This document shows positions 1-54,644 of a stretch of 54,644 nt of DNA, piece by piece. The position numbers and the translations under genes are program-made. How positions within the stretch are numbered: the stretch's first letter is position 1; each line of letters begins with the position of its first letter. This DNA comes from Pelotomaculum sp. (GTDB lineage: Bacteria; Bacillota; Desulfotomaculia; Desulfotomaculales; Pelotomaculaceae), in assembly GCA_018435055.1 (NCBI GenBank), contig JAHDOA010000021.1:1-54644 (forward strand), in the 5' to 3' direction. Below the pieces are notes generated by a model. That model worked only from the letters and a program-made list of their open reading frames with translations, was not told the origin of the DNA and did not search any database.

Positions 1-44
1 GATTTCTATTGTTTTATAATGTAGTGGACAGGGGGTGATAGGTA

Positions 45-806
45 GTGCCGCGTGTAATGCGAAGGCGGAGTTCGACAGGCATTTACCACATAATGATAAG
101 AGGAATTAACCAACAGAATATATTTGTGGAGGATGAGGATAACGAAAGATTTATTGATACTTTAGCTGGATATCAGAAGGAAATTGAATATGAAATATAC
201 GCTTATTGCTTGATGGGTAACCATGTTCACTTGCTGATGAAGGAGGGCAATGAGGAAATTGGTAATACGATGAGGCGTATCGGTGTTAGTTATGCGTATT
301 GGTACAATTGGCAATATAACAGGAAAGGGCACCTATTCCAAGATAGATTTAGAAGTGAGGTAGTAGAAGACGATGCCTACTTTCTGACTGTATTACGATA
401 CATCCACCTAAACCCGGTTAAGGCTGGCTTGATAAGTGATATTAAAACTTATAAATGGGGTAGTTTTAAGGAATACATAGAAAGATCAAGGATAGTGAAT
501 ACCAATTTAGTTCTGGCGATGTTCTCTACTGAAAGGGATAAAGCCCTGGCAAGATTTCGCATTTTTCATCTGGAGGCCAACGAAGATCAATGTCTAGATA
601 TTGATCCAAAAAGGAAAACGTTCTCTGATAATGAGATAAGGCAGTTAGTGCTGGATAAATATAATGTAGAGCTAGCTAAGCTCCATAGTATGGAGCCGGG
701 AACCCAGACCGAAATCTTAAAATATCTAAAGGGGCAAGGGGGAGCTTCTTTAAGGCAATTATCAAGAATGACCGGTTTTACCGTACATAGAATATTTAAG
801 GCTTAA
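45..806 (+). CDS. REP-associated tyrosine transposase (Y1_Tnp / RAYT)
   Basis: A single-strand DNA transposase of the IS200/IS605 Y1 superfamily, thought to act on REP-type hairpins. The HUH metal-binding motif is visible as NHVHLL near residues 60-65, and the conserved block RYIHLNPVKAGL near residue 120 is typical of RAYT proteins, as is the GHLFQDRFRSE motif before it. The C-terminal 70 residues resemble a DnaA-like helix-turn-helix region. The GTG start at 45 has a GGGGGTG ribosome site 8 nt upstream. At 253 residues it is full length. A REP-like hairpin begins right at its stop codon, which fits a self-mobilising RAYT/REP pair. It is likely a host gene outside the prophage. Confidence 0.85.
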   Translation: MPRVMRRRSSTGIYHIMIRGINQQNIFVEDEDNERFIDTLAGYQKEIEYEIYAYCLMGNHVHLLMKEGNEEIGNTMRRIGVSYAYWYNWQYNRKGHLFQDRFRSEVVEDDAYFLTVLRYIHLNPVKAGLISDIKTYKWGSFKEYIERSRIVNTNLVLAMFSTERDKALARFRIFHLEANEDQCLDIDPKRKTFSDNEIRQLVLDKYNVELAKLHSMEPGTQTEILKYLKGQGGASLRQLSRMTGFTVHRIFKA

Positions 807-837
807 CAACAGGAACACAAGGGGTCGGTTCTGTTGT
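806..837 (+). repeat. REP-like hairpin behind the RAYT gene
   Basis: The arms ACAACAG-G-AAC and GTT-CTGTTGT pair with one bulged G around an 11-nt loop that contains AAGGGGTCG. The position directly behind the transposase stop and the GGGGTC signature fit the substrate type of RAYT enzymes. Other copies in the genome cannot be seen here. Confidence 0.5.
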
Positions 838-877
838 GTCGTTGAAAACCGTCCAGCACACTAACTAAACAACCAAC

Positions 878-916
878 AAGCCGGGATGATCTTCACAGGA
901 TCGCCCGGCTTTTGTT
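878..916 (+). terminator. Rho-independent terminator after RAYT region
   Basis: AAGCCGGG and CCCGGCTT form the base of a GC-rich stem, extended inward by TGATC/GATC, and are followed by a T-rich tail (TTTTGTTTT). The stretch from here to 1060 shows no coding potential that I can support. Confidence 0.75.
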
Positions 917-1059
917 TTATCCCCGGCAAACCTTGGTGGCAATCAAGGGGCTGGGGGTTTTGTTTGTTTGCCATTTGTCAGCCAAGCAGGTAGGCCTGAT
1001 AGGGGTTACCTGGTTACTCTGTTGGCTGGATAATTGCCGGGGATGACTGCCCTCGTCAA

Positions 1060-1098
1060 GAAACACCCTACAGTTGAAATACTTGCAGGGTGTTTTTT
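1060..1098. terminator. Bidirectional terminator
   Basis: AAACACCCT and AGGGTGTTT pair around an 18-nt loop, with TTTTTT on the plus side. It ends at the stop codon of the reverse-strand gene 1097-1606 and can serve transcripts from both sides. Confidence 0.65.
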
Positions 1099-1606
1099 AC
1101 CTCTTTGATAAAATGGGCCAACCATATTGCAAGCGCCAACCAGTTTCGTAGTTTATCTTATTGGTGTCGTAATCATCCTTATCCAGGATAACATATGAAT
1201 ACCTCCATTTTTCCAAATCGTTTAATGATGACCCCAGGATTTTTAATGACCCAGTTTTTTTATGATCTGAAAATTCCTGGATTATCCTAGACCCTAAATA
1301 ATAAGTAGAACCCCCTTTGCTACTTCCCCCAATTCCATTATATACAATCCAAAATTCGCCATCGGTTTTTGGTTTAATGATATGTTTTAAATCTTTTCTG
1401 GTACTTGCTAACTCCGCTATATTAACTACGCCTTCTTCGGAAGAAATTTCAGCGTTACAAAGCTCCGCTATGCTGTAGGTAGTATAAATCCAGTATAATC
1501 CGCAACTATTTTTTTGAGGTAAACCCTCCTCTAAGCCATTGCTGCTGTATTTTAGGAGTTTACTTGCATTTCTTGTATTCTCAATTTTTACAATCCTGTC
1601 AAGCAC
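1097..1606 (-). CDS. Hypothetical protein, possible GIY-YIG-like fold
   Basis: A 169-residue protein that I do not recognise with certainty. GLYWIYTTYS near residue 37 and WIVYNGIGG near residue 87 are faintly reminiscent of GIY-YIG type nuclease cores, but the usual spacing and the catalytic Arg/Glu context are not clear, so this is only a suggestion. The GTG start at 1606 is preceded by GAGGGTGATT on the reverse strand. The gene is AT-rich and lies alone between a shared terminator and the prophage repressor region. It may be host or a cargo gene at the prophage edge. Confidence 0.5.
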   Translation of the reverse strand: MLDRIVKIENTRNASKLLKYSSNGLEEGLPQKNSCGLYWIYTTYSIAELCNAEISSEEGVVNIAELASTRKDLKHIIKPKTDGEFWIVYNGIGGSSKGGSTYYLGSRIIQEFSDHKKTGSLKILGSSLNDLEKWRYSYVILDKDDYDTNKINYETGWRLQYGWPILSKR

Positions 1607-1661
1607 TTAACTAATCACCCTCTAAAGTATAATGTAGTGCCGTTTGCCGCTACCCAAAGGC

Positions 1662-1683
1662 CTACCCAGAGCCATGCGGGTAG
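1662..1683. other. Small hairpin containing a candidate attL core
   Basis: CTACCC and GGGTAG pair around a 10-nt loop. The sequence CCATGCGGGT (1672-1681) inside it recurs at 46585-46594, beyond the integrase end of the prophage. The spacing of 44.9 kb is right for a siphophage, but ten bases is a weak match. The rest of 1607-1813 shows no gene. Confidence 0.25.
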
Positions 1684-1813
1684 TTTTCAATTTCGGAAAT
1701 TAACCGACTTTTTTCTCAGGGGCTGATCACACTTGTAGGCCAGTAGACAGGCATAAAGTGCGTCAAATTTTCCAAGTTGGCTGGTGAATCATTAGGTCAC
1801 CGGCCCCAAATAC

Positions 1814-2017
1814 TCATTCCTCCACAATCTCCACGATATCAGAAATATCACAGTCCAGGGTCTTACATATTTTAACCAGCACATCAGTGGTCACATTTTC
1901 GCCCTTCCCCAGCTTGGCCATGGATGCGGTACTGATTCCGGCGGCCTTCCGTAAATCCTTCTTTAACATATCCCTATCTATCAGGAGTTTCCATAGTTTC
2001 TTGTAACTTGTCCTCAT
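1814..2017 (-). CDS. XRE/Cro-CI family repressor-like regulator
   Basis: A 67-residue protein that is essentially one helix-turn-helix domain. DLRKAAGISTASMAKLGKG is a textbook HTH_3 turn, followed by a second helical pair ending in DISDIVEI. It has no peptidase or dimerisation tail, as is common for small Gram-positive phage Cro/CI-type regulators. A GAGGTGG ribosome site precedes the ATG at 2017. It is transcribed divergently from the ImmA-like gene, and the 140-bp spacer holds the promoter facing right. It likely controls the lysogeny switch together with that neighbour. Confidence 0.85.
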   Translation of the reverse strand: MRTSYKKLWKLLIDRDMLKKDLRKAAGISTASMAKLGKGENVTTDVLVKICKTLDCDISDIVEIVEE

Positions 2018-2100
2018 GTTGCCACCTCACTTAGCTGCCTATAAAGACTAACACAAAAAGGGTTATGGCGCAATTAAAATTTACGCTTGCAAATATCAGG

Positions 2101-2128
2101 TTGAGCATGCGACAATATGTGCTATAAT
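2101..2128 (+). promoter_or_regulatory. Sigma-A promoter of the ImmA-like gene
   Basis: TTGAGC (2101-2106) and a perfect TATAAT (2123-2128) are separated by 16 bp. A transcript from here would begin near 2135, which rules out the ATG at 2117 as a start and leaves ATG 2156, with its GGGGGAGGGGGG ribosome site. Confidence 0.75.
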
Positions 2129-2155
2129 TTACCTATGGGGGAGGGGGGCTATGCC

Positions 2156-4021
2156 ATGGCGGGCGATCGTTCTTTTACCGATTATGTAAAGAGCCGGTTT
2201 TTTAATGATCTTTATTCAGCTGCTGAAGAATACGTTGAGCAAAACTGGGAAGGTCTTGATTTAGACCTGCGTAACATTCACCGGGTTGGCGGGGTTGCTA
2301 TGTCTGATATGACCATTAAATTCGTATCGGTTAGCGATCTGCAGGACTTAAAAATAGAATTTGATGTCGTGGTGGACGCTGAAATTGAAGCTACAGAGGG
2401 CGACTACCATTATGATGAATACGATATCTGTAACCAGTGGCTGTCCATCCGCTGCACCGGGGATCTAGCCTTAAACCTAGATGACTTTAAGATCACCAGC
2501 ATCACCTCATACCAAAAGGGCAAAATGCCCAGACCCCTTTCCGATGCCTTAGTGCCATACATTTACAAAGAGGACTTGGACAAGGTTGCTTTGGATTTTC
2601 TGCGCAAATATTATCCAGAGGCCTTAAAAGCGCCAATGCCGCTCGACCCATCAAAATTAGCTGAGCGGATGGGGCTTAAGGTTGAAGTACGGGACATCAC
2701 TGAGGATTTATCCATCTTCGGTCAGATATATTTTCACGATGCCGAGGCGGAATTTTATGATTCAGAAATGGATGAGTTAGTAAAAACATCCGTCAAGGCC
2801 AAGACGATATTCGTTGACCCCAAGGCATATTTCATGCGCAACCTGGGTGCCGTCAATAATACCATCGTCCATGAATGTGTCCACTGGGACAAGCACCGGA
2901 AAGCCTTTGAACTGGAACGCCTATATAACGCCAGCGCCAGTAGAATTCGGTGCGAAACAGTTGGCGGCATCAAAGATGGTGAAAAGGATGCCACCGACTG
3001 GATGGAGTGGCAGGCCAATTCCCTGGCCCCAAGGATTCAAATGCCCCTGGGAACATTTAAGACCAAAGCCTTTGAACTTATCAAACAGTATCAAAAGGAA
3101 CTGGGTACCACCGAGCTAATAGATGTAATGGAACCGGTCATAGAGGCACTGGGCATCTTCTTCTGTGTTTCCCGCCAAGCGGCCAAAATCCGCATGATTG
3201 ACGCTGGATACGAAGAAGCCATTGGCACCTTTACCTACATAGACGGACGTTACGTTAAACCCCATAGCTTTAAAAAGGGTGCGCTTTTAAGAAACCAGAC
3301 CTTCTCCATCGGTGCGGAAGATGCCGCAATTCAAAGCATAACCAATGCCAAATTGATACCCCTGGTGAAAGACGGCAGCTACCTTTATGTTGATGCCCAT
3401 TTTGTACTAAACCATCCCAAATATGTGGCGCAGAATATATTCGGGGAAACTGAACTAACGGATTTTGCCCGGACGCATATGGAAGAATGTTGTTTAGTAT
3501 TTGACCTATCAATTAGGGCCGGTGTTCGGGAAAGATACCACCGGGAATGTTTTCTAAACCGGGATGAAACTTCACTTATACGTTTTGAAATCGCCTATGG
3601 TCAAGGTTACGAGAATGCTTCCCCGGAAAAGCAAAGGAAATTGTTGGCTGATACGATAGCTGAAACCCAAAGGGTGTTAAACGAGCTACCCAACAACTTA
3701 GTTGGCTCCTTACAGATGGTACGTAAATGGAAGAATGTAACATATGCAGAGCTTGCTGAACGGACATTATTAAACGAAAGAACCCTGCGGAGGGTCATGA
3801 ATGGTGAAGAAGGTGGTTCGCTTAACACCATAATATTGATTTGCCTTGGGCTGCATCTGCCGCCACCTATTAGCCGTCATATTATAAGCAAATCAGGATT
3901 TTCCTTAAAATACAGCAACAACGATCATGCTTGGTACGACCATATGTTGCAATCACGTTATGCCCATAAGATGGACGAAAATCGAAAGTTTCTACAGGAG
4001 CACGGTATAACCCCTTTATAA
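2156..4021 (+). CDS. ImmA/IrrE-type metallopeptidase with C-terminal HTH
   Basis: A 621-residue zinc-peptidase-type protein. The HExxH motif is HECVHWDKH, starting near residue 239, in a DUF955/ImmA context. Family members cleave the phage or ICE repressor to release the early promoter. The region near residues 520-570 (KNVTYAELAERTLLNERTLR) looks like an XRE helix-turn-helix, so DNA binding and proteolysis may be combined in one chain. The length is well above the usual ImmA size because of long N- and C-terminal regions. The start at 2156 is chosen from the promoter position. It is divergent from the XRE repressor, which is its probable substrate or partner; that link is inference. Confidence 0.8.
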   Translation: MAGDRSFTDYVKSRFFNDLYSAAEEYVEQNWEGLDLDLRNIHRVGGVAMSDMTIKFVSVSDLQDLKIEFDVVVDAEIEATEGDYHYDEYDICNQWLSIRCTGDLALNLDDFKITSITSYQKGKMPRPLSDALVPYIYKEDLDKVALDFLRKYYPEALKAPMPLDPSKLAERMGLKVEVRDITEDLSIFGQIYFHDAEAEFYDSEMDELVKTSVKAKTIFVDPKAYFMRNLGAVNNTIVHECVHWDKHRKAFELERLYNASASRIRCETVGGIKDGEKDATDWMEWQANSLAPRIQMPLGTFKTKAFELIKQYQKELGTTELIDVMEPVIEALGIFFCVSRQAAKIRMIDAGYEEAIGTFTYIDGRYVKPHSFKKGALLRNQTFSIGAEDAAIQSITNAKLIPLVKDGSYLYVDAHFVLNHPKYVAQNIFGETELTDFARTHMEECCLVFDLSIRAGVRERYHRECFLNRDETSLIRFEIAYGQGYENASPEKQRKLLADTIAETQRVLNELPNNLVGSLQMVRKWKNVTYAELAERTLLNERTLRRVMNGEEGGSLNTIILICLGLHLPPPISRHIISKSGFSLKYSNNDHAWYDHMLQSRYAHKMDENRKFLQEHGITPL

Positions 4022-4038
4022 AATAATTTTCAGGTGAA

Positions 4039-4064
4039 GCGGACACGTGATGTCCGGTTTTTTT
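4039..4064 (+). terminator. Terminator after ImmA-like gene
   Basis: GCGGACA/TGTCCG hairpin with a CGTGA loop followed by seven T. A near copy of the same stem (GCGGACA TGAAG TGTCCGC) without a T-run lies at 4158-4176. Confidence 0.8.
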
Positions 4065-4078
4065 ATTCCTAAATTCCT

Positions 4079-4127
4079 AAGAGCCATACATGAATCCTAA
4101 CAAGGGTTTGTGTATGGCTCTTTTTTT
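4079..4127 (+). terminator. Second strong terminator
   Basis: A perfect 12-bp stem AAGAGCCATACA/TGTATGGCTCTT is followed by a run of T. Together with the preceding hairpin it isolates the switch region from the early operon. The remainder of 4022-4290 contains only the 4158-4176 hairpin and no gene. Confidence 0.85.
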
Positions 4128-4293
4128 GCCCAAAAACCCCGTTTTGCCCCTTAAAAAGCGGACATGAAGTGTCCGCCACAGCCCCCTGTTTATGGACGAT
4201 AGTAGAGGTGAAGGAAGCAATTCCACAATAAATTTGCTGCAGCCAAACGGCTCCCGTTTAAAAAAACGGTGAGTTTTTTGGCTAATTCCCATG

Positions 4294-4323
4294 CCCTTTT
4301 CTCACCGGGAAAGGGTCTTTTTT
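4294..4323 (+). terminator. Hairpin and U-run abutting a start codon
   Basis: CCCTTT/AAAGGG hairpin followed by TCTTTTTT that runs directly into ATG 4324. The purine arm AAAGGG doubles as the only ribosome site, so the hairpin may act as an attenuator rather than a true end. The same arrangement recurs several times in this prophage. Confidence 0.5.
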
Positions 4324-4821
4324 ATGCCAAAAGGTGACAATCAGAAGTCAAACAAGGAGTATTACCTACCGATTGATGGCCAGAAAATCACGGTGACGGA
4401 GGATGTTTATCAGGCCTATAAGCAGCCAGTGTGGGTGGAGCGCAAGCGTCAAGAGCGGAGGAAAAGGTGTTTGATTAGCGATGGTAAGGGCAAGACAAAG
4501 CGTTGTATGAAAGATTGCAGCAAGTGCGATAGGCAGCGTACCGGCAGCATTTTATCACTAGATAAATTCGTAGAGGATGGTTACGAGATAGCTGGTTCTC
4601 TTGATGTGGCCGAATTGGTAGCGGAAAAGTTGTTATTTGAAGAACTAGCGGCAGCCCTTAATGAACTAGATCCGCAAAATAAAAGAATCGCTGAATTATA
4701 CGGTGAGGGAATGTCGGAGCGGCAGATTGCCGATGAGGTTGGGCTTTCCCAAAAGACGGTGAACAAGCGCAAGGCCAAGATTTTCGGCCAGCTTCACCAG
4801 CGCCTAAAAGATTATAGGTAA
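4324..4821 (+). CDS. Sigma-70 region 4-like phage regulator
   Basis: A 165-residue DNA-binding protein. The last 70 residues match sigma region 4: LNELDPQNKRIAELYGEG, then the helix-turn-helix MSERQIADEVGLSQKTVNKR. The N-terminal half has basic stretches and a CMKDCSKC cysteine cluster that could bind metal. No region 2 is visible, so it is unlikely to be a complete sigma factor; such proteins in Clostridial phages and conjugative transposons act as auxiliary transcription regulators. I chose ATG 4324 over the in-frame 4291 because an AAAGGG site precedes it. It is the first gene of the rightward early operon. Confidence 0.75.
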   Translation: MPKGDNQKSNKEYYLPIDGQKITVTEDVYQAYKQPVWVERKRQERRKRCLISDGKGKTKRCMKDCSKCDRQRTGSILSLDKFVEDGYEIAGSLDVAELVAEKLLFEELAAALNELDPQNKRIAELYGEGMSERQIADEVGLSQKTVNKRKAKIFGQLHQRLKDYR

Positions 4822-4825
4822 AAAG

Positions 4826-4920
4826 GTACTCAAACTGCCCCTAAATGTCCTGTGGATATTGAAGGGCAGTTTTTAGTACTCAAAACCATCAAAAGTGTCC
4901 TGTGGATGGTGAGGGGATAA
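4826..4920 (+). promoter_or_regulatory. Two leader hairpins with a TGTCCTGTGGAT loop
   Basis: Two tandem copies of the element GTACTCAAA-N11-TGTCCTGTGGAT. In copy 1 the variable part forms AAACTGCCC/GGGCAGTTT (4832-4840 with 4864-4872). In copy 2 ACCATC pairs with GATGGT (4885-4890 with 4905-4910). The stems differ in sequence but keep pairing, while the loop is constant. Both end in a purine-rich segment like a ribosome site. Two further copies lie at 10177-10264. Function unknown; a cis-acting RNA is the simplest reading. Confidence 0.55.
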
Positions 4921-4948
4921 AAAAGCCCTCGGAAATGGAGGTGGCAAT

Positions 4949-5110
4949 ATGCAAACGAACACCCGAGACCCAGAGCTAGATGAAGAACTGGCTGGCATCT
5001 TAAGTGCCATCAGTATCGTATCTCGGCGTTTGGCCAGGAAGCTGTTAACACTTCAGCATGAGGACGCAATTAAAGAGGAAGGAGGGGAAGCGGATGAGCA
5101 AGACGAGTGA
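4949..5110 (+). CDS. Small hypothetical phage protein
   Basis: A 53-residue open frame with ATG at 4949 and a good GGAGGTGG ribosome site 5 nt upstream. It is acidic at both ends, with a central amphipathic stretch (ILSAISIVSRRLARKLLT). It overlaps the next gene by 17 bp in another frame, the usual packing of phage early genes, and carries that gene's ribosome site inside its own 3' end. I recognise no domain. Confidence 0.65.
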   Translation: MQTNTRDPELDEELAGILSAISIVSRRLARKLLTLQHEDAIKEEGGEADEQDE

Positions 5111-5411
5111 TTTATCTCAAGCGGTAACGGAGCTAAGAAGCGCTGCCCAATCGCTTATTAGTGTAGCTGATTCACTTAATGACTTATTCAGCGGCGGTAT
5201 CGAAGTAGCAGCCCAACTGGAAGCAGCGCCGGAGGAAAAACCCATCACCTTGGAAGCTGTCCGGGCAGTTTTGGCGGAGAAATCCAGAAGCGGTTTTACT
5301 AGCGAAGTTAAATCGCTCATTGAAAAGCACGGGGCTGCCAGGCTCTCAGAGGTTGACCCGGCAAATTATAAAGCCCTCTTAGCGGAAGCTGAGGTGCTGG
5401 GGGATGGGTAA
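5094..5411 (+). CDS. Conserved small phage protein upstream of DUF2800
   Basis: A 105-residue helical acidic protein. ATG 5094 is preferred over an upstream in-frame ATG because GGAGGGG lies 7 nt before it. The N-terminal half is a likely coiled region (TELRSAAQSLISVADSLNDL); the C-terminal half (ITLEAVRAVLAEKSRSGFTS, then a DPANYKALLAEAE tail) resembles the helical DNA-metabolism accessory proteins often found next to DUF2800 genes. It overlaps DUF2800 by 8 bp, implying translational coupling. No enzymatic motif is visible. Confidence 0.65.
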   Translation: MSKTSDLSQAVTELRSAAQSLISVADSLNDLFSGGIEVAAQLEAAPEEKPITLEAVRAVLAEKSRSGFTSEVKSLIEKHGAARLSEVDPANYKALLAEAEVLGDG

Positions 5412-6525
5412 ACATGCGCTGCTGTCAGCTTCTGCCTCCCCCAGATGGTTAAAATGTCCGCCGTCAGCCCGGCTGTGCCAGAACTACGAGGACAGGGGCA
5501 GCGACTATGCCGCTGAAGGAACGGCTGCTCATATCCTGTGTGAGTACAAGTTGAAAAAGGCCCTGGGCATGGATGCTAAAGACCCAACTGCGGACCTTAC
5601 CCACTACAACCAGGAAATGGAGGACTGTGCGGATGGTTACGCCTCCTACGTCCTGGAGTTGGTGGAAGCGGCAAAGGAAACCTGCACCGACCCGGTTGTT
5701 CTCATTGAGCAGCGGCTGGACTACTCCAGATATGCAGAGGGCGGCTTTGGCACCGGGGACTGCATCGTTATCGGGGATGAAACGCTCCATATCATTGATT
5801 ATAAACATGGCCAGGGAGTGCTGGTGGAGGCCGAAAAAAATCCGCAAATGATGCTCTATGGGCTAGGGGCACTGGAAATATTTGATTGTCTGTTTGATAT
5901 CGAAACGGTATCCATGACCACCTACCAACCCCGAAGGGACAACATCAGTACCTACACCATGACCAAGGAAGACCTTTACTGCTGGGCGGAGGAAGAACTA
6001 AAGCCAATCGCTGAACTGGCCTATGCCGGTGGCGGGGAGTTCTTGTGTGGCGAGTGGTGTCAGTTCTGTAAAGCGAAACATGAGTGCCGAGCCAGGGCTG
6101 AACACAATATGGAACTTGCTCGTTTTGACTTCAAGCTGCCGCCGCTGTTAGAAGACGATGAGGTGGAATCCATCCTTGGCAGAATCGATGGACTGGTATC
6201 CTGGGCCAATGACGTCAAGACCTATGCCCTGCAGGCTGCCCTGGGCGGCAAGTCCTGGAGCGGCTGGAAATTGGTTGCCGGTAGAAGTGTTCGCAAGTAC
6301 ATCAGTGAAGATGCGGTGGCCCAGGCGGTACAGGCAGCGGGCTATGACCCCTACGAACAAAAACTGAAGGGCGTTACCGCTATGGAGAAAACCCTGGGCA
6401 AAGCCAGATTTGCTGAACTACTTGGTGGACTGGTGGAAAAGCCCCCTGGAAAACCGACTTTAGTGCCGGTGGATGATAAACGCCCGGCTATCAATACAGC
6501 ACAACAGGACTTTAGTGAAAATTAA
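5404..6525 (+). CDS. DUF2800 family RecB-like nuclease
   Basis: A 373-residue member of DUF2800, related to the PD-(D/E)XK exonuclease superfamily. IIDYKHGQGVLVEA near residue 130 is the D-x-K plus Q motif of RecB-type active sites. CGEWCQFCKAKHEC near residue 217 holds four cysteines that could bind an iron-sulfur cluster or zinc, as in AddB-like nucleases. The N-terminus LLSASASPRWLKCPPS is diagnostic for the family. The protein probably acts on phage DNA ends during recombination or replication, with the DUF2815 protein encoded just downstream, and is part of a common Firmicutes phage cassette. Confidence 0.85.
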   Translation: MGKHALLSASASPRWLKCPPSARLCQNYEDRGSDYAAEGTAAHILCEYKLKKALGMDAKDPTADLTHYNQEMEDCADGYASYVLELVEAAKETCTDPVVLIEQRLDYSRYAEGGFGTGDCIVIGDETLHIIDYKHGQGVLVEAEKNPQMMLYGLGALEIFDCLFDIETVSMTTYQPRRDNISTYTMTKEDLYCWAEEELKPIAELAYAGGGEFLCGEWCQFCKAKHECRARAEHNMELARFDFKLPPLLEDDEVESILGRIDGLVSWANDVKTYALQAALGGKSWSGWKLVAGRSVRKYISEDAVAQAVQAAGYDPYEQKLKGVTAMEKTLGKARFAELLGGLVEKPPGKPTLVPVDDKRPAINTAQQDFSEN

Positions 6526-6538
6526 GGAGGAAAATCAT

Positions 6539-7096
6539 ATGTTTAAAAATCCTATGAAAGTTATTACTGGACCAAACACCCGCTGGTCTTATGCCAATGT
6601 GTGGGAAGCCAAGTCAATTAATGGCGGCACCCCAAAGTTCTCGGTATCTTTGATTATCCCAAAGAGCGACACCAAAACTGTGGCCAAGATTAAAGGCGCT
6701 ATTGAAGCCGCTTATCGTGAGGGTGAAGCAAAGCTGAAAGGTAACGGTAAAACTGTACCATCCCTTTCTGCTATCAAGATGCCTCTCCGTGATGGTGATA
6801 CCGAAAGACCCGATGATCCGGCATATAGCGATTCATACTTCATTAACGCAAATTCCACAACCGCACCAGGCATCGTGGATGCTGATCGTCAGCCGGTTCT
6901 TGAACGTTCTGAGGTTTACAGCGGCGTTTACGGCAGGGCAAGTATTAACTTTTACGCTTTCAACTCAAACGGCAACCGGGGGATCGCATGTGGGCTTAAC
7001 AACCTGCAGAAGATCCGTGATGGTGAACCGCTGGGCGGCAAGTCCAGTGCAGAGGACGACTTTGCTACTGATGACGATGAGGATTTCCTTTCCTAG
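6539..7096 (+). CDS. DUF2815 family ssDNA-binding-type protein
   Basis: A 185-residue protein of DUF2815. The N-terminal KVITGPNTRWSYANVW and the FSVSLIIPKSDTKTVAKIK block are characteristic, and the tail is strongly acidic (DDFATDDDEDFLS), as in single-strand DNA-binding proteins such as T7 gp2.5. The role as a phage SSB is inference from the acidic tail and from the setting between a RecB-like nuclease and a polymerase. ATG 6539 has AAGGAGG 8 nt upstream, so the longer in-frame extension is excluded. Confidence 0.8.
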   Translation: MFKNPMKVITGPNTRWSYANVWEAKSINGGTPKFSVSLIIPKSDTKTVAKIKGAIEAAYREGEAKLKGNGKTVPSLSAIKMPLRDGDTERPDDPAYSDSYFINANSTTAPGIVDADRQPVLERSEVYSGVYGRASINFYAFNSNGNRGIACGLNNLQKIRDGEPLGGKSSAEDDFATDDDEDFLS

Positions 7097-7106
7097 CGAT
7101 TACGGG

Positions 7107-7137
7107 GGTGCGGGGTTTTACCTCGCTTCCCCACACC
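7107..7137 (+). promoter_or_regulatory. Intergenic GC-rich hairpin before the polymerase
   Basis: GGTG-C-GGGG pairs with CCCC-A-CACC (one mismatch) around a 13-nt loop. No T-run follows, so it is not a classical terminator; it may be a processing or stability element between the DUF2815 and polymerase genes. Confidence 0.4.
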
Positions 7138-7158
7138 AATAAAGGAAAGGAGAACCCA

Positions 7159-10002
7159 ATGAAAACGCTCGGAATCGATATTGAAACATTTTCAAGTGCT
7201 GACCTTAAAAAGACTGGTGTTTACAAATATAGTGAATCACCCGATTTTGAAATACTCCTGTTTGGCTACAGCGTGGATGGCGGTGAGGTTCAGGTAGTGG
7301 ATTTTACCGCCGGTGAAAAGTTGCCGGATGAAATAACACATGCGCTGACTGACCCCGGTGTTACCAAGTGGGCATTTAACAGCCAATTCGAACGCATCTG
7401 TTTATCCCGCTGGTTGGGACTTCAATATCTCGACCCAAGGCAATGGCGCTGCACCATGGTTTGGTCGGCCTATATGGGACTGCCCCTTTCTTTAGAAGGA
7501 GTGGGTGCGGTATTGGGGCTGGAGAAGCAAAAGCTGTCGGAAGGTAAAGATTTAATCCGCTACTTTTGCACCCCGTGTAAACCTACCATTGCTAACGGTA
7601 AGCGAACAAGGAATCTGCCCATCCATGACCCGGTTAAGTGGGAACAGTTTAAAGCCTACAACCGCCGGGATGTGGAGGTGGAAATAGCCATCCAGGAAAG
7701 GCTGGCCAAGTATCCCGTGCCGGAGGGCATTTGGGACGAGTTCCACCTGGATCAGGAAATAAACGACCGGGGTGTGGCCTTGGATATGACCCTTGTCCAG
7801 GCGGCCATTAAAGTTGATGGGCTTACCCGCTCTGAACTACTAGGGAGAATGGGAGAACTAACTGACCTTGATAATCCCAATTCCGTACAACAGTTAAAGG
7901 AATGGCTAGCTGACCAAGGACTTGAAACAGATACCCTGGGCAAAAAGGCGGTGGCGGAATTATTGGAAATAGCACCTAAACCGCTGGATGAGGTGCTACA
8001 ACTTCGTCAGCAGCTTGCCAAATCATCAGTGAAAAAGTATCAGGCCATGGAAAATGTGGTCTGCTCAGATAATCGCACCCGTGGAATATTTCAGTTTTAC
8101 GGGGCCAATCGAACCGGCAGGTGGTGTCTGACGGGTGATCATGAAGTACTGACAAAAGATGGTTGGCAGCGTTTGGATGAATGGGGCGGAGGCGAAATAG
8201 CTTGTTGGAATCCAAAAGGTGAGATTGTTTCCTTTCAAAAATCTGAAAAGGTTCAATTCAATTATGACGGGGATTTATACCACTATTTTGATAAACGGAT
8301 TTCCCAGATCAGTACCCCGGAACACAAAATGTATGTCAAACGGCACTACGGCGGGGTCTGGCAAACCGACATCGTGGAAAACATGGCAACCTACCGTCCA
8401 AGCATACCCTTCACTGGATTTCGTACTGTAAATTCCAGTTTAGAACATCAACAACTTCGTGTTCTCATCATGGTTCAAGGGGACGGGCATTACGTTCCAG
8501 ATGGCGGCATAAAGCTTAAATTTGTCAAACTGCGGAAAATTGAACGTTGCCGTTGTTTGTTGCGCCGGGCTGAAATCACGTATACCGAAACAAAGCAAAA
8601 GGCCGGCCACAAAATGGCATCGTTGTTTACGATAAACGCCCGGCATGTGCCATTGTGGCTACGTCTGTTTCGCAAAAAGACCTTTGGTTCATGGCTATTT
8701 GATGAGAGTCCTGATGTGTTCTTTGATGAGCTAGTTCACTGGGACGGATACCAAAGTGCTAAAAACAGCATCCAATACAGCACCACTAACAAGAAAAATG
8801 CCGATATGGTTCAAGCCTTTGCACATTTAAGTGGCAGAAGCGCACTAATCCGGACAAAGGATCGAAGCGACAAAAATTGGAGCACTTATTATGTAGTAGA
8901 CATCTGGCTTACACCAAAGAACTGCCATGAAATTAAAACAAAACCACAAATGCAGCACTACACCGGCAGGGTCTATTGTGCAGTGACGTCAACTGGTTAT
9001 TTCCTTGTTCGCCGTGATGGGAAGGTATGGGTCACAGGCAACTCCGGTAGACTCCTGCAGCCACAAAATTTACCAAGGAATAGCATGCCCGATTTGGCGC
9101 AGGCGAGGGGCTTGGTGCGCTCTGGTAATTTTACCGCTTTGGAAATGCTCTACGATTCGGTGCCGGAAGTGTTGTCGCAATTAATCCGCACAGCTTTCAT
9201 TCCCAAACCCGGTTATAAATTCATCGTTGCCGACTTCTCATCAATTGAACGAGTAGTACTGGCTTGGCTCGCCGGGGAGCAGTGGGTGCTGGATGCCTAT
9301 GCTGCTAAAAAGGATTTATACATCGCCACCGCCAGTCAGATGTTCGGTGTGCCTATTACAGATAAAAAAGATCCGCTCCGCCAGAAGGGTAAAATAGCGG
9401 ATTTGGCCTGTGGTTATGGCGGCTCGGTGGGTGCGCTCACGGCCATGGGTGCTTTGGAAATGGGCCTGATGGAGGATGAACTCAAACCCCTGGTTACAGC
9501 ATGGCGAGCCGCCAACCCCAACATCGTCCGCTTTTGGTGGGACGTTGACCGGGCGGCATTAACCGCAGTTCGGGAACGCACCACCACAGAAACCCACGGT
9601 ATCCGTTTTGCTTATCAAAGCGGAATGCTGTTTATCACCTTGTCTTCTGGCAGACGGCTGGCCTATGTGAAACCTCGCATTGGTATTAACCGCTTTGGCT
9701 CGGACAGTGTGACTTATGAAGGTGTTGGTGCGGCTAAGAAGTGGGAGCGGCTGGAAACATACGGTGCGAAAATTGTCGAAAACATTATTCAGGCGATCAG
9801 CCGGGATCTTTTAAGTTATGCCATGCAGAACCTGCGGCATTTGCCTATCGTGATGCACATTCACGATGAAATTGTCATCGAAGCCGATCGGCGAATGTTA
9901 ACTGAGACGGTATGCGAACGGATGGGCCAAACCCCGCCTTGGGCCAAGGGATTATTGCTCCGGGCGGAGGGCTTCGAATGTGATTTTTATCAGAAGGATT
10001 AA
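7159..10002 (+). CDS. Phage family A DNA polymerase with an in-frame intein
   Basis: A 947-residue precursor of a replicative polymerase. The N-terminal 3'-5' exonuclease is marked by DIE (residues 7-9), WAFNSQFE and YNRRDVEVE. The polymerase domain has motif A (ADFSSIERVVLAWL, Asp near 692), motif B (QKGKIADLACGYG, Lys near 743) and motif C (HIHDEIVIE, HDE at 902-904). The conserved stretch RTGRW/SGRLLQPQNLPR is interrupted by 306 residues of intein (323-628). Removing it leaves 641 residues, the normal size for phage polymerases of this type. ATG 7159 follows AAAGGAGA, which excludes an upstream in-frame start. All catalytic residues are present in the exteins. Confidence 0.93.
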   Translation: MKTLGIDIETFSSADLKKTGVYKYSESPDFEILLFGYSVDGGEVQVVDFTAGEKLPDEITHALTDPGVTKWAFNSQFERICLSRWLGLQYLDPRQWRCTMVWSAYMGLPLSLEGVGAVLGLEKQKLSEGKDLIRYFCTPCKPTIANGKRTRNLPIHDPVKWEQFKAYNRRDVEVEIAIQERLAKYPVPEGIWDEFHLDQEINDRGVALDMTLVQAAIKVDGLTRSELLGRMGELTDLDNPNSVQQLKEWLADQGLETDTLGKKAVAELLEIAPKPLDEVLQLRQQLAKSSVKKYQAMENVVCSDNRTRGIFQFYGANRTGRWCLTGDHEVLTKDGWQRLDEWGGGEIACWNPKGEIVSFQKSEKVQFNYDGDLYHYFDKRISQISTPEHKMYVKRHYGGVWQTDIVENMATYRPSIPFTGFRTVNSSLEHQQLRVLIMVQGDGHYVPDGGIKLKFVKLRKIERCRCLLRRAEITYTETKQKAGHKMASLFTINARHVPLWLRLFRKKTFGSWLFDESPDVFFDELVHWDGYQSAKNSIQYSTTNKKNADMVQAFAHLSGRSALIRTKDRSDKNWSTYYVVDIWLTPKNCHEIKTKPQMQHYTGRVYCAVTSTGYFLVRRDGKVWVTGNSGRLLQPQNLPRNSMPDLAQARGLVRSGNFTALEMLYDSVPEVLSQLIRTAFIPKPGYKFIVADFSSIERVVLAWLAGEQWVLDAYAAKKDLYIATASQMFGVPITDKKDPLRQKGKIADLACGYGGSVGALTAMGALEMGLMEDELKPLVTAWRAANPNIVRFWWDVDRAALTAVRERTTTETHGIRFAYQSGMLFITLSSGRRLAYVKPRIGINRFGSDSVTYEGVGAAKKWERLETYGAKIVENIIQAISRDLLSYAMQNLRHLPIVMHIHDEIVIEADRRMLTETVCERMGQTPPWAKGLLLRAEGFECDFYQKD
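8125..9042 (+). other. Intein with degenerate LAGLIDADG endonuclease
   Basis: A 306-residue insertion. It begins at Cys (CLTGDHEVLTKDGW, block A) and has block B STPEHKMYV with the TxxH signature. A LAGLIDADG-like helix LRVLIMVQGDG follows, then a weaker second one near FFDELVHWDGY. Block F is RVYCAVTSTGYFLV, and the end is VWVTGN followed by extein Ser. The penultimate residue is Gly rather than His, which occurs in some active inteins. The insertion point lies in a highly conserved polymerase motif, the usual kind of homing site. Splicing is expected but not proven. Confidence 0.93.
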
Positions 10003-10047
10003 CTACGGATTTTAGCTGGTACTTGTCCTTTAGATAGTAGGGGCTGA

Positions 10048-10113
10048 ATGTTGCTGGTAACAGAAAAATTAATTTTTATTAACGATACAACAAAATCATG
10101 TTACCAGCAACAT
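10048..10113. repeat. 15-bp perfect inverted repeat behind the polymerase
   Basis: ATGTTGCTGGTAACA (10048-10062) and its exact complement (10099-10113) flank a 36-nt AT-rich spacer. There is no T-run, so it is not a simple terminator. It may be a protein-binding site, an origin element or a cruciform. No gene is visible in 10003-10176. Confidence 0.7.
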
Positions 10114-10176
10114 CGGGTAACAGTGGGGGTTCGAATCAATGTGTTTTTCGGCTTATAGATAAGGACGACAAATGGG

Positions 10177-10264
10177 GTACTCAAAACCATCAAAAATGTC
10201 CTGTGTATGTTAGGAGGCCAGTTGCCAAACCACGGCTTACTGTCCTGTGAATAGTGAAGGAGGT
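10177..10264 (+). promoter_or_regulatory. Third and fourth copies of the TGTCCTGTG leader element
   Basis: Copy 3 keeps GTACTCAAA, 11 variable bases and TGTCCTGTG (10197-10205), followed by AGGAGG. Copy 4 (TGTCCTGTG at 10241-10249, no GTACTCAAA) ends in AAGGAGG, the ribosome site for ATG 10274. Between them a 10-codon frame starts TTG after the first AGGAGG and stops at TAG inside copy 4, so a leader peptide is possible. Copies 1 and 2 are at 4826-4920. Confidence 0.5.
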
Positions 10265-10273
10265 ATTAGACCT

Positions 10274-10531
10274 ATGTTTTATGTGAAAGCGCAGCTTAGT
10301 GATGAAGTGGAGATTGCTGTAGAGATTCATGATGACAATGTGTTTTGCATTTGCCCCGGTTGTGGGCGTGAAGTGGAAATTGACCTTGCAGAGATATTTA
10401 GTACCGGTGACAGCGACCTGTATGGCACGGAAGTATTTTGCTCGGAGTGCAGCCGGGCCAGATTGGAGGGAGATAGATGGAGTGGCGTAACAGTGAAGGT
10501 TACCCCGACCCTACACCATACGAAGCCCTAA
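10274..10531 (+). CDS. Small zinc-ribbon protein
   Basis: An 85-residue acidic protein with two CxxC pairs, CPGCGREVEI near residue 29 and CSECSRARLE near residue 58, spaced as in a zinc ribbon. ATG 10274 with GGAGGT 9 nt upstream is preferred over an upstream GTG that lies inside the leader element. It overlaps the following gene by 55 bp in another frame. The likely role is nucleic-acid or protein binding; no family is recognised. Confidence 0.65.
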   Translation: MFYVKAQLSDEVEIAVEIHDDNVFCICPGCGREVEIDLAEIFSTGDSDLYGTEVFCSECSRARLEGDRWSGVTVKVTPTLHHTKP

Positions 10532-10884
10532 AAGCAGTCAAGGTTTATCGACCTATGGTGTACATCTGCTCGCCTTTCGCCGGGGACACAGAGCGGAACA
10601 TCGAACGGGCCAGAGGTTATTGCAGATTGGCGGTCAGCCGGGGGTGCATCCCCCTGGCCCCGCACCTGCACTACCCGCAGTTTATGGATGATGGGGACAG
10701 GCAGCAGCGGGAGTTGGGCCTTTGGTTTGCTTTAATCCTGCTCGGAAAATGTGATGAACTTTGGGTGTTTGGCAGCCACCTCAGTAGCGGCATGGCTGCT
10801 GAAATCGCTAGAGCGGAACGGCGGGGCATGCCTATTAGGTACTTTGACAGTAAAGGTGAGGGGGTCGGGAGATGTACGGTTTAG
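10477..10884 (+). CDS. DUF4406-like / nucleoside 2-deoxyribosyltransferase-fold protein
   Basis: A 135-residue protein with the pattern of DUF4406-type members of the nucleoside deoxyribosyltransferase fold: VYICSPFAGD near the N-terminus, the middle block IPLAPHLHYPQFM, then DELWVFGSHLSSGMAAEIARA, where S/GM and E are the usual conserved residues. Family members act on, or bind, nucleotides, and phage copies sit in replication modules. The exact substrate is unknown. GGAGGGAGAT precedes ATG 10477. A weak hairpin (GCTCA/TGAGC near 10891) follows before the next gene. Confidence 0.7.
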   Translation: MEWRNSEGYPDPTPYEALKAVKVYRPMVYICSPFAGDTERNIERARGYCRLAVSRGCIPLAPHLHYPQFMDDGDRQQRELGLWFALILLGKCDELWVFGSHLSSGMAAEIARAERRGMPIRYFDSKGEGVGRCTV

Positions 10885-10929
10885 TTAGAAGCTCATTTTT
10901 GAGCATTAGGTTTTTTCGGGGGTGGTTCC

Positions 10930-13290
10930 ATGCGTGATCTAAAAATCGCCTACGGTAGCAGCCGCTTTGCCAAGAAGTGGTCGAATAAAACCATTACTTT
11001 CGATGAACTATGCAAGCGCCTGGAAACCACCATTCGCACTTCCGAGACGGTGGAGGAATATCCCAACTTACCGAAAGGCGAAAGAGATCTGGCCAAGGAT
11101 AAAGGCGGGCATGTCGGGGGTTGGCTTAAAAAAGGTAGGCGCAAGCGGGAAACAGTAAAATGCCGCTCCATGTTAACCCTTGATGGAGATAAGGTGGATA
11201 AAGATTTCATCGGGCGCTATGAACAAGAAAACAAATATGCATCTTGCCTTTACACTACCCACGGCCATACCCCTGAAGCACCAAGAGTAAGAATTGTGGT
11301 GCCGCTTACCAGGGATATAACTTCAGACGAGTATGCAGCGATTACCAGATATTTTGCAGCTGAGTGGGGCATTGACCAGTTTGATGAATGCTCCTACCGG
11401 CCACACCAATTAATGTATTGGCCCACGACACCCAGCAACGGTGAGTATATCTTCAAGCGGTTTGATGGTGAGTGGCTTGACCCGGATGAATATTTGGAGA
11501 TGCATCCTGAGTGGCGGGATTGCTCTATGCTCCCTACTTCCTCACGGGAAAGTGCGGTAATTGACCGGGAGATTAAACACCTGGCTGATCCGCTGGAAAA
11601 GGAAGGCCTCATCGGGGCTTTCTGCCGGACGTACAGCATTGCCGACGCCATTATGACTTTCCTATCCGATGTGTATGAGCCAACAACTATGGACGGGCGC
11701 TATGATTACATTCCTGCCGACAGTTCAGCTGGTGTGGTGGTTTACGATGATAAATTCATATATTCCCATCATGCCACCGACCCAGTGTGCGGGCAGCTGT
11801 TAAATGCCTTTGACCTAGTGCGTTTACACAAGTTTGGCAGTAAGGATGACAAGGCCCCGGCGGACGCCCCGGTTACTGACCTTCCTTCATATAAGGAGAT
11901 GATGGAATTTGCTTCAAAGGATGAGCAGGTGAAGCTACTGTTGGTGAAAGAGCGGCATGCACAAGCGGGAGCAGATTTCGTTGCGGAAGATTGGCAGAAA
12001 AAATTGGTTTATGAACGCCGCTCCACCGTGTTAAAAAATAGTCTGCACAACATTACGCTGATTTTGCAAAATGACCCCAACCTAAAAGCACTGGTGTTCA
12101 ACCAGCAGCTTGACGGTATAGAAATTAAGGGTGCAGTGCCCTGGGAGCATCCTTCAAAATATTGGCGGGATGCGGACGATGCTCAGCTTATCAGCTACGT
12201 TGATTCCCATTATGGCACATTTTCATCGAGGAATTATGAGCTGGCTATCACCAAGGTGACCGATGACCGCTCATACCATCCCATTCGTGAATTTCTAGCA
12301 GAGTTGCCTAAGTGGGATAAAGTGCCCAGGGTAGATACCCTTTTGGTTGATTATCTTGGGGCGGAGGATAACGCCTATGTCAGAGCGGTAACCAGAAAAA
12401 CACTCTGTGCTGCTATTTGCCGGGTGCTCACCCCCGGATGCAAGTTTGACCACATGCTGGTGCTAAACGGTCCCCAAGGTGTGGGTAAATCAACTCTAAT
12501 CGCCAGATTAGCTGGGGAGTGGTTCTCAGATAGCTTAAGCCTTAGCGACACCAAGGACAAGACCGCTGCTGAAAAACTGCAGGGCTACTGGATTTTGGAG
12601 ATCGGTGAGCTGGCTGGGCTCCGAAAAGCCGAGGTGGAAACCCTACGTTCTTTCCTTTCTCGTCAAAATGACATCTACCGGGCGGCCTTTGGCAAACGGG
12701 CCACACCCCATCTGCGCCAGTGCATCTTTTTCGGTACCACCAATGCAGATTCCGGCTACCTACGAGACATTACCGGTAACCGCCGCTTCTGGCCTGTGAA
12801 AACCCCCGGCGGTAGCAGCAAACATTCCTGGGAGTTGACCGCGGAGGACATAGAGCAGATTTGGGCTGAAGCTTTGGTATATGTTAACGCCGGTGAAAAG
12901 CTGTATCTTGACGCTTCTATGGAAGAGCTAGCCATGGCCCAGCAGCAGGAGGCCTTGGAGTCAGATGAACGTGAAGGGCTTGTCAGAGATTTTTTAGATA
13001 CCCTCTTACCGGATAACTGGGATGAGATGGATTTATTTGCACGGAGGAACTTTCTAAGCGGTAATGAGTTTGGTGACATTGGGCGTGTTGGCACTGTGAA
13101 ACGGGAGAGGGTTTGCAATATGGAAATTTGGTGTGAGTGCTTCGGTAAAGAAAGAGCAAATCTGAAGCGGGCTGATTCCAATGAACTGTTCGCCATTCTA
13201 CAGAAACTGGGCTGGAAGCGACTGCCTAAAAAAGAGCGGACAACACTGTACGGGCCGCAGTATGTTTTCGTTCCTAAAGAAAGGTTTTAG
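10930..13290 (+). CDS. VapE-family primase-helicase
   Basis: A 786-residue replication protein. The N-terminal 200 residues resemble an archaeo-eukaryotic type primase (MLTLDGDKVD, then HGHTPEAPRVRIVVPL and YRPHQLMYWP). The C-terminal half is the VapE/P4 alpha superfamily 3 helicase: Walker A GPQGVGKST from residue 514, Walker B-like WILEIGEL, sensor FFGTTN and the arginine segment ITGNRRFWPVK. It probably primes and unwinds phage DNA at the origin together with the polymerase. GGGGGTGG precedes ATG 10930. The AT-rich repeat region directly downstream is the best origin candidate in the window. Confidence 0.88.
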   Translation: MRDLKIAYGSSRFAKKWSNKTITFDELCKRLETTIRTSETVEEYPNLPKGERDLAKDKGGHVGGWLKKGRRKRETVKCRSMLTLDGDKVDKDFIGRYEQENKYASCLYTTHGHTPEAPRVRIVVPLTRDITSDEYAAITRYFAAEWGIDQFDECSYRPHQLMYWPTTPSNGEYIFKRFDGEWLDPDEYLEMHPEWRDCSMLPTSSRESAVIDREIKHLADPLEKEGLIGAFCRTYSIADAIMTFLSDVYEPTTMDGRYDYIPADSSAGVVVYDDKFIYSHHATDPVCGQLLNAFDLVRLHKFGSKDDKAPADAPVTDLPSYKEMMEFASKDEQVKLLLVKERHAQAGADFVAEDWQKKLVYERRSTVLKNSLHNITLILQNDPNLKALVFNQQLDGIEIKGAVPWEHPSKYWRDADDAQLISYVDSHYGTFSSRNYELAITKVTDDRSYHPIREFLAELPKWDKVPRVDTLLVDYLGAEDNAYVRAVTRKTLCAAICRVLTPGCKFDHMLVLNGPQGVGKSTLIARLAGEWFSDSLSLSDTKDKTAAEKLQGYWILEIGELAGLRKAEVETLRSFLSRQNDIYRAAFGKRATPHLRQCIFFGTTNADSGYLRDITGNRRFWPVKTPGGSSKHSWELTAEDIEQIWAEALVYVNAGEKLYLDASMEELAMAQQQEALESDEREGLVRDFLDTLLPDNWDEMDLFARRNFLSGNEFGDIGRVGTVKRERVCNMEIWCECFGKERANLKRADSNELFAILQKLGWKRLPKKERTTLYGPQYVFVPKERF

Positions 13291-13542
13291 GCACGATTGG
13301 TTCCTGCGGGCTGTTGCCCAACTCAAAAACTGTTCCAACCAAAAAGGGAAAAGAACATTTCCAGGAACAGCCCGCAGGACGCAACAACTAAGCCCTAAAT
13401 ACCATTATGTTCTTATGTTCTTAATATCTATCTAATGGTAGATATATAAGGAATATACCAGATATAGGTATATATACAGTATATATAACATATATACGGA
13501 TTTTATGGTTTTTAAGGTTTTGGGAACAAAGGAGTTGATGAA
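13291..13542. other. AT-rich repeat region, candidate replication origin
   Basis: There is no credible gene here. A 14-bp perfect inverted repeat TCCTGCGGGCTGTT (13302-13315 with 13366-13379) is followed by TACCATTA/TAATGGTA (13400-13407 with 13433-13440). Then come about 65 bp made almost wholly of TATA-rich short repeats (13441-13500). The combination of stem structures and an easily melted tract next to the primase-helicase gene is typical of phage origins; the assignment is inference. Confidence 0.45.
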
Positions 13543-14058
13543 ATGAAAGACAGTGCATATCTTGCCAGATGTCATAAACGATTAAAAGAATGGGGTGCAC
13601 CTCTGCAGGACTGGTATTGCGTAGGTGTGATGGATACAGAAGAGGACTCAGGCGGCTCCTTTACCTGTGAACTATGCGGATGTTCAAGGGTCAGGTTTGT
13701 CCATGAGATGAGCCACAAGCAGTATTTTGAAGATGTCAGTGTGGGCTGTATCTGCGCCGGTATTATGGAAGGTAGCATTCTGGCTGCCAAGGAAAGGGAG
13801 CGTTTGATAAAAAATAGAGCGAGACGGAGAAGCAACTTTGTCCGCCGCAAGTGGAAGGAAAACCGCCGGGGTGAGTACCGGCTTAAATATAAAGGTGACT
13901 GGATTTTAATTTACGGTAGTGATCAGGGTCGATATGAGGTTAGCTACGATGGTAAATCTGTGCGGCAGTATAAAGGCAAACCCATTACCAATTTCCTCTC
14001 TGCGATCTATGCTGCTTTTGACCTGGTAGACCCACCGATTAGGGGGCAAAGGTTATGA
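13543..14058 (+). CDS. Hypothetical cysteine-rich phage protein
   Basis: A 171-residue basic protein. CELCGCSRVRFVHEMSH followed by GCICAGIME gives six cysteines and two histidines in a compact N-terminal segment, suggesting zinc binding. The middle is strongly basic (NRARRRSNFVRRKWKENRRG), consistent with nucleic-acid binding. GGAGTTGATGAA precedes ATG 13543. It overlaps the VRR-NUC gene by 4 bp (ATGA). I recognise no named family; the setting suggests an accessory replication or recombination role. Confidence 0.7.
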   Translation: MKDSAYLARCHKRLKEWGAPLQDWYCVGVMDTEEDSGGSFTCELCGCSRVRFVHEMSHKQYFEDVSVGCICAGIMEGSILAAKERERLIKNRARRRSNFVRRKWKENRRGEYRLKYKGDWILIYGSDQGRYEVSYDGKSVRQYKGKPITNFLSAIYAAFDLVDPPIRGQRL

Positions 14059-14336
14059 GGGAGAAGGTGCTAGAACAAAAGTTAGTCAAGGCAGTTAAAG
14101 CAGCGGGAGGCATAGCACCAAAATTTATCAGTCCAGGTTTAGCCGGTATGCCGGATCGCCTGGTGCTATTACCGGAAGGTAAAATAGCTTTCATTGAGGT
14201 CAAGGGCTATGGTATAAAACCACGGCCTTTGCAGATAAAAAGACATGGGATGTTACGGCAGCTGGGTTTTAAGGTTTATGTTTTGGACGAGCAGCGGCGG
14301 ATTGGGGGAATTTTAAATGAAATACAGGCCCCATGA
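14055..14336 (+). CDS. VRR-NUC domain nuclease
   Basis: A 93-residue single-domain VRR-NUC protein, the phage-type PD-(D/E)XK nuclease. The pattern GGIAPKFISPGLAGMPDRL followed by IAFIEVKGYG and a C-terminal LGFKVYVLDE is diagnostic, with the catalytic D and ExK visible. Holliday-junction-type substrates are known for relatives. It overlaps both neighbours (4 bp before, 20 bp after), so it is translated as part of the unit with the SNF2 helicase; the pair is a standard Firmicutes phage cassette. Confidence 0.88.
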   Translation: MREKVLEQKLVKAVKAAGGIAPKFISPGLAGMPDRLVLLPEGKIAFIEVKGYGIKPRPLQIKRHGMLRQLGFKVYVLDEQRRIGGILNEIQAP

Positions 14337-15669
14337 TTATCAGAAGTACACCACCGAATTTATATTAACCCATCCCCAGTCCGCCATATTCCTTGATTGC
14401 GGCTTAGGCAAGACGGTGATTACCCTCACCGCCTTATACTACCTGCTGTTTGATAGTTTTGAAATCAGGAAGGTGCTTGTAATCTGCCCCCTGCGGGTGG
14501 GAGCAGTGTGGGTGGAGGAAATAAACAAATGGCAGCATCTAAATATGCTAAGGTTTGCTGTTGCCATCGGCACCGAGGCACAGAGAAAAGCGGCATTAAT
14601 GCAAAAGGCCGACATCTACATCATCAATCGAGAGAATGTGGACTGGTTAGTTAATAAAAGCGGGCTGCCCTTCGATTACGACATGGTGGTGGTGGATGAG
14701 CTCAGTTCCTTTAAATCCCACCAGGCCAAACGGTTTAAAAGCCTGATGAAGGTGCGGCCCAAGGTAAAAAGGATAGTGGGACTCACCGGTACACCATCGA
14801 CCAACGGCTTAATGGACTTGTGGGCAGAATTCCGGCTACTGGATATGGGCCACAGACTAGGCCGCTTTATTGGGAGATATAGAGAGGACTACTTTGTACC
14901 GGATAAAAGGAATCAGCAAATCGTGTTCAGCTATAAGCCCAAGCCCGGTGCCGAGGACGCCATCTACCGGCGGATCTCCGATATCACCATCAGTATGAAG
15001 AACACCGACTATTTGAAGTTGCCGGAACTGGTGATGAACGAAGTAACCGTTAAACTATCGGACAAAGAGGCGGACTACTACCAGACACTACAGCAAGAGT
15101 TAGTGCTGCCGCTACAGGGGAAAGAGATTGATGCCGTCAATGCCGCTGCCCTGTCCGGTAAATTACTGCAGATGGCCAACGGGGCTGTATACGATGAAGA
15201 TGGTGCCGTGGTGCAGATACATGACCGTAAGCTGGATGCACTGGAAGATTTAATCGAAGCGGCCAACGGGAAACCAGTTTTAATCGCTTACTGGTTCAAG
15301 CATGACCTACAGCGGATATTAAAGCGGTTCCCGGCAGTTAAGCTGGATGATACCGATTCCATTAAGCGGTGGAATGAGGGAGAAATCCCGGTGGCCGTTA
15401 TTCATCCCGCCTCCGCTGGCCACGGGCTGAACCTGCAAGCGGGTGGAAGCACTTTAATCTGGTTTGGTCTTACCTGGAGCCTGGAACTTTACCAACAAAC
15501 CAATGCACGGCTGTGGCGGCAGGGCCAGAAGGACACGGTTGTCATTCACCACATCATTACCCAGGACACTATTGATGAAGATGTCATGGGTGCTTTGAAA
15601 AGAAAAGATAAAACCCAAAACGCACTTATTGAAGCGGTAAAGGCGAGGATTTATCAGGAGGTGTGCTAA
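14317..15669 (+). CDS. SNF2-family DEAD/DEAH helicase
   Basis: A 450-residue superfamily 2 ATPase. Walker A is DCGLGKTVIT near residue 28, the DEAH-box equivalent is VVDELSSFKS near 128, motif III is GLTGTP, and motif VI is QTNARLWRQGQ near 400. This short form without extra domains is usual in siphophages and is believed to remodel DNA during replication or recombination with the VRR-NUC nuclease encoded just upstream. GGGGGAA precedes ATG 14317 inside the previous gene. Confidence 0.9.
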   Translation: MKYRPHDYQKYTTEFILTHPQSAIFLDCGLGKTVITLTALYYLLFDSFEIRKVLVICPLRVGAVWVEEINKWQHLNMLRFAVAIGTEAQRKAALMQKADIYIINRENVDWLVNKSGLPFDYDMVVVDELSSFKSHQAKRFKSLMKVRPKVKRIVGLTGTPSTNGLMDLWAEFRLLDMGHRLGRFIGRYREDYFVPDKRNQQIVFSYKPKPGAEDAIYRRISDITISMKNTDYLKLPELVMNEVTVKLSDKEADYYQTLQQELVLPLQGKEIDAVNAAALSGKLLQMANGAVYDEDGAVVQIHDRKLDALEDLIEAANGKPVLIAYWFKHDLQRILKRFPAVKLDDTDSIKRWNEGEIPVAVIHPASAGHGLNLQAGGSTLIWFGLTWSLELYQQTNARLWRQGQKDTVVIHHIITQDTIDEDVMGALKRKDKTQNALIEAVKARIYQEVC

Positions 15670-15671
15670 TT

Positions 15672-15866
15672 ATGGAAGATTGCTTTGCTTACAAACGAAA
15701 TAGCTGCACGGCCTTAAAGGTGAAACAATGCGAAGGCTGCAGTTTTTATAAAACCAAGGAGCAGTTTGAATTGGATCAAGAGAAGGCGCTGGAGCGGATT
15801 CGGAGTCTGGATGTGGAGAGGCAGGAACATATTTTTGAAAAATATTACGGGGGTGAAAAAGCATGA
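15672..15866 (+). CDS. Small cysteine-rich phage protein
   Basis: A 64-residue protein. The N-terminal half has four cysteines (EDCFAYKRNSCTALKVKQCE, then GCSFYKT), a probable zinc-binding knot common in Clostridial phage proteins found before the DUF1492 gene. The C-terminal half is a charged helix. AGGAGGTG lies 9 nt before ATG 15672, preferred to the in-frame GTG at 15663. It overlaps the next gene by 4 bp. Confidence 0.7.
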   Translation: MEDCFAYKRNSCTALKVKQCEGCSFYKTKEQFELDQEKALERIRSLDVERQEHIFEKYYGGEKA

Positions 15867-16294
15867 ATGCCAAGGAATATTTATCCCAAGCCCTATGGCT
15901 TGACCAGCGGGTTAACACCAAGCTGGAGCAGCTGCAGACACTGCGGGATTTGTCCATGAGGGTATCGGCCAACTTAACGGTGGAAAAAGTGGCCGGTGGC
16001 AATAATAAGAAAGGCCACATGGAAAACACCGTGGTTAGGATTGTGGATTTGGAGAAGGAAATCAAGAAGGATCTTGAACGGTCAATTGCCATCAAAGCCG
16101 AAATCATGAACGCCATCAGCCAGGTGGATGACCCCATTGGTCAAATAATACTGGAGATGCGGTACATTAACGGCAAAGGTTGGGACGAGATTTCCGGTAG
16201 CCTTAATTACAAGGACAGCTCAATCTTTAAAATCCATAGCCGGGCACTAAAAGAAGTCAACAGGATAAAAAAAGAGGGTAGTAAAATCCAGTAA
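15863..16294 (+). CDS. DUF1492 / ArpU-like late transcription regulator
   Basis: A 143-residue protein. The N-terminal coiled segment (AKEYLSQALWLDQRVNTKLE) is typical of DUF1492. The C-terminal part (ILEMRYINGKGWDEISGSLN, then SSIFKIHSRALKEVNRI) is a sigma region 4-like helix-turn-helix. Relatives switch on late gene transcription. Four 10-bp direct repeats cover its own stop codon and precede a -10-like box, so its probable binding site is encoded in its 3' end. GGGGGTGAAAA precedes the ATG. Confidence 0.8.
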   Translation: MNAKEYLSQALWLDQRVNTKLEQLQTLRDLSMRVSANLTVEKVAGGNNKKGHMENTVVRIVDLEKEIKKDLERSIAIKAEIMNAISQVDDPIGQIILEMRYINGKGWDEISGSLNYKDSSIFKIHSRALKEVNRIKKEGSKIQ

Positions 16295-16342
16295 AATGGA
16301 GTAAAATCCAGTAGAATCCACCTTCAACATGTGATATATTAT
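16281..16342 (+). promoter_or_regulatory. Candidate late promoter with four phased 10-bp repeats
   Basis: GTAAAATCCA, GTAAAATGGA, GTAAAATCCA and GTAGAATCCA follow head to tail from 16281 to 16320. The period is close to one helical turn, so all copies face the same side. TATTAT (16337-16342) lies 17 bp after the last copy and no -35 box is seen, as expected for an activator-dependent promoter. The DUF1492 protein is the obvious candidate activator. Confidence 0.55.
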
Positions 16343-16447
16343 AGATGTAAAGGCATGGAAAAATATCGAGAGCACCAGATGCTGTTTGCATAGGCCCTTA
16401 GGATAGATCGCCCAACGACTCCGGGGAAACGCAGCATTCTTGATAGC
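16343..16447 (+). other. Non-coding leader before the late genes
   Basis: About 100 bases without a credible gene lie between the late-promoter candidate and two tandem terminators. Short complementary segments are present (for example GATGCTG near 16377 with CAGCATT near 16432), so the leader may fold, but I cannot name the structure. Placement between a promoter and two terminators is what an antitermination leader would need. Confidence 0.3.
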
Positions 16448-16483
16448 AAGCCCTGAAGGGATTAAACCCTCGGGGCTTTTTCT
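16448..16483 (+). terminator. Terminator 1 in late leader
   Basis: AAGCCC-TGA-AGGG pairs with CCCT-CG-GGGCTT around ATTAAA, followed by TTTTTCT that ends directly at an ATG. Confidence 0.75.
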
Positions 16484-16500
16484 ATGCCCAAAAATAAACC

Positions 16501-16536
16501 AAGCTCTGACAGCAATTTGCTCTCAGGGCTTTTTTT
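16501..16536 (+). terminator. Terminator 2 in late leader
   Basis: AAGCTCTGA pairs with TCAGGGCTT (one G-U) and is followed by seven T that run into another ATG. Two terminators within 90 bp upstream of the late genes imply regulated readthrough. Confidence 0.7.
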
Positions 16537-16550
16537 ATGGAGGTGTCACT

Positions 16551-16832
16551 ATGAAATGTATATCCTGTCGCTTTGCTACCGTCGATAAGTCCGCCAGTGA
16601 TAAAGACTGGACGGCTTACGAGTGTGGCAATCCAGAGAGCGAGTACCATAAATCTTTAATTAACATATCCGAGGACGGTAAAAAACATAAACGGATCTCC
16701 TGGTCGGGCTGCGAACACGGTGAGAGGAAGGTGAAGCCAGGTGCCACGAAAACCATTAACGCCTTGTCGCCATCCCGGTTGCCCGGAGTTAACGGAAGCC
16801 AGGTTCTGCCCCAAGCACATGCAGGAATATAA
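16551..16832 (+). CDS. Hypothetical cysteine-containing protein
   Basis: A 93-residue protein starting at ATG 16551, with GGAGGTG 6 nt upstream. CISCRFATVD at the start, a further Cys in YECGNPES and one in SGCEHGE could form a four-ligand zinc site in the first 65 residues. The last 30 residues overlap the HNH gene in another frame and look unconstrained. It is a common type of small protein before phage HNH nucleases. Confidence 0.6.
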   Translation: MKCISCRFATVDKSASDKDWTAYECGNPESEYHKSLINISEDGKKHKRISWSGCEHGERKVKPGATKTINALSPSRLPGVNGSQVLPQAHAGI

Positions 16833-17124
16833 CCGGCGGTACAACCGGAAGGAAAGACCCAAGTATTCTAAGCAGCTTTATAACACTGCCCGGTGGCAGC
16901 GACTGAGGAAGCGGGTGTTGCTGGCGCATCCCCTCTGTGTGGAATGTGAACGTCAGGGAAGGATTACTCCAGCAACAGTAGTAGACCACATCCACCCTCA
17001 CAAAGGCAATCTGGAACTGTTCTGGGATGAAGGGAATCTACAGACTCTCTGCAAGCAGTGTCACGACAGCAAAACCACGAAAGAAGGCCGCTGGGGAGAC
17101 AAAAACAAGGTTTACAGTTATTGA
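16741..17124 (+). CDS. HNH endonuclease
   Basis: A 127-residue HNH nuclease of the type that assists terminase at cos sites in HK97-like phages. Zinc ligands and the active site are visible: CVECERQG, VVDHIHPHKG, then NLQTLCKQCHDSKT. An extra N-terminal CRHPGCPE/FCPKH zinc cluster is present. The GTG start at 16741 follows GAGGAAGGTG. Normally small terminase follows at once; here 7.4 kb of accessory genes intervene. Confidence 0.9.
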   Translation: MPRKPLTPCRHPGCPELTEARFCPKHMQEYNRRYNRKERPKYSKQLYNTARWQRLRKRVLLAHPLCVECERQGRITPATVVDHIHPHKGNLELFWDEGNLQTLCKQCHDSKTTKEGRWGDKNKVYSY

Positions 17125-17164
17125 GTTGTCTCGACGGTGGCAGAAAAAAGCGATTTTATCTGGC

Positions 17165-17437
17165 TCAGAATAAATCGCTGTGGGTTCCCGTCCTGGTTAA
17201 AGATAAAGTCAGGATATCCTTTTCAATTTTATATATGAGCAACCAATCAGGAGTAATGTGACATTCACGGTGACCGCCGTAATTACTGGCAAGCGGGTGG
17301 TCAAGATATTTTTGAGGAAGGGGTTTCTCCTGGACAAGAATATTTAACACTTCCTCCAGCAGTTTTACATCATAGCCCCGTTTAACAATAGCTTTGTAGT
17401 CCTTTCTAAAGCGGCTGGAATACCTAATTTTTAGCAT
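17165..17437 (-). CDS. YafQ-family toxin (RelE superfamily mRNA interferase)
   Basis: A 90-residue toxin. KIRYSSRFRKDYKAIVKRGY at the start, LPQKYLDHPLASNYGGHREC in the middle and ITPDWLLIYKI are the YafQ signature, including the conserved His and Trp-Leu-Leu-Ile-Tyr strand. Ribosome-dependent mRNA cleavage is known for the family. It overlaps the antitoxin gene by 14 bp. The pair is oriented against the phage genes, so it is independently expressed cargo. Confidence 0.92.
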   Translation of the reverse strand: MLKIRYSSRFRKDYKAIVKRGYDVKLLEEVLNILVQEKPLPQKYLDHPLASNYGGHRECHITPDWLLIYKIEKDILTLSLTRTGTHSDLF

Positions 17438-17699
17438 TTAAATCCTCCATCAAGGCATCTACGCTGTCAAAGGTTTTGCTCATATTGCGGTTGTTATTAA
17501 CATCATCAATTGCGGCCCGTGTTTCTTCATTGGGTGTGTCAAGGCGAAGGTCAAAAGGAATGCCGCCGTAACGAACGGAGTAACGCAAAAACATATTCAT
17601 AGCAGTGGACATGTTGAGGCCAAGCTCGTTAAAGATAGCCTCAGCTTTACGCTTTAATTCCTTATCGACACGAACATTTATATTGGTTGTACCGGCCAT
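17424..17699 (-). CDS. DinJ/RelB-family antitoxin
   Basis: A 91-residue antitoxin. The N-terminal ribbon-helix-helix (NINVRVDKELKRKAEAIFNE, then LGLNMSTAMNMFL) binds DNA, and the C-terminal acidic/asparagine-rich part wraps the toxin. AAAGGAG lies 8 nt before the ATG at 17699. It lies upstream of the YafQ toxin and presumably represses the pair through the inverted repeat next to its promoter. Confidence 0.92.
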   Translation of the reverse strand: MAGTTNINVRVDKELKRKAEAIFNELGLNMSTAMNMFLRYSVRYGGIPFDLRLDTPNEETRAAIDDVNNNRNMSKTFDSVDALMEDLNAKN

Positions 17700-17724
17700 A
17701 ATATCAACTCCTTTCTATACTTAT

Positions 17725-17776
17725 ATTGTAAAACATTGTACGCAAATTATCAATAACTGATACCAGAATGTTTTAC
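17725..17776 (-). promoter_or_regulatory. Promoter and operator of the DinJ/YafQ pair
   Basis: On the reverse strand TTGATA (17748-17753) and TACAAT (17725-17730) are separated by exactly 17 bp. A perfect 10-bp inverted repeat GTAAAACATT (17728-17737 with 17767-17776) brackets the -35 box, a fitting operator for autorepression. The rest of 17777-17958 holds no gene; a G-rich tract (17883-17899) is present. Confidence 0.7.
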
Positions 17777-17958
17777 CACGTACTGGAATGTCATTCCCAT
17801 GGAGGGGCTAGTAAATCGCTGAAAACGGGAGCAAACAAGAGCGGCGGCGAGGCTTCACGCTAGAAATCGCACAATTCCAGATGGGGGGTCTAGGGGGATA
17901 AACCTTGATGACCCGTGAAATACAGCGATTTTAAACAGGTTAAGAAGGAGGTGCCATT

Positions 17959-19191
17959 TTGGAGATACAAAGACTACCGCTGGAGAGATTAAACCCGGCT
18001 AAATATAACCCCAGGAAAGACTTAAAGCCTGGTGACCCGGAATATAAGAAGCTCAAGAAATCCATGGAGACCTTCGGCTATGTGGAACCTATCATCTGGA
18101 ACAAACGAACTGGTCAAATCGTAGGCGGCCACCAGCGCCTTAAAATATTACAGCATCAGGGTGAAACCGAAATTGAGTGTGTAGTGGTTGATCTGGATGA
18201 AACCCAAGAGAAGGCCCTGAACATCACTTTGAATAAAGTCACTGGTGCGTGGGATTTGCCCAAGCTGGCCGACTTAATCAGTGAACTGGATAATGGAATA
18301 TTCGATATCACTTTAACAGGCTTTGATGCTGCTGAGATTGAGCACCTGTTCAGTCAGGTTCACGACAAAGATGTAAAAGAAGACGACTTCGATGTGGACG
18401 AAGCCTTGAAGGAACCGGTCATCAGTAAACCCGGTGACTTGTGGCTGCTGGGAAGGCATCGGCTGCTATGCGGTGATAGCACCAAGGCCGAAACCTACGA
18501 GAAATTGATGGACGGGAAAAAGGCCAATTTAGTAATAACAGATCCCCCTTACGGGGTTTCCTATGATGGAAGCCAGGGAACGATTAAAAATGATGATTTA
18601 AAGGGTGAGGCCTTTTACGAGTTTTTATTTGCCGCTTTTACGAACATGGAAAAAATCATGGCCAATGATGCCTCAATATATATTTTCCATGCCGACACCA
18701 AAGGTTTATATTTCCGCCGGGCCTTTGAAGATGCGGGCTTTCACCTATCAGGAGTTTGCCAGTGGGTGAAGCAGTCCCTGGTGTTAGGTCGAGCTCCGTA
18801 TCAGTTTAGACACGAGCCCGTTCTCTTCGGTTTCAAGAAAAAAGGTAGGCACAAATGGTACGCTGGAAGGTCTGAAACCACGGTCTGGGAGTTTGACAAA
18901 CCTTCCCGGAGCGAACTGCACAGCACCATGAAGCCAGTGCCCTTAATCGCCTACCCCATTAAAAATAGTAGTGCGGTTAATGCTATTGTGGTAGATCCCT
19001 TTTCGGGGAGTTTTTCCACGGGGATCGCTTGCGAACAGCTAGATAGAATTTGTTATGCTATTGAGTTGGAAGAGCGCTTTGTGGATGTGGGGGTAAAGCG
19101 CTTCATTGAGTATGTTGGCTCTAATGATGATGTCTACCTTAACAGGGAAGGAAAGAAAATACCTTACAGAACTTTGGAAAACCTAGCGTAA
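17959..19191 (+). CDS. ParB-like nuclease / adenine DNA methyltransferase fusion
   Basis: A 410-residue two-domain protein. Residues 1-125 are ParB/Srx-like (PRKDLKPGDPEYKKLKKSME, then IVGGHQRLKIL). Residues 150-400 are an N6_N4 methyltransferase, with catalytic DPPYGVSYDG near 193 and the AdoMet-binding DPFSGSFSTGIA near 340. Such fusions are common in phages and protect DNA from host restriction; the target sequence is unknown. The TTG start at 17959 is fixed by AAGGAGGTG 5 nt upstream. No partner restriction enzyme is present. Confidence 0.88.
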   Translation: MEIQRLPLERLNPAKYNPRKDLKPGDPEYKKLKKSMETFGYVEPIIWNKRTGQIVGGHQRLKILQHQGETEIECVVVDLDETQEKALNITLNKVTGAWDLPKLADLISELDNGIFDITLTGFDAAEIEHLFSQVHDKDVKEDDFDVDEALKEPVISKPGDLWLLGRHRLLCGDSTKAETYEKLMDGKKANLVITDPPYGVSYDGSQGTIKNDDLKGEAFYEFLFAAFTNMEKIMANDASIYIFHADTKGLYFRRAFEDAGFHLSGVCQWVKQSLVLGRAPYQFRHEPVLFGFKKKGRHKWYAGRSETTVWEFDKPSRSELHSTMKPVPLIAYPIKNSSAVNAIVVDPFSGSFSTGIACEQLDRICYAIELEERFVDVGVKRFIEYVGSNDDVYLNREGKKIPYRTLENLA

Positions 19192-19216
19192 TGTTTTGAT
19201 ACACTGACAAAATCAT

Positions 19217-19245
19217 TTGAACGGGTAGTAATAATATGGTAAAAT
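19217..19245 (+). promoter_or_regulatory. Promoter of the AbiE pair
   Basis: TTGAAC (19217-19222), 17 bp, TAAAAT (19240-19245), located 37 bp before the first gene. It makes the pair independent of phage late transcription. Confidence 0.7.
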
Positions 19246-19282
19246 GCACTTAAAAGACCGCTCTTGAAAATGAAAGCGGGTC

Positions 19283-19891
19283 ATGGGGTGCAAAATGGTT
19301 ATAATTGGAGAGCTGAAAAAAGAATTTCAAAGACGTGGAGGTGTCCTTAAAACAGCTGAGCTTAATCAACTGGGGTTTTCAAGCCGCCAAATTAAAAACC
19401 TCCTGGATGAAGGAGTGATTACAAGGATCAAACGTGGCTTTTACGAGCTGACTGATTATGTTAATCGGGAAGAGGTTGTTATAGCACGGCTGTTTCCACA
19501 AGCGATAATATTTCTTGAAAGTGCATTGATGTATTATGGCTATACAGATCGGATACCGACAGCATGGCAAATAGCCGTTGATAAAAACAGTACAAAAACA
19601 CAGTACGAGATTGATTACCCTACAATAGAGCCCTATTATCTGGAGCCCAAATTCCTGGAAATTGGTATAGTTAAAATACAAACGGAAGGAGTAACCGTTA
19701 AAATATTTGATCGGGATCGGACCATATGTGATGTTCTTCGTTACGAAAAAAAACTTGAAAAAGAGGTATTTAACAATGCCATCCAACGCTACGTCAAAGA
19801 CCGAAAGAAGAATATAAGGAAACTTTTTGAATATGCTGAAATCCTGAATATCAGAAACAAGGTGCAGATATATATTGGAGTGTGGTTGTGA
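19283..19891 (+). CDS. AbiEi-like antitoxin / transcriptional regulator
   Basis: A 202-residue protein with the N-terminal winged helix of type IV abortive-infection antitoxins (GGVLKTAELNQLGFSSRQIK, then RIKRGFYELTDY) and a C-terminal domain containing RTICDVLRYEKKLEKEVFNN. AbiEi-family proteins repress their own operon and counter AbiEii. It shares one base with the next gene's start. The start is either ATG 19283 or ATG 19295. The gene is AT-rich compared with the flanking phage genes, suggesting recent transfer. Confidence 0.85.
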   Translation: MGCKMVIIGELKKEFQRRGGVLKTAELNQLGFSSRQIKNLLDEGVITRIKRGFYELTDYVNREEVVIARLFPQAIIFLESALMYYGYTDRIPTAWQIAVDKNSTKTQYEIDYPTIEPYYLEPKFLEIGIVKIQTEGVTVKIFDRDRTICDVLRYEKKLEKEVFNNAIQRYVKDRKKNIRKLFEYAEILNIRNKVQIYIGVWL

Positions 19892-20787
19892 TGGCTGATC
19901 GGGCAGCATCAATATTAGCTAGGTTAAAAAACGAGTCAAAAAGACAAGGCATTCAATTACAACAGTTGCTAAACCTTTTTTATCAAGAAGAGTTTATTCG
20001 AAGGCTTTCTCGCTCCTACTATAGGGATAATCTCATCCTTAAGGGAGGCTTTTTGCTATATGCACTCAGTGAATTTACCATAAGGCCAACAGTTGACGCA
20101 GATTACCTATTAAAAAACTATTCAAATAGCATAGACTCTGTAGAAGCCCTTGTTAGGGAATTAATTTCTTTGCCCAATCAACATGATTATATGAGATTTG
20201 AAATCAGGAGTTTAGAAGTGATTAGCGAGATTAAAGATTATCATGGTATCAGAGTCAATCTTATTGGCTACATGGGCAGGACAAGGACACCTTTTAGCAT
20301 AGATTTTGGAGTTGGGGATGTTATTGTGCCTTCTGCAGTTGAAAGAACCCTGCCGGTAATTTTACCGGAATTTGAGAAACCTAAAATTCTGACCTATTCT
20401 TTAGAGTCTACTGTAGCGGAAAAATTAGATGCCATTATTGTTTTAATGGAAGCTACGGGACGCATGAAAGATTTTTACGATATATATTATTTGGCAACAA
20501 CATTTGATTTCGAGGGTAGAAAACTTCAAGAAGCAATTTATGAAACCCTTACCAATCGGGGTACGCCATATGAGGAGGATTCTGTTGTCATAATCAATAG
20601 GCTAACAGAGGACTTTGATATCTTGAAGCGGTGGGATAATTTCTGTAAAAAAATATTGAAATGCAAACTAGACTTAAACCAGGTTGTTGGGGTAATTATT
20701 GATTTTGTGCAGCCACCATACGAAACGCTAATTCTAGAGGATGAATTCTTTAAAAATTGGAGCTGCAAAGAAAGAAAATATGTTTAA
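19891..20787 (+). CDS. AbiEii-family nucleotidyltransferase toxin
   Basis: A 298-residue DUF1814/AbiEii toxin. The nucleotidyltransferase core is KGGFLLYALSEF near residue 50, followed by RPTVDADYLL (D-x-D metal ligands), and the C-terminal part includes SLESTVAEKLDAI and MKDFYDIYYLA, both diagnostic. AbiEii enzymes block growth of infected cells, protecting the lysogen against other phages. ATG 19891 follows TTGGAGTG; the start overlaps the antitoxin stop, so the two are coupled. A strong terminator follows. Confidence 0.9.
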   Translation: MADRAASILARLKNESKRQGIQLQQLLNLFYQEEFIRRLSRSYYRDNLILKGGFLLYALSEFTIRPTVDADYLLKNYSNSIDSVEALVRELISLPNQHDYMRFEIRSLEVISEIKDYHGIRVNLIGYMGRTRTPFSIDFGVGDVIVPSAVERTLPVILPEFEKPKILTYSLESTVAEKLDAIIVLMEATGRMKDFYDIYYLATTFDFEGRKLQEAIYETLTNRGTPYEEDSVVIINRLTEDFDILKRWDNFCKKILKCKLDLNQVVGVIIDFVQPPYETLILEDEFFKNWSCKERKYV

Positions 20788-20792
20788 TCAAG

Positions 20793-20820
20793 AAGCAGGC
20801 TTTAATTAGCTTGCTTTTTT
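20793..20820 (+). terminator. Terminator of the AbiE pair
   Basis: AAGCAGGC pairs with GCTTGCTT (one G-U) around TTTAATTA and is followed by six T. With the promoter at 19217 it makes a self-contained cassette. Confidence 0.85.
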
Positions 20821-20843
20821 ATTACTATCTTACAAGCGTCATA

Positions 20844-20907
20844 AATCCCTTGCTATTCCTGTGGTTTTAAGTGATGTATAGACATGCCAAAAACCACAGG
20901 AGGGATT
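20844..20907 (+). promoter_or_regulatory. Repeated structured leader, copy 1
   Basis: Order: outer arm AATCCC, conserved TTGCTATT, inner arm CCTGTGGTTTT (20858-20868), conserved AAGTGATGTATAGACATGCC, inner arm AAAACCACAGG (20890-20900), outer arm GGGATT (20902-20907). The outer 3' arm overlaps the ribosome site of the next gene. The inner stem is 11 bp and perfect. Three further copies precede 22048, 23431 and 24227. Confidence 0.75.
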
Positions 20908-20911
20908 GACG

Positions 20912-21724
20912 ATGACCAGAAAAGAGCTTGTACACAAACTAGCTGAGCATTTGGGAGTAAGACCTGTCTATTTAGCCGCCCCCAGCTTTGCTTACCAAGT
21001 TGGTGATTACACTGTTGACCGACAAGGCAATATCCTTGACAGTCAAGGCCAGGTGATGGAACTGGATGCGCTACTAGCGGGTGGGAAGGAGGAACCGGTA
21101 TTGGAGACTATAACTGAACAGGAGGCCGTGGAAACGGAGGTTGAACAGGAAACTGCAGCTGAGGCAGAACCGGTAACACTGGCACAAACTACTACCGATG
21201 AAACAGAACCCATTAACCTAGAAATCGGATTGCCGCTGGAAGGCTACCAAGGCCAAACCTTAAGGAACTTACTGAACATCATTTACAGCAAACAGCCGTT
21301 GATTAAAAAGGCGCTCGACCTGGATACCGATTTAGTGAGCAAGGAAGTTATTAACGCTTTAGACCAGCAGCCCATGACAACACTGGAGCATTTTCAAAAA
21401 GCATTAGCTGATAAAAACTGCCCCGGCATTGATTTTAATTTTGATAAGGAAACCATCACCTTCAAGCTGGGCCAGGGCGGTGATGACCCGGAAAAGGTGG
21501 AAGCAGCCACCCAGCTCTTGGGGTTAGTGAACCTTAACGCCAGGCGCTCCAAGCAAAACATCTCCGCCAAGGTCAAGGCCACCGACAATGAGAAATATAC
21601 CTTTAGAACTTGGCTCCTGCGCCTAGGGATGATTGGCGATGATTACAAACTAGCCCGCCGGGTTCTTTTGCAAAACCTCTCCGGTAACAGCGCTTTTAGA
21701 AAACAAGTCCGGGAGGGAGCGTAA
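20912..21724 (+). CDS. Conserved protein of the amidoligase cluster with shared C-terminal domain
   Basis: A 270-residue protein that starts RKELVHKLAEHLGVRPVYLA and continues with a glutamate-rich linker (residues 50-105). A helical middle (LEIGLPLEGYQGQTLRNLLN) follows. The last 43 residues, KYTFRTWLLRLG onward to SAFR (228-270), are nearly identical in protein sequence to the C-terminus of the amidoligase encoded two genes downstream, although the codons differ. This looks like a docking or substrate-recognition module. The protein could be the substrate, a scaffold or a partner of the ligase. Similar proteins in phages are sometimes called virulence-related, which says little. ATG 20912 has AGGAGGG upstream, inside the leader element. 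Confidence 0.65.
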   Translation: MTRKELVHKLAEHLGVRPVYLAAPSFAYQVGDYTVDRQGNILDSQGQVMELDALLAGGKEEPVLETITEQEAVETEVEQETAAEAEPVTLAQTTTDETEPINLEIGLPLEGYQGQTLRNLLNIIYSKQPLIKKALDLDTDLVSKEVINALDQQPMTTLEHFQKALADKNCPGIDFNFDKETITFKLGQGGDDPEKVEAATQLLGLVNLNARRSKQNISAKVKATDNEKYTFRTWLLRLGMIGDDYKLARRVLLQNLSGNSAFRKQVREGA

Positions 21725-21913
21725 ATGGTAAAGCCAAAGTGTAAATTAATCGGCGAGAACGGTAACATCTTTAATTTGATGGGTATTGCCAGCAGAACCT
21801 TAAAAGAAGCCGGGCTGAATGAACAGGCGGCAGAGATGCGGGAAAGGATTTTCAAATCGGAGAGCTACGACAAAGCACTGCAAATAATCATGGAATACGT
21901 GGATGCGGAATAA
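21725..21913 (+). CDS. Small conserved protein of the amidoligase cluster
   Basis: A 62-residue protein beginning KPKCKLIGENGNIFNLMGIA, followed by a helical tail rich in Glu. GGGAGGGAG precedes ATG 21725, and it directly follows the previous stop codon, so it is co-translated with that gene. The short N-terminal beta segment with G-x-N-G and the helical remainder recall small adaptor proteins. I recognise no domain with a known function. A terminator follows at once. Confidence 0.65.
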   Translation: MVKPKCKLIGENGNIFNLMGIASRTLKEAGLNEQAAEMRERIFKSESYDKALQIIMEYVDAE

Positions 21914-21915
21914 AA

Positions 21916-21943
21916 GGCTGGGGCATTTAACCCCGGTCTTTTT
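21916..21943 (+). terminator. Terminator inside the amidoligase cluster
   Basis: GGCTGGGG pairs with CCCCGGTC (two G-U wobbles) around CATTTAA, then TTTTT. It lies just before leader copy 2, so the amidoligase gene must be reached by a new promoter or by antitermination. Confidence 0.7.
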
Positions 21944-21973
21944 AACCGCCTAAATACTGACTTTTAAGGAAAA

Positions 21974-22040
21974 TAACCCTTGCTATTATGTGTGTTTAGA
22001 GTGATATATAGACCTACAAAAAACACACACAGGGGGGTTT
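21974..22040 (+). promoter_or_regulatory. Repeated structured leader, copy 2
   Basis: AACCC (21975-21979), TTGCTATT, inner arm TGTGTGTTT (21989-21997), conserved AGAGTGATATATAGAC, inner arm AAACACACA (22021-22029), outer GGGTT (22035-22039) overlapping the ribosome site of the amidoligase gene. The stem sequence is unlike copy 1 but pairs perfectly over 9 bp. Confidence 0.75.
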
Positions 22041-22047
22041 TCCGAAC

Positions 22048-22956
22048 ATGAAAAACTTAACCTTTGGGATAGAAATTGAACTCACCGGGATTAGCAGGGA
22101 AGCAGCGGCCAAAGCAGTGGCGGGATACTTCGGCACCAGCGCACAATACATTGGCGGCGGCTACGACAAATGGGAAGCGCTAGACAACCAAGGCCGCAGC
22201 TGGTTTATCATGAACGACTCCAGCATCAGCCCGGAAACCAAGCGGAACGGCAGAAAAGTAGTTGCAGACCTAAAGCACCGGGTTGAGCTAGTCTCCCCCA
22301 TCTGCACCTACAGCGACATCGAAACGGTGCAGGAAGTTACCAGGGTTTTAAGAAAAGCGGGCAGTTTTTGCAACAGCAGTTGCGGGTTGCACCTGCACGT
22401 TGGCAAGGAAAGATTCACCGCCAAAACTTTACGGAACCTGGTCAACATCGTAGCCAGTAAGGAGGACTTAATTTACCAGGCCCTACAGGTGGACGAGCAG
22501 CGGGAAAGCCGGTACTGCCAAAAGGTAAACCAAAGCTTTTTGGAAGAACTGAACCGGCAAAAGCCAACGGGACTAGAGCAACTGGCTGACCTTTGGTACA
22601 AAGGCTACACCGACCACCGGAGCCGCAAGTACCACCCTAGCCGCTACCACGGGCTTAACCTACACTCGGTTTTCCACGGGCCGACACTAGAATATAGGGC
22701 CTTCAACAGCACTACCCACGCTGGGAAGGTCAAAGCCTACATACAGTTTTGCCTAGCCATAAGCTACCAGGCCTTAAGCCAAAAGAGCGCCAGCGCCAAG
22801 AAGACCCAGACCACCAACCCCAAGTACACTTTTAGAACCTGGCTTTTAAGACTGGGGCTCATCGGCAAAGAATTTGAAACCGCCAGGCTCCACCTACTGA
22901 AGAACCTGGAAGGCGACAGCGCCTTTAGAAACGGCAGACAGGCGGCTGGGCTTTAA
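22048..22956 (+). CDS. Phage amidoligase (glutamine synthetase-fold COOH-NH2 ligase)
   Basis: A 302-residue enzyme of the Amidoligase_2 family. The N-terminal TFGIEIELTGI carries the ExE ATP/metal site of the GCS/GS fold; CGLHLHVGKERF (about 113-124) and the LEYRAFNST segment (about 214-222) are the other core motifs. Such enzymes form amide bonds using ATP and are predicted to build or attach short peptides. Residues 259-302 repeat the KYTFRTWLLRLG...SAFR module of the 20912 protein. The gene for a gamma-glutamylcyclotransferase, able to break gamma-glutamyl amides, lies nearby. Substrate unknown. Confidence 0.8.
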   Translation: MKNLTFGIEIELTGISREAAAKAVAGYFGTSAQYIGGGYDKWEALDNQGRSWFIMNDSSISPETKRNGRKVVADLKHRVELVSPICTYSDIETVQEVTRVLRKAGSFCNSSCGLHLHVGKERFTAKTLRNLVNIVASKEDLIYQALQVDEQRESRYCQKVNQSFLEELNRQKPTGLEQLADLWYKGYTDHRSRKYHPSRYHGLNLHSVFHGPTLEYRAFNSTTHAGKVKAYIQFCLAISYQALSQKSASAKKTQTTNPKYTFRTWLLRLGLIGKEFETARLHLLKNLEGDSAFRNGRQAAGL

Positions 22957-23003
22957 AGCCCTAGTAGATAGGTGTTAATATGTGGGAAAAAGGCGGTGAG
23001 GCC

Positions 23004-23342
23004 ATGTATCTACGAGTAATGACTTTAGATGGCAAACGGGTCAGTGTGGCCCAAGATGAACTGGGAGTGTTTGAGGAGTTAAAGAGCTTTGCTTTTGTAC
23101 CCCACACCATGACCGTGGAAGAATACATTCAGGAAATGGTGCATAGCGCCTGGACTTTTTACGGGAAAGGGGTGCAGCTTACCGGAGATACCCTGGCGGA
23201 GAAGGCCAAAAGTGCCTACCGCCAATTCGTAGACTTTGGCTTTCTGATTGAAATCAGTAAAGAAGAAGCTTTGGAGCACTTCGGGCTTACCCAAGCCGAT
23301 GCGGACAAGATGGATATTCCAGGCTTACGCAGTTATGAATAA
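23004..23342 (+). CDS. Hypothetical protein of the amidoligase cluster
   Basis: A 112-residue protein. The N-terminal RVMTLDGKRVSVAQDELGVF is beta-rich, followed by a helical middle (EEYIQEMVHSAWTFYGKGVQ) and an acidic tail with FGLTQADADKM. I recognise no catalytic motif. The start is uncertain: ATG 23004 gives the more natural N-terminus, while in-frame ATG 22980 has TAGGTG 5 nt upstream. It has no leader copy of its own and is probably read from the amidoligase transcript. It may regulate or bind the peptide product; that is a guess. Confidence 0.6.
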   Translation: MYLRVMTLDGKRVSVAQDELGVFEELKSFAFVPHTMTVEEYIQEMVHSAWTFYGKGVQLTGDTLAEKAKSAYRQFVDFGFLIEISKEEALEHFGLTQADADKMDIPGLRSYE

Positions 23343-23364
23343 TGCCCGGTTTAAATAAATATTA

Positions 23365-23430
23365 CTTGCTAAACCCCTGCCTTTGAGTGATAGATAGGTT
23401 TACAGCATGCACTTAGAAGGGGGTTTTTTT
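23365..23430 (+). promoter_or_regulatory. Repeated structured leader, copy 3 (divergent)
   Basis: CTTGCTA, then AAACCCC (23371-23377), conserved GAGTGATAGATAGG, and GGGGTTT (23420-23426) whose purine side is the ribosome site of the next gene; TTTT follows before ATG 23431. The distance from TTGCTA to AGTGAT is 14 nt, identical in all four copies. The stem arms here are placed directly after TTGCT and are shorter than in the other copies. Confidence 0.6.
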
Positions 23431-23883
23431 ATGTACTATTTCGCTTACGGCAGCAACTTACACAAAGAACAGATGATGAGCCGCTGCCCGGATTCAGTGC
23501 CGGTGGCTAGGGTAAAACTAAATGGCTACCAACTGGCCTTTAACCGGGTGGCGGATATTATGGAAGAAGAACAGGCGGTAACCTGGGGTGCTATCTACAC
23601 TGTTTTCCCAGAGGATCTTAAAAACCTTGACCGCTACGAAGGCTATCCCAATCTTTACGACAAAATACCGGTGGCGGTAAAAGACGATCAGGGAAACAGC
23701 TACCAGGCCTTTGCCTATGTGCTGACCATTAAAGGTTTGAACGAACCCAGCGATGGCTATTACCACATCATTAAAGAGGGTTACCGAGATTGGAGAATAC
23801 CCCAAAAACCACTGCGGGAAGCCTTAAAACAAAGCCGTTTAAGCGCCCCTGTTGGCCACAGCGAAGGGTTATGGCGGCAGTAG
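23431..23883 (+). CDS. Gamma-glutamylcyclotransferase-like protein (GGCT/AIG2 fold)
   Basis: A 150-residue enzyme. YYFAYGSNLHKEQMMSRCP is the diagnostic N-terminal motif; WGAIYTVFPEDLKNLDRYEG carries the catalytic Glu after LDRY. GGCT proteins release 5-oxoproline from gamma-glutamyl amides. Paired with an amidoligase it could trim, recycle or reverse the modification. GAAGGGGG precedes ATG 23431, which excludes the earlier in-frame ATG 23407 in the leader. The chain is of normal length for the family. Confidence 0.85.
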   Translation: MYYFAYGSNLHKEQMMSRCPDSVPVARVKLNGYQLAFNRVADIMEEEQAVTWGAIYTVFPEDLKNLDRYEGYPNLYDKIPVAVKDDQGNSYQAFAYVLTIKGLNEPSDGYYHIIKEGYRDWRIPQKPLREALKQSRLSAPVGHSEGLWRQ

Positions 23884-23945
23884 GGGTAAAGGGTTCGGGT
23901 GCCGGGAATGAAGCCAAAACAGGGCGAATTTAGGGGGCAATTTGA

Positions 23946-24152
23946 TTGGATAAATTCTTTTCCCAAAGATACTGCGATCGGTGCGGCGGGGATTTAAAGG
24001 GTGGCCGGACAATGTCCGCCTTTAATTTGGATTGCATCTGCATGGATTGCAAGGCCAAAGAAAAACAGGATAAGGATTACGACAAAGCGGTACAGGCTGA
24101 TATTGAAGCGATAAAAAAGGGGAATTACAACTTTCCGGGTATCCGCAAATAA
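23946..24152 (+). CDS. Small zinc-ribbon protein of the amidoligase cluster
   Basis: A 68-residue protein with CDRCGGDLKGGRTMS and CICMDCKAKE, four paired cysteines that should bind zinc, followed by a charged tail ending in KKGNYNFPGIRK. The same type of small protein is, as far as I recall, common beside phage and plasmid amidoligases. The TTG start at 23946 follows AGGGGGC. Its stop codon overlaps the first base of leader copy 4. Confidence 0.65.
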   Translation: MDKFFSQRYCDRCGGDLKGGRTMSAFNLDCICMDCKAKEKQDKDYDKAVQADIEAIKKGNYNFPGIRK

Positions 24153-24223
24153 CCCTTGCTATTATGTGTGTTCTGAGTGATGTATAGACATGCCGAAAGG
24201 CACACTACCTTCAAGGGGGTTTT
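24151..24223 (+). promoter_or_regulatory. Repeated structured leader, copy 4
   Basis: Outer AACCC (24151-24155) and GGGTT (24217-24221), conserved TTGCTATT, inner GTGTG/CACAC (24166-24170 with 24201-24205) plus TTC/GAA, and conserved GAGTGATGTATAGACATGCC. The 5' half is nearly identical to copy 2, but the 3' arm is interrupted and longer. Confidence 0.7.
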
Positions 24224-24226
24224 ACC

Positions 24227-24436
24227 ATGACAACCAAGCTTCACATCGGCCAGACAGTTTTAAACTTCGGGGTAATCGCCAAGGTTGCCGGTTTCCACGA
24301 GGTAACAGGCGACCCCATTCTGCGGCCACTTTGGAATGACGGCACCACTTGGATCGCAGACGCCGCTAAATGCGAGCCGCTGGATGAAACCGGCGAAACC
24401 CTACGGCACAAAAACGGGCTGGTGTGTTTCGGATAA
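24227..24436 (+). CDS. Small conserved protein ending the amidoligase cluster
   Basis: A 69-residue beta-rich protein (KLHIGQTVLNFGVIAKVAGF, then HEVTGDPILRPL and TTWIADAAKCEP), which looks like a compact barrel such as an SH3-like fold. The AAGGGGG ribosome site is part of leader copy 4. I cannot assign a function. It is the last accessory gene before the terminase operon and is followed by a terminator-like hairpin. Confidence 0.65.
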   Translation: MTTKLHIGQTVLNFGVIAKVAGFHEVTGDPILRPLWNDGTTWIADAAKCEPLDETGETLRHKNGLVCFG

Positions 24437-24460
24437 CCCGAGACACCAGATACTTTCAAG

Positions 24461-24485
24461 GAGCTTTCAATTGAAGGCTCTTTTT
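24461..24485 (+). terminator. Terminator or attenuator before small terminase
   Basis: GAGCTTTCAA pairs with TTGAAGGCTC (one G-U) and is followed by TTTTT; AGGAGGTG for the terminase gene comes right after. Confidence 0.65.
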
Positions 24486-24505
24486 CTTATAGGAGGTGAA
24501 AAGCT

Positions 24506-24979
24506 ATGGCGACACGGGGAAGAAAACCCAAACCAACCGCACTCAAAGTGTTAGAAGGCAACCCCGGCAAAAGGCCGTTAAATGAAAACGAACCCAAGCC
24601 TGAAAACAAGGCACCCCGCTGCCCGTCATGGCTAGAGCAAGAGGCCAAAAATGAATGGAGGCGGATGAGTAAAACCTTAGAAGCTATGGGGCTTTTGACC
24701 CAAGTGGATAAAGCTGCCTTTGCCGGGTACTGCCAGGCCTATGCCCGGTGGAAGGAAGCTGAAGAATTTTTATCTAAACACGGCACCATCTTTAAAACCC
24801 CGTCCGGGTACATTCAGCAAGTGCCCCAGGTGTCTATTGCCCAAACATACTTGAAAGTGATGAAGGACTTCTGTTCTGAATTTGGTTTGACACCGGCGGC
24901 AAGAACTAGAATCAGGGTGGGCACTGAGGCAGTAAACACTGATGACCCCATGGAAAAGCTGTTAAAAGTAACGAAGTAG
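24506..24979 (+). CDS. Terminase small subunit, P27 family
   Basis: A 157-residue protein with the basic, proline-rich N-terminus RGRKPKPTALKVLEGNPGKR, the LPSWL-type segment CPSWLEQEAKNEWRRMSKTL and the C-terminal GLTPAARTRIRV, all diagnostic for the P27 small terminase of HK97-like phages. It recognises the packaging site and delivers DNA to the large subunit. AGGAGGTGAAAAGCT precedes the ATG. It is the first gene of the morphogenesis operon. Confidence 0.92.
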   Translation: MATRGRKPKPTALKVLEGNPGKRPLNENEPKPENKAPRCPSWLEQEAKNEWRRMSKTLEAMGLLTQVDKAAFAGYCQAYARWKEAEEFLSKHGTIFKTPSGYIQQVPQVSIAQTYLKVMKDFCSEFGLTPAARTRIRVGTEAVNTDDPMEKLLKVTK

Positions 24980-25008
24980 GAGGTCTTTTTTAATCGGAGG
25001 TGATGCCC

Positions 25009-26565
25009 TTGCTCTACAGCGAAGAAAAGGTAAATCACGTTGTCGACTTTATTCGACAGCTAAAACACACAAAAGGTAAATGGGTAGGACAGCCTTTTGA
25101 ATTAATTCCATGGGAAGTAGATTTAATTAAAAAAGCGTTTGGTACCTTGAGGGAAAACGGCACTCGGCAATACAGGACCGTATATGCAGAAATTGGAAAG
25201 AAGAATGGAAAATCTGAACTCGCTGCCGCCATCGCTCTATATATGCTTTTAGCGGATGGGGAGCCAAACGCCGAGGTCTATGTAGCAGCTTGTGACCGGC
25301 AGCAGGCCAGCATAATTTTCAACACCAGTGTTAATTTTGTGGAGGGGAACAAAACCCTTTCCAGGGTAACCAAAACAATAATGTCCACTAAAAGAATTGT
25401 CTACCCCAGAACCGGCAGTTTTTATCAGGTGCTGAGTTCCGATGTAAAATCCAAATCAGGACTTAACCCCTCCTGTGTCATCTTAGATGAAATTTGGACT
25501 TACCCTAATCCAGACCTAGCCAAGATGCTAACCACCGGTTCCGGTGATGCCAGGGAGCAGCCCCTGTTCATATATTTAACTACCGCTGGTAACAAACTGC
25601 AGGGCTATGGCTGGGAGATGCACTGCAAGGCTAAAGACATTTTAGCCGGTAGAAGAGTTGACCCCACCTTCTTGCCTATTATTTACGGTTTGGAAGAAGG
25701 GGACGATTGGGAAGACGAAGTTAACTGGTATAAAGCCAATCCCAGCTTGGGTTATACCATTCAGATAGAGCGGGTAAGAGAGCATTTCTTACAGGCCAAA
25801 CAAGACCCGGCTGAGGAAGCATTATTCAAACAGCTGCGTCTTAATATGTGGCTGAAACAGCAAATAAAATGGATGCCCATGGACACTTGGGAAAAATGCG
25901 CTCACCCGGTAGACCCGGAACAGCTGAAGGGCAGGGTTTGCTTCGGTGGTCTGGACTTATCTAGTTCCATCGACATCACCGCCTTTGTGTTAGTGTTTCC
26001 ACCGGCGGATGATGATGATAAATATTACGTCCTGCCCTACTTCTGGTTACCTGAGGAAACATTAGATTTGCGGGTGCGGCGGGACCATGTACCTTACGAT
26101 ATTTGGAAAGGGCAAGGATTCCTATTAACCACCGAAGGCAATGTAATCCACTACGGATTTATTGAGAAATTCATCGAAGAACTGGGCCAGGATTACAACA
26201 TCCAGGAGATCGCCTTTGACCGCTGGGGTGCAGTGCAGATGGTGCAAAACCTGGAGGGCGCAGGCTTTACCGTTGTTCCCTTCGGCCAGGGCTTTAAGGA
26301 TATGAGTCCACCCACCAAAGAGCTGATGAAGCTGACCTTAGAAAAAAGAATCGCCCACGGTGGCCACCCGGTATTATCTTGGATGATGGACAATATTCAT
26401 ATCCGTACCGACCCCGCCGGTAATATTAAACCGGATAAAGCAAAATCAACGGAGAAGATTGACGGTGCGGTGGCCGTGATCATGGCGCTAGACCGGTGTA
26501 TCCGGAATGAAGGGGTGAGCAAAGATAAATCGGTCTATGATGAGCGGGGGCTAGTAGTGTTTTGA
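25009..26565 (+). CDS. Terminase large subunit
   Basis: A 518-residue packaging motor. The ATPase domain has the Walker A-like EIGKKNGKSELAAA near residue 65 and Walker B CVILDEIW near 155, and the nuclease domain has FGGLDLSSSIDITAFVLVF near 305 and the IAFDRWGA region near 400. I prefer TTG 25009 because CGGAGG lies 8 nt before it, whereas the in-frame ATG 25003 and GTG 25000 touch that ribosome site. It cuts concatemers and drives DNA through the portal. Normally portal follows directly; here a cargo gene intervenes. Confidence 0.93.
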   Translation: MLYSEEKVNHVVDFIRQLKHTKGKWVGQPFELIPWEVDLIKKAFGTLRENGTRQYRTVYAEIGKKNGKSELAAAIALYMLLADGEPNAEVYVAACDRQQASIIFNTSVNFVEGNKTLSRVTKTIMSTKRIVYPRTGSFYQVLSSDVKSKSGLNPSCVILDEIWTYPNPDLAKMLTTGSGDAREQPLFIYLTTAGNKLQGYGWEMHCKAKDILAGRRVDPTFLPIIYGLEEGDDWEDEVNWYKANPSLGYTIQIERVREHFLQAKQDPAEEALFKQLRLNMWLKQQIKWMPMDTWEKCAHPVDPEQLKGRVCFGGLDLSSSIDITAFVLVFPPADDDDKYYVLPYFWLPEETLDLRVRRDHVPYDIWKGQGFLLTTEGNVIHYGFIEKFIEELGQDYNIQEIAFDRWGAVQMVQNLEGAGFTVVPFGQGFKDMSPPTKELMKLTLEKRIAHGGHPVLSWMMDNIHIRTDPAGNIKPDKAKSTEKIDGAVAVIMALDRCIRNEGVSKDKSVYDERGLVVF

Positions 26566-26652
26566 TGGTAACACCTTCCAACATCCGATATAATGAAATA
26601 TAGTTCTAACAGTGAACTATGCGCAAAAATAAAGGATGGGAGGTGTGCATTT

Positions 26653-27441
26653 ATGAACCTTGAAGAAAAGGAAATAAAGCAAGAATTGAAACGTTTTACG
26701 GGAGACGCCCCGCTTTTATATTTGAAACATGCAAAAGGAAAAGAATGGGCTGAGGACTTGTATAATGGGAAGCTATTTATGAATACTGTCAAGTTTTTTA
26801 GAGAACTAGAGGAAAAAACGGGGAAAAGGGGACAGGGTGACCGGCATGAATTATTGCAACGCCTTAAGCTAACAAATGGTCGTATTATCAATAATGATAC
26901 AAATGAGGTATTTCTAGAGTTTTCTGCCGCAAATGCCACAATAGAAATAAAAGGAGACCAAGATAAATATCTGTATTGTATTTCAGGAATAACAATAGAT
27001 GACCTTGAATTATCAGGATTGGGTAAATCTTCAGTTGAGTTTAAGCTACCGTTTACAGAGCAGCTTATTGAAAGTCTTAAAAAGGACTTTGGGGAACATG
27101 TAGTATTAGTAAGCGGGCCAGGATTCAGACAAAAGATTAATAATTTGATTAACGAGGGAAAGGTGCAGGCAGTTTTTGGAAAGGTTAAGTATTGTGAGCC
27201 TAACACATTGCAAAGGATGGAGGCTTTTAATACTTTTTCGGCAGAGAGATTTTTATATAAAGATATCGATTTAGCTTATCAGAAAGAATACAGGTTAGCA
27301 GTGGGCAAAGAATTTGTGAAGGACAATTATTTCAACATAGGGTCCCTTAAAGATATTTCATATATCTGTAAGATTGATGATCTTGTGAATTATAGAGGGC
27401 GTTTCGATGTTGCTTGGGAAAAGAATACAAATAATAAATAA
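26653..27441 (+). CDS. Cargo gene of unknown function, DUF2971-like
   Basis: A 262-residue protein inserted between terminase and portal, clearly more AT-rich than its neighbours. PLLYLKHAKGKEWAEDLYNG followed by KLFMNTVKFFRELEE, a later GDRHE and, near the C-terminus, YQKEYRLAVGKEF follow the general layout of DUF2971-type proteins (short N-terminal repeat, then a KEYRL strand); the resemblance is distant. A TATAAT at 26589 may be its -10 box, although no good -35 is seen. GGGAGGTG precedes ATG 26653, and a strong terminator follows. A superinfection or lysogeny role is plausible but unproven. Confidence 0.6.
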   Translation: MNLEEKEIKQELKRFTGDAPLLYLKHAKGKEWAEDLYNGKLFMNTVKFFRELEEKTGKRGQGDRHELLQRLKLTNGRIINNDTNEVFLEFSAANATIEIKGDQDKYLYCISGITIDDLELSGLGKSSVEFKLPFTEQLIESLKKDFGEHVVLVSGPGFRQKINNLINEGKVQAVFGKVKYCEPNTLQRMEAFNTFSAERFLYKDIDLAYQKEYRLAVGKEFVKDNYFNIGSLKDISYICKIDDLVNYRGRFDVAWEKNTNNK

Positions 27442-27450
27442 ACGCCACAG

Positions 27451-27476
27451 AGCACCTAATTCCAGGGTGCTTTTTT
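27451..27476 (+). terminator. Terminator of the 26653 cargo gene
   Basis: AGCACC pairs with GGGTGCT around an 8-nt loop and is followed by six T. It should block some readthrough into the portal gene. Confidence 0.8.
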
Positions 27477-27503
27477 CATGCCCATTTTTAAGGAGGTGAG
27501 ATT

Positions 27504-28739
27504 CTGAAAATACCTATCCTGTCCAACTTGTTTAAGTCCAGAGCCAGTCCTAGAAACAGCTTCTGGCAAAACAGTTATGCCTTTTTCTTTGGCCCTACGC
27601 CAAGCGGTAAAACCGTTAACGAGCGCACGGCCATGGCTACCTCAGCAGTTTATGCCTGTGTGCGAGTGTTATCGGAAACCATCGCTTCCCTGCCCCTCCA
27701 TGTTTACCGGCGCACCGGGCAAGGCAAGGAAAAGGCTATGGATCATAACCTTTACTACCTGCTCCATGACGAGCCTAACCCCGAGATGACTTCATTTGTG
27801 TTCAGAGAAACACTGATGGGTCATCTTTTACTTTGGGGCAATGCTTACGCCCAGATTATTCGGGATGGCAGGGGGAAAGTTATCGGTTTGTATCCCCTGT
27901 TACCCGACCGCATGGAAGTGGGCCGCAATGAGCAAGGGGAACTATACTACCGCTACCAAAAGGAAGGCCGGGAATATTTACTCCGCCGGGAAGAAGTACT
28001 GCACATTCCGGGTCTCAGCTTTGACGGTTTGGTGGGCTACTCCCCTATTGCCATGGCTAAAAATGCCATCGGAATGGCACTGGCCACAGAAGAATACGGC
28101 TCTAAACTGTTTGCCAACGATGCCCGGCCCAGTGTGGTATTAGAACACCCCGGAATATTAAAAGACCCGGCTAAAATCCGTGACAGCTGGAATCAGATCT
28201 ACCGGGGCAGCGAAAATGCACACAAGGTGGCGGTGCTGGAAGAAGGGATGAGTGTTAAAACATTAAGCATGCCACCAGAGCAGGCTCAGTTTTTAGAGAC
28301 CCGGAAATTTCAAATTGAGGAAATCTGTCGGATATTTAGGGTGCCCCCTCACCTAATCGCAAGCTTGGAACGGGCGACCTTTAGCAACATTGAGAGCCAA
28401 AGTATTAGTTTTATTGATAATACGATTGTTCCCTGGGTTTCACGCTTCGAACAGGCCATGCAAAAGGCTTTGTTCTTCGGTGAAGAAAAAAGGCAATATC
28501 TAATCAAGTTTAACCTAAACGGCAGGTTGCGTGGAGATGCCCAATCCCGTGCTGCTTTTTACCAGACCATGCGGCAAAATGGCATCATGTCAGCGAATGA
28601 CATCCGAGAGCTTGAATCCATGAACTTAATTCCGGATGAGCTAGGCGGAAATAAATATTTAGTCAACGGAAATTTTGTAGATATGGCTGATGCGGGGGCT
28701 TGGACTGAAAAATACAGAAAGGAGGACACCGATGAATAA
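27504..28739 (+). CDS. Portal protein, CTG start
   Basis: A 411-residue HK97-type portal that forms the dodecameric DNA entry ring. Markers are NERTAMATSAVYACVRVLSE, DEPNPEMTSFVFRETLMGHL and FRVPPHLIASLERATFSN. The frame is open only from 27492; the sole starts near the excellent AGGAGGTGAG (27490-27499) are ATT 27501 and CTG 27504, giving (M)KIPILSNLFKS, the usual portal N-terminus. The TTG at 27528 is 28 nt from that site and would lose this segment. I therefore call CTG 27504. It overlaps the protease gene by 8 bp. Confidence 0.9.
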   Translation: MKIPILSNLFKSRASPRNSFWQNSYAFFFGPTPSGKTVNERTAMATSAVYACVRVLSETIASLPLHVYRRTGQGKEKAMDHNLYYLLHDEPNPEMTSFVFRETLMGHLLLWGNAYAQIIRDGRGKVIGLYPLLPDRMEVGRNEQGELYYRYQKEGREYLLRREEVLHIPGLSFDGLVGYSPIAMAKNAIGMALATEEYGSKLFANDARPSVVLEHPGILKDPAKIRDSWNQIYRGSENAHKVAVLEEGMSVKTLSMPPEQAQFLETRKFQIEEICRIFRVPPHLIASLERATFSNIESQSISFIDNTIVPWVSRFEQAMQKALFFGEEKRQYLIKFNLNGRLRGDAQSRAAFYQTMRQNGIMSANDIRELESMNLIPDELGGNKYLVNGNFVDMADAGAWTEKYRKEDTDE

Positions 28740-29433
28740 ATTCTGGAACTGGATTAAAAACGAAGGGGAAAGAACCCTTTACTTGGACGGCTACATTGCC
28801 CCGGAGAGCTGGTTCGATGATGAAGTAAGCCCCAAGGAATTTAAAGCCGAATTAGAAGCAGCGACCGGTGATATCGCCGTCTGGATTAACTCCCCAGGGG
28901 GTGATTTTTTTGCCGCCAGTCAAATCTACACTATGCTAAAAGATTACAGCGGCAAGGTCACGGTCAAGATTGACGGGATTGCTGCTAGTGCTGCTGCTGT
29001 CATTGCCATGGCCGGGGATGAAGTGCTAATGTCTCCTACGGCAATGCTGATGGTGCATAATCCGTCAACTTTCGTTTGGGGCGAAGAAGCGGATATGCAA
29101 AAGGGTATTGAGATGTTAGCGGAAGTAAAAGAAGCCATCATTAATGCCTTTGAAGCTAAGACGGGACTGGAGCGAAAACAGATCGCTAAGATGATGAACG
29201 CTGAGACCTGGTTTAGTGCCAATAAAGCAGTGGAGCTTGGTTTTGCTGATGAAATTCTCTATAGCGAACCGCCACCTCAGGTCACTGACTTCATGTTTGA
29301 CCGGGTAACGGTAGTCAATGCGCTGTTGCAGAAACTGCCTGTCAAGGAAAGACCCAAACCGGTAATCACCAGTAACAACGGGGTTTCATACGAACAGCTA
29401 ATTAAACGGCTGGAATTAATAAAAGGGAGGTAA
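28732..29433 (+). CDS. ClpP-like head maturation protease
   Basis: A 233-residue S14-type protease that trims the capsid scaffold. The catalytic Ser is in GIAASAAAVIAMAGD (about residue 86) and His in MLMVHNPST (about 109); the oxyanion strand WINSPGGDFFAAS precedes them. ATG 28732 with AAAGGAGG 7 nt upstream is clearly the start. It sits between portal and major capsid, the standard HK97-like order. Confidence 0.93.
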   Translation: MNKFWNWIKNEGERTLYLDGYIAPESWFDDEVSPKEFKAELEAATGDIAVWINSPGGDFFAASQIYTMLKDYSGKVTVKIDGIAASAAAVIAMAGDEVLMSPTAMLMVHNPSTFVWGEEADMQKGIEMLAEVKEAIINAFEAKTGLERKQIAKMMNAETWFSANKAVELGFADEILYSEPPPQVTDFMFDRVTVVNALLQKLPVKERPKPVITSNNGVSYEQLIKRLELIKGR

Positions 29434-29439
29434 TATACC

Positions 29440-30624
29440 ATGAGTAAAATTATCGAACTGCGGGAAAAGCGGGCTAAAGTATGGGAACAGGCCAAGGCCT
29501 TCCTGGATGAGAAGCGGGGAGAAAACGGCCTCTTGTCGGCTGAGGACACCACCACCTACGAAAAGATGGAAACCGAAGTTGTCAATTTAGGTAAAGAGAT
29601 TGAACGCTTGGAGCGTCAGGCCTCCATTGACCTTGAGCTTTCCAAGGCCACCAGCACGGTATTAAAAACTATTCCTGGTGATGAGCCTAAAGGCCGGGCT
29701 TCCAATGAATACGATAAGGCCTTCTGGCAGTACATGCGCAATCGCAATAGCTTTGATGTGCAAAACTCTTTAAAAATCGGCGGTGACGGCACCGAAGGCG
29801 GGTATTTAGTTCCGGATGAGTTTGAACGTACCTTGATCGAAGCCCTGGAAGAAGAAAACGTCATGCGCACCCTGGCTAAAGTAATTACCACCTCTACGGG
29901 AGATAGGAAAATCCCAGTGGTAGCTTCCAAAGGTGTGGCCACTTGGGTGGATGAAGAAGGGCCTTATCAGGATAAAGATGATGCTTTTGACCAGGTATCC
30001 ATCGGGGCCTACAAGGTAGCCACCATGATCAAGGTATCTGAGGAACTATTAAACGACAGCGTCTTTAACCTGGAAAGCTACATTGCTAAGGAGTTCGCCC
30101 GCCGTATCGGAGCCAAGGAAGAAGAAGCCTTTTTAATCGGTGATGGCGAAGGGAAACCCACCGGCATCTTTGACAATGACAGTGGCGGGGAGATTGGAGC
30201 AACCACTGCCGGGGCTACTCTTAAAGCGGATGAGGTTTTCGACCTCTTTTATTCCCTGAAGGCTCCTTACCGCAAAAAGGCTGTCTTTATCATGAACGAT
30301 GCCACCGTGAAGGAAATCAGGAAACTAAAAGACGGTAACGGTGTGTACCTATGGCAGCCGTCTTTAACTGCAGGTGACCCGGACACTTTGTTAAACCGCC
30401 CCGTCAAGACCTCGGCCTATGTGCCTACCATTGCCGCCGGGGAAAAAGTAATTGCTTTCGGTGATTTCGGCTATTATTGGGTTGCTGACCGCCAAGGCCG
30501 TATCTTCCAACGGTTAAATGAGCTCTATGCCGCCACCGGTCAAGTAGGGTTTAGGGCAGCGCAGCGGGTGGACGGCAAGCTGATCCTTAAAGAGGCCATT
30601 AAAATTCTCAAGGTGAAAGCGTAG
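29440..30624 (+). CDS. Major capsid protein, HK97 fold
   Basis: A 394-residue capsid protein. The first 100 residues form a charged helical scaffold (delta) domain starting at SKIIELREKRAKVWEQ, which is removed by the ClpP-like protease. The HK97 core starts near GGYLVPDEFERTLIEALEEE and includes EEAFLIGDGEGKPTGIF and the C-terminal RVDGKLILKEAIKILKV. GGGAGGTAATATACC lies before the ATG. Confidence 0.93.
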   Translation: MSKIIELREKRAKVWEQAKAFLDEKRGENGLLSAEDTTTYEKMETEVVNLGKEIERLERQASIDLELSKATSTVLKTIPGDEPKGRASNEYDKAFWQYMRNRNSFDVQNSLKIGGDGTEGGYLVPDEFERTLIEALEEENVMRTLAKVITTSTGDRKIPVVASKGVATWVDEEGPYQDKDDAFDQVSIGAYKVATMIKVSEELLNDSVFNLESYIAKEFARRIGAKEEEAFLIGDGEGKPTGIFDNDSGGEIGATTAGATLKADEVFDLFYSLKAPYRKKAVFIMNDATVKEIRKLKDGNGVYLWQPSLTAGDPDTLLNRPVKTSAYVPTIAAGEKVIAFGDFGYYWVADRQGRIFQRLNELYAATGQVGFRAAQRVDGKLILKEAIKILKVKA

Positions 30625-30634
30625 GTGACGGCAG

Positions 30635-31321
30635 ATGAGTAATGTTAAAAACTATCACGAACAAGGCGGGAAGAAGTGGGTGGTAGGTGGCCAACTGGAG
30701 ATTACTTCCGGTGGTAAGCTCACCTTCCAAGGAACACAATTAAAACCGGCATTAGGCCAGGTGGATAGTGAAGCCAGCACCATTGCCGCTCTAAAAGAGG
30801 ATTTTAACTCCCTCTTAGGGCGGCTTTTTGCTGCCGGTCTGATGGTGGTGGATAAATCAGCATTGGAAACTGCCATCACTGCGGCTTTGGAACTTTTAGA
30901 TAGTGCAGTGGTTGGCGAGGATGTTGGGGAATATCCGCAAGCTGCCTACGATACTTTTGAGAGCGCCATTGAAGCTGCCCTAGGTGTGGTGGATGATACA
31001 GGTGCTACCCAAAACGAAGTTAGTACTGCGCTTGCAGCATTAACAACTGCGGTATCAACCTTTGAAGCAGCAGTAATCACTGTAGATAAATCTGTTCTTC
31101 GAGCGGCTATTGCTGCCGCTCAAGATATACTGGATGGTGCTGAGGTGGGCTCCGAGCCTGGCCAATATCCGCAAGAGGCTGTTACTGCCTTTGAAACTGC
31201 CATTGGTGCAGCACAGGCAGTAGTGGAAAATGCTGATGCCACCCAAACCGATGTAGACGATGCTGTGACTGATTTAGGCACTGCGGTATCCACCTTTGAA
31301 GCAGCGGTCATCACGGAATAA
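30635..31321 (+). CDS. Head fibre protein with two FIVAR-like repeats
   Basis: A 228-residue capsid decoration protein. The first 75 residues (NVKNYHEQGGKKWVVGGQLE and on to LFAAGLMV) match the head-fibre domain that sits on HK97-type capsids. Two three-helix repeats follow (about 76-152 and 153-228), each with LDSAVVGEDVGEYPQ-type turns and ending in AVSTFEAAVIT. A third copy of this repeat forms the C-terminus of the major tail protein. FIVAR-like repeats occur on cell-surface proteins and may bind host glycans or walls; that role is inference. Confidence 0.8.
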   Translation: MSNVKNYHEQGGKKWVVGGQLEITSGGKLTFQGTQLKPALGQVDSEASTIAALKEDFNSLLGRLFAAGLMVVDKSALETAITAALELLDSAVVGEDVGEYPQAAYDTFESAIEAALGVVDDTGATQNEVSTALAALTTAVSTFEAAVITVDKSVLRAAIAAAQDILDGAEVGSEPGQYPQEAVTAFETAIGAAQAVVENADATQTDVDDAVTDLGTAVSTFEAAVITE

Positions 31322-31342
31322 ACAGCGGGAGGTGGTGAGTGT

Positions 31343-31645
31343 ATGGTGGTAACCCTGGAAGAAGTAAAACTGTATTTAAGGATAGACGGTGATGAGGAAG
31401 ATACACTCATCACTAATTTTATTTCTGTCGCCGAGGAAATCTGCCAGGACATCTTAAGATACCCCTTGTCGGAGTTTGAAGAAATACCGGCGGTAGTCAG
31501 GCAAGCGTTTTTGTACTGTGTGGCCAATCTGTATGAAAAAAGGGAAGGAACCCACTATTATCTTAAAAACGAAGGCGGCGGCATGGCTGAAACCGTAAAT
31601 GTGATGAAACTGATACTGGCAAACCTTCGCCGGGAAAGTTGGTGA
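31343..31645 (+). CDS. Head-tail connector protein (gp6-like)
   Basis: A 100-residue protein of the HK97 gp6/SPP1 gp15 type that forms the ring under the portal. TLEEVKLYLRIDGDEEDTLI is diagnostic, followed by VRQAFLYCVANLYEKREG. GGGAGGTGGTGAGTGT precedes ATG 31343. It is short, with no extra domain, and is followed by the head closure gene after 5 bp. Confidence 0.9.
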   Translation: MVVTLEEVKLYLRIDGDEEDTLITNFISVAEEICQDILRYPLSEFEEIPAVVRQAFLYCVANLYEKREGTHYYLKNEGGGMAETVNVMKLILANLRRESW

Positions 31646-31650
31646 TGTAG

Positions 31651-31977
31651 GTGGAGATTGGGGATTTAAGACATCGGATAACTTTCCAAAAACACACTAC
31701 CACCATCAACGAAAACGGCTTTGAGGTAGAAACCTGGGAGGATTTCAAGACTGTCTGGGCGGCAGCCAGCAACCTGCATGGCCGAGAATATTATGCTGCT
31801 GCCGCTGTCCAGGCGGAGAACACGGTGAAGTTTACCATTAGGTATTTAACGAGTCTGGATACCACCATGCGGATACTTTTCCGGGGGAAACAATACAACA
31901 TCATCGCCATCGACAACATCAAATACCAGAACCGTTTTATTGAAATCAAGGCATTGGAGGTGGGGAGTAATGGCTAG
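31651..31977 (+). CDS. Head closure protein (SPP1 gp16-like)
   Basis: A 108-residue head-tail adaptor starting with GTG at 31651. IGDLRHRITFQKHTTTINEN, then WAAASNLHGREYYAAAAVQ, and the later FRGKQYNIIAIDNIKYQNR are the family hallmarks. It plugs the portal channel after packaging. It overlaps the next gene by 8 bp. Confidence 0.9.
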   Translation: MEIGDLRHRITFQKHTTTINENGFEVETWEDFKTVWAAASNLHGREYYAAAAVQAENTVKFTIRYLTSLDTTMRILFRGKQYNIIAIDNIKYQNRFIEIKALEVGSNG

Positions 31978-32341
31978 GTTAGAGCTGGATGGTCTGGAAG
32001 CCCTCATCAATGCTGTGCAAAGGCTGGGTAGCGAAGGCCGCAAAATAGAAAACAAAGCCTTAAAAGAAGCCGGAGCTGTTATGAAAGAGGCCATCCAAAA
32101 TGAAACTCCAGTGCGAACCGGTAAACTTAAAAACAACATCACCGTTTCCGGTGTGAGAACCCAGGATGGGGTTAAGTATGTAGCAGTGGGGCCGAGTAAG
32201 GAAGCCTATTATGGCAAATTTCTGGAACTGGGAACTGTCAAAATGAGAGCTAAACCCTTCATGGCACCGGGCTATGAAAACGGTAAAGACCGGGCCACAG
32301 CAACCATTAAGGAGGAATTGAGAAGGGGGCTGGGCCTATGA
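31970..32341 (+). CDS. HK97 gp10-like minor structural protein
   Basis: A 123-residue protein of the HK97 gp10 family. ALKEAGAVMKEAIQNETPVR, TGKLKNNI and YYGKFLELGTVKMRAKPFMA are conserved in that family. It acts at the head-tail junction, probably tail completion. ATG 31970 follows GGTGGGGAG. It overlaps its neighbours by a few bases on both sides. Confidence 0.9.
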   Translation: MARLELDGLEALINAVQRLGSEGRKIENKALKEAGAVMKEAIQNETPVRTGKLKNNITVSGVRTQDGVKYVAVGPSKEAYYGKFLELGTVKMRAKPFMAPGYENGKDRATATIKEELRRGLGL

Positions 32342-32664
32342 GCATGAACAAAGACGTTTTAGCAGCCCTAAAAGATATCGGAGTGCCGGTGAGGTTCCAA
32401 AACTACACAGGCAGCGCCGATACTTACATCACCTTTTTCACCTACCTGGATAAACCGGAGCAACATGCCGATGATGCGGAGTTAATCACTGGCCATTATG
32501 TGCAAGTCGATGTGTGGAGTAAGGGTGACTATACCGATTTGGTTAATACCGTCCATGAAAAGATGCTGACGGCAGGCTTTAGAAAACTAAACTTTTACGA
32601 CCTGTATGAACAGGATTTAGGGATTTATCACAAAGCCATGCGATTTTTTAAGGAGGTGCTGTAA
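32338..32664 (+). CDS. Tail terminator-like protein (DUF3168-like)
   Basis: A 108-residue protein in the position and with the strand pattern of tail terminators: VPVRFQNYTGSADTYITFF near residue 18 and VQVDVWSKGDYTDLVNTVH near 60, with VDVWS the most characteristic segment. It caps the tail tube when it reaches full length. It starts ATGAGC at 32338, overlapping the previous stop (ATGA). Confidence in the family is moderate; position supports it strongly. Confidence 0.8.
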   Translation: MSMNKDVLAALKDIGVPVRFQNYTGSADTYITFFTYLDKPEQHADDAELITGHYVQVDVWSKGDYTDLVNTVHEKMLTAGFRKLNFYDLYEQDLGIYHKAMRFFKEVL

Positions 32665-33465
32665 ATGGCACAAGTAGGATTAAATGATTTACACTTTGCT
32701 ATTCTTACCGCAGATACTAAAGATGAGTTAACCTATGAAACCCCGGAAGAAATGGTAGGAGCCATTAACGCCACCATCAACCCGGCGGTAAATACCCAGG
32801 AGCTTTATGCTGATGACCAATTGTGGGAATCGGTATCTGCACTGGGTAAAGTTGATGTAGAAGTGGAGACGGCGGATTTACCTTTAGCCATCCGGGGTAA
32901 AATCCTGGGCAATGAAATAAAGAATGGGGTATTGATTGAAAAAGCCACCGATGTCCCGCCCCATCTGGCCTTAGGTTTCAAAAGCCTCAAGTCCAATGGC
33001 AAGTACCGCTATGTCTGGCTCCTAAAAGGTGTGGCCCAGCCCATGGCCGAAGACTTCTCCACTAAGAAAGACAGCGTAGAACACAAAACCCCCAAAGTGA
33101 AATTCACCTTTATGGCCAGAGTCCATGACGGCCAGTGGAAACACACAGCAGACGAGGATGGCCAGGATTTCACCGGTGCGGCTGACTGGTTTGAAAGGGT
33201 GCCTGGCGATACTACCCCGGTACCGGTGGATAAGTCAGAATTGGAAGCGGCTATTGATGAAGCGGAGGAACTTTTAGTGGGTGCGGAAGAAGGCGAAGAA
33301 CCTGGCAACTACCCAGGGGAAGCTATCAGTGCATTTAGTGCTGCCATTGATGCCGCCAAGGCCGTGGTGGATGATGAAAACGCTACCCAAGCCGGGGTTG
33401 ATACGGCACTGGCCACCTTAGCCGTAGCGGTATCTGCTTTTGAAGCAGCAGAGATTACGGAGTAG
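32665..33465 (+). CDS. Major tail tube protein with C-terminal FIVAR-like repeat
   Basis: A 266-residue tail protein of the phi13/TP901-1 type: VGLNDLHFAILTADTKDELT, then EELYADDQ-like QELYADDQLWESVSALGKVD and KVKFTFMARVHDG. After about residue 185 (DTTPVPVDKSELEAA) a three-helix repeat is added, homologous to the two repeats of the head fibre protein. The tube subunit would thus display one such domain per copy along the tail, as with the Ig-like additions in other phages. Confidence 0.88.
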   Translation: MAQVGLNDLHFAILTADTKDELTYETPEEMVGAINATINPAVNTQELYADDQLWESVSALGKVDVEVETADLPLAIRGKILGNEIKNGVLIEKATDVPPHLALGFKSLKSNGKYRYVWLLKGVAQPMAEDFSTKKDSVEHKTPKVKFTFMARVHDGQWKHTADEDGQDFTGAADWFERVPGDTTPVPVDKSELEAAIDEAEELLVGAEEGEEPGNYPGEAISAFSAAIDAAKAVVDDENATQAGVDTALATLAVAVSAFEAAEITE

Positions 33466-33481
33466 AAAGGGGAATGCAGCC

Positions 33482-33775
33482 ATGGATATTACATTAAAAA
33501 TTAACGGTAAGGATAAAACCTACACCGCTGGCTTTATCAGTGCCCGGATGGTGAGAACAACCATTGCCATATCCAAAGGCATCAACTTTGACAATATTGT
33601 CCCGGAGGAATTGGATAAACTGATGGATTACATCGTGGAGCTGTTTGGTGGCCAGTTTACCAGGGATGAACTTTATGACGGCCTGGCTTCCAAAGACCTA
33701 ATCCCCACCATCACCAGGTGCATCAATGAAGTGGTGGGGGCGGTGGGGGAGGCCACAGCAGGAAAAAACGAATAG
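33482..33775 (+). CDS. Tail assembly chaperone G
   Basis: A 97-residue protein (DITLKINGKDKTYTAGFISA, then VPEELDKLMDYIVELFGGQF) between the major tail and tape measure genes, the invariant place of the G-type tail assembly chaperone. ATG 33482 follows AAAGGGGAATGCAGCC. It ends just after the slippery heptamer A AAA AAC, so some ribosomes will produce a longer GT product (see next entries). Confidence 0.9.
   Translation: MDITLKINGKDKTYTAGFISARMVRTTIAISKGINFDNIVPEELDKLMDYIVELFGGQFTRDELYDGLASKDLIPTITRCINEVVGAVGEATAGKNE
33763..33769 (+). other. Programmed -1 ribosomal frameshift site
   Basis: The heptamer A AAA AAC lies in the zero frame at the end of gene G (GGA AAA AAC GAA TAG). A -1 slip continues as CGA ATA GCG GGG AAC GCC ATG GAG, with no stop, into the downstream frame. 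This is the classic X XXY YYZ form used by tailed phages to make the G-T fusion. Confidence 0.88.
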
Positions 33776-33786
33776 CGGGGAACGCC

Positions 33787-33942
33787 ATGGAGCCCCAGGA
33801 ATTTATTGACCGGCTGTATCTGGCTCTTTTAGAACAGGGCTGGACTATGGGCGAGATTGATTTCATGGACATCATTTATTATTTGAAACTCTTAAACAAA
33901 AAGCTTGGTGCTGAAAAAGTATATATCGACAATATATTGTAG
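33787..33942 (+). CDS. Tail assembly chaperone T segment (read by -1 frameshift)
   Basis: A 51-residue frame (EPQEFIDRLYLALLEQGWTM, then MDIIYYLKLLNKKLG) that is probably not made alone. There is no clear ribosome site before ATG 33787. Read through from gene G by the slip at 33763 it adds 57 residues to make a GT product of about 153 residues. The GT fusion coats the tape measure protein during tail assembly; the short length is normal for Firmicutes phages. A small hairpin with a T-rich tail (33943-33965) follows. Confidence 0.85.
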   Translation: MEPQEFIDRLYLALLEQGWTMGEIDFMDIIYYLKLLNKKLGAEKVYIDNIL

Positions 33943-33988
33943 CGCCTATTGACGGCGTTATTTTTATGCCCAAAAGGTGGTGAGACAG

Positions 33989-36900
33989 ATGGCAAACGTT
34001 GGTGACTTAAGTGTCCGGATATTCCTGGATTCCCAAGGCTTCCAAGAGGGAATCAGTAAATTAGGCACTGAAATGCGAAAACTGCAATCGGAGTTTAAAC
34101 TGGCCAGCGCCCAACTTGGTCAACACGGCAGCGAATTAGATAAACTACGCCTTAAATCCGAACACATGACCAAGGAAACAGAACTGCAAAGGCAAAGGGT
34201 GCAAACCTTGGAGGAAGCCCACCGGAAGGCTGTTGAGACCAAAGGTGCTGATGCCAGGGTCACGCAGGAATTAGAAATCAGATTAAACCAAGCCCGTGCC
34301 AGGCTGGTGACCATGGAACAGAATTTAAAAGATGTCAATAACCAGCTAACCCTTCAGTCCTCCAGTTGGGGCAAGCTGGGCAAGGAACTGGAAGCTGCCG
34401 GGGAGAAACTACAGGCTGTTGGTAAAAAGATGGAAGCAGCGGGTAAGGAACTGAGCACCAAGGTTACTGCACCCTTAGTGGGTCTTGGAGCATTAGCGAC
34501 CAAGGCCTCCATTGATTTAGAAACAGCTTTTACCGGGGTTATCAAGACGGTAGATGCCACCGAACAGGAACTGCAGGAACTTAAACAGGGCTTTGAAACC
34601 ATGGCTAAAACGGTGCCGATAGCCACCACAGAACTCTACGGCATTGGTGAAGCCGCTGGACAACTGGGGATTAAAAAGGAAAACATTTTAGGATTTTCCG
34701 ATGTTATGGCCAAGCTGGGTGTAACCACAAATATGAGTAGCGATCAGGCAGCAACTGCCTTGGCCAGGCTCGCCAACATTACCCAAATGCCACAAACTGA
34801 GTTCGACCGTTTGGGTGCTACCATTGTGGCCTTAGGCAATAACCTGGCCACCACCGAGGCCGAAATCGTTGAGATGGGGCTGCGTATCGCCGGTGCCGGA
34901 AGTCAGATCGGCTTAACCGAAGCCCAAATTCTTTCCTTTGCCGGTGCCTTAAGCTCAGTTGGTATTGAGGCTGAATCCGGCGGTTCCGCCATCTCCAGAG
35001 TAATGGTAGACATGGCTAATGCCGTAGCTTCCGGAGGTCAGAAGTTAGAACAATTTGCCCAAGTTTCGGGAATGTCAGCTGGTCAATTCCAACAAGCCTT
35101 TGAAAAGGATGCTGCCGGGGCGATCATCTCATTTATTGAGGGTTTAGATAAAACAGCTAAAAGCGGCGGCAATGTATTTGCAGTGCTGGAAGATCTGGGC
35201 CTATCGGAAATCCGGGTTCGTGACGCACTCCTTCGGGCCGCAGGGGCAGGAGATTTATTCAGGGAAAGCTTGGAGCTTGGCAGTGAAGCTTGGGTGGAAA
35301 ACAATGCTCTTAATAAAGAAGCGGAGCTGCGCTTTGAAACCACCGCTTCCAAAATACAATTATTCAAAAACCAACTTCAATTAACAGCCAGCACTTTTGG
35401 AGATGCCTTGCTCCCGGTTATCTCCAAAGCACTGGAAGGGATTACTCCCCTCGTCCAAAGATTCAGCGAACTAAGCGATGGGACTAAGACGACTATTCTT
35501 GTAGTAGCGGGTTTGGCTGCAGCCATTGGCCCGCTATTACTAATCGGCGGCAAGCTTATCGGAGTTATCGGCTCTGTAGCAGGAGTACTATCTACAGTAT
35601 CCGGGGCTATTGCTGTGGCTACAACCGGAGCAGTTGCCGCAACACCTGCCATTGGTGCCTTAGCCACAGCATTTACGGTTTTAACCGGCCCGGTGGGGAT
35701 TGCGGTAGCGGCTATTGCTGGATTAACGGTAGCAGGGGTGGCTCTATATAAACACTTAAGTCAGGAGAGCATCCCTGCTATTGAACTGTTTGGTAAGGAA
35801 GTATCTGAAGCAACCAAAGAAGCGGTAGGCGGGTTTTTGGAACTGAATGATGAAGCCGCCGCTGCTTTAAACCAGCTGTCTTGGAGTGGCCAGGAGGTCA
35901 CCAAGGATATGGCGGGTAAAATTGCCGGTAACTTCTCCGAGATGGCTTCACAAGTGCAAGCCGGGCTGGACAAACACCATGAACAGTCTCTAGCGAAAAT
36001 CCAGGGGTTTGTCACCAGCAGTACTTCCCTATCCCAGCAAGAGCAGGATGAAATATTAAACAATATGCAGCTGGGCTATGAAAACAGAAAACTAGCCGTA
36101 GCCGAAAGTGAAGCCAGGATTAAGGAAATCTTGGATACTGCCACAGCGGAGAAAAGAGCTTTAACTAAAACCGAACAAGAAGAAATTAATGCCATCCAAA
36201 AAAACATGGTGGAAAACGGCATTAAGGTTCTATCTGAAAATGAAATCGAAGCCAAAGCCATTATGGAACGGATGAAAGCCCAGGCCGGGGAGATTAGTGT
36301 CAAGCAAGCCGCCGAAGTGGTCAAAAACAGCATTGAGCAAAAGGATAAAACCGTCAAAGCGGCTAACGAACAGTACGACCGGGTAATTAAGGAAATTATC
36401 CGGCAGCGGGATGAAGCAGGCACCATCACCAAAGATCAGGCGGATCGCTTAATCAAAGAAGCCACCCGGCAAAAGGATGACACGGTTAAACAGGCTGAAA
36501 TTATGCACCAGCGGGTAGTGGAGGAAGCTAAGGCTCAAGCTCAAGAGCACGTTAATCAGGTGGATTGGGAAACCGGCCAGATAAAAACCAAGTGGCAGGC
36601 CATGAAAGACGACATCTTCGCCAAAGCCCAGGCCATTAAAGAAAATGTGATTTCCACCTGGGAAGAAATTAAAACTACCACATCCCAGCAATGGGAAAAC
36701 ATCCGCTCTACCATGAGTGATAGGTGGAATGACATTAAAACCAATACCTCCGAAACCGTGGCTGCTATTAAAACCAATGTCAGCACCACCTGGGATGAGG
36801 TTAAAACTAAAACCTATGAAACCTGGGACAACATCAAAACCAAAACCGCTGAAACTTGGCAGGCCATACAAAATAAAATTGATGAGCATGGCGGTGGTAT

Positions 36901-37408
36901 TAAAGGTTTAATCGGCACTTACACCGAGGGCTACAAATCCGTTTGGGACAGCACATTAACCACCATGAAGGAGGTCACCAGCGAAAAATTCTCTGCTATG
37001 GCTGATAAAGTGAACGAATCATTGGATCGGGTTAAAAGTGCCATCAGTAGTGCCATTGACCGGATTAAGGAATGGAACGCCACCAGTGTCAAGGAAAAAG
37101 TCTTTAGCATCGTGGAGCAAATTACACGGGTGATTAGAACTGTTACTTCCGGTGGCGGGATTGATGACAACTATAGCGGCACTAGCTTTTTCCAAGGGGG
37201 ACTCACCATGGTGGGCGAGCTGGGGCCCGAGCTAGTGGCCTTGCCTAGGGGAGCCAGGATTTATAATGACCATGAAACTAAGGAGATACTTGGCGGGAAT
37301 AAAGGGATCACCCAGCATATTACCATCAACAGCCCCACACCGCTAACCCCGGCAGAAACTGCCCGGCGGATTAAAAACGCATCCCGGCAGCTGGCCTTGG
37401 AATGGTAG
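33989..37408 (+). CDS. Tail tape measure protein
   Basis: A 1139-residue protein that sets tail length and is ejected with the DNA. The N-terminus has long coiled coils (FQEGISKLGTEMRKLQSEF), then the TP901-1 type tape measure core (ATKASIDLETAFTGVIKTVD, then ITQMPQTEFDRLGATIVAL). Hydrophobic membrane segments lie near residues 500-590. The C-terminal third has tandem W-x(2)-IK repeats (SQQWENIRSTMSDRWNDIK). ATG 33989 with GGTGGTGAG upstream is preferred over GTG 33977. By length it implies a tail of about 170 nm at the usual 1.5 angstrom per residue. Confidence 0.93.
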   Translation: MANVGDLSVRIFLDSQGFQEGISKLGTEMRKLQSEFKLASAQLGQHGSELDKLRLKSEHMTKETELQRQRVQTLEEAHRKAVETKGADARVTQELEIRLNQARARLVTMEQNLKDVNNQLTLQSSSWGKLGKELEAAGEKLQAVGKKMEAAGKELSTKVTAPLVGLGALATKASIDLETAFTGVIKTVDATEQELQELKQGFETMAKTVPIATTELYGIGEAAGQLGIKKENILGFSDVMAKLGVTTNMSSDQAATALARLANITQMPQTEFDRLGATIVALGNNLATTEAEIVEMGLRIAGAGSQIGLTEAQILSFAGALSSVGIEAESGGSAISRVMVDMANAVASGGQKLEQFAQVSGMSAGQFQQAFEKDAAGAIISFIEGLDKTAKSGGNVFAVLEDLGLSEIRVRDALLRAAGAGDLFRESLELGSEAWVENNALNKEAELRFETTASKIQLFKNQLQLTASTFGDALLPVISKALEGITPLVQRFSELSDGTKTTILVVAGLAAAIGPLLLIGGKLIGVIGSVAGVLSTVSGAIAVATTGAVAATPAIGALATAFTVLTGPVGIAVAAIAGLTVAGVALYKHLSQESIPAIELFGKEVSEATKEAVGGFLELNDEAAAALNQLSWSGQEVTKDMAGKIAGNFSEMASQVQAGLDKHHEQSLAKIQGFVTSSTSLSQQEQDEILNNMQLGYENRKLAVAESEARIKEILDTATAEKRALTKTEQEEINAIQKNMVENGIKVLSENEIEAKAIMERMKAQAGEISVKQAAEVVKNSIEQKDKTVKAANEQYDRVIKEIIRQRDEAGTITKDQADRLIKEATRQKDDTVKQAEIMHQRVVEEAKAQAQEHVNQVDWETGQIKTKWQAMKDDIFAKAQAIKENVISTWEEIKTTTSQQWENIRSTMSDRWNDIKTNTSETVAAIKTNVSTTWDEVKTKTYETWDNIKTKTAETWQAIQNKIDEHGGGIKGLIGTYTEGYKSVWDSTLTTMKEVTSEKFSAMADKVNESLDRVKSAISSAIDRIKEWNATSVKEKVFSIVEQITRVIRTVTSGGGIDDNYSGTSFFQGGLTMVGELGPELVALPRGARIYNDHETKEILGGNKGITQHITINSPTPLTPAETARRIKNASRQLALEW

Positions 37409-37422
37409 GAGGTGGGGCATTG

Positions 37423-38274
37423 GTGAATAGCATTATTATCACGAACAAAAACGGGGAGAGTATTATTTTAGGCAATCAGGCTCCATATTTCCTTGAAACC
37501 ATAGACGGTGTCGGGGAAGTGCCGGTAGCGATTGAAAGCCAAAAAGCTCCAAAGCAAGATGGCTCCACCTACATCGACAACACATTGGATAACCGGGCCA
37601 TCAGCATTGAAGGCACAATTATCACCAAAGGCGATCCCGCTGCGGTGTTGGGGGCCAGGCGGTTGATGCAACGGGTGCTGAATCCAAAACTGGATGCAGT
37701 GACGATCACCTACCACCGGGGAAACCAGGTGAAAGAGATTGTAGGCATAGCGGAAACCACACCGGTATTCCCTGGAGGCCAGGGCAGCAAAGGTTTGTAC
37801 TACCAGAAATATTTAATCCACCTGCTCTGCCATCAACCCTTTTGGTTGGACACCTATTTTGAAAGCAGGGAAATGTCATACCTCATGGGCGGGATCAGGT
37901 TTAAATTAACACTGCCCACTGTCTTTTCCTACCGGGGCTTTAAGCGGCGGGCGGTAAATGATGGGGACGTGGCTACCCCGGTGGAGATTGAATTCAAAGG
38001 GCCAGCGGTTAATCCCACTGTTTCAAATCTAACCACCAGCGAATATATCCGGGTCAACCGTGAGCTAGGTGAGGAAGATGTGCTTAGCATTAATACCGCT
38101 TTCGGCAAGAAGTATGTAAAAATTAACGGCCAGAACGCCTTTCACTATATTGACTTAGGCAGTGTATTTTGGAGTTTGGCTCCGGGAGAAAACACCCTCA
38201 GCTATCAGAGTAACAACGACAGCATAAAAACGAGAGTTACCGTGAAGTGGAAGAACAGATATGTGGGATTATAG
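37423..38274 (+). CDS. Distal tail protein (Dit)
   Basis: A 283-residue tail-tip hub protein. The SPP1 gp19.1/Dit family is shown by SIIITNKNGESIILGNQAPY, then DNRAISIEGTIITKGDPAAV and a C-terminal galectin-like half (VATPVEIEFKGPAVNPTVSN). The start is GTG 37423: AGGAGGTG (37407-37414) is 8 nt before it, while the in-frame ATG 37402 lies upstream of that site, inside the tape measure gene. Confidence 0.9.
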   Translation: MNSIIITNKNGESIILGNQAPYFLETIDGVGEVPVAIESQKAPKQDGSTYIDNTLDNRAISIEGTIITKGDPAAVLGARRLMQRVLNPKLDAVTITYHRGNQVKEIVGIAETTPVFPGGQGSKGLYYQKYLIHLLCHQPFWLDTYFESREMSYLMGGIRFKLTLPTVFSYRGFKRRAVNDGDVATPVEIEFKGPAVNPTVSNLTTSEYIRVNRELGEEDVLSINTAFGKKYVKINGQNAFHYIDLGSVFWSLAPGENTLSYQSNNDSIKTRVTVKWKNRYVGL

Positions 38275-38289
38275 GAAAGGAGGAATTTC

Positions 38290-40953
38290 ATGGCTGAACA
38301 CTATAAATTCTTTGACTCCATTGACGGAGAGGATGAACGCTCCTATACCGCTGATGAATTTGCCGAGTATTTCCGGCAGGTTATATCCAGCGGTATTTTA
38401 AATGGCGGCACTAACTTACGGGTGGTTTGCAGCGGCACGGATATGGATGTACGGATAAAAGAAGGCTACGCCTGGCTGGAAGGGTATTTGTATAAAATAG
38501 ACGTAGAGCCTTTGGCATTCACCCTTGACGCTGCCCACCCCACACAGGACAGAATTGACCGGGTTGTTATCCGCTTGGATAAACGATTAGAACACCGCTA
38601 CGTTAAAGCCTTTATTCTAAAAGGCACCCCGGCAGGAAACCCGACAGTACCTGCGATTACCAGGGATGAAAACACCTATGAAATATCTCTGGCCCAGGTT
38701 AAAGTAATCGGCGGGAAATCCTTTGTGGCGCAAAGCGAAATTACGGATGAAAGGCTTAATACTGAAGTGTGCGGCCTGGCCAATTCGTTAGTAACCGCTG
38801 ATACCACCGAAATCTTTAACCAGTTTCAGGATTGGTATAACAGTAAAACAGCTCAGTGGCAGCAGGATTGGAATGACTGGTGGGTCCTGCACCCCGACCA
38901 ATACGATAATGATTGGGAAACTTGGAGGGCCAACGCTGAGCAGCGATTTGAAAATTGGTTTACAAACCAGCAGACCGAAGGCTTTGTGATGGCCAACGAA
39001 AAGGGGCAGCCGGGCGGGATACCTACTTTGGATGCAGATGCAAAGGTACCACATGAGCAGTTACCAGCCCTAGATTTTGCACCTTTAAACGATGATGGGG
39101 TGGTAGAAGCCAAATACCTATTGGGTGATTATTTAAAATCCTATCCAGTTGGTCAAGGTGTGACTACCGAAAAGGACAAACTGTACAATATCGATGGGTC
39201 TGGAAAATTGGTGCCTATTGATAAAACCTGGGCGGTTACGAATGTGTTTCCTAACAGGTTAAATACCGATAACGCCGGAGCCACAATTGGGTTATCGAAT
39301 GGCAAGTTTGTCTATTTCCGTCACTCTAGCTCTACTAGTGGTTCACTCCGTTATCTAAACTATATCTATTACGAACTAGACACAGATGAGGGCATCAAGA
39401 TTATTTATTCCGGTTCAGTCCCGGTTGAAACAGAGGATTATTCAAGCACAGAACGACCGAGGGTTGGGTTATTCCATAACGGCAGCGTCATTTTTGTAGT
39501 TTATATCCGGACTGTGTCATCAACATATTACGCACAGATGTTGACTTTCACATGGAATGCCACCAATATAAGCTATCGCAGCAAGGTTTTAGATGTTCCC
39601 TGCACATATTCGATAAGGGCAATCTTAAAAACCGCAAATGACCAGTGCCTTTTAATCGCACATCATATGTATGATTATTCAACTTATATCAGCCTTGTAA
39701 ATATATCCAGTAGTGGTTCCATACAGATTCAAGATAACCCCTTTGTCAACGCAAATAAATATTTCGGGCAACAGCTATACATGAGTGACACATTCCCCCT
39801 AACCATATATCTGGAAAATTCCGCTGGTTATTTACTTTATAGGCCAGGCTCCAATGATCCAGATTACCAAGCCGGGAGTGGTAGGACTGTTATCCTAAGA
39901 TGCGTAAAATCGTCAAGCTCGGAGATTAGTGTAAATAAAAGCTTTGTTGAGGATAATGCGCTTACCACTGCCATATACGGGGCAGACAATAGTATTGTGG
40001 TCACGATAGGCAGTTCAGAAATACTTATTGGCTATAATGGGAAGATTTTTAGGTTCGTACCCACAGGCGTTACTTTAACGTTTAGCAGCCATAACCTTGG
40101 TAACAATGGTCTTACCGGTATTTTTGTCAATCAAGGGGTGAAAAAGGGGGTATGGGTGACTACATCCGAAATAAAAATATTTGATATTGTTACACCAACA
40201 AGTTCCAGCGTAGACGTACAAAATATCCAAACAATAAAACCCTTTGCCTCATTATCCGGCTTTAGCGGCCAGCCTTCTGTAGGTCAATCCACGTTTCAAT
40301 ATGACGATGCCAAAGAAACATTGACATTTAGTGATGCCAAGGGCACCCAAATTATAATTGGGAAGGTATACCCTTTGAGTGATGCCGTTATCTGCAAAGA
40401 AGACGGTAAGGTTGCCGGACAAACATGTCGCTGCTCCTTGGGAAGTATTAAATCCTACCCCATTGGCAACCAATCCTTGCAAATCGGCGGTATTTATTAC
40501 TTGAGGGCTGACACAATGCAAATTTCCCCGGAACCTTCGGGTTTACAAGATTTTTTCCTGGGGAGATACCTTGGGAACAACACTTTTAGAAGTATAGAAA
40601 AGGGGAGCTACAAGGCATTACAGTCCTTTTCGTTTTCAAATTCCCAAAAGACACATTTTATATACCGGGTGCATGTTGGCTTTTTGGCTTCAAGGGGTGA
40701 AATTAGGGCAAGGAATAATATAATTTCAAATAACCCATATATGACGATCTTTGGTAGGGACATCAAAGAACTTCAAAGGTCTTATTACCACTACTATGAT
40801 TACCCTGTCGATTACCTGACCACAGGGGATTTAACAGTTCCAAATATATTCCCGCCAAATGCACCTTTAATAAGAATTAACGGAGAGTATATAGAATTTT
40901 TCATAGCTGGTTCGAACAACTTTTCATTTGCGGGTATTTTGGAGGTGGAGTAA
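38290..40953 (+). CDS. Tail fibre / receptor-binding baseplate protein
   Basis: An 887-residue tail protein. The N-terminal 170 residues (FDSIDGEDERSYTADEFAEY, then QDRIDRVVIRLDKRLEHRYV) resemble the BppU-like baseplate anchor. A tryptophan-rich helical linker (QWQQDWNDWWVLHPDQYDND) follows, then the fibre hinge GGIPTLDADAKVPHEQLPA, and 600 residues of beta-rich sequence likely to fold as a propeller or trimeric stalk. The C-terminal region is probably the receptor-binding head. It has lower GC and less conserved sequence at the 3' end, as usual for host-range genes. AAAGGAGG lies before the ATG. Confidence 0.85.
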   Translation: MAEHYKFFDSIDGEDERSYTADEFAEYFRQVISSGILNGGTNLRVVCSGTDMDVRIKEGYAWLEGYLYKIDVEPLAFTLDAAHPTQDRIDRVVIRLDKRLEHRYVKAFILKGTPAGNPTVPAITRDENTYEISLAQVKVIGGKSFVAQSEITDERLNTEVCGLANSLVTADTTEIFNQFQDWYNSKTAQWQQDWNDWWVLHPDQYDNDWETWRANAEQRFENWFTNQQTEGFVMANEKGQPGGIPTLDADAKVPHEQLPALDFAPLNDDGVVEAKYLLGDYLKSYPVGQGVTTEKDKLYNIDGSGKLVPIDKTWAVTNVFPNRLNTDNAGATIGLSNGKFVYFRHSSSTSGSLRYLNYIYYELDTDEGIKIIYSGSVPVETEDYSSTERPRVGLFHNGSVIFVVYIRTVSSTYYAQMLTFTWNATNISYRSKVLDVPCTYSIRAILKTANDQCLLIAHHMYDYSTYISLVNISSSGSIQIQDNPFVNANKYFGQQLYMSDTFPLTIYLENSAGYLLYRPGSNDPDYQAGSGRTVILRCVKSSSSEISVNKSFVEDNALTTAIYGADNSIVVTIGSSEILIGYNGKIFRFVPTGVTLTFSSHNLGNNGLTGIFVNQGVKKGVWVTTSEIKIFDIVTPTSSSVDVQNIQTIKPFASLSGFSGQPSVGQSTFQYDDAKETLTFSDAKGTQIIIGKVYPLSDAVICKEDGKVAGQTCRCSLGSIKSYPIGNQSLQIGGIYYLRADTMQISPEPSGLQDFFLGRYLGNNTFRSIEKGSYKALQSFSFSNSQKTHFIYRVHVGFLASRGEIRARNNIISNNPYMTIFGRDIKELQRSYYHYYDYPVDYLTTGDLTVPNIFPPNAPLIRINGEYIEFFIAGSNNFSFAGILEVE

Positions 40954-41280
40954 ATGTATTCGATAATCTATGAAAAGGATTCTTTAAACATCTTGCTTGT
41001 AACTAATAATTTCAGGGGGCTAATGGCGGAGTATGATGATAATTTAGAAAGGAACTTTAATATCCCCTTAGGGGATCTGGGAGTCCTGGAAATACCGATG
41101 GAACAGTCAATTTCGTTTTTTGATGTCACACTTTCCAGAAATGAACAGGGGGAAGTGGTTGCCAACATTATACAAAAACCTGATACCCCAAATGAACTAA
41201 GCGATTTGAGGGCTGAACTGCTGGGCTTGCAAATGGCTATGGCGGAGCTAACCATTCTATTGGCAGGAGGTGAAGCGTAA
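40954..41280 (+). CDS. Small tail-associated hypothetical protein
   Basis: A 108-residue protein following the fibre gene (YSIIYEKDSLNILLVTNNFR), with a C-terminal helix rich in Leu and Met (SDLRAELLGLQMAMAELTIL). The short C-terminal coiled segment is typical of fibre-associated XkdW-like proteins. GGAGGTGGAGTAA precedes ATG 40954. It shares one base with the next gene. Confidence 0.65.
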   Translation: MYSIIYEKDSLNILLVTNNFRGLMAEYDDNLERNFNIPLGDLGVLEIPMEQSISFFDVTLSRNEQGEVVANIIQKPDTPNELSDLRAELLGLQMAMAELTILLAGGEA

Positions 41281-41420
41281 TGACTTTTACTAAAAATTCA
41301 GCTCTGGTGAAGAACGTCTGGGTGCCACTTATTCTGGCTGGGATTTATACAGTGGAGCAAGTACCGGCACTAGGAAACCTTAAAACAGTGGTACAGCAAG
41401 TATTAGCGGAGATGGAGTAA
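41280..41420 (+). CDS. CD1375/XkdX-like small phage protein
   Basis: A 46-residue protein, ATG at 41280 overlapping the previous stop (taATG), with GGAGGTGAAGCG upstream. The core VPLILAGIYTVEQVPALGNL resembles the tiny CD1375-family proteins found after fibre genes in Clostridial phages. It has no known function. A terminator-like hairpin begins inside its stop codon. Confidence 0.6.
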   Translation: MTFTKNSALVKNVWVPLILAGIYTVEQVPALGNLKTVVQQVLAEME

Positions 41421-41444
41421 CACCTTGAGAGGGGTGTTTTTTTT
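41419..41444 (+). terminator. Hairpin and U-run abutting the 41445 start
   Basis: AACACC pairs with GGTGTT around TTGAGAGG, then six T run directly into ATG 41445. It is either a partial terminator or an element that feeds initiation. Confidence 0.6.
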
Positions 41445-42542
41445 ATGCAACCAATTAGAATATTGACTCCAACACTTGATTTACTGGGAGAGGTAGACAA
41501 CTATCTCTCCCTTTCCTTTTGCCGCAGTTACCACATGCCTGGTGAATTTCAGCTGGTGACAAACTGCAAGGTGCAAAATGCTGATCAGCTTGAAATCAAC
41601 AACCTAGTCATGCTAGGGGCCGACCCACACAAGACTGGCATTATCCGGCACAAGGAAATCAAAACCGGTGAACGGGGCGAAGAAATACTCACTGTTAAAG
41701 GCTACACCCTGGGCACTATCACCCGGCAGCGCATCACCATCCCACCGGTCGGGCAAGCCTACGACATCCTGGAAGCTGATGCGGAAACGGTGATGAAGCA
41801 TTACGTGCAGCGTAACTGCTTAGACCTGGATGGGATGGCCTTTCCCCTACTCGTTATTGGGGACAACCAACGCCGAGGACCTACGCTTAAATGGCAGAGC
41901 CGGTATAAGAACCTGGAAGAAGAGCTGGAGAGCATAAGCAGACTGACCGGTCTAGGGTGGCACATCTACCCGGACGTCCAATCAAAGAAGTGGATATTTG
42001 ACGTATATAATGGAAGGGATTTTTCAGCGGGCCAACAAAACAGCCCACCCGTCATCTTCTCCCCTGAGTTTGAAAACATCAGCTCCCAGGAATTTACCGA
42101 CAGTTTGATGGATTACGGGAACTATGCCATAGTAGCCGGACAGGGTGAAGGGGTAGACCGGGAGATTGTCATGCTGGGCAGTGATGCTAACGGCCTTGAC
42201 CGCCATGTTATCTTTGTCGATGCCAGGGATATTGAAAATGCAGCTGACCTACCGGGACGGGGTGAAACAAAGCTAGCCGAGCATCAACGGATTATTTCCT
42301 TTCAATCGGAGGTCTTGACCAGCGGCCCTTTCCAGTATGGGGTTGACTGGGGCGTTGGCGATATTGTAACAGTGCAAAATAAAGGCTGGAACCTAACCAT
42401 GGATGCCCGGATTACTGAGGTAGCGGAAGTCTATGAGGCCAGTGGCTTTAAGCTTAATGTGACTTTTGGCAACAGCCTACCCACCTTGTCTCAAAAATTA
42501 AAATCTACCTTAGGGGAATTCAAAACGGAAAGCACTCGTTAA
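41445..42542 (+). CDS. Siphovirus Gp37-like tail protein
   Basis: A 365-residue protein of the ReqiPepy6 Gp37-like family, related to the tail-associated hub. RILTPTLDLLGEVDNYLSLS, KEIKTGERGEEILTVKGYTL and QRITIPPVGQAYD are characteristic. It usually lies directly after Dit; here it comes after the fibre genes. The only purine-rich site, GAGGGG, is inside the preceding hairpin. It probably forms the tail-tip hub or acts in cell-wall passage; no endopeptidase domain is visible. Confidence 0.82.
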   Translation: MQPIRILTPTLDLLGEVDNYLSLSFCRSYHMPGEFQLVTNCKVQNADQLEINNLVMLGADPHKTGIIRHKEIKTGERGEEILTVKGYTLGTITRQRITIPPVGQAYDILEADAETVMKHYVQRNCLDLDGMAFPLLVIGDNQRRGPTLKWQSRYKNLEEELESISRLTGLGWHIYPDVQSKKWIFDVYNGRDFSAGQQNSPPVIFSPEFENISSQEFTDSLMDYGNYAIVAGQGEGVDREIVMLGSDANGLDRHVIFVDARDIENAADLPGRGETKLAEHQRIISFQSEVLTSGPFQYGVDWGVGDIVTVQNKGWNLTMDARITEVAEVYEASGFKLNVTFGNSLPTLSQKLKSTLGEFKTESTR

Positions 42543-42575
42543 GGGTGTTTTTTATATTGAGGGGAGGATGTAAAC

Positions 42576-42977
42576 GTGAAGGATTTTATTAACACCTTGC
42601 AGCTAATCTTTACCGCTACCGGCGGCTACATCGGCTATTTCTTAGGTGGCTTTGATGGACTGATTTATGCTCTGGTGGCTTTTGTGGTCATTGATTATAT
42701 TACCGGTTTGATGGCAGCCGTTATTGAAAAGAAGCTGTCCAGTGACATCGGTTTCCGGGGGATTTTCAAAAAGGTACTCATATTTACCCTGGTAGGCATC
42801 GGCCATACCATTGATTTCTACTTGATTGAAAAAGGCAGTGCCGTCCGTACCGCTGTGATTTTCTTTTATTTGTCCAATGAGGGCTTGAGTATCATGGAGA
42901 ACGCCGCCAAGGTGGGGCTGCCCATACCGGAGAAGCTGAGGGTGGTATTTACAGAACTTAAGAAGGGAGATGATTAA
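42576..42977 (+). CDS. Holin (phage_holin_4 family)
   Basis: A 133-residue membrane protein with about three transmembrane segments (FTATGGYIGYFLGGFDGLIY, then LVAFVVIDYITGLMAA and ILIFTLVGIGHTID-like KVLIFTLVGIGHTIDFYLI). YITGLMAAVIEKKLSSDIGF is the signature of the family. It opens the membrane so that the amidase encoded right after it can reach the wall. GGGGAGGATG precedes the ATG. Confidence 0.92.
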   Translation: MKDFINTLQLIFTATGGYIGYFLGGFDGLIYALVAFVVIDYITGLMAAVIEKKLSSDIGFRGIFKKVLIFTLVGIGHTIDFYLIEKGSAVRTAVIFFYLSNEGLSIMENAAKVGLPIPEKLRVVFTELKKGDD

Positions 42978-43661
42978 GTGGCTAAGGTTTGTCTGGATGC
43001 GGGACACGGGGGTGAACCGGGTGCTGTATATAAAGGAAGAAAAGAGTCCGATGATAACTTGGCTCTTGGCCGGGCAGTGGCCACAGAGCTAAGGCGGCAC
43101 GGGGTAATTGTGGACGAAACTAGAACCGAAGATAAAACAGTTAGCCTAAATGATAGAAGTGCCTTTGAAAACAAAGGCAGCTACGATTACTTCATCTCCT
43201 TCCACCGTAATGCCTTTAAACCAGAGCAGGCCAAGGGTGTGGAAACCTACACTTATTTGAATCCAGGGGCCAAGGCCAAAGGGCTAGCGGACAAAATACA
43301 GGCAGCATTGGTGGGCGTTGGTTTTACCAACCGAGGCGTTAAGACGGCTAACTTCCATGTCCTTCGAGAAACAAAAGCACCAGCGGTATTGATGGAAGTG
43401 GGCTTTATCGACAATAAGGGGGACAACCAGTTATTCGATACCAAAAGGGATGAGATAGTGGCGGCCATAACGGGGGCAATCTTAGCTCAATTGGGGATTG
43501 CATACAGTCCACCTACGATACCACCACCCCAGCAGCAAACCGGCCAAGTTTTATACAGGGTAATGGCAGGCTCCTATGCGGTCAGGGAAAACGCTGAAAG
43601 GCAGGTACAGAAACTAAAAGCCGCTGGTTTTGATGCCACCATTATGATATTTAAGCCTTAA
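42978..43661 (+). CDS. N-acetylmuramoyl-L-alanine amidase with SPOR domain (endolysin)
   Basis: A 227-residue lysin starting at GTG 42978. The Amidase_3 zinc ligands and catalytic Glu are visible in CLDAGHGGEPGA, YFISFHRNAF and APAVLMEVGFIDN. A short proline/glutamine linker leads to a C-terminal SPOR domain (VLYRVMAGSYAVRENAERQV), which binds denuded glycan. The same architecture is common in Clostridial prophages. The start directly follows the holin stop. Confidence 0.93.
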   Translation: MAKVCLDAGHGGEPGAVYKGRKESDDNLALGRAVATELRRHGVIVDETRTEDKTVSLNDRSAFENKGSYDYFISFHRNAFKPEQAKGVETYTYLNPGAKAKGLADKIQAALVGVGFTNRGVKTANFHVLRETKAPAVLMEVGFIDNKGDNQLFDTKRDEIVAAITGAILAQLGIAYSPPTIPPPQQQTGQVLYRVMAGSYAVRENAERQVQKLKAAGFDATIMIFKP

Positions 43662-43777
43662 AGCTTATTTTTTTTACGCTACAATCCTTAACTTTTCTAA
43701 GTTGAATTACAGGTAATTATAACTTGATGTTATCCCAATGTAACGGTAACATGTCACCTACTGAAGGAGGGAGAGAA

Positions 43778-44635
43778 ATGCTACTAAACCAAGCAATCCA
43801 GGGCTTTACAAAGTACATGCACCTTATTGATAGATCGCAGGAGACCATTCGGGGCTACGCCGCAGAGCTTAGAGGGTTTAATAACTTTTTGACCGTCAAG
43901 CACAACTGCCCGGTGTATTTAGAAGATATTGTGCTTCAGGATTTGGAAGACTACCTGTTGCATGAAAAGGAAAGAGGGGCAGCATCAGCCAGCAGAAGCC
44001 GCTCTTTATACATTCTACGAAGTTTTTACAACTACTGCTGCAGGAAGGATTTATGCGCCAAGAACATTGCCAGCTTACTGGAACCTGTGAAAATCAAGCA
44101 AAAAGAACGAGAGTTTATCACCGAAGATGAGCTTGGAGAACTGGTAGCCGCCATTGAGCAGCCAGTTATTAAAACCGTAGTCCAAGCCATGTTTTACACC
44201 GGTGGCCGGATTTCAGAGATGATCCACCTGACACTTGAGGATGTGGATCTGGAAAATCGGGTGCTACACATCATTGACGGCAAGGGCGGCAAAGACCGGG
44301 ATGTGCCCATCAATGATAAGCTACACCGGATTTTGACCCACTACCTAGAGCACATCCGGGACGCACATTCAAATCGCTTTTTTGCACTAACCAGAACCGG
44401 CAAAGTGTCGGCCAGCTATATCAACCACTGGATTCATACCGCAGTAGAGGAATTGGGCTGGGACAAGGACATCAGCGCCCACGTGCTTCGGCACTCCTTT
44501 GGCTCCAACCTGCTGGAGAAAGGGGCCTCGGTGGTGAGCATTCAAAAGCTGCTGGGCCACTCAAGCCTTAGGGTAACGTCAAGATATCTGCACCAGGACA
44601 CGGATAAGCTGACTGAAGCGGTTAATCTTTTATAG
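43778..44635 (+). CDS. Tyrosine recombinase (phage integrase)
   Basis: A 285-residue XerC/D-like integrase. Catalytic residues are Arg144 (GGRISEM), Lys in DGKGGKDRDVPI, His235 and Arg238 (HVLRHSFG), His261 (LLGHSSL) and Tyr270 (SRYLHQ). A SAM-like N-terminal core-binding domain precedes them. ATG 43778 with GGAGGGAG upstream is chosen; a longer in-frame start at 43724 has no ribosome site. An imperfect inverted repeat ATGTTATC/GGTAACAT (43727-43752) lies just before it and could be an operator. Its place after the lysis genes marks the right end of the prophage. Confidence 0.92.
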   Translation: MLLNQAIQGFTKYMHLIDRSQETIRGYAAELRGFNNFLTVKHNCPVYLEDIVLQDLEDYLLHEKERGAASASRSRSLYILRSFYNYCCRKDLCAKNIASLLEPVKIKQKEREFITEDELGELVAAIEQPVIKTVVQAMFYTGGRISEMIHLTLEDVDLENRVLHIIDGKGGKDRDVPINDKLHRILTHYLEHIRDAHSNRFFALTRTGKVSASYINHWIHTAVEELGWDKDISAHVLRHSFGSNLLEKGASVVSIQKLLGHSSLRVTSRYLHQDTDKLTEAVNLL

Positions 44636-44649
44636 GGAGGGATTAAACC

Positions 44650-45417
44650 ATGGAACCGATTTATGATGAGAAGGTTAAACGAATTATTGAAATGCTGAAA
44701 TTCAAGACCCGTGATGAAGTGGCGGCAGAGCTGAAATACAAGAGTTGGAAAAGCCTTGATATGTATATGCGCCGGAAGAACTTTACTTTCGACAGCCAGC
44801 AAGGGCAGTATTTCCCCAGGAAGAACAGGGTGCAAAAACCAGACCCCAAAAGCTATGCGCCAACTAAGGTAGCCAGTATCATCACTGCCTTTGAGGCTGA
44901 GGGCATTGACCCAAGGATGGTGGCCAGGCAAGAGGGATTTACCGACCACCGGGAAATGGCGGAATACATGAAAACCAAGGGCTATGAGTGGAACATCCAT
45001 AAAAACAACTACGTCAAGACTGTGGGCAGGGTTGATGTGCCGGTGTCGGTTAGTCAGCCAGAAACGGAGCCAATCAACCCGCCAGTGCCAGCACCAGTTA
45101 TTCAACCAACCAGCGGGGAAATTCCGGAGGGGCTAGAAGAATATCTGCCCTTCCTCCGCTATCTCTACGAAAATCGGGATGAACTGTACCAGTTGCTCAC
45201 CGGCACCAGAGATGATGGTATAATTCCGAGGTATGCTCTGCCGGGGGAAGTCAGGACGAAAGCCATTTATATGAGTGAGGTTATCGCCAAGCTAGCCGGA
45301 GAATTTAGCAAGGAAAAGAAGGTTGCCTTAAAGGAGGTCATGGAAGGGGCACTGGTGGAATACCTAATGAAGTACGGGTTTAAGCGGGAGGTGGAAACTC
45401 TCTTGAGAAACCAGTAA
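44650..45417 (+). CDS. Integrase-linked hypothetical protein
   Basis: A 255-residue protein 14 bp after the integrase. The N-terminal 80 residues (VKRIIEMLKFKTRDEVAAEL, then SWKSLDMYMRRKNFTFDS) resemble a helix-turn-helix repeated once more near residues 78-118. A proline-rich linker follows, then a C-terminal helical part (MSEVIAKLAGEFSKEKKVAL) like a ribbon-helix-helix or dimerisation module. It may be a DNA-binding accessory of the integrase, for example in choosing integration or excision. I do not recognise a named family. Confidence 0.6.
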   Translation: MEPIYDEKVKRIIEMLKFKTRDEVAAELKYKSWKSLDMYMRRKNFTFDSQQGQYFPRKNRVQKPDPKSYAPTKVASIITAFEAEGIDPRMVARQEGFTDHREMAEYMKTKGYEWNIHKNNYVKTVGRVDVPVSVSQPETEPINPPVPAPVIQPTSGEIPEGLEEYLPFLRYLYENRDELYQLLTGTRDDGIIPRYALPGEVRTKAIYMSEVIAKLAGEFSKEKKVALKEVMEGALVEYLMKYGFKREVETLLRNQ

Positions 45418-45445
45418 AAATATTTAATCCACGGGTGTATTTTTA

Positions 45446-45454
45446 TGGTATAAT
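45446..45454 (+). promoter_or_regulatory. Extended -10 promoter before the Rpn gene
   Basis: TGGTATAAT (TGn plus a perfect -10 at 45449-45454), with no good -35. A second TATAAT occurs at 45469. The gene has an independent promoter. Confidence 0.55.
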
Positions 45455-45494
45455 GTTTAGTTACCAGGTATAATAAAAAGAGAGGGGGGCGGTC

Positions 45495-46391
45495 ATGTCA
45501 TATGAAACAAGGCCCCAAGCCTATGATGAAACCATTAAGATTTTAGAGAAGAAAGACCATAGAGGCATTGCAGAATTTATTTTACCATCAGTAAAAGATG
45601 CAGAAGAAGTTGCCCTTGAGCATACTAAACTATCCGTACCTGATATTAGGGAAATGGATTATCTGGCTAAAATTAAATTAAACCAGGAAAACTTTATTCT
45701 TCACATCGAATTTGAATCGGCCTACCGCAGCAATATTGAAATGCAAAAAAGGATGCTCAGGTATTACACATACATTAAATGGCACAATGACCTGCCCATT
45801 TACCAGGTGCTTGTACTACTGAAGAAACCGGATAATGTTAAACGCATCAAAAATGGTATTAATAGCAGGGTGCAGGGCCTGGATATCATGAGATACCGGT
45901 ACGGCGTAATTAAAGCATACGAGATCGATAAATATGAAGTGTTAGCCCAAAAGCAAGTGGTGCTCTACCCACTTCGGGTGTTCATGAAGCATGATAGCGA
46001 AAGCGAAGAAGAACATATCCAGGAATGTTTAACGGTGACGGAGGGGTTGGAGGACAAAGACTATTATTTCCTCACTTTGGAGTGCATCAAAAGACTGTAC
46101 CAAAAAGGCAAGTATGAAAAATTTGTAAAGGAGGAGATCCTTATGCAATCCGCTTTATATAAAGAGCCTTATGAAAAGGGTTTGGGCGAAGGTATAGAAA
46201 AAGGCAGGAGAGAAGGTGAAACGGAGACTCTTGCTAGGGCTGTAATAAAATTTTTGGTGAAGAAATTCGATTTTGTACCCGAGGATTTGAAACAGGGAAT
46301 ATCAAAACTGGATGCACCAACACTTGACGTAATTCTTGATAGGGTTTTGGATTTTGAAAAACTGGATGATGTAAAAAAATATATCCAGTAA
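45495..46391 (+). CDS. Rpn/PDDEXK_2-like nuclease family protein
   Basis: A 298-residue protein of the Rpn/YhgA-like and DUF4351-type PD-(D/E)XK families. ENFILHIEFESAYRSNIEMQ is the core active-site strand, followed by RMLRYYTYIKWHNDLPIYQV. The C-terminal tail with EKGLGEGIEKGRREGETETL is the usual low-complexity helix ending in a DUF4351-like domain. Escherichia coli Rpn proteins promote recA-independent recombination. It may be cargo at the prophage end or a host gene. GAGAGGGGGGC precedes the ATG. Known relatives often occur in many copies per genome. Confidence 0.82.
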   Translation: MSYETRPQAYDETIKILEKKDHRGIAEFILPSVKDAEEVALEHTKLSVPDIREMDYLAKIKLNQENFILHIEFESAYRSNIEMQKRMLRYYTYIKWHNDLPIYQVLVLLKKPDNVKRIKNGINSRVQGLDIMRYRYGVIKAYEIDKYEVLAQKQVVLYPLRVFMKHDSESEEEHIQECLTVTEGLEDKDYYFLTLECIKRLYQKGKYEKFVKEEILMQSALYKEPYEKGLGEGIEKGRREGETETLARAVIKFLVKKFDFVPEDLKQGISKLDAPTLDVILDRVLDFEKLDDVKKYIQ

Positions 46392-46594
46392 ACACTATAA
46401 GGAACGATCATACTCCAGTGACCTACGGGCCTGGGGTTTTCTCTCAATATGTTGCAAATTCAACATTATCCCAAGAAAATCTATTATGAATAATTACCTA
46501 ATTTCACCTAACCTTATGGAACCTGCTACTAATAATTACCTGAATAACTACAATTGGAAGGTAAGAACCCCCTAAGCCTTGACACCATGCGGGT
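46392..46594 (+). other. Intergenic region with hairpin and candidate attR core
   Basis: No gene is visible. AACCCC (46566-46571) can pair with GGGGTT (46599-46604), forming a hairpin with a T-rich tail. CCATGCGGGT (46585-46594) matches 1672-1681. A reading frame truncated at its 5' end begins immediately after this sequence, so some junction lies here. Confidence 0.35.
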
Positions 46595-49500
46595 TTGCGG
46601 GGTTTTAAACATACAGTTTTCCCGTGCTTTAGTGCTATTAACGCTACAACAGTTCAAGTTGTTCTGGCTGAAGCTCCGGCAACAGAATTAACCAATGCTG
46701 ATGCCGCTCAATTTGCCATTAAAGTTAATGGCGCATCAGTAGACAATGCTACTGCAGTAGCCAAGTTGGCTTCTGACCTGACCGGCAAGACCTACAGACT
46801 GACTATCGCTACACTGGCCGGACAGCAGGGTAGCCTATCGGTGAACGGAACTGAGGCTGCTGTTGCAGCTGGTAAAGCCTTTGCTTTTGACTTCAAAGTT
46901 CCTGAAGTAACATCAATCGTTGCTAAAGGAACTACAAGTGTAGAAGTAACATTTAACGAAAAATTAGATCCTGCAGCTACGAACATTGCAACTACTAACT
47001 TCACTGCAAAAGCAGTAGTTGGTGGTGCCCCTCTTACAACGGGAACCGCCGTATTGGATGCGACTGGAACAAAAGTTACTTTAACTTTTAGTGCAGGTAC
47101 CTTAACTGTTGCTGATTACGTGCTAGTATTGGGTGCAGCAGGTCCTCCAGCGGTTAATGTTCAAGACGTAGCTGGAAACGGCATCTACAACGGAACGGAA
47201 GTTTCTTTCAGGCCGTCAGCTGAACAATTACAGGATAAATCGGCTCCGGCATTAACCAAAGCTATATACGACTCGGTTTCCGGTAAATTAACATTAACTT
47301 TAAACAAAAATGTTACAACTGCAGACGTTACAAAAATGTTGATCAACGACTATAGACTTACCGCAAATGATGTGAGTGTAATTGCGACTAACACAATCAC
47401 AATTACACTATCAGCTGCAAGTAAAACAGCCGTAAACGCATTGACAGGCACACTGACCTTAACATCAGAAAAAGATGCATACGGCGATGCTACTGCAAAA
47501 ACTAACGGTGAGACCTTTACCATTGCTAAGCAACAACCTGCTCTTATTTCAAGTGCAGCATATAACCAGGAAACAAATATCTTAGCTGTAACGTTTGACA
47601 TGCCTGTAACTCTTGACAATGCAACGTTTGCAGAGATTGGTGTTGCCGATGGAACAAAATCGACTGTAACCCAGGCAATGGCCGTAGAAACTCCGCTAAC
47701 AACTGCAAGAGCTACATGGACATTTGATTGCAGTGCCATTGCTGCAACATACGAAGGTTACGGCAATGTTGGCACCCTTAGTAAGATATTCATTCAAGCA
47801 GGTGCTGTTAAAAACGAAGCCGGCGTAGCCAACGTAGCAGGTCAAGAAACCTATGCAAAAGGTGTTGCAGTAACTTATACTGCCGACGTTACTAAGCCAG
47901 TATTATCAAGTATCGAATGGAACAACAACATTGATAATTTAGTATTTACATTTAGCGAAAAGATAGACCTTAATACAGCAGCAGCAGCGGTTGCGAATAT
48001 TAAACTGTGGGAAGCTAATGGTGTAGCGCTGACTGGATTTACTGACCTAACAGGCCTGGTTCCGACTGAAGGAGCTGGAACAAAAACTAAAACCCTTACA
48101 TTTGCTTTAACTGGCCCAAATGCTGCAAAAGCTGCAGCCATTGAACTTGCCATAAACACAGGTAAAACTGTAAAAGCAACTTTAGCGGCTGACATAGCAG
48201 TTGACGAAGCTGGTCTTAAAAACGTTGCTACAACCTATGCTACAGGAATGGTAATAACCTACAAGGATTACGATGCACCGGCAGTAAACCCTGCTGCAAC
48301 TGCATCCAACCAGAATCAGGTAGTTGTACAGTTCAATGAACCAGTTGACAAGACAACTGCGGAAACCTTAGTAAACTATACAATCACTGACTCTACCGCA
48401 GCTACTCTTGCAATTTCTAAGGCGGTACTACAAGCTGTAAACACCGCAACAGGTGTACAAGAAGTATACCTAACGACTGCAACCCAAACAGCAAATGCAC
48501 CGTATACCATAACAGTTAAGAACATCAAAGATTTAGCTGGAAACTTAATGGCTACAGGAACCGCAACATTTAACGGTTCGACTAAAACTGATGTAGATGC
48601 TTTAACAGTAGATGCGTTAGCGGTAGCTGCCCCCATTAATAGCAAAAACGACACATTAACAGTAACATTTAATGCTGCCCCCGACGTAACCCTTGCAACC
48701 AATGTTGCAAATTACGTTGTGTTACAGGCAGACACAAATGATGCTGCAGGATGGAACAATGCAACTCAAATTTCATTAACAAATGCTACAGCAGCGATGG
48801 TTCCAGGAACCCCCACTCAAGTTAAAATAACACTGGATGCTCCAAACCTTCAAAACAACAAGTGGTATAAAGTTGTTGCAACAAATATCACAACAGTAAC
48901 TGGAAAAGCCCTTGGAACAGCAGCCGGAGATAACGATGCAGTTATTCAACTAACTGCAGTAGCTGGCCCGGCTAAACCGGCAATGACAGTTTACCAAACA
49001 GCAGAAGGCGCAGTTAAGCTAGTGTTTGCTGAAGAATTACAATTAGCCCCAGCACAATTAGCTTCTAATTACACAGTAACTAAGGATGCTGATGGTACAC
49101 CTGCTACAATAGCGGTAACCAAAGCAACTTATACCTGGAATGCTGAAACCAAGAAAGCAACAGTAATCCTTGACCTTGCAAGTGCACCTGTAATCAATGT
49201 CACCGTAGCCTTGGATGCTAAAATTGTGAACCTTGCAGGAGTCTCAGTAGTAGCAAATCCAGATAAAGCTACTACATTAGCAGATAACGTTGCTCCATCA
49301 GTTGACACCGTTGTTGCAAAAGCTGTTGCTGATAAAGAGAATGACGTTATTACAATTACATTTAAGGACAGTGACATTCTTAAAGTAAGTGCTGAATTAG
49401 CAAGTAATTACGTTGTTAAAGATGCTCAAGGCAATGTAATACCATCCGCTAATTATGAAATTAAATTTACTGATGGTACCCCTGACGTAGTAACGCTTAC

Positions 49501-49972
49501 TTTCAAGGGAACGGGAGATAAAGCATACAACCTCCAAGATGGTCAGAATTACTCCGTAACGGTTAAAGATGTAGTGGATACATCGGGTAACACCATTGCT
49601 GAAACCACTAAGACAGTTACGTGGGATGCAGCAACTGATAAAACTGCACCAACACTAGGGGCAACAATTACGAGTGTTACTGCTGCTACAAATACCATAA
49701 CAGTAACGTGGGCAGAAGATGTAGATGCTACAACTGCTGCAACAGCAGCTAACTACAAAGTGGAATACAGTGCTTTAGGTACTTATGCAGACACTGTAAC
49801 CTACAATGTAATCTTCGCTTCTTACAGCGATAAAGTTGCCACATTAGTAGTAAGTGGAACCTTAGTTGATCCAACAACTCCTGCTAAATTAAAAGTAACT
49901 GCAACTAATGTTAAAGACTTGGCAGGTAACACTCAAACTACTGGCACTTCATCTGAAAAAGTTGGCGCATAA
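46595..49972 (+). pseudogene. S-layer / Ig-like repeat protein, 5'-truncated
   Basis: An open frame of 1125 codons encoding at least eight Ig-like repeats of about 100 residues. Strands like TSIVAKGTTSVEVTFNEKLD, LSSIEWNNNIDNLVFTFSEK and NPAATASNQNQVVVQFNEPV mark them. It starts in the middle of a repeat (AINATTVQVVLAEAP). There is no signal peptide or SLH anchor, no ribosome site at the TTG 46595, and a TGA stop lies just upstream in frame, so the 5' part is missing. Codon use is simple and alanine/threonine-rich, unlike the phage genes, as for abundant surface proteins. It could be a silent cassette. A strong terminator follows. Confidence 0.75.
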
Positions 49973-50027
49973 AAAGTGCGAAACGTTACTCTATAAGTTC
50001 ATAGGAACGAAATGAGTGGAGAAATTG

Positions 50028-50058
50028 GCCTCATGCCCAGCAAGGGTATGGGGCTTTT
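50028..50058 (+). terminator. Terminator after the S-layer-like gene
   Basis: GCCTCATGCCC pairs with GGGTATGGGGC around AGCAA, followed by TTTTC. Confidence 0.75.
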
Positions 50059-50071
50059 CTCTAACTCCTTT

Positions 50072-50341
50072 GTAAGCGTCAAACAGGCTATCTATATCAC
50101 CAAAGGTCACCTTCGGCAAACCCCTTTACCTTTTTGTACTGTCTCCGGATCAACCGTTTAAACTCCGCATCCGATAGATTATCGCCCACATCGACACCAC
50201 ATTCCGGTAAGCGTCAAACAGGCTATCTATATCACCAAAGGTCACCTTCGGCAAACCCCTTTACCTTTTTGTACTGTCTCCGGATTAACCGTTTAAACTC
50301 CGCATCCGATAGATTATCGCCCACATCGACACCACATTCCG
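50072..50341. repeat. 135-bp tandem direct duplication
   Basis: Positions 50072-50206 and 50207-50341 are the same 135 bases with one visible difference (CGGATC versus CGGATT). The second copy holds the 3' part of the reverse-strand gene 50232-50507; the first copy is an extra gene end beyond the stop codon. Confidence 0.93.
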
Positions 50342-50507
50342 AAAGCATATCATAAAAATATTCGGCATAGTCCCTATCTTCCCGGGCCATTTTCTTGTAA
50401 CAGTCGAGGATCTCCGTCTGAAAATCCAGTTCGAATATATGCCGGGGGGTTTTGCCTTTGAGAAACCCATTTACCAGTTCCATCATATAGTCAATATTCT
50501 TTCCCAT
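50232..50507 (-). CDS. Hypothetical protein behind an IS66 remnant
   Basis: A 91-residue acidic helical protein (NIDYMMELVNGFLKGKTPRH, then LSECGVDVGDNLSDAEFKRL). GGGAGGAAGACTGAT before the ATG at 50507 lies in the last codons of the IS66 transposase remnant, so both were once co-translated. Its last 36 codons are duplicated downstream. No domain is recognised; it may be a passenger or a host gene captured next to the IS. Confidence 0.6.
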   Translation of the reverse strand: MGKNIDYMMELVNGFLKGKTPRHIFELDFQTEILDCYKKMAREDRDYAEYFYDMLSECGVDVGDNLSDAEFKRLIRRQYKKVKGFAEGDLW

Positions 50508-50508
50508 A

Positions 50509-50775
50509 TCAGTCTTCCTCCCAGGCGAATTTTTTCAGATTTGTATCACCCGGTTGGGGGGTGAATATTTTTTCTGGGATAGCTGTACTACCGGGTAGGA
50601 AGTCTGTAACTGAAGCTATGTAACCCGCCCTTCCCAAATTAGGGGCATTTGTAAGAATCCATGTTAAATATTCAAATGGATTCAGGCCATTTTCTCTTGC
50701 GCTAACAATTAGGCTGTAATAGATGGCACTGGCCCTGGCGCCATTTGGCGTGTTTGCGAATAGCCAATTTTTTCT
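50509..50775 (-). pseudogene. IS66 transposase C-terminal remnant
   Basis: Reverse translation gives KNWLFANTPNGARASAIYYS, then LIVSARENGLNPFEYLTWIL and a short tail, which is the conserved C-terminal end of IS66-family TnpC. Only 88 codons remain. The break at 50775 adjoins palindromes belonging to the recombinase cassette that interrupted it. No function is expected. Confidence 0.85.
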
Positions 50776-50887
50776 CTTATGTTCTTGCGCACATAAGAGA
50801 AATTATGTTCCGAGTATATTTATGTGCTCAGCGTAAACGAAGCGCATTGCAACGCTTCGTTACCCATGGAAAGGTCAGCACATAAAT
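50774..50887. repeat. Nested palindromes at the recombinase cassette edge
   Basis: CTCTTATGT/ACATAAGAG (50774-50782 with 50791-50799) is a perfect 9-bp inverted repeat. ATTTATGTGCT/AGCACATAAAT (50818-50828 with 50877-50887) is 11 bp and perfect, and encloses AACGAAGCG/CGCTTCGTT (50836-50844 with 50853-50861). The motif TTATGT or its complement occurs five times. These lie just beyond the 3' end of the tyrosine recombinase remnant and look like its recombination sites. Confidence 0.7.
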
Positions 50888-50893
50888 GAATCG

Positions 50894-51102
50894 TCATAAC
50901 GAACCTAAAAACGCCATGATGGAAGCGTCGGGTGTGAAATGATAGGATAACTGACCCGGATCGCCCATTTTTTCGAGAGTCTGGCGCTTCATTTCCAGAT
51001 CCGCCTCCATATATTTATGTGTTGTGATAATACTCTCGTGGCCAAGCCAGATGGCAATGGTCGAGATATCAACGCCAGATTGTAGCATCCGTAGAGCCGT
51101 AG
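50894..51102 (-). pseudogene. Tyrosine recombinase, 3' fragment
   Basis: The C-terminal part of a XerC-like recombinase: TTALRMLQSGVDISTIAIWL, GHESIITTHKYMEADLEMKR and the ending FLGSL, including the second catalytic His and the Tyr. It is cut at the 5' side by the transposon at 51103. Its upstream coding piece resumes at 54333, beyond the transposon, in the same strand and frame. Confidence 0.85.
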
Positions 51103-51108
51103 TGTAGG

Positions 51109-51213
51109 ACAGCACACTAACATCGGGTCAAACAGCAGAATAAAATCTCTATGAAACCCAGAAAAACAGCACATAATTATTCGATACAGCACAATATTAC
51201 CGTGAAAACAGCA
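51109..51213. repeat. Five ACAGCA transposase-site repeats at the left end
   Basis: ACAGCA plus an AT-rich tail (such as ACAATATTA) occurs at 51109, 51132, 51166, 51186 and 51208. At the right end, reading inward, related sites CGGCACAACG, CGGCAAACTA and TGGCATATAA appear. Multiple spaced sites at each end are typical of transposons using a DDE enzyme plus an AAA regulator. Confidence 0.7.
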
Positions 51214-51315
51214 AAATATTGCAGAAAGAGAAAGAACGACCATGATTTAAGAACATGGTCAGAAAATAAGTCACATAAAAAAGAAAAAAAATTATGTGAA
51301 CATAGAAGGACCCCC

Positions 51316-52119
51316 TCAACACAGGGCCAAATTATTACTGGCTGCCAGAATAATTTCAGTATCGATAGTAGTTTTCTGCAGTTGCGTACCAAGAATCAAG
51401 GCATTAGTCATAAGACTGTTGATGAGGCGTGGAGTGCCCTGGCAGAAGTTAGCAACAGCATGAACAGCAGCCTCATTTATCAAATTGCGGGAGCCGCCAG
51501 CGGCCTCAAGCCGGGAGTAAATATAATCCTTTGCCTCATCGGAAGACAACCCCTCATAGTTGTAATGAACGACAATGCGCTGTTTGAGAGATTCATGAAC
51601 AGGTTTTTCAAGGATAGAAATAAGATAGGGCTGGCCAATGAAAATAAGAGCAAAACAATCCAGGCTGTCGAAATGGACATTCATAAGCATCTTAATATCT
51701 CGAAAGATCCCGGCGTTTAAATACTGACTTTCATCAATGGCCAGAATAAATGTTTTACGTTTTTCCTTTAGCAGATGAAAAAGCCGTTCCTGGATATTTC
51801 TAAACATAACAGTCTTCTTAGAACTGTAGTCCAAACCGAGCTCAAAAGAAAACTGATGGTAGAATTCGGAAACACTGACCGTAGAAAGACAAATGTAAGA
51901 GATTTGAAACAAATTAGGATTCAGGTTTTTAGCAAAACAGCGCAAAGCAAAAGTTTTACCCATGCCGGGAGGAGCAGTAAAAAGACCTATACCACGGGTA
52001 TTCTTGAGATAATCAAGACGGGAGAGCATCTGCTTAAAATCCCGGGACTCAAAGGCATGGTTTTCAGGAAGAGACTTATCAAAAGGATTAAAGGTAAGAC
52101 CATAAAAAGGCTTAAACAT
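51316..52119 (-). CDS. AAA ATPase of transposon (ExeA/TniB/MuB-like)
   Basis: A 267-residue ATPase. It starts FKPFYGLTFNPFDKSLPENH, the ExeA-like N-terminus, with Walker A FTAPPGMGKTFALRCF near residue 42 and Walker B FILAIDESQYL near 125. Such proteins select target DNA and activate the DDE transposase. The ATG at 52119 has GGGAGGGC 8 nt upstream; the longer open frame upstream of it is the transposase gene in another frame. It overlaps the transposase gene by 8 bp. Confidence 0.9.
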   Translation of the reverse strand: MFKPFYGLTFNPFDKSLPENHAFESRDFKQMLSRLDYLKNTRGIGLFTAPPGMGKTFALRCFAKNLNPNLFQISYICLSTVSVSEFYHQFSFELGLDYSSKKTVMFRNIQERLFHLLKEKRKTFILAIDESQYLNAGIFRDIKMLMNVHFDSLDCFALIFIGQPYLISILEKPVHESLKQRIVVHYNYEGLSSDEAKDYIYSRLEAAGGSRNLINEAAVHAVANFCQGTPRLINSLMTNALILGTQLQKTTIDTEIILAASNNLALC

Positions 52120-53386
52120 CTGTAGGCCCTCCCATCCTAGAATAATCAATAGCATGGGTGTTATTGCGTTTAGTGCGCCCGTTTTCCACCCGGTTGGTAG
52201 GGCGAATCGGATAATGGTTACCTTCAAAAAAAATGTAAGCATCCTGCATACGGTTGGGAAGGAAACGGATCTCAACCCTGGAGCGAATGAACTGCATGGG
52301 GACATCATAAAAAAAAGAACCGATAGAAACCGTGGCATCAAGATTGACCTTTCTAGTAATACGGTTCATGAAGCACTCATCAAGCCAATCCTGACTTTCA
52401 GGAAGGCGGACACGGTCAATGCCCCGCTGGTAGCGTTCCATAGGCGACTCACCGATAATGCGGTTGAAAGTAGTGTTGCGCTGGCGGACATATTCCGCCA
52501 GCAAGCGGTTAAGCTCTTCGAGGGAAGAGACCTGTGCGGGATCAAAACCATTGAGCCAGGTATCCTTAATGGTGCGAAAACTCCGTTCAACCTTTGCTTT
52601 AGAAGCCCCATCACGAACAGGCGTATGGATTTTAACAATACCGAGGGACCCGCAAATTAAGGAAAGCTGGGCATTGGCATAGGTTGAACCATTATCAAGA
52701 TAAAGCTTATTACAAAGACCATAACGGGCAATAGCCTCCTTCAAAACAATCTGGAAGTTATAGGCATTGTCGTTGTAAAAGAAACGGGCGCCGATAATTA
52801 AACGAGAATGATCATCTATTACATGAATAAGATAAGTGCGCCGGTTCTTGCCATCTTCCTTAATATATGTAGTGTAGGAGGTGTCGGCCTGGTACATGCC
52901 GCCGGGATAGGCCTCCTCAAAAGCCCTGCGGTCTTTCTGGTTGGGGTTGACAGCAGCCCTTAAATCGTTGTGCTTGATAAAGCGTTGGACGCTGGAAACA
53001 GAAACATCAGACTGGTTAATGAAGCCGTCTTCAATAAGCTTATGGTAGATGAGCGTGGCATTAATTCGTGGGAACCTCTCCCTAAGACGGTAGATTTCAG
53101 AAATAGCCCGCTCGTTAAGGACGCGTGGTTTCCCAGCATCCCGGCGCTTTCTGGGCATCAGCCCATCCATGCCAAACTTGCGGTAGTACTCCTCCCACTT
53201 TTCCAGGGTTTTAGGATTGTAGCGCATGGTTCGACCGTCAGGCAGGGTCAGCTCATTTTCAGTGACCCTGCGGTAATAAGCAGTCTTAGAGGGATCGGGA
53301 AAGACACCCTGGATGACGGGAGCAATCAAGGCAAAACGGAAATAGGCCATTTCGATAGCAGATTGGTTATTAAATTGTCGTTTCAT
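52112..53386 (-). CDS. DDE transposase (rve integrase core)
   Basis: A 424-residue transposase. A helix-turn-helix region lies at 60-140 (KWEEYYRKFGMDGLMPRKRR). The rve core has catalytic Asp in MYQADTSYTTY, Asp in KLYLDNGSTYANAQL and Glu in SKAKVERSFRTIKDTWLNG. A C-terminal Mu-type beta segment ends the chain. The ATG at 53386 has AGGAGGTG 9 nt upstream. All three catalytic residues are present, so the element may be active. Confidence 0.92.
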   Translation of the reverse strand: MKRQFNNQSAIEMAYFRFALIAPVIQGVFPDPSKTAYYRRVTENELTLPDGRTMRYNPKTLEKWEEYYRKFGMDGLMPRKRRDAGKPRVLNERAISEIYRLRERFPRINATLIYHKLIEDGFINQSDVSVSSVQRFIKHNDLRAAVNPNQKDRRAFEEAYPGGMYQADTSYTTYIKEDGKNRRTYLIHVIDDHSRLIIGARFFYNDNAYNFQIVLKEAIARYGLCNKLYLDNGSTYANAQLSLICGSLGIVKIHTPVRDGASKAKVERSFRTIKDTWLNGFDPAQVSSLEELNRLLAEYVRQRNTTFNRIIGESPMERYQRGIDRVRLPESQDWLDECFMNRITRKVNLDATVSIGSFFYDVPMQFIRSRVEIRFLPNRMQDAYIFFEGNHYPIRPTNRVENGRTKRNNTHAIDYSRMGGPTDV

Positions 53387-53480
53387 TGTCGAAACACCTC
53401 CTAAACCCATGATAATACGCTAGCAGGATGCAGACCATGTCGGAGGTATGTGAAAAGAGAAAACTACAAAAAGGCATCAA

Positions 53481-54080
53481 TCAGGCCGAATTAAAGTGTG
53501 CGGTTTTGGTAACACCTTGCAGAAACGACCTTGCCTGACTTTGGAAGAAACAAGCGAGTTCATCCGAGGTGGCAGCAGAAGGCAACGAAGATAGGAAAGT
53601 GAGTGGTTTTGTGACAGCGTCCTCCAAGACGCCGAGCCAAAGTTTTTTATGGAGGAGAAAGAGTTGCTTCCAGGAATAGAGTGTGGAAGCGGCAATCGTG
53701 TATTTATCACAGAGTTGCTGGACTGTCATATGGGACAGATAATAATCACGCAAGACCTTGAGTATAAAAATTAAACTATAAGAACTATAAGGAATGATAA
53801 TTTCAGGTAGAATAGCATGGGTATGTCCACAGGATGAACAAATTATCCTGGACACGGTAATTTTGTAGGTAACAGCTAAACTCTTTTCGTAGGAAATAAG
53901 ATCGCGTTCATAGGATGCGAATTCCGACCAGTGGGGATGTTTAGTCCCACAGAAGGGACAGGGGAAAACCAGCGTTGACAGCTTATCTTTTGAAAAATCC
54001 CGCATCGCTTCTGTGAACAGCTCCATAGCAGAAAGTTTAATAAAATTCAGCTTGCAAAAAATCGTAAATGCTCTTATCAT
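53481..54080 (-). CDS. DUF6431 domain transposon protein
   Basis: About 199 residues. A zinc-ribbon (VFPCPFCGTKHPHWSE, then RIICSSCGHTHAILPE) is followed by a helix-turn-helix (LCDKYTIAASTLYSWKQLF). DUF6431 proteins regularly precede this type of DDE transposase and ATPase pair in Clostridia. It may bind the ends or regulate transposition. The start is uncertain: no ribosome site is seen before 54080, and a longer in-frame start at 54149 would add a hydrophobic stretch. Confidence 0.75.
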   Translation of the reverse strand: MIRAFTIFCKLNFIKLSAMELFTEAMRDFSKDKLSTLVFPCPFCGTKHPHWSEFASYERDLISYEKSLAVTYKITVSRIICSSCGHTHAILPEIIIPYSSYSLIFILKVLRDYYLSHMTVQQLCDKYTIAASTLYSWKQLFLLHKKLWLGVLEDAVTKPLTFLSSLPSAATSDELACFFQSQARSFLQGVTKTAHFNSA

Positions 54081-54332
54081 AGTTTTTGAGGTGCAATGCG
54101 CTAAAGCGCAGGGCAGCAGAAAGAGAAAGAGTGTTAGGCAGGCAAGCATAACGGGCTCTTTCTCTTTTTATATGTTTTTTTAATGATAAGGTGAAAAAAA
54201 TGGCAGGTCAATAGAAACCGGCAGTTATATGCCAGATTTTACGACAAAATATGATCGTGTGGAAGGATGTAGGTGGAAATATAGTTTGCCGTTTTTACGT
54301 TGTGCCGGGTAAAAATAAAACGGCGTACTACA

Positions 54333-54432
54333 CCGTAGTGTGCCGGAAGGTATGGGGCGTTATGTTCTTTTTGGCGAGCGAGGGAACTGCTTCAGAAGCC
54401 TTCTTTTTCAGGCAGTCCAAGCGGTGTATTTG
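54333..54432 (-). pseudogene. Tyrosine recombinase, central fragment
   Basis: Reverse translation gives LDCLKKKASEAVPSLAKKNI followed by TPHTFRHTT, with the catalytic HxxR. This is the piece upstream of the 3' fragment at 50894-51102. A TAG at 54433-54435 and the IS21 end at 54445 cut it on the other side, so most of the gene is missing in this window. Confidence 0.8.
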
Positions 54433-54444
54433 CTAAACTAAAAG

Positions 54445-54644
54445 TGTACCAATTTTAGCCCATTGATCACCAAAAAGTTGACCACCTGATCTGATCAAAC
54501 CAATCCTGTACACTGTAACTGGAAATTAACAGGCGTACAGGAGGAAAGGAAATGATCAACGTGGTCGATAAAGAGACTATCAGAAAACTCTATCATGTGC
54601 AAGGCAAATCCATCCGTTGGATTGCCAGGGAACTTGGTTTTGCC
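54445..54644 (+). mobile_element. IS21-family element, left end (runs out of window)
   Basis: TGTACCAATTTTAGCCC at 54445 starts a non-coding terminal region with short repeats (TTGATCACC, CTGATCAAACC, TGTACACTG), followed by the start of an IstA-like gene. Placed inside recombinase sequence, it is a second insertion into that gene. The other end is outside the window. Confidence 0.75.
54552..54644 (+). CDS. istA: IS21 transposase IstA, N-terminus only
   Basis: Thirty-one codons (INVVDKETIRKLYHVQGKSI, then RWIARELGFA) that match the N-terminal helix-turn-helix of IS21-family IstA transposases. GGAGGAAAGGA precedes ATG 54552. The gene runs past the window edge, so its integrity is unknown. Confidence 0.85.
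   Translation, partial: MINVVDKETIRKLYHVQGKSIRWIARELGFA

Follow-up and report, generated by a model that had tools for sequence, protein, structure and literature searches.

What decides whether RNA polymerase enters the late genes of a prophage, when a putative activator gene, its operators, the late promoter and two terminators lie within a few hundred nucleotides? We have studied this question in Pelotomaculum sp., on a stretch of 54,644 nt which we call the window: it is one contig (JAHDOA010000021.1) of a 3.28-Mb genome and carries the prophage. A helicase gene and then one small ORF precede the gene of the predicted late activator, a DUF1492 protein (15863–16294, 143 aa, PF07374, phrog_36). 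The first late ORF (16551–16832, 93 aa) has no Pfam or PHROG match; it is the first ORF with a Shine-Dalgarno sequence (GGAGGTG, 16539–16545, found by eye). The HNH endonuclease gene follows at 16741–17124, and further down come terS (24506), terL (25000), the portal (27528), a ClpP-like protease (28690) and the capsid (29440). From the DUF1492 gene to the HNH gene all features are on the + strand.

The end of the DUF1492 gene runs into four 10-mers with an exact spacing of 10 bp, at 16281–16320: GTAAAATCCA, GTAAAATGGA, GTAAAATCCA and GTAGAATCCA. Two of them are identical, the other two deviate at two and one positions. The number of period-10 matches in this 40-bp array (25/30) is the highest in the window, and none of 200 first-order Markov sequences of equal length reached it, either with period 10 or with any period of 7–13. 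A scan of the window with a double unit, allowing up to 3 mismatches, finds matches in the array only. The initial annotation had described four phased 10-bp repeats inside the stop of this gene. Their spacing is exact, but only unit 1 and a part of unit 2, the one with the stop codon TAA (16292–16294), are inside the gene. The number of four holds for the 10-mers given above; when units are counted in register from the -10 element they are five, the last one degenerate, at 16276–16325: GGGTAGTAAA, ATCCAGTAAA, ATGGAGTAAA, ATCCAGTAGA and ATCCACCTTC.

In other phages the sequence of the unit varies: TGTCAGTAAA, GGGCAGTAAA, AGCCACTAAA, TGCGACTAAA, TGAGAGTTAA and others are found. As judged by eye and with redundant rows included, 54 of the 62 rows which have a leader show the same unit length, the same phase and the same distance to the -10; among the rows with an array, L131 and L161 deviate by one base. 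The eight leader rows with no array are L126, L129, L144, L151, L154, L155, L156 and L162; all of them except L162 are leader copies without a DUF1492 operator in front, some of them also without the closing helix P1 described below. Arrays with a 10-bp period are also present in many loci which have no leader RNA. For the counts of stop codons and terminators we used 45 non-redundant loci out of 64, with L028 kept and the registers of L130 and L152 uncorrected. The stop of the activator gene ends within the array or abuts it in 37 of these 45 loci, and it occupies unit position 9 in 28 of the 43 loci where a position can be assigned. Stops in all three frames are found within 30-nt arrays in 14/45 loci, compared with 4.1 in mononucleotide shuffles; this excess is only suggestive.

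A consensus scan of 16290–16760 reported no hexamer pair of the sigma-70 type. Relatives share the motif TGN followed by TATATT, which aligns with TGA-TATATT at 16332–16340 in the window, a candidate extended -10. TATTAT, 16 bp past the array, had been proposed earlier: the distance is correct, but this is not the sequence on which the relatives align. The late transcription start is predicted near 16347–16349.

The operators vary together with the protein. Mutual information was calculated between each column of the protein tail and each variable operator position in 63 of 93 loci (effective number 38.7); the other 30 were left out, 29 by their score and L028 as ambiguous, and many of them have no array. 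For all five operator positions scanned, columns of the recognition helix are ranked at the top. Column 59 (window residue 119) is first for base 4 (z 12.1) and for base 3 (z 11.5), column 63 (residue 123) for base 2 (z 10.7), column 58 (residue 118) for base 6 (z 7.8) and column 60 (residue 120) for base 1 (z 7.0). Residues 118, 119, 120 and 123 are positions 1, 2, 3 and 6 of the recognition helix 118–142. Each top column has a permutation p of 0.0005, which is the floor of 2000 permutations and is uncorrected for the choice of the best column. Scores are also obtained close to the C-terminus, since there the repeats themselves are the coding sequence. When the overall protein distance is partialled out in 41 non-redundant loci, the same columns are still first for bases 2, 3, 4 and 6 (residues 123, 119, 119 and 118); base 4 and residue 119 have r 0.71, the next column 0.17. 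For base 1 residue 127 is then first, followed by 120 and 123.

The correspondence may be read residue by residue. Arg at 119 goes with C at base 4 (24/24) and Gln with G (5/5). At base 6, Arg at 118 goes with C (9/9, or 11/11 if Lys is included); the rule is clear only with these two residues, as Leu and Val go either way. The base-4 rule does not hold for the protein of the window, which has Ser119 while two of the three units scored have C, a combination found in 2 of the 9 loci with Ser at 119. As a whole this covariation is strong indirect evidence that DUF1492 would bind the operators directly, and a family of unknown function gains a predicted DNA code. The proposal of the initial annotation, that the gene whose end contains the repeats codes for an activator acting on them, is sustained by this coevolution, by a domain which in the model of the protein looks like sigma region 4, and by a published analogue (PMC13123087).

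The profile match to DUF1492 (PF07374) has 39.6 bits with a curated cut-off of 21.5; a match to PF07374 is also present in B. subtilis. In the AlphaFold2 model (mean pLDDT 84) two long helices precede a C-terminal HTH with helices at residues 107–114 and 118–142. Among the 50 Foldseek matches listed, many are sigma factors or -35-binding domains, for example 5fgm with TMt 0.81; the matches to sigma domains have weak E-values (0.06–1, prob 0.4–1.0) and no match of the model reaches E 0.001. A profile search of the PDB is also weak: UPF0122 comes first (E 0.11), followed by FliA (0.15), a sigma factor (0.4) and SigF (0.55). Among predicted viral protein structures, another DUF1492 protein ranks first (E 1e-8), and some of the further matches are named sigma-70 region 4. 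A second structure aligner gave, among the 50 matches listed, mostly helical ones to residues 1–89 and no sigma chain, which excludes nothing. By its Foldseek matches the modelled C-terminal domain may resemble sigma region 4.

The genome of the window has a second DUF1492 gene (L207, G000:C66:31083-31370) with its own 10-bp array. By eye it fits the base-4 rule (Ser with G), it does not fit base 2, and base 6 fits in half of the units. It is followed by a short leader with a terminator-like hairpin and without the structured RNA domain; the covariance model R1, presented below, finds a single leader copy in this genome.

Two terminators before the first late gene had been noted at the outset, and folding confirms both: terminator 1 at 16448–16483 (-19.1 kcal/mol) and terminator 2 at 16500–16536 (-16.5 kcal/mol). 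Scans with a strict consensus report neither of them. They are part of a direct repeat of 40 nt, whose copies are 73% identical. A hairpin with a T-tract is found at most 230 nt from the late -10 in 43 of the 45 non-redundant loci; resampled sequence gives an expectation of 6.3 loci. As the minus strand has terminator-like hairpins too, in 26/45 loci, part of the signal is not strand-specific. All 28 loci with the leader RNA have the terminator (L112, L001 and L004 are included in this class), as well as 15 of the 17 without RNA; L029 and L170, which lack it, were taken as being without RNA. A second hairpin was called in the window, in L164 and in L074, and it is weak in L136 and L187. The late promoters of DUF1492 phages are thus predicted to fire into a promoter-proximal terminator, and since this arrangement is general (43/45) late transcription would have to pass it. 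The terminator is found at about 93–148 nt when the RNA is present and at about 44–78 nt when it is absent, distances which may be off by about 10 because the position of the -10 was fixed at 39 nt from the scored start of the array. This shift makes the structured RNA look like a domain inserted between start and terminator.

The leader RNA of the window covers 16348–16490. It matches covariance model R1 with 106.6 bits, a score which is not independent, since the window is one of the 31 rows behind the model. These rows comprise 30 of the 32 obtained from 46 distinct leaders, plus L024; L090, with an internal deletion, and the empty row of L111 were left out. L002, L126 and L144 have no recognised P1 start, L013 was skipped and the row ends were trimmed by hand. 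The aligned structure of the 31 leaders has a closing helix P1 (16352–16360 with 16480–16488), P2 (16366–16371 with 16438–16443), P3 (16379–16384 with 16432–16437), a region 16395–16426 with P4 (16395–16402/16421–16426) and P5 (16408–16410/16416–16418), whose flanking bases are strongly conserved, and the stem of terminator 1. Pairs are formed in 93.1% of the cells, compared with 89.7% when shuffled and 35–50% when slid. Fourteen pairs have changed on both sides (7.0 in shuffles), which corresponds to 50 cells (14.5 in shuffles); none of these shuffles preserves the relatedness of the rows. The clearest covariation is found in P3: three phages have GCAUUG/CAAUGU instead of the AUGCUG/CAGCAU of the others. 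From this alignment we conclude that 16348–16490 belongs to a predicted structured RNA family with compensatory changes.

Two other candidates were discarded. A leader peptide would be encoded by a short ORF with ATG at 16355: in L007, L024 and L120 compensated changes abolish the inner ATG, which is in the P3 arm, and this indicates that it is the stem that is kept and not the peptide. An alternative helix of GGUAU with AUGCU is possible in most sequences, but it has no double change.

P1 pairs the 5' end of the leader with the end of the terminator U-tract and the bases which follow. It is better than in shuffles in 27 of the 28 leaders with RNA and in none of the 15 leaders without it; only 2 of its 9 pairs have changes on both sides. 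Several of the leaders without RNA have, by eye, a T-tract followed by TATGCC, though P1-like pairing is 0/15 in this group. As the 3' arm of P1 reaches past the U-tract, only read-through transcripts should contain the full helix.

The relatives were collected by a protein scan (80 viral loci), a scan from a distant member (30) and a leader pattern (38 viral stretches and 27 from genomes). The latter gave 54 distinct matches, of which L125, L134, L140 and L141 look unrelated and were kept out of the R1 run; the genomes matched include Clostridium, Heliorestis, Alkalibacterium, Robertmurraya, Halalkalibacter and others. R1 itself has matches in 10/200 relatives, 16/398 genomes sampled from the phylum and 5/113 of the order; these sets overlap, each contains the genome of the window, and their stricter filters may lose weak matches. 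Blastn with two leader queries found only 1 of 50,697 phage records, the identical record both times. With plasmids there is one match of 30 bases. Rfam gives no match in the window at gathering score, the best below threshold being IsrM with 23.5 of 376 bits. We found no description of the leader RNA among literature titles and abstract openings, a search which does not establish absence from print, so that it appears to be undescribed. It would be a new RNA family supported by covariation, and its rarity in phage records may be the reason why it has not been studied.

Some features of the neighbourhood should also be mentioned. In the genome G409 the leader is found twice, 2.2 kb apart and with equal score (L162 and L168); in between there is an ORF which by eye looks like an IS transposase, and the duplication seems to span a few hundred bases. 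Some insertions create long target duplications, and the layout may be likened to them. In the window, YafQ and AbiEi/AbiEii genes follow the HNH gene (17165–20787). In relatives, 13 of the 20 ORFs scanned downstream of leaders (out of 26 listed, in loci L017, L020, L022, L085, L094, L120, L148, L149, L156 and L162) have matches related to defence or toxin-antitoxin systems, and 7 have none. The families are Abi_2, SocA/Panacea, PemK, RelB, RelE and ImmA/IrrE peptidase or HTH, together with an AbiEi match below the family cut-off. Such cargo seems to have a hot spot in the stretch 3' of the leader. The order of the window is kept in L199 (PV036459.1, Ca. Heliusvirales): regulator, leader, a small ORF at the place of HNH, a ParB-like gene and a gamma-glutamyl cyclotransferase. 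The window also has a tandem repeat with two copies of 135 bp and 99% matches, at 50072–50341.

How may these parts work together? We think it rather probable that an activator-dependent late promoter is combined with control of read-through in the leader, and that the late genes need both, with what look like two checkpoints in succession. DUF1492 would bind the operators and activate the late promoter, as in the published cases of Ltr and Alt. RNA polymerase would start near 16348, soon reach the terminator in the ~140-nt leader and then the second one, and the leader would set how much transcription enters the late operon. Since a complete P1 is possible only in read-through RNA, selection appears to act on transcripts which have gone past the terminator; it would keep the state that follows read-through, as an aid to read-through acting in cis, as a seal for the 5' end of the long mRNA, or both. 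Phase, register, coevolution, covariation and the order of parts are taken here directly from sequence; from them we infer binding, activation, termination and read-through. The initial annotation had suggested that both activation and read-through are controlled. The activation half is well supported by coevolution and by the published analogue; for read-through the indications are indirect, namely that terminators are general near the promoter and that terminator 1 is inside the covarying RNA. The exact job of this RNA is our own inference. A wider proposal, possible but rather doubtful, is that Bacillota phages have in these leaders a novel class of RNA acting in cis, which would make polymerase from the late promoter pass its own and later terminators while P1, formed once read-through has taken place, would lock this state, accompanied by a readable helix-operator code of DUF1492; if true, this code would make late promoters predictable from protein sequence.

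The main rival takes the hairpins as the terminator of the early operon: late transcripts would leak through by means of a strong promoter and the RNA fold would be minor. With operators that overlap the last early gene, such a terminator could only be placed after the late promoter, and an ordinary one would look identical in DNA. The terminator is indeed kept both with the RNA (28/28) and without it (15/17), and in the long form the U-tract is short and interrupted by C. We consider this explanation unlikely: it accounts neither for a covarying RNA of ~140 nt at the predicted late start nor for the use by P1 of bases past the U-tract. The generality of the promoter-proximal terminator would also suit a DUF1492 which behaves like Q, being recruited at the promoter and riding with RNA polymerase to override the leader terminators; terminator-like hairpins between activator and terS are also found in phi11 (RinA), which has one, and in TP901-1 (Alt), which has four. 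Here the structured RNA would be superfluous, and no likeness of DUF1492 to Q was seen in comparisons of a general kind, so that we find this quite improbable.

The late promoter of phage lambda yields a short transcript, and the terminated leader might similarly be a stable small RNA acting in trans, the late genes receiving only read-through. Its fold is closed, with both ends paired, and leaders are also conserved directly in front of genes other than HNH; but P1 requires bases past the U-tract, which a terminated RNA would lack, and the operator-less copies L126, L144 and L154 have by eye no 5' arm of P1. This possibility seems to us very improbable. Still less credible, and hardly to be believed, is that the region works as DNA in packaging, as a cos or terminase site. 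The region immediately precedes the HNH gene, on the strand of the terminase genes further down, but its stems show compensatory changes, and the record of Streptococcus phage SVep1 ends between HNH and terS (a single phage, with ends as deposited).

The activation half is, by analogy and from its sequence features, a late promoter of the Ltr type, an already known kind. In phi13 the repeats are at the 3' end of ltr, and their deletion abolishes P23, the promoter before the late genes; TP901-1 Alt is cited in the same article as having four imperfect repeats (PMC13123087). The DUF1492 gene also runs at its 3' end into repeated operators, which are upstream of the predicted start. The phi13 repeats measure 18 bp, whereas the DUF1492 units, of 10 bp, are in phase with the helix and keep register with the -10; the words 'DUF1492' and 'leader' are missing from the main text of PMC13123087. 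Phage phi11 has a similar layout, with the activator gene rinA, two TGGCAGT boxes 11 bp apart just past its stop, a terminator-like hairpin (GGGTTGGCTGATTATAGCCAATCC + T6) and terS (L205 1338–1480, rinA-terS). Its leader is short, unlike that of the window, and no structured RNA is seen by eye; the likeness is one of layout. The modelled C-terminal domain of DUF1492, which looks like those that bind the -35, recalls sigma factor region 4 and Xpf (Pcf) of PBSX; for B. subtilis Xpf, PMC10141391 gives a link to PBSX and the roles of sigma factor and positive control factor. The DUF1492 model differs by two long helices before the HTH, and the gene by its position at tandem boxes.

Other comparisons concern the leader. 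The lambda late promoter fires into the terminator tR', ahead of any late gene, and Q acts there. The order of promoter and terminator is the same in the DUF1492 locus, but the latter has a promoter which is predicted to depend on its activator, and a structured RNA. HK022 put RNA and the EAR element of Bacillus have a conserved RNA fold ahead of a long operon, and our leader resembles them in this respect. It differs from both, as it has no Rfam family at gathering score, its role in read-through is putative, and it encloses its own terminator.
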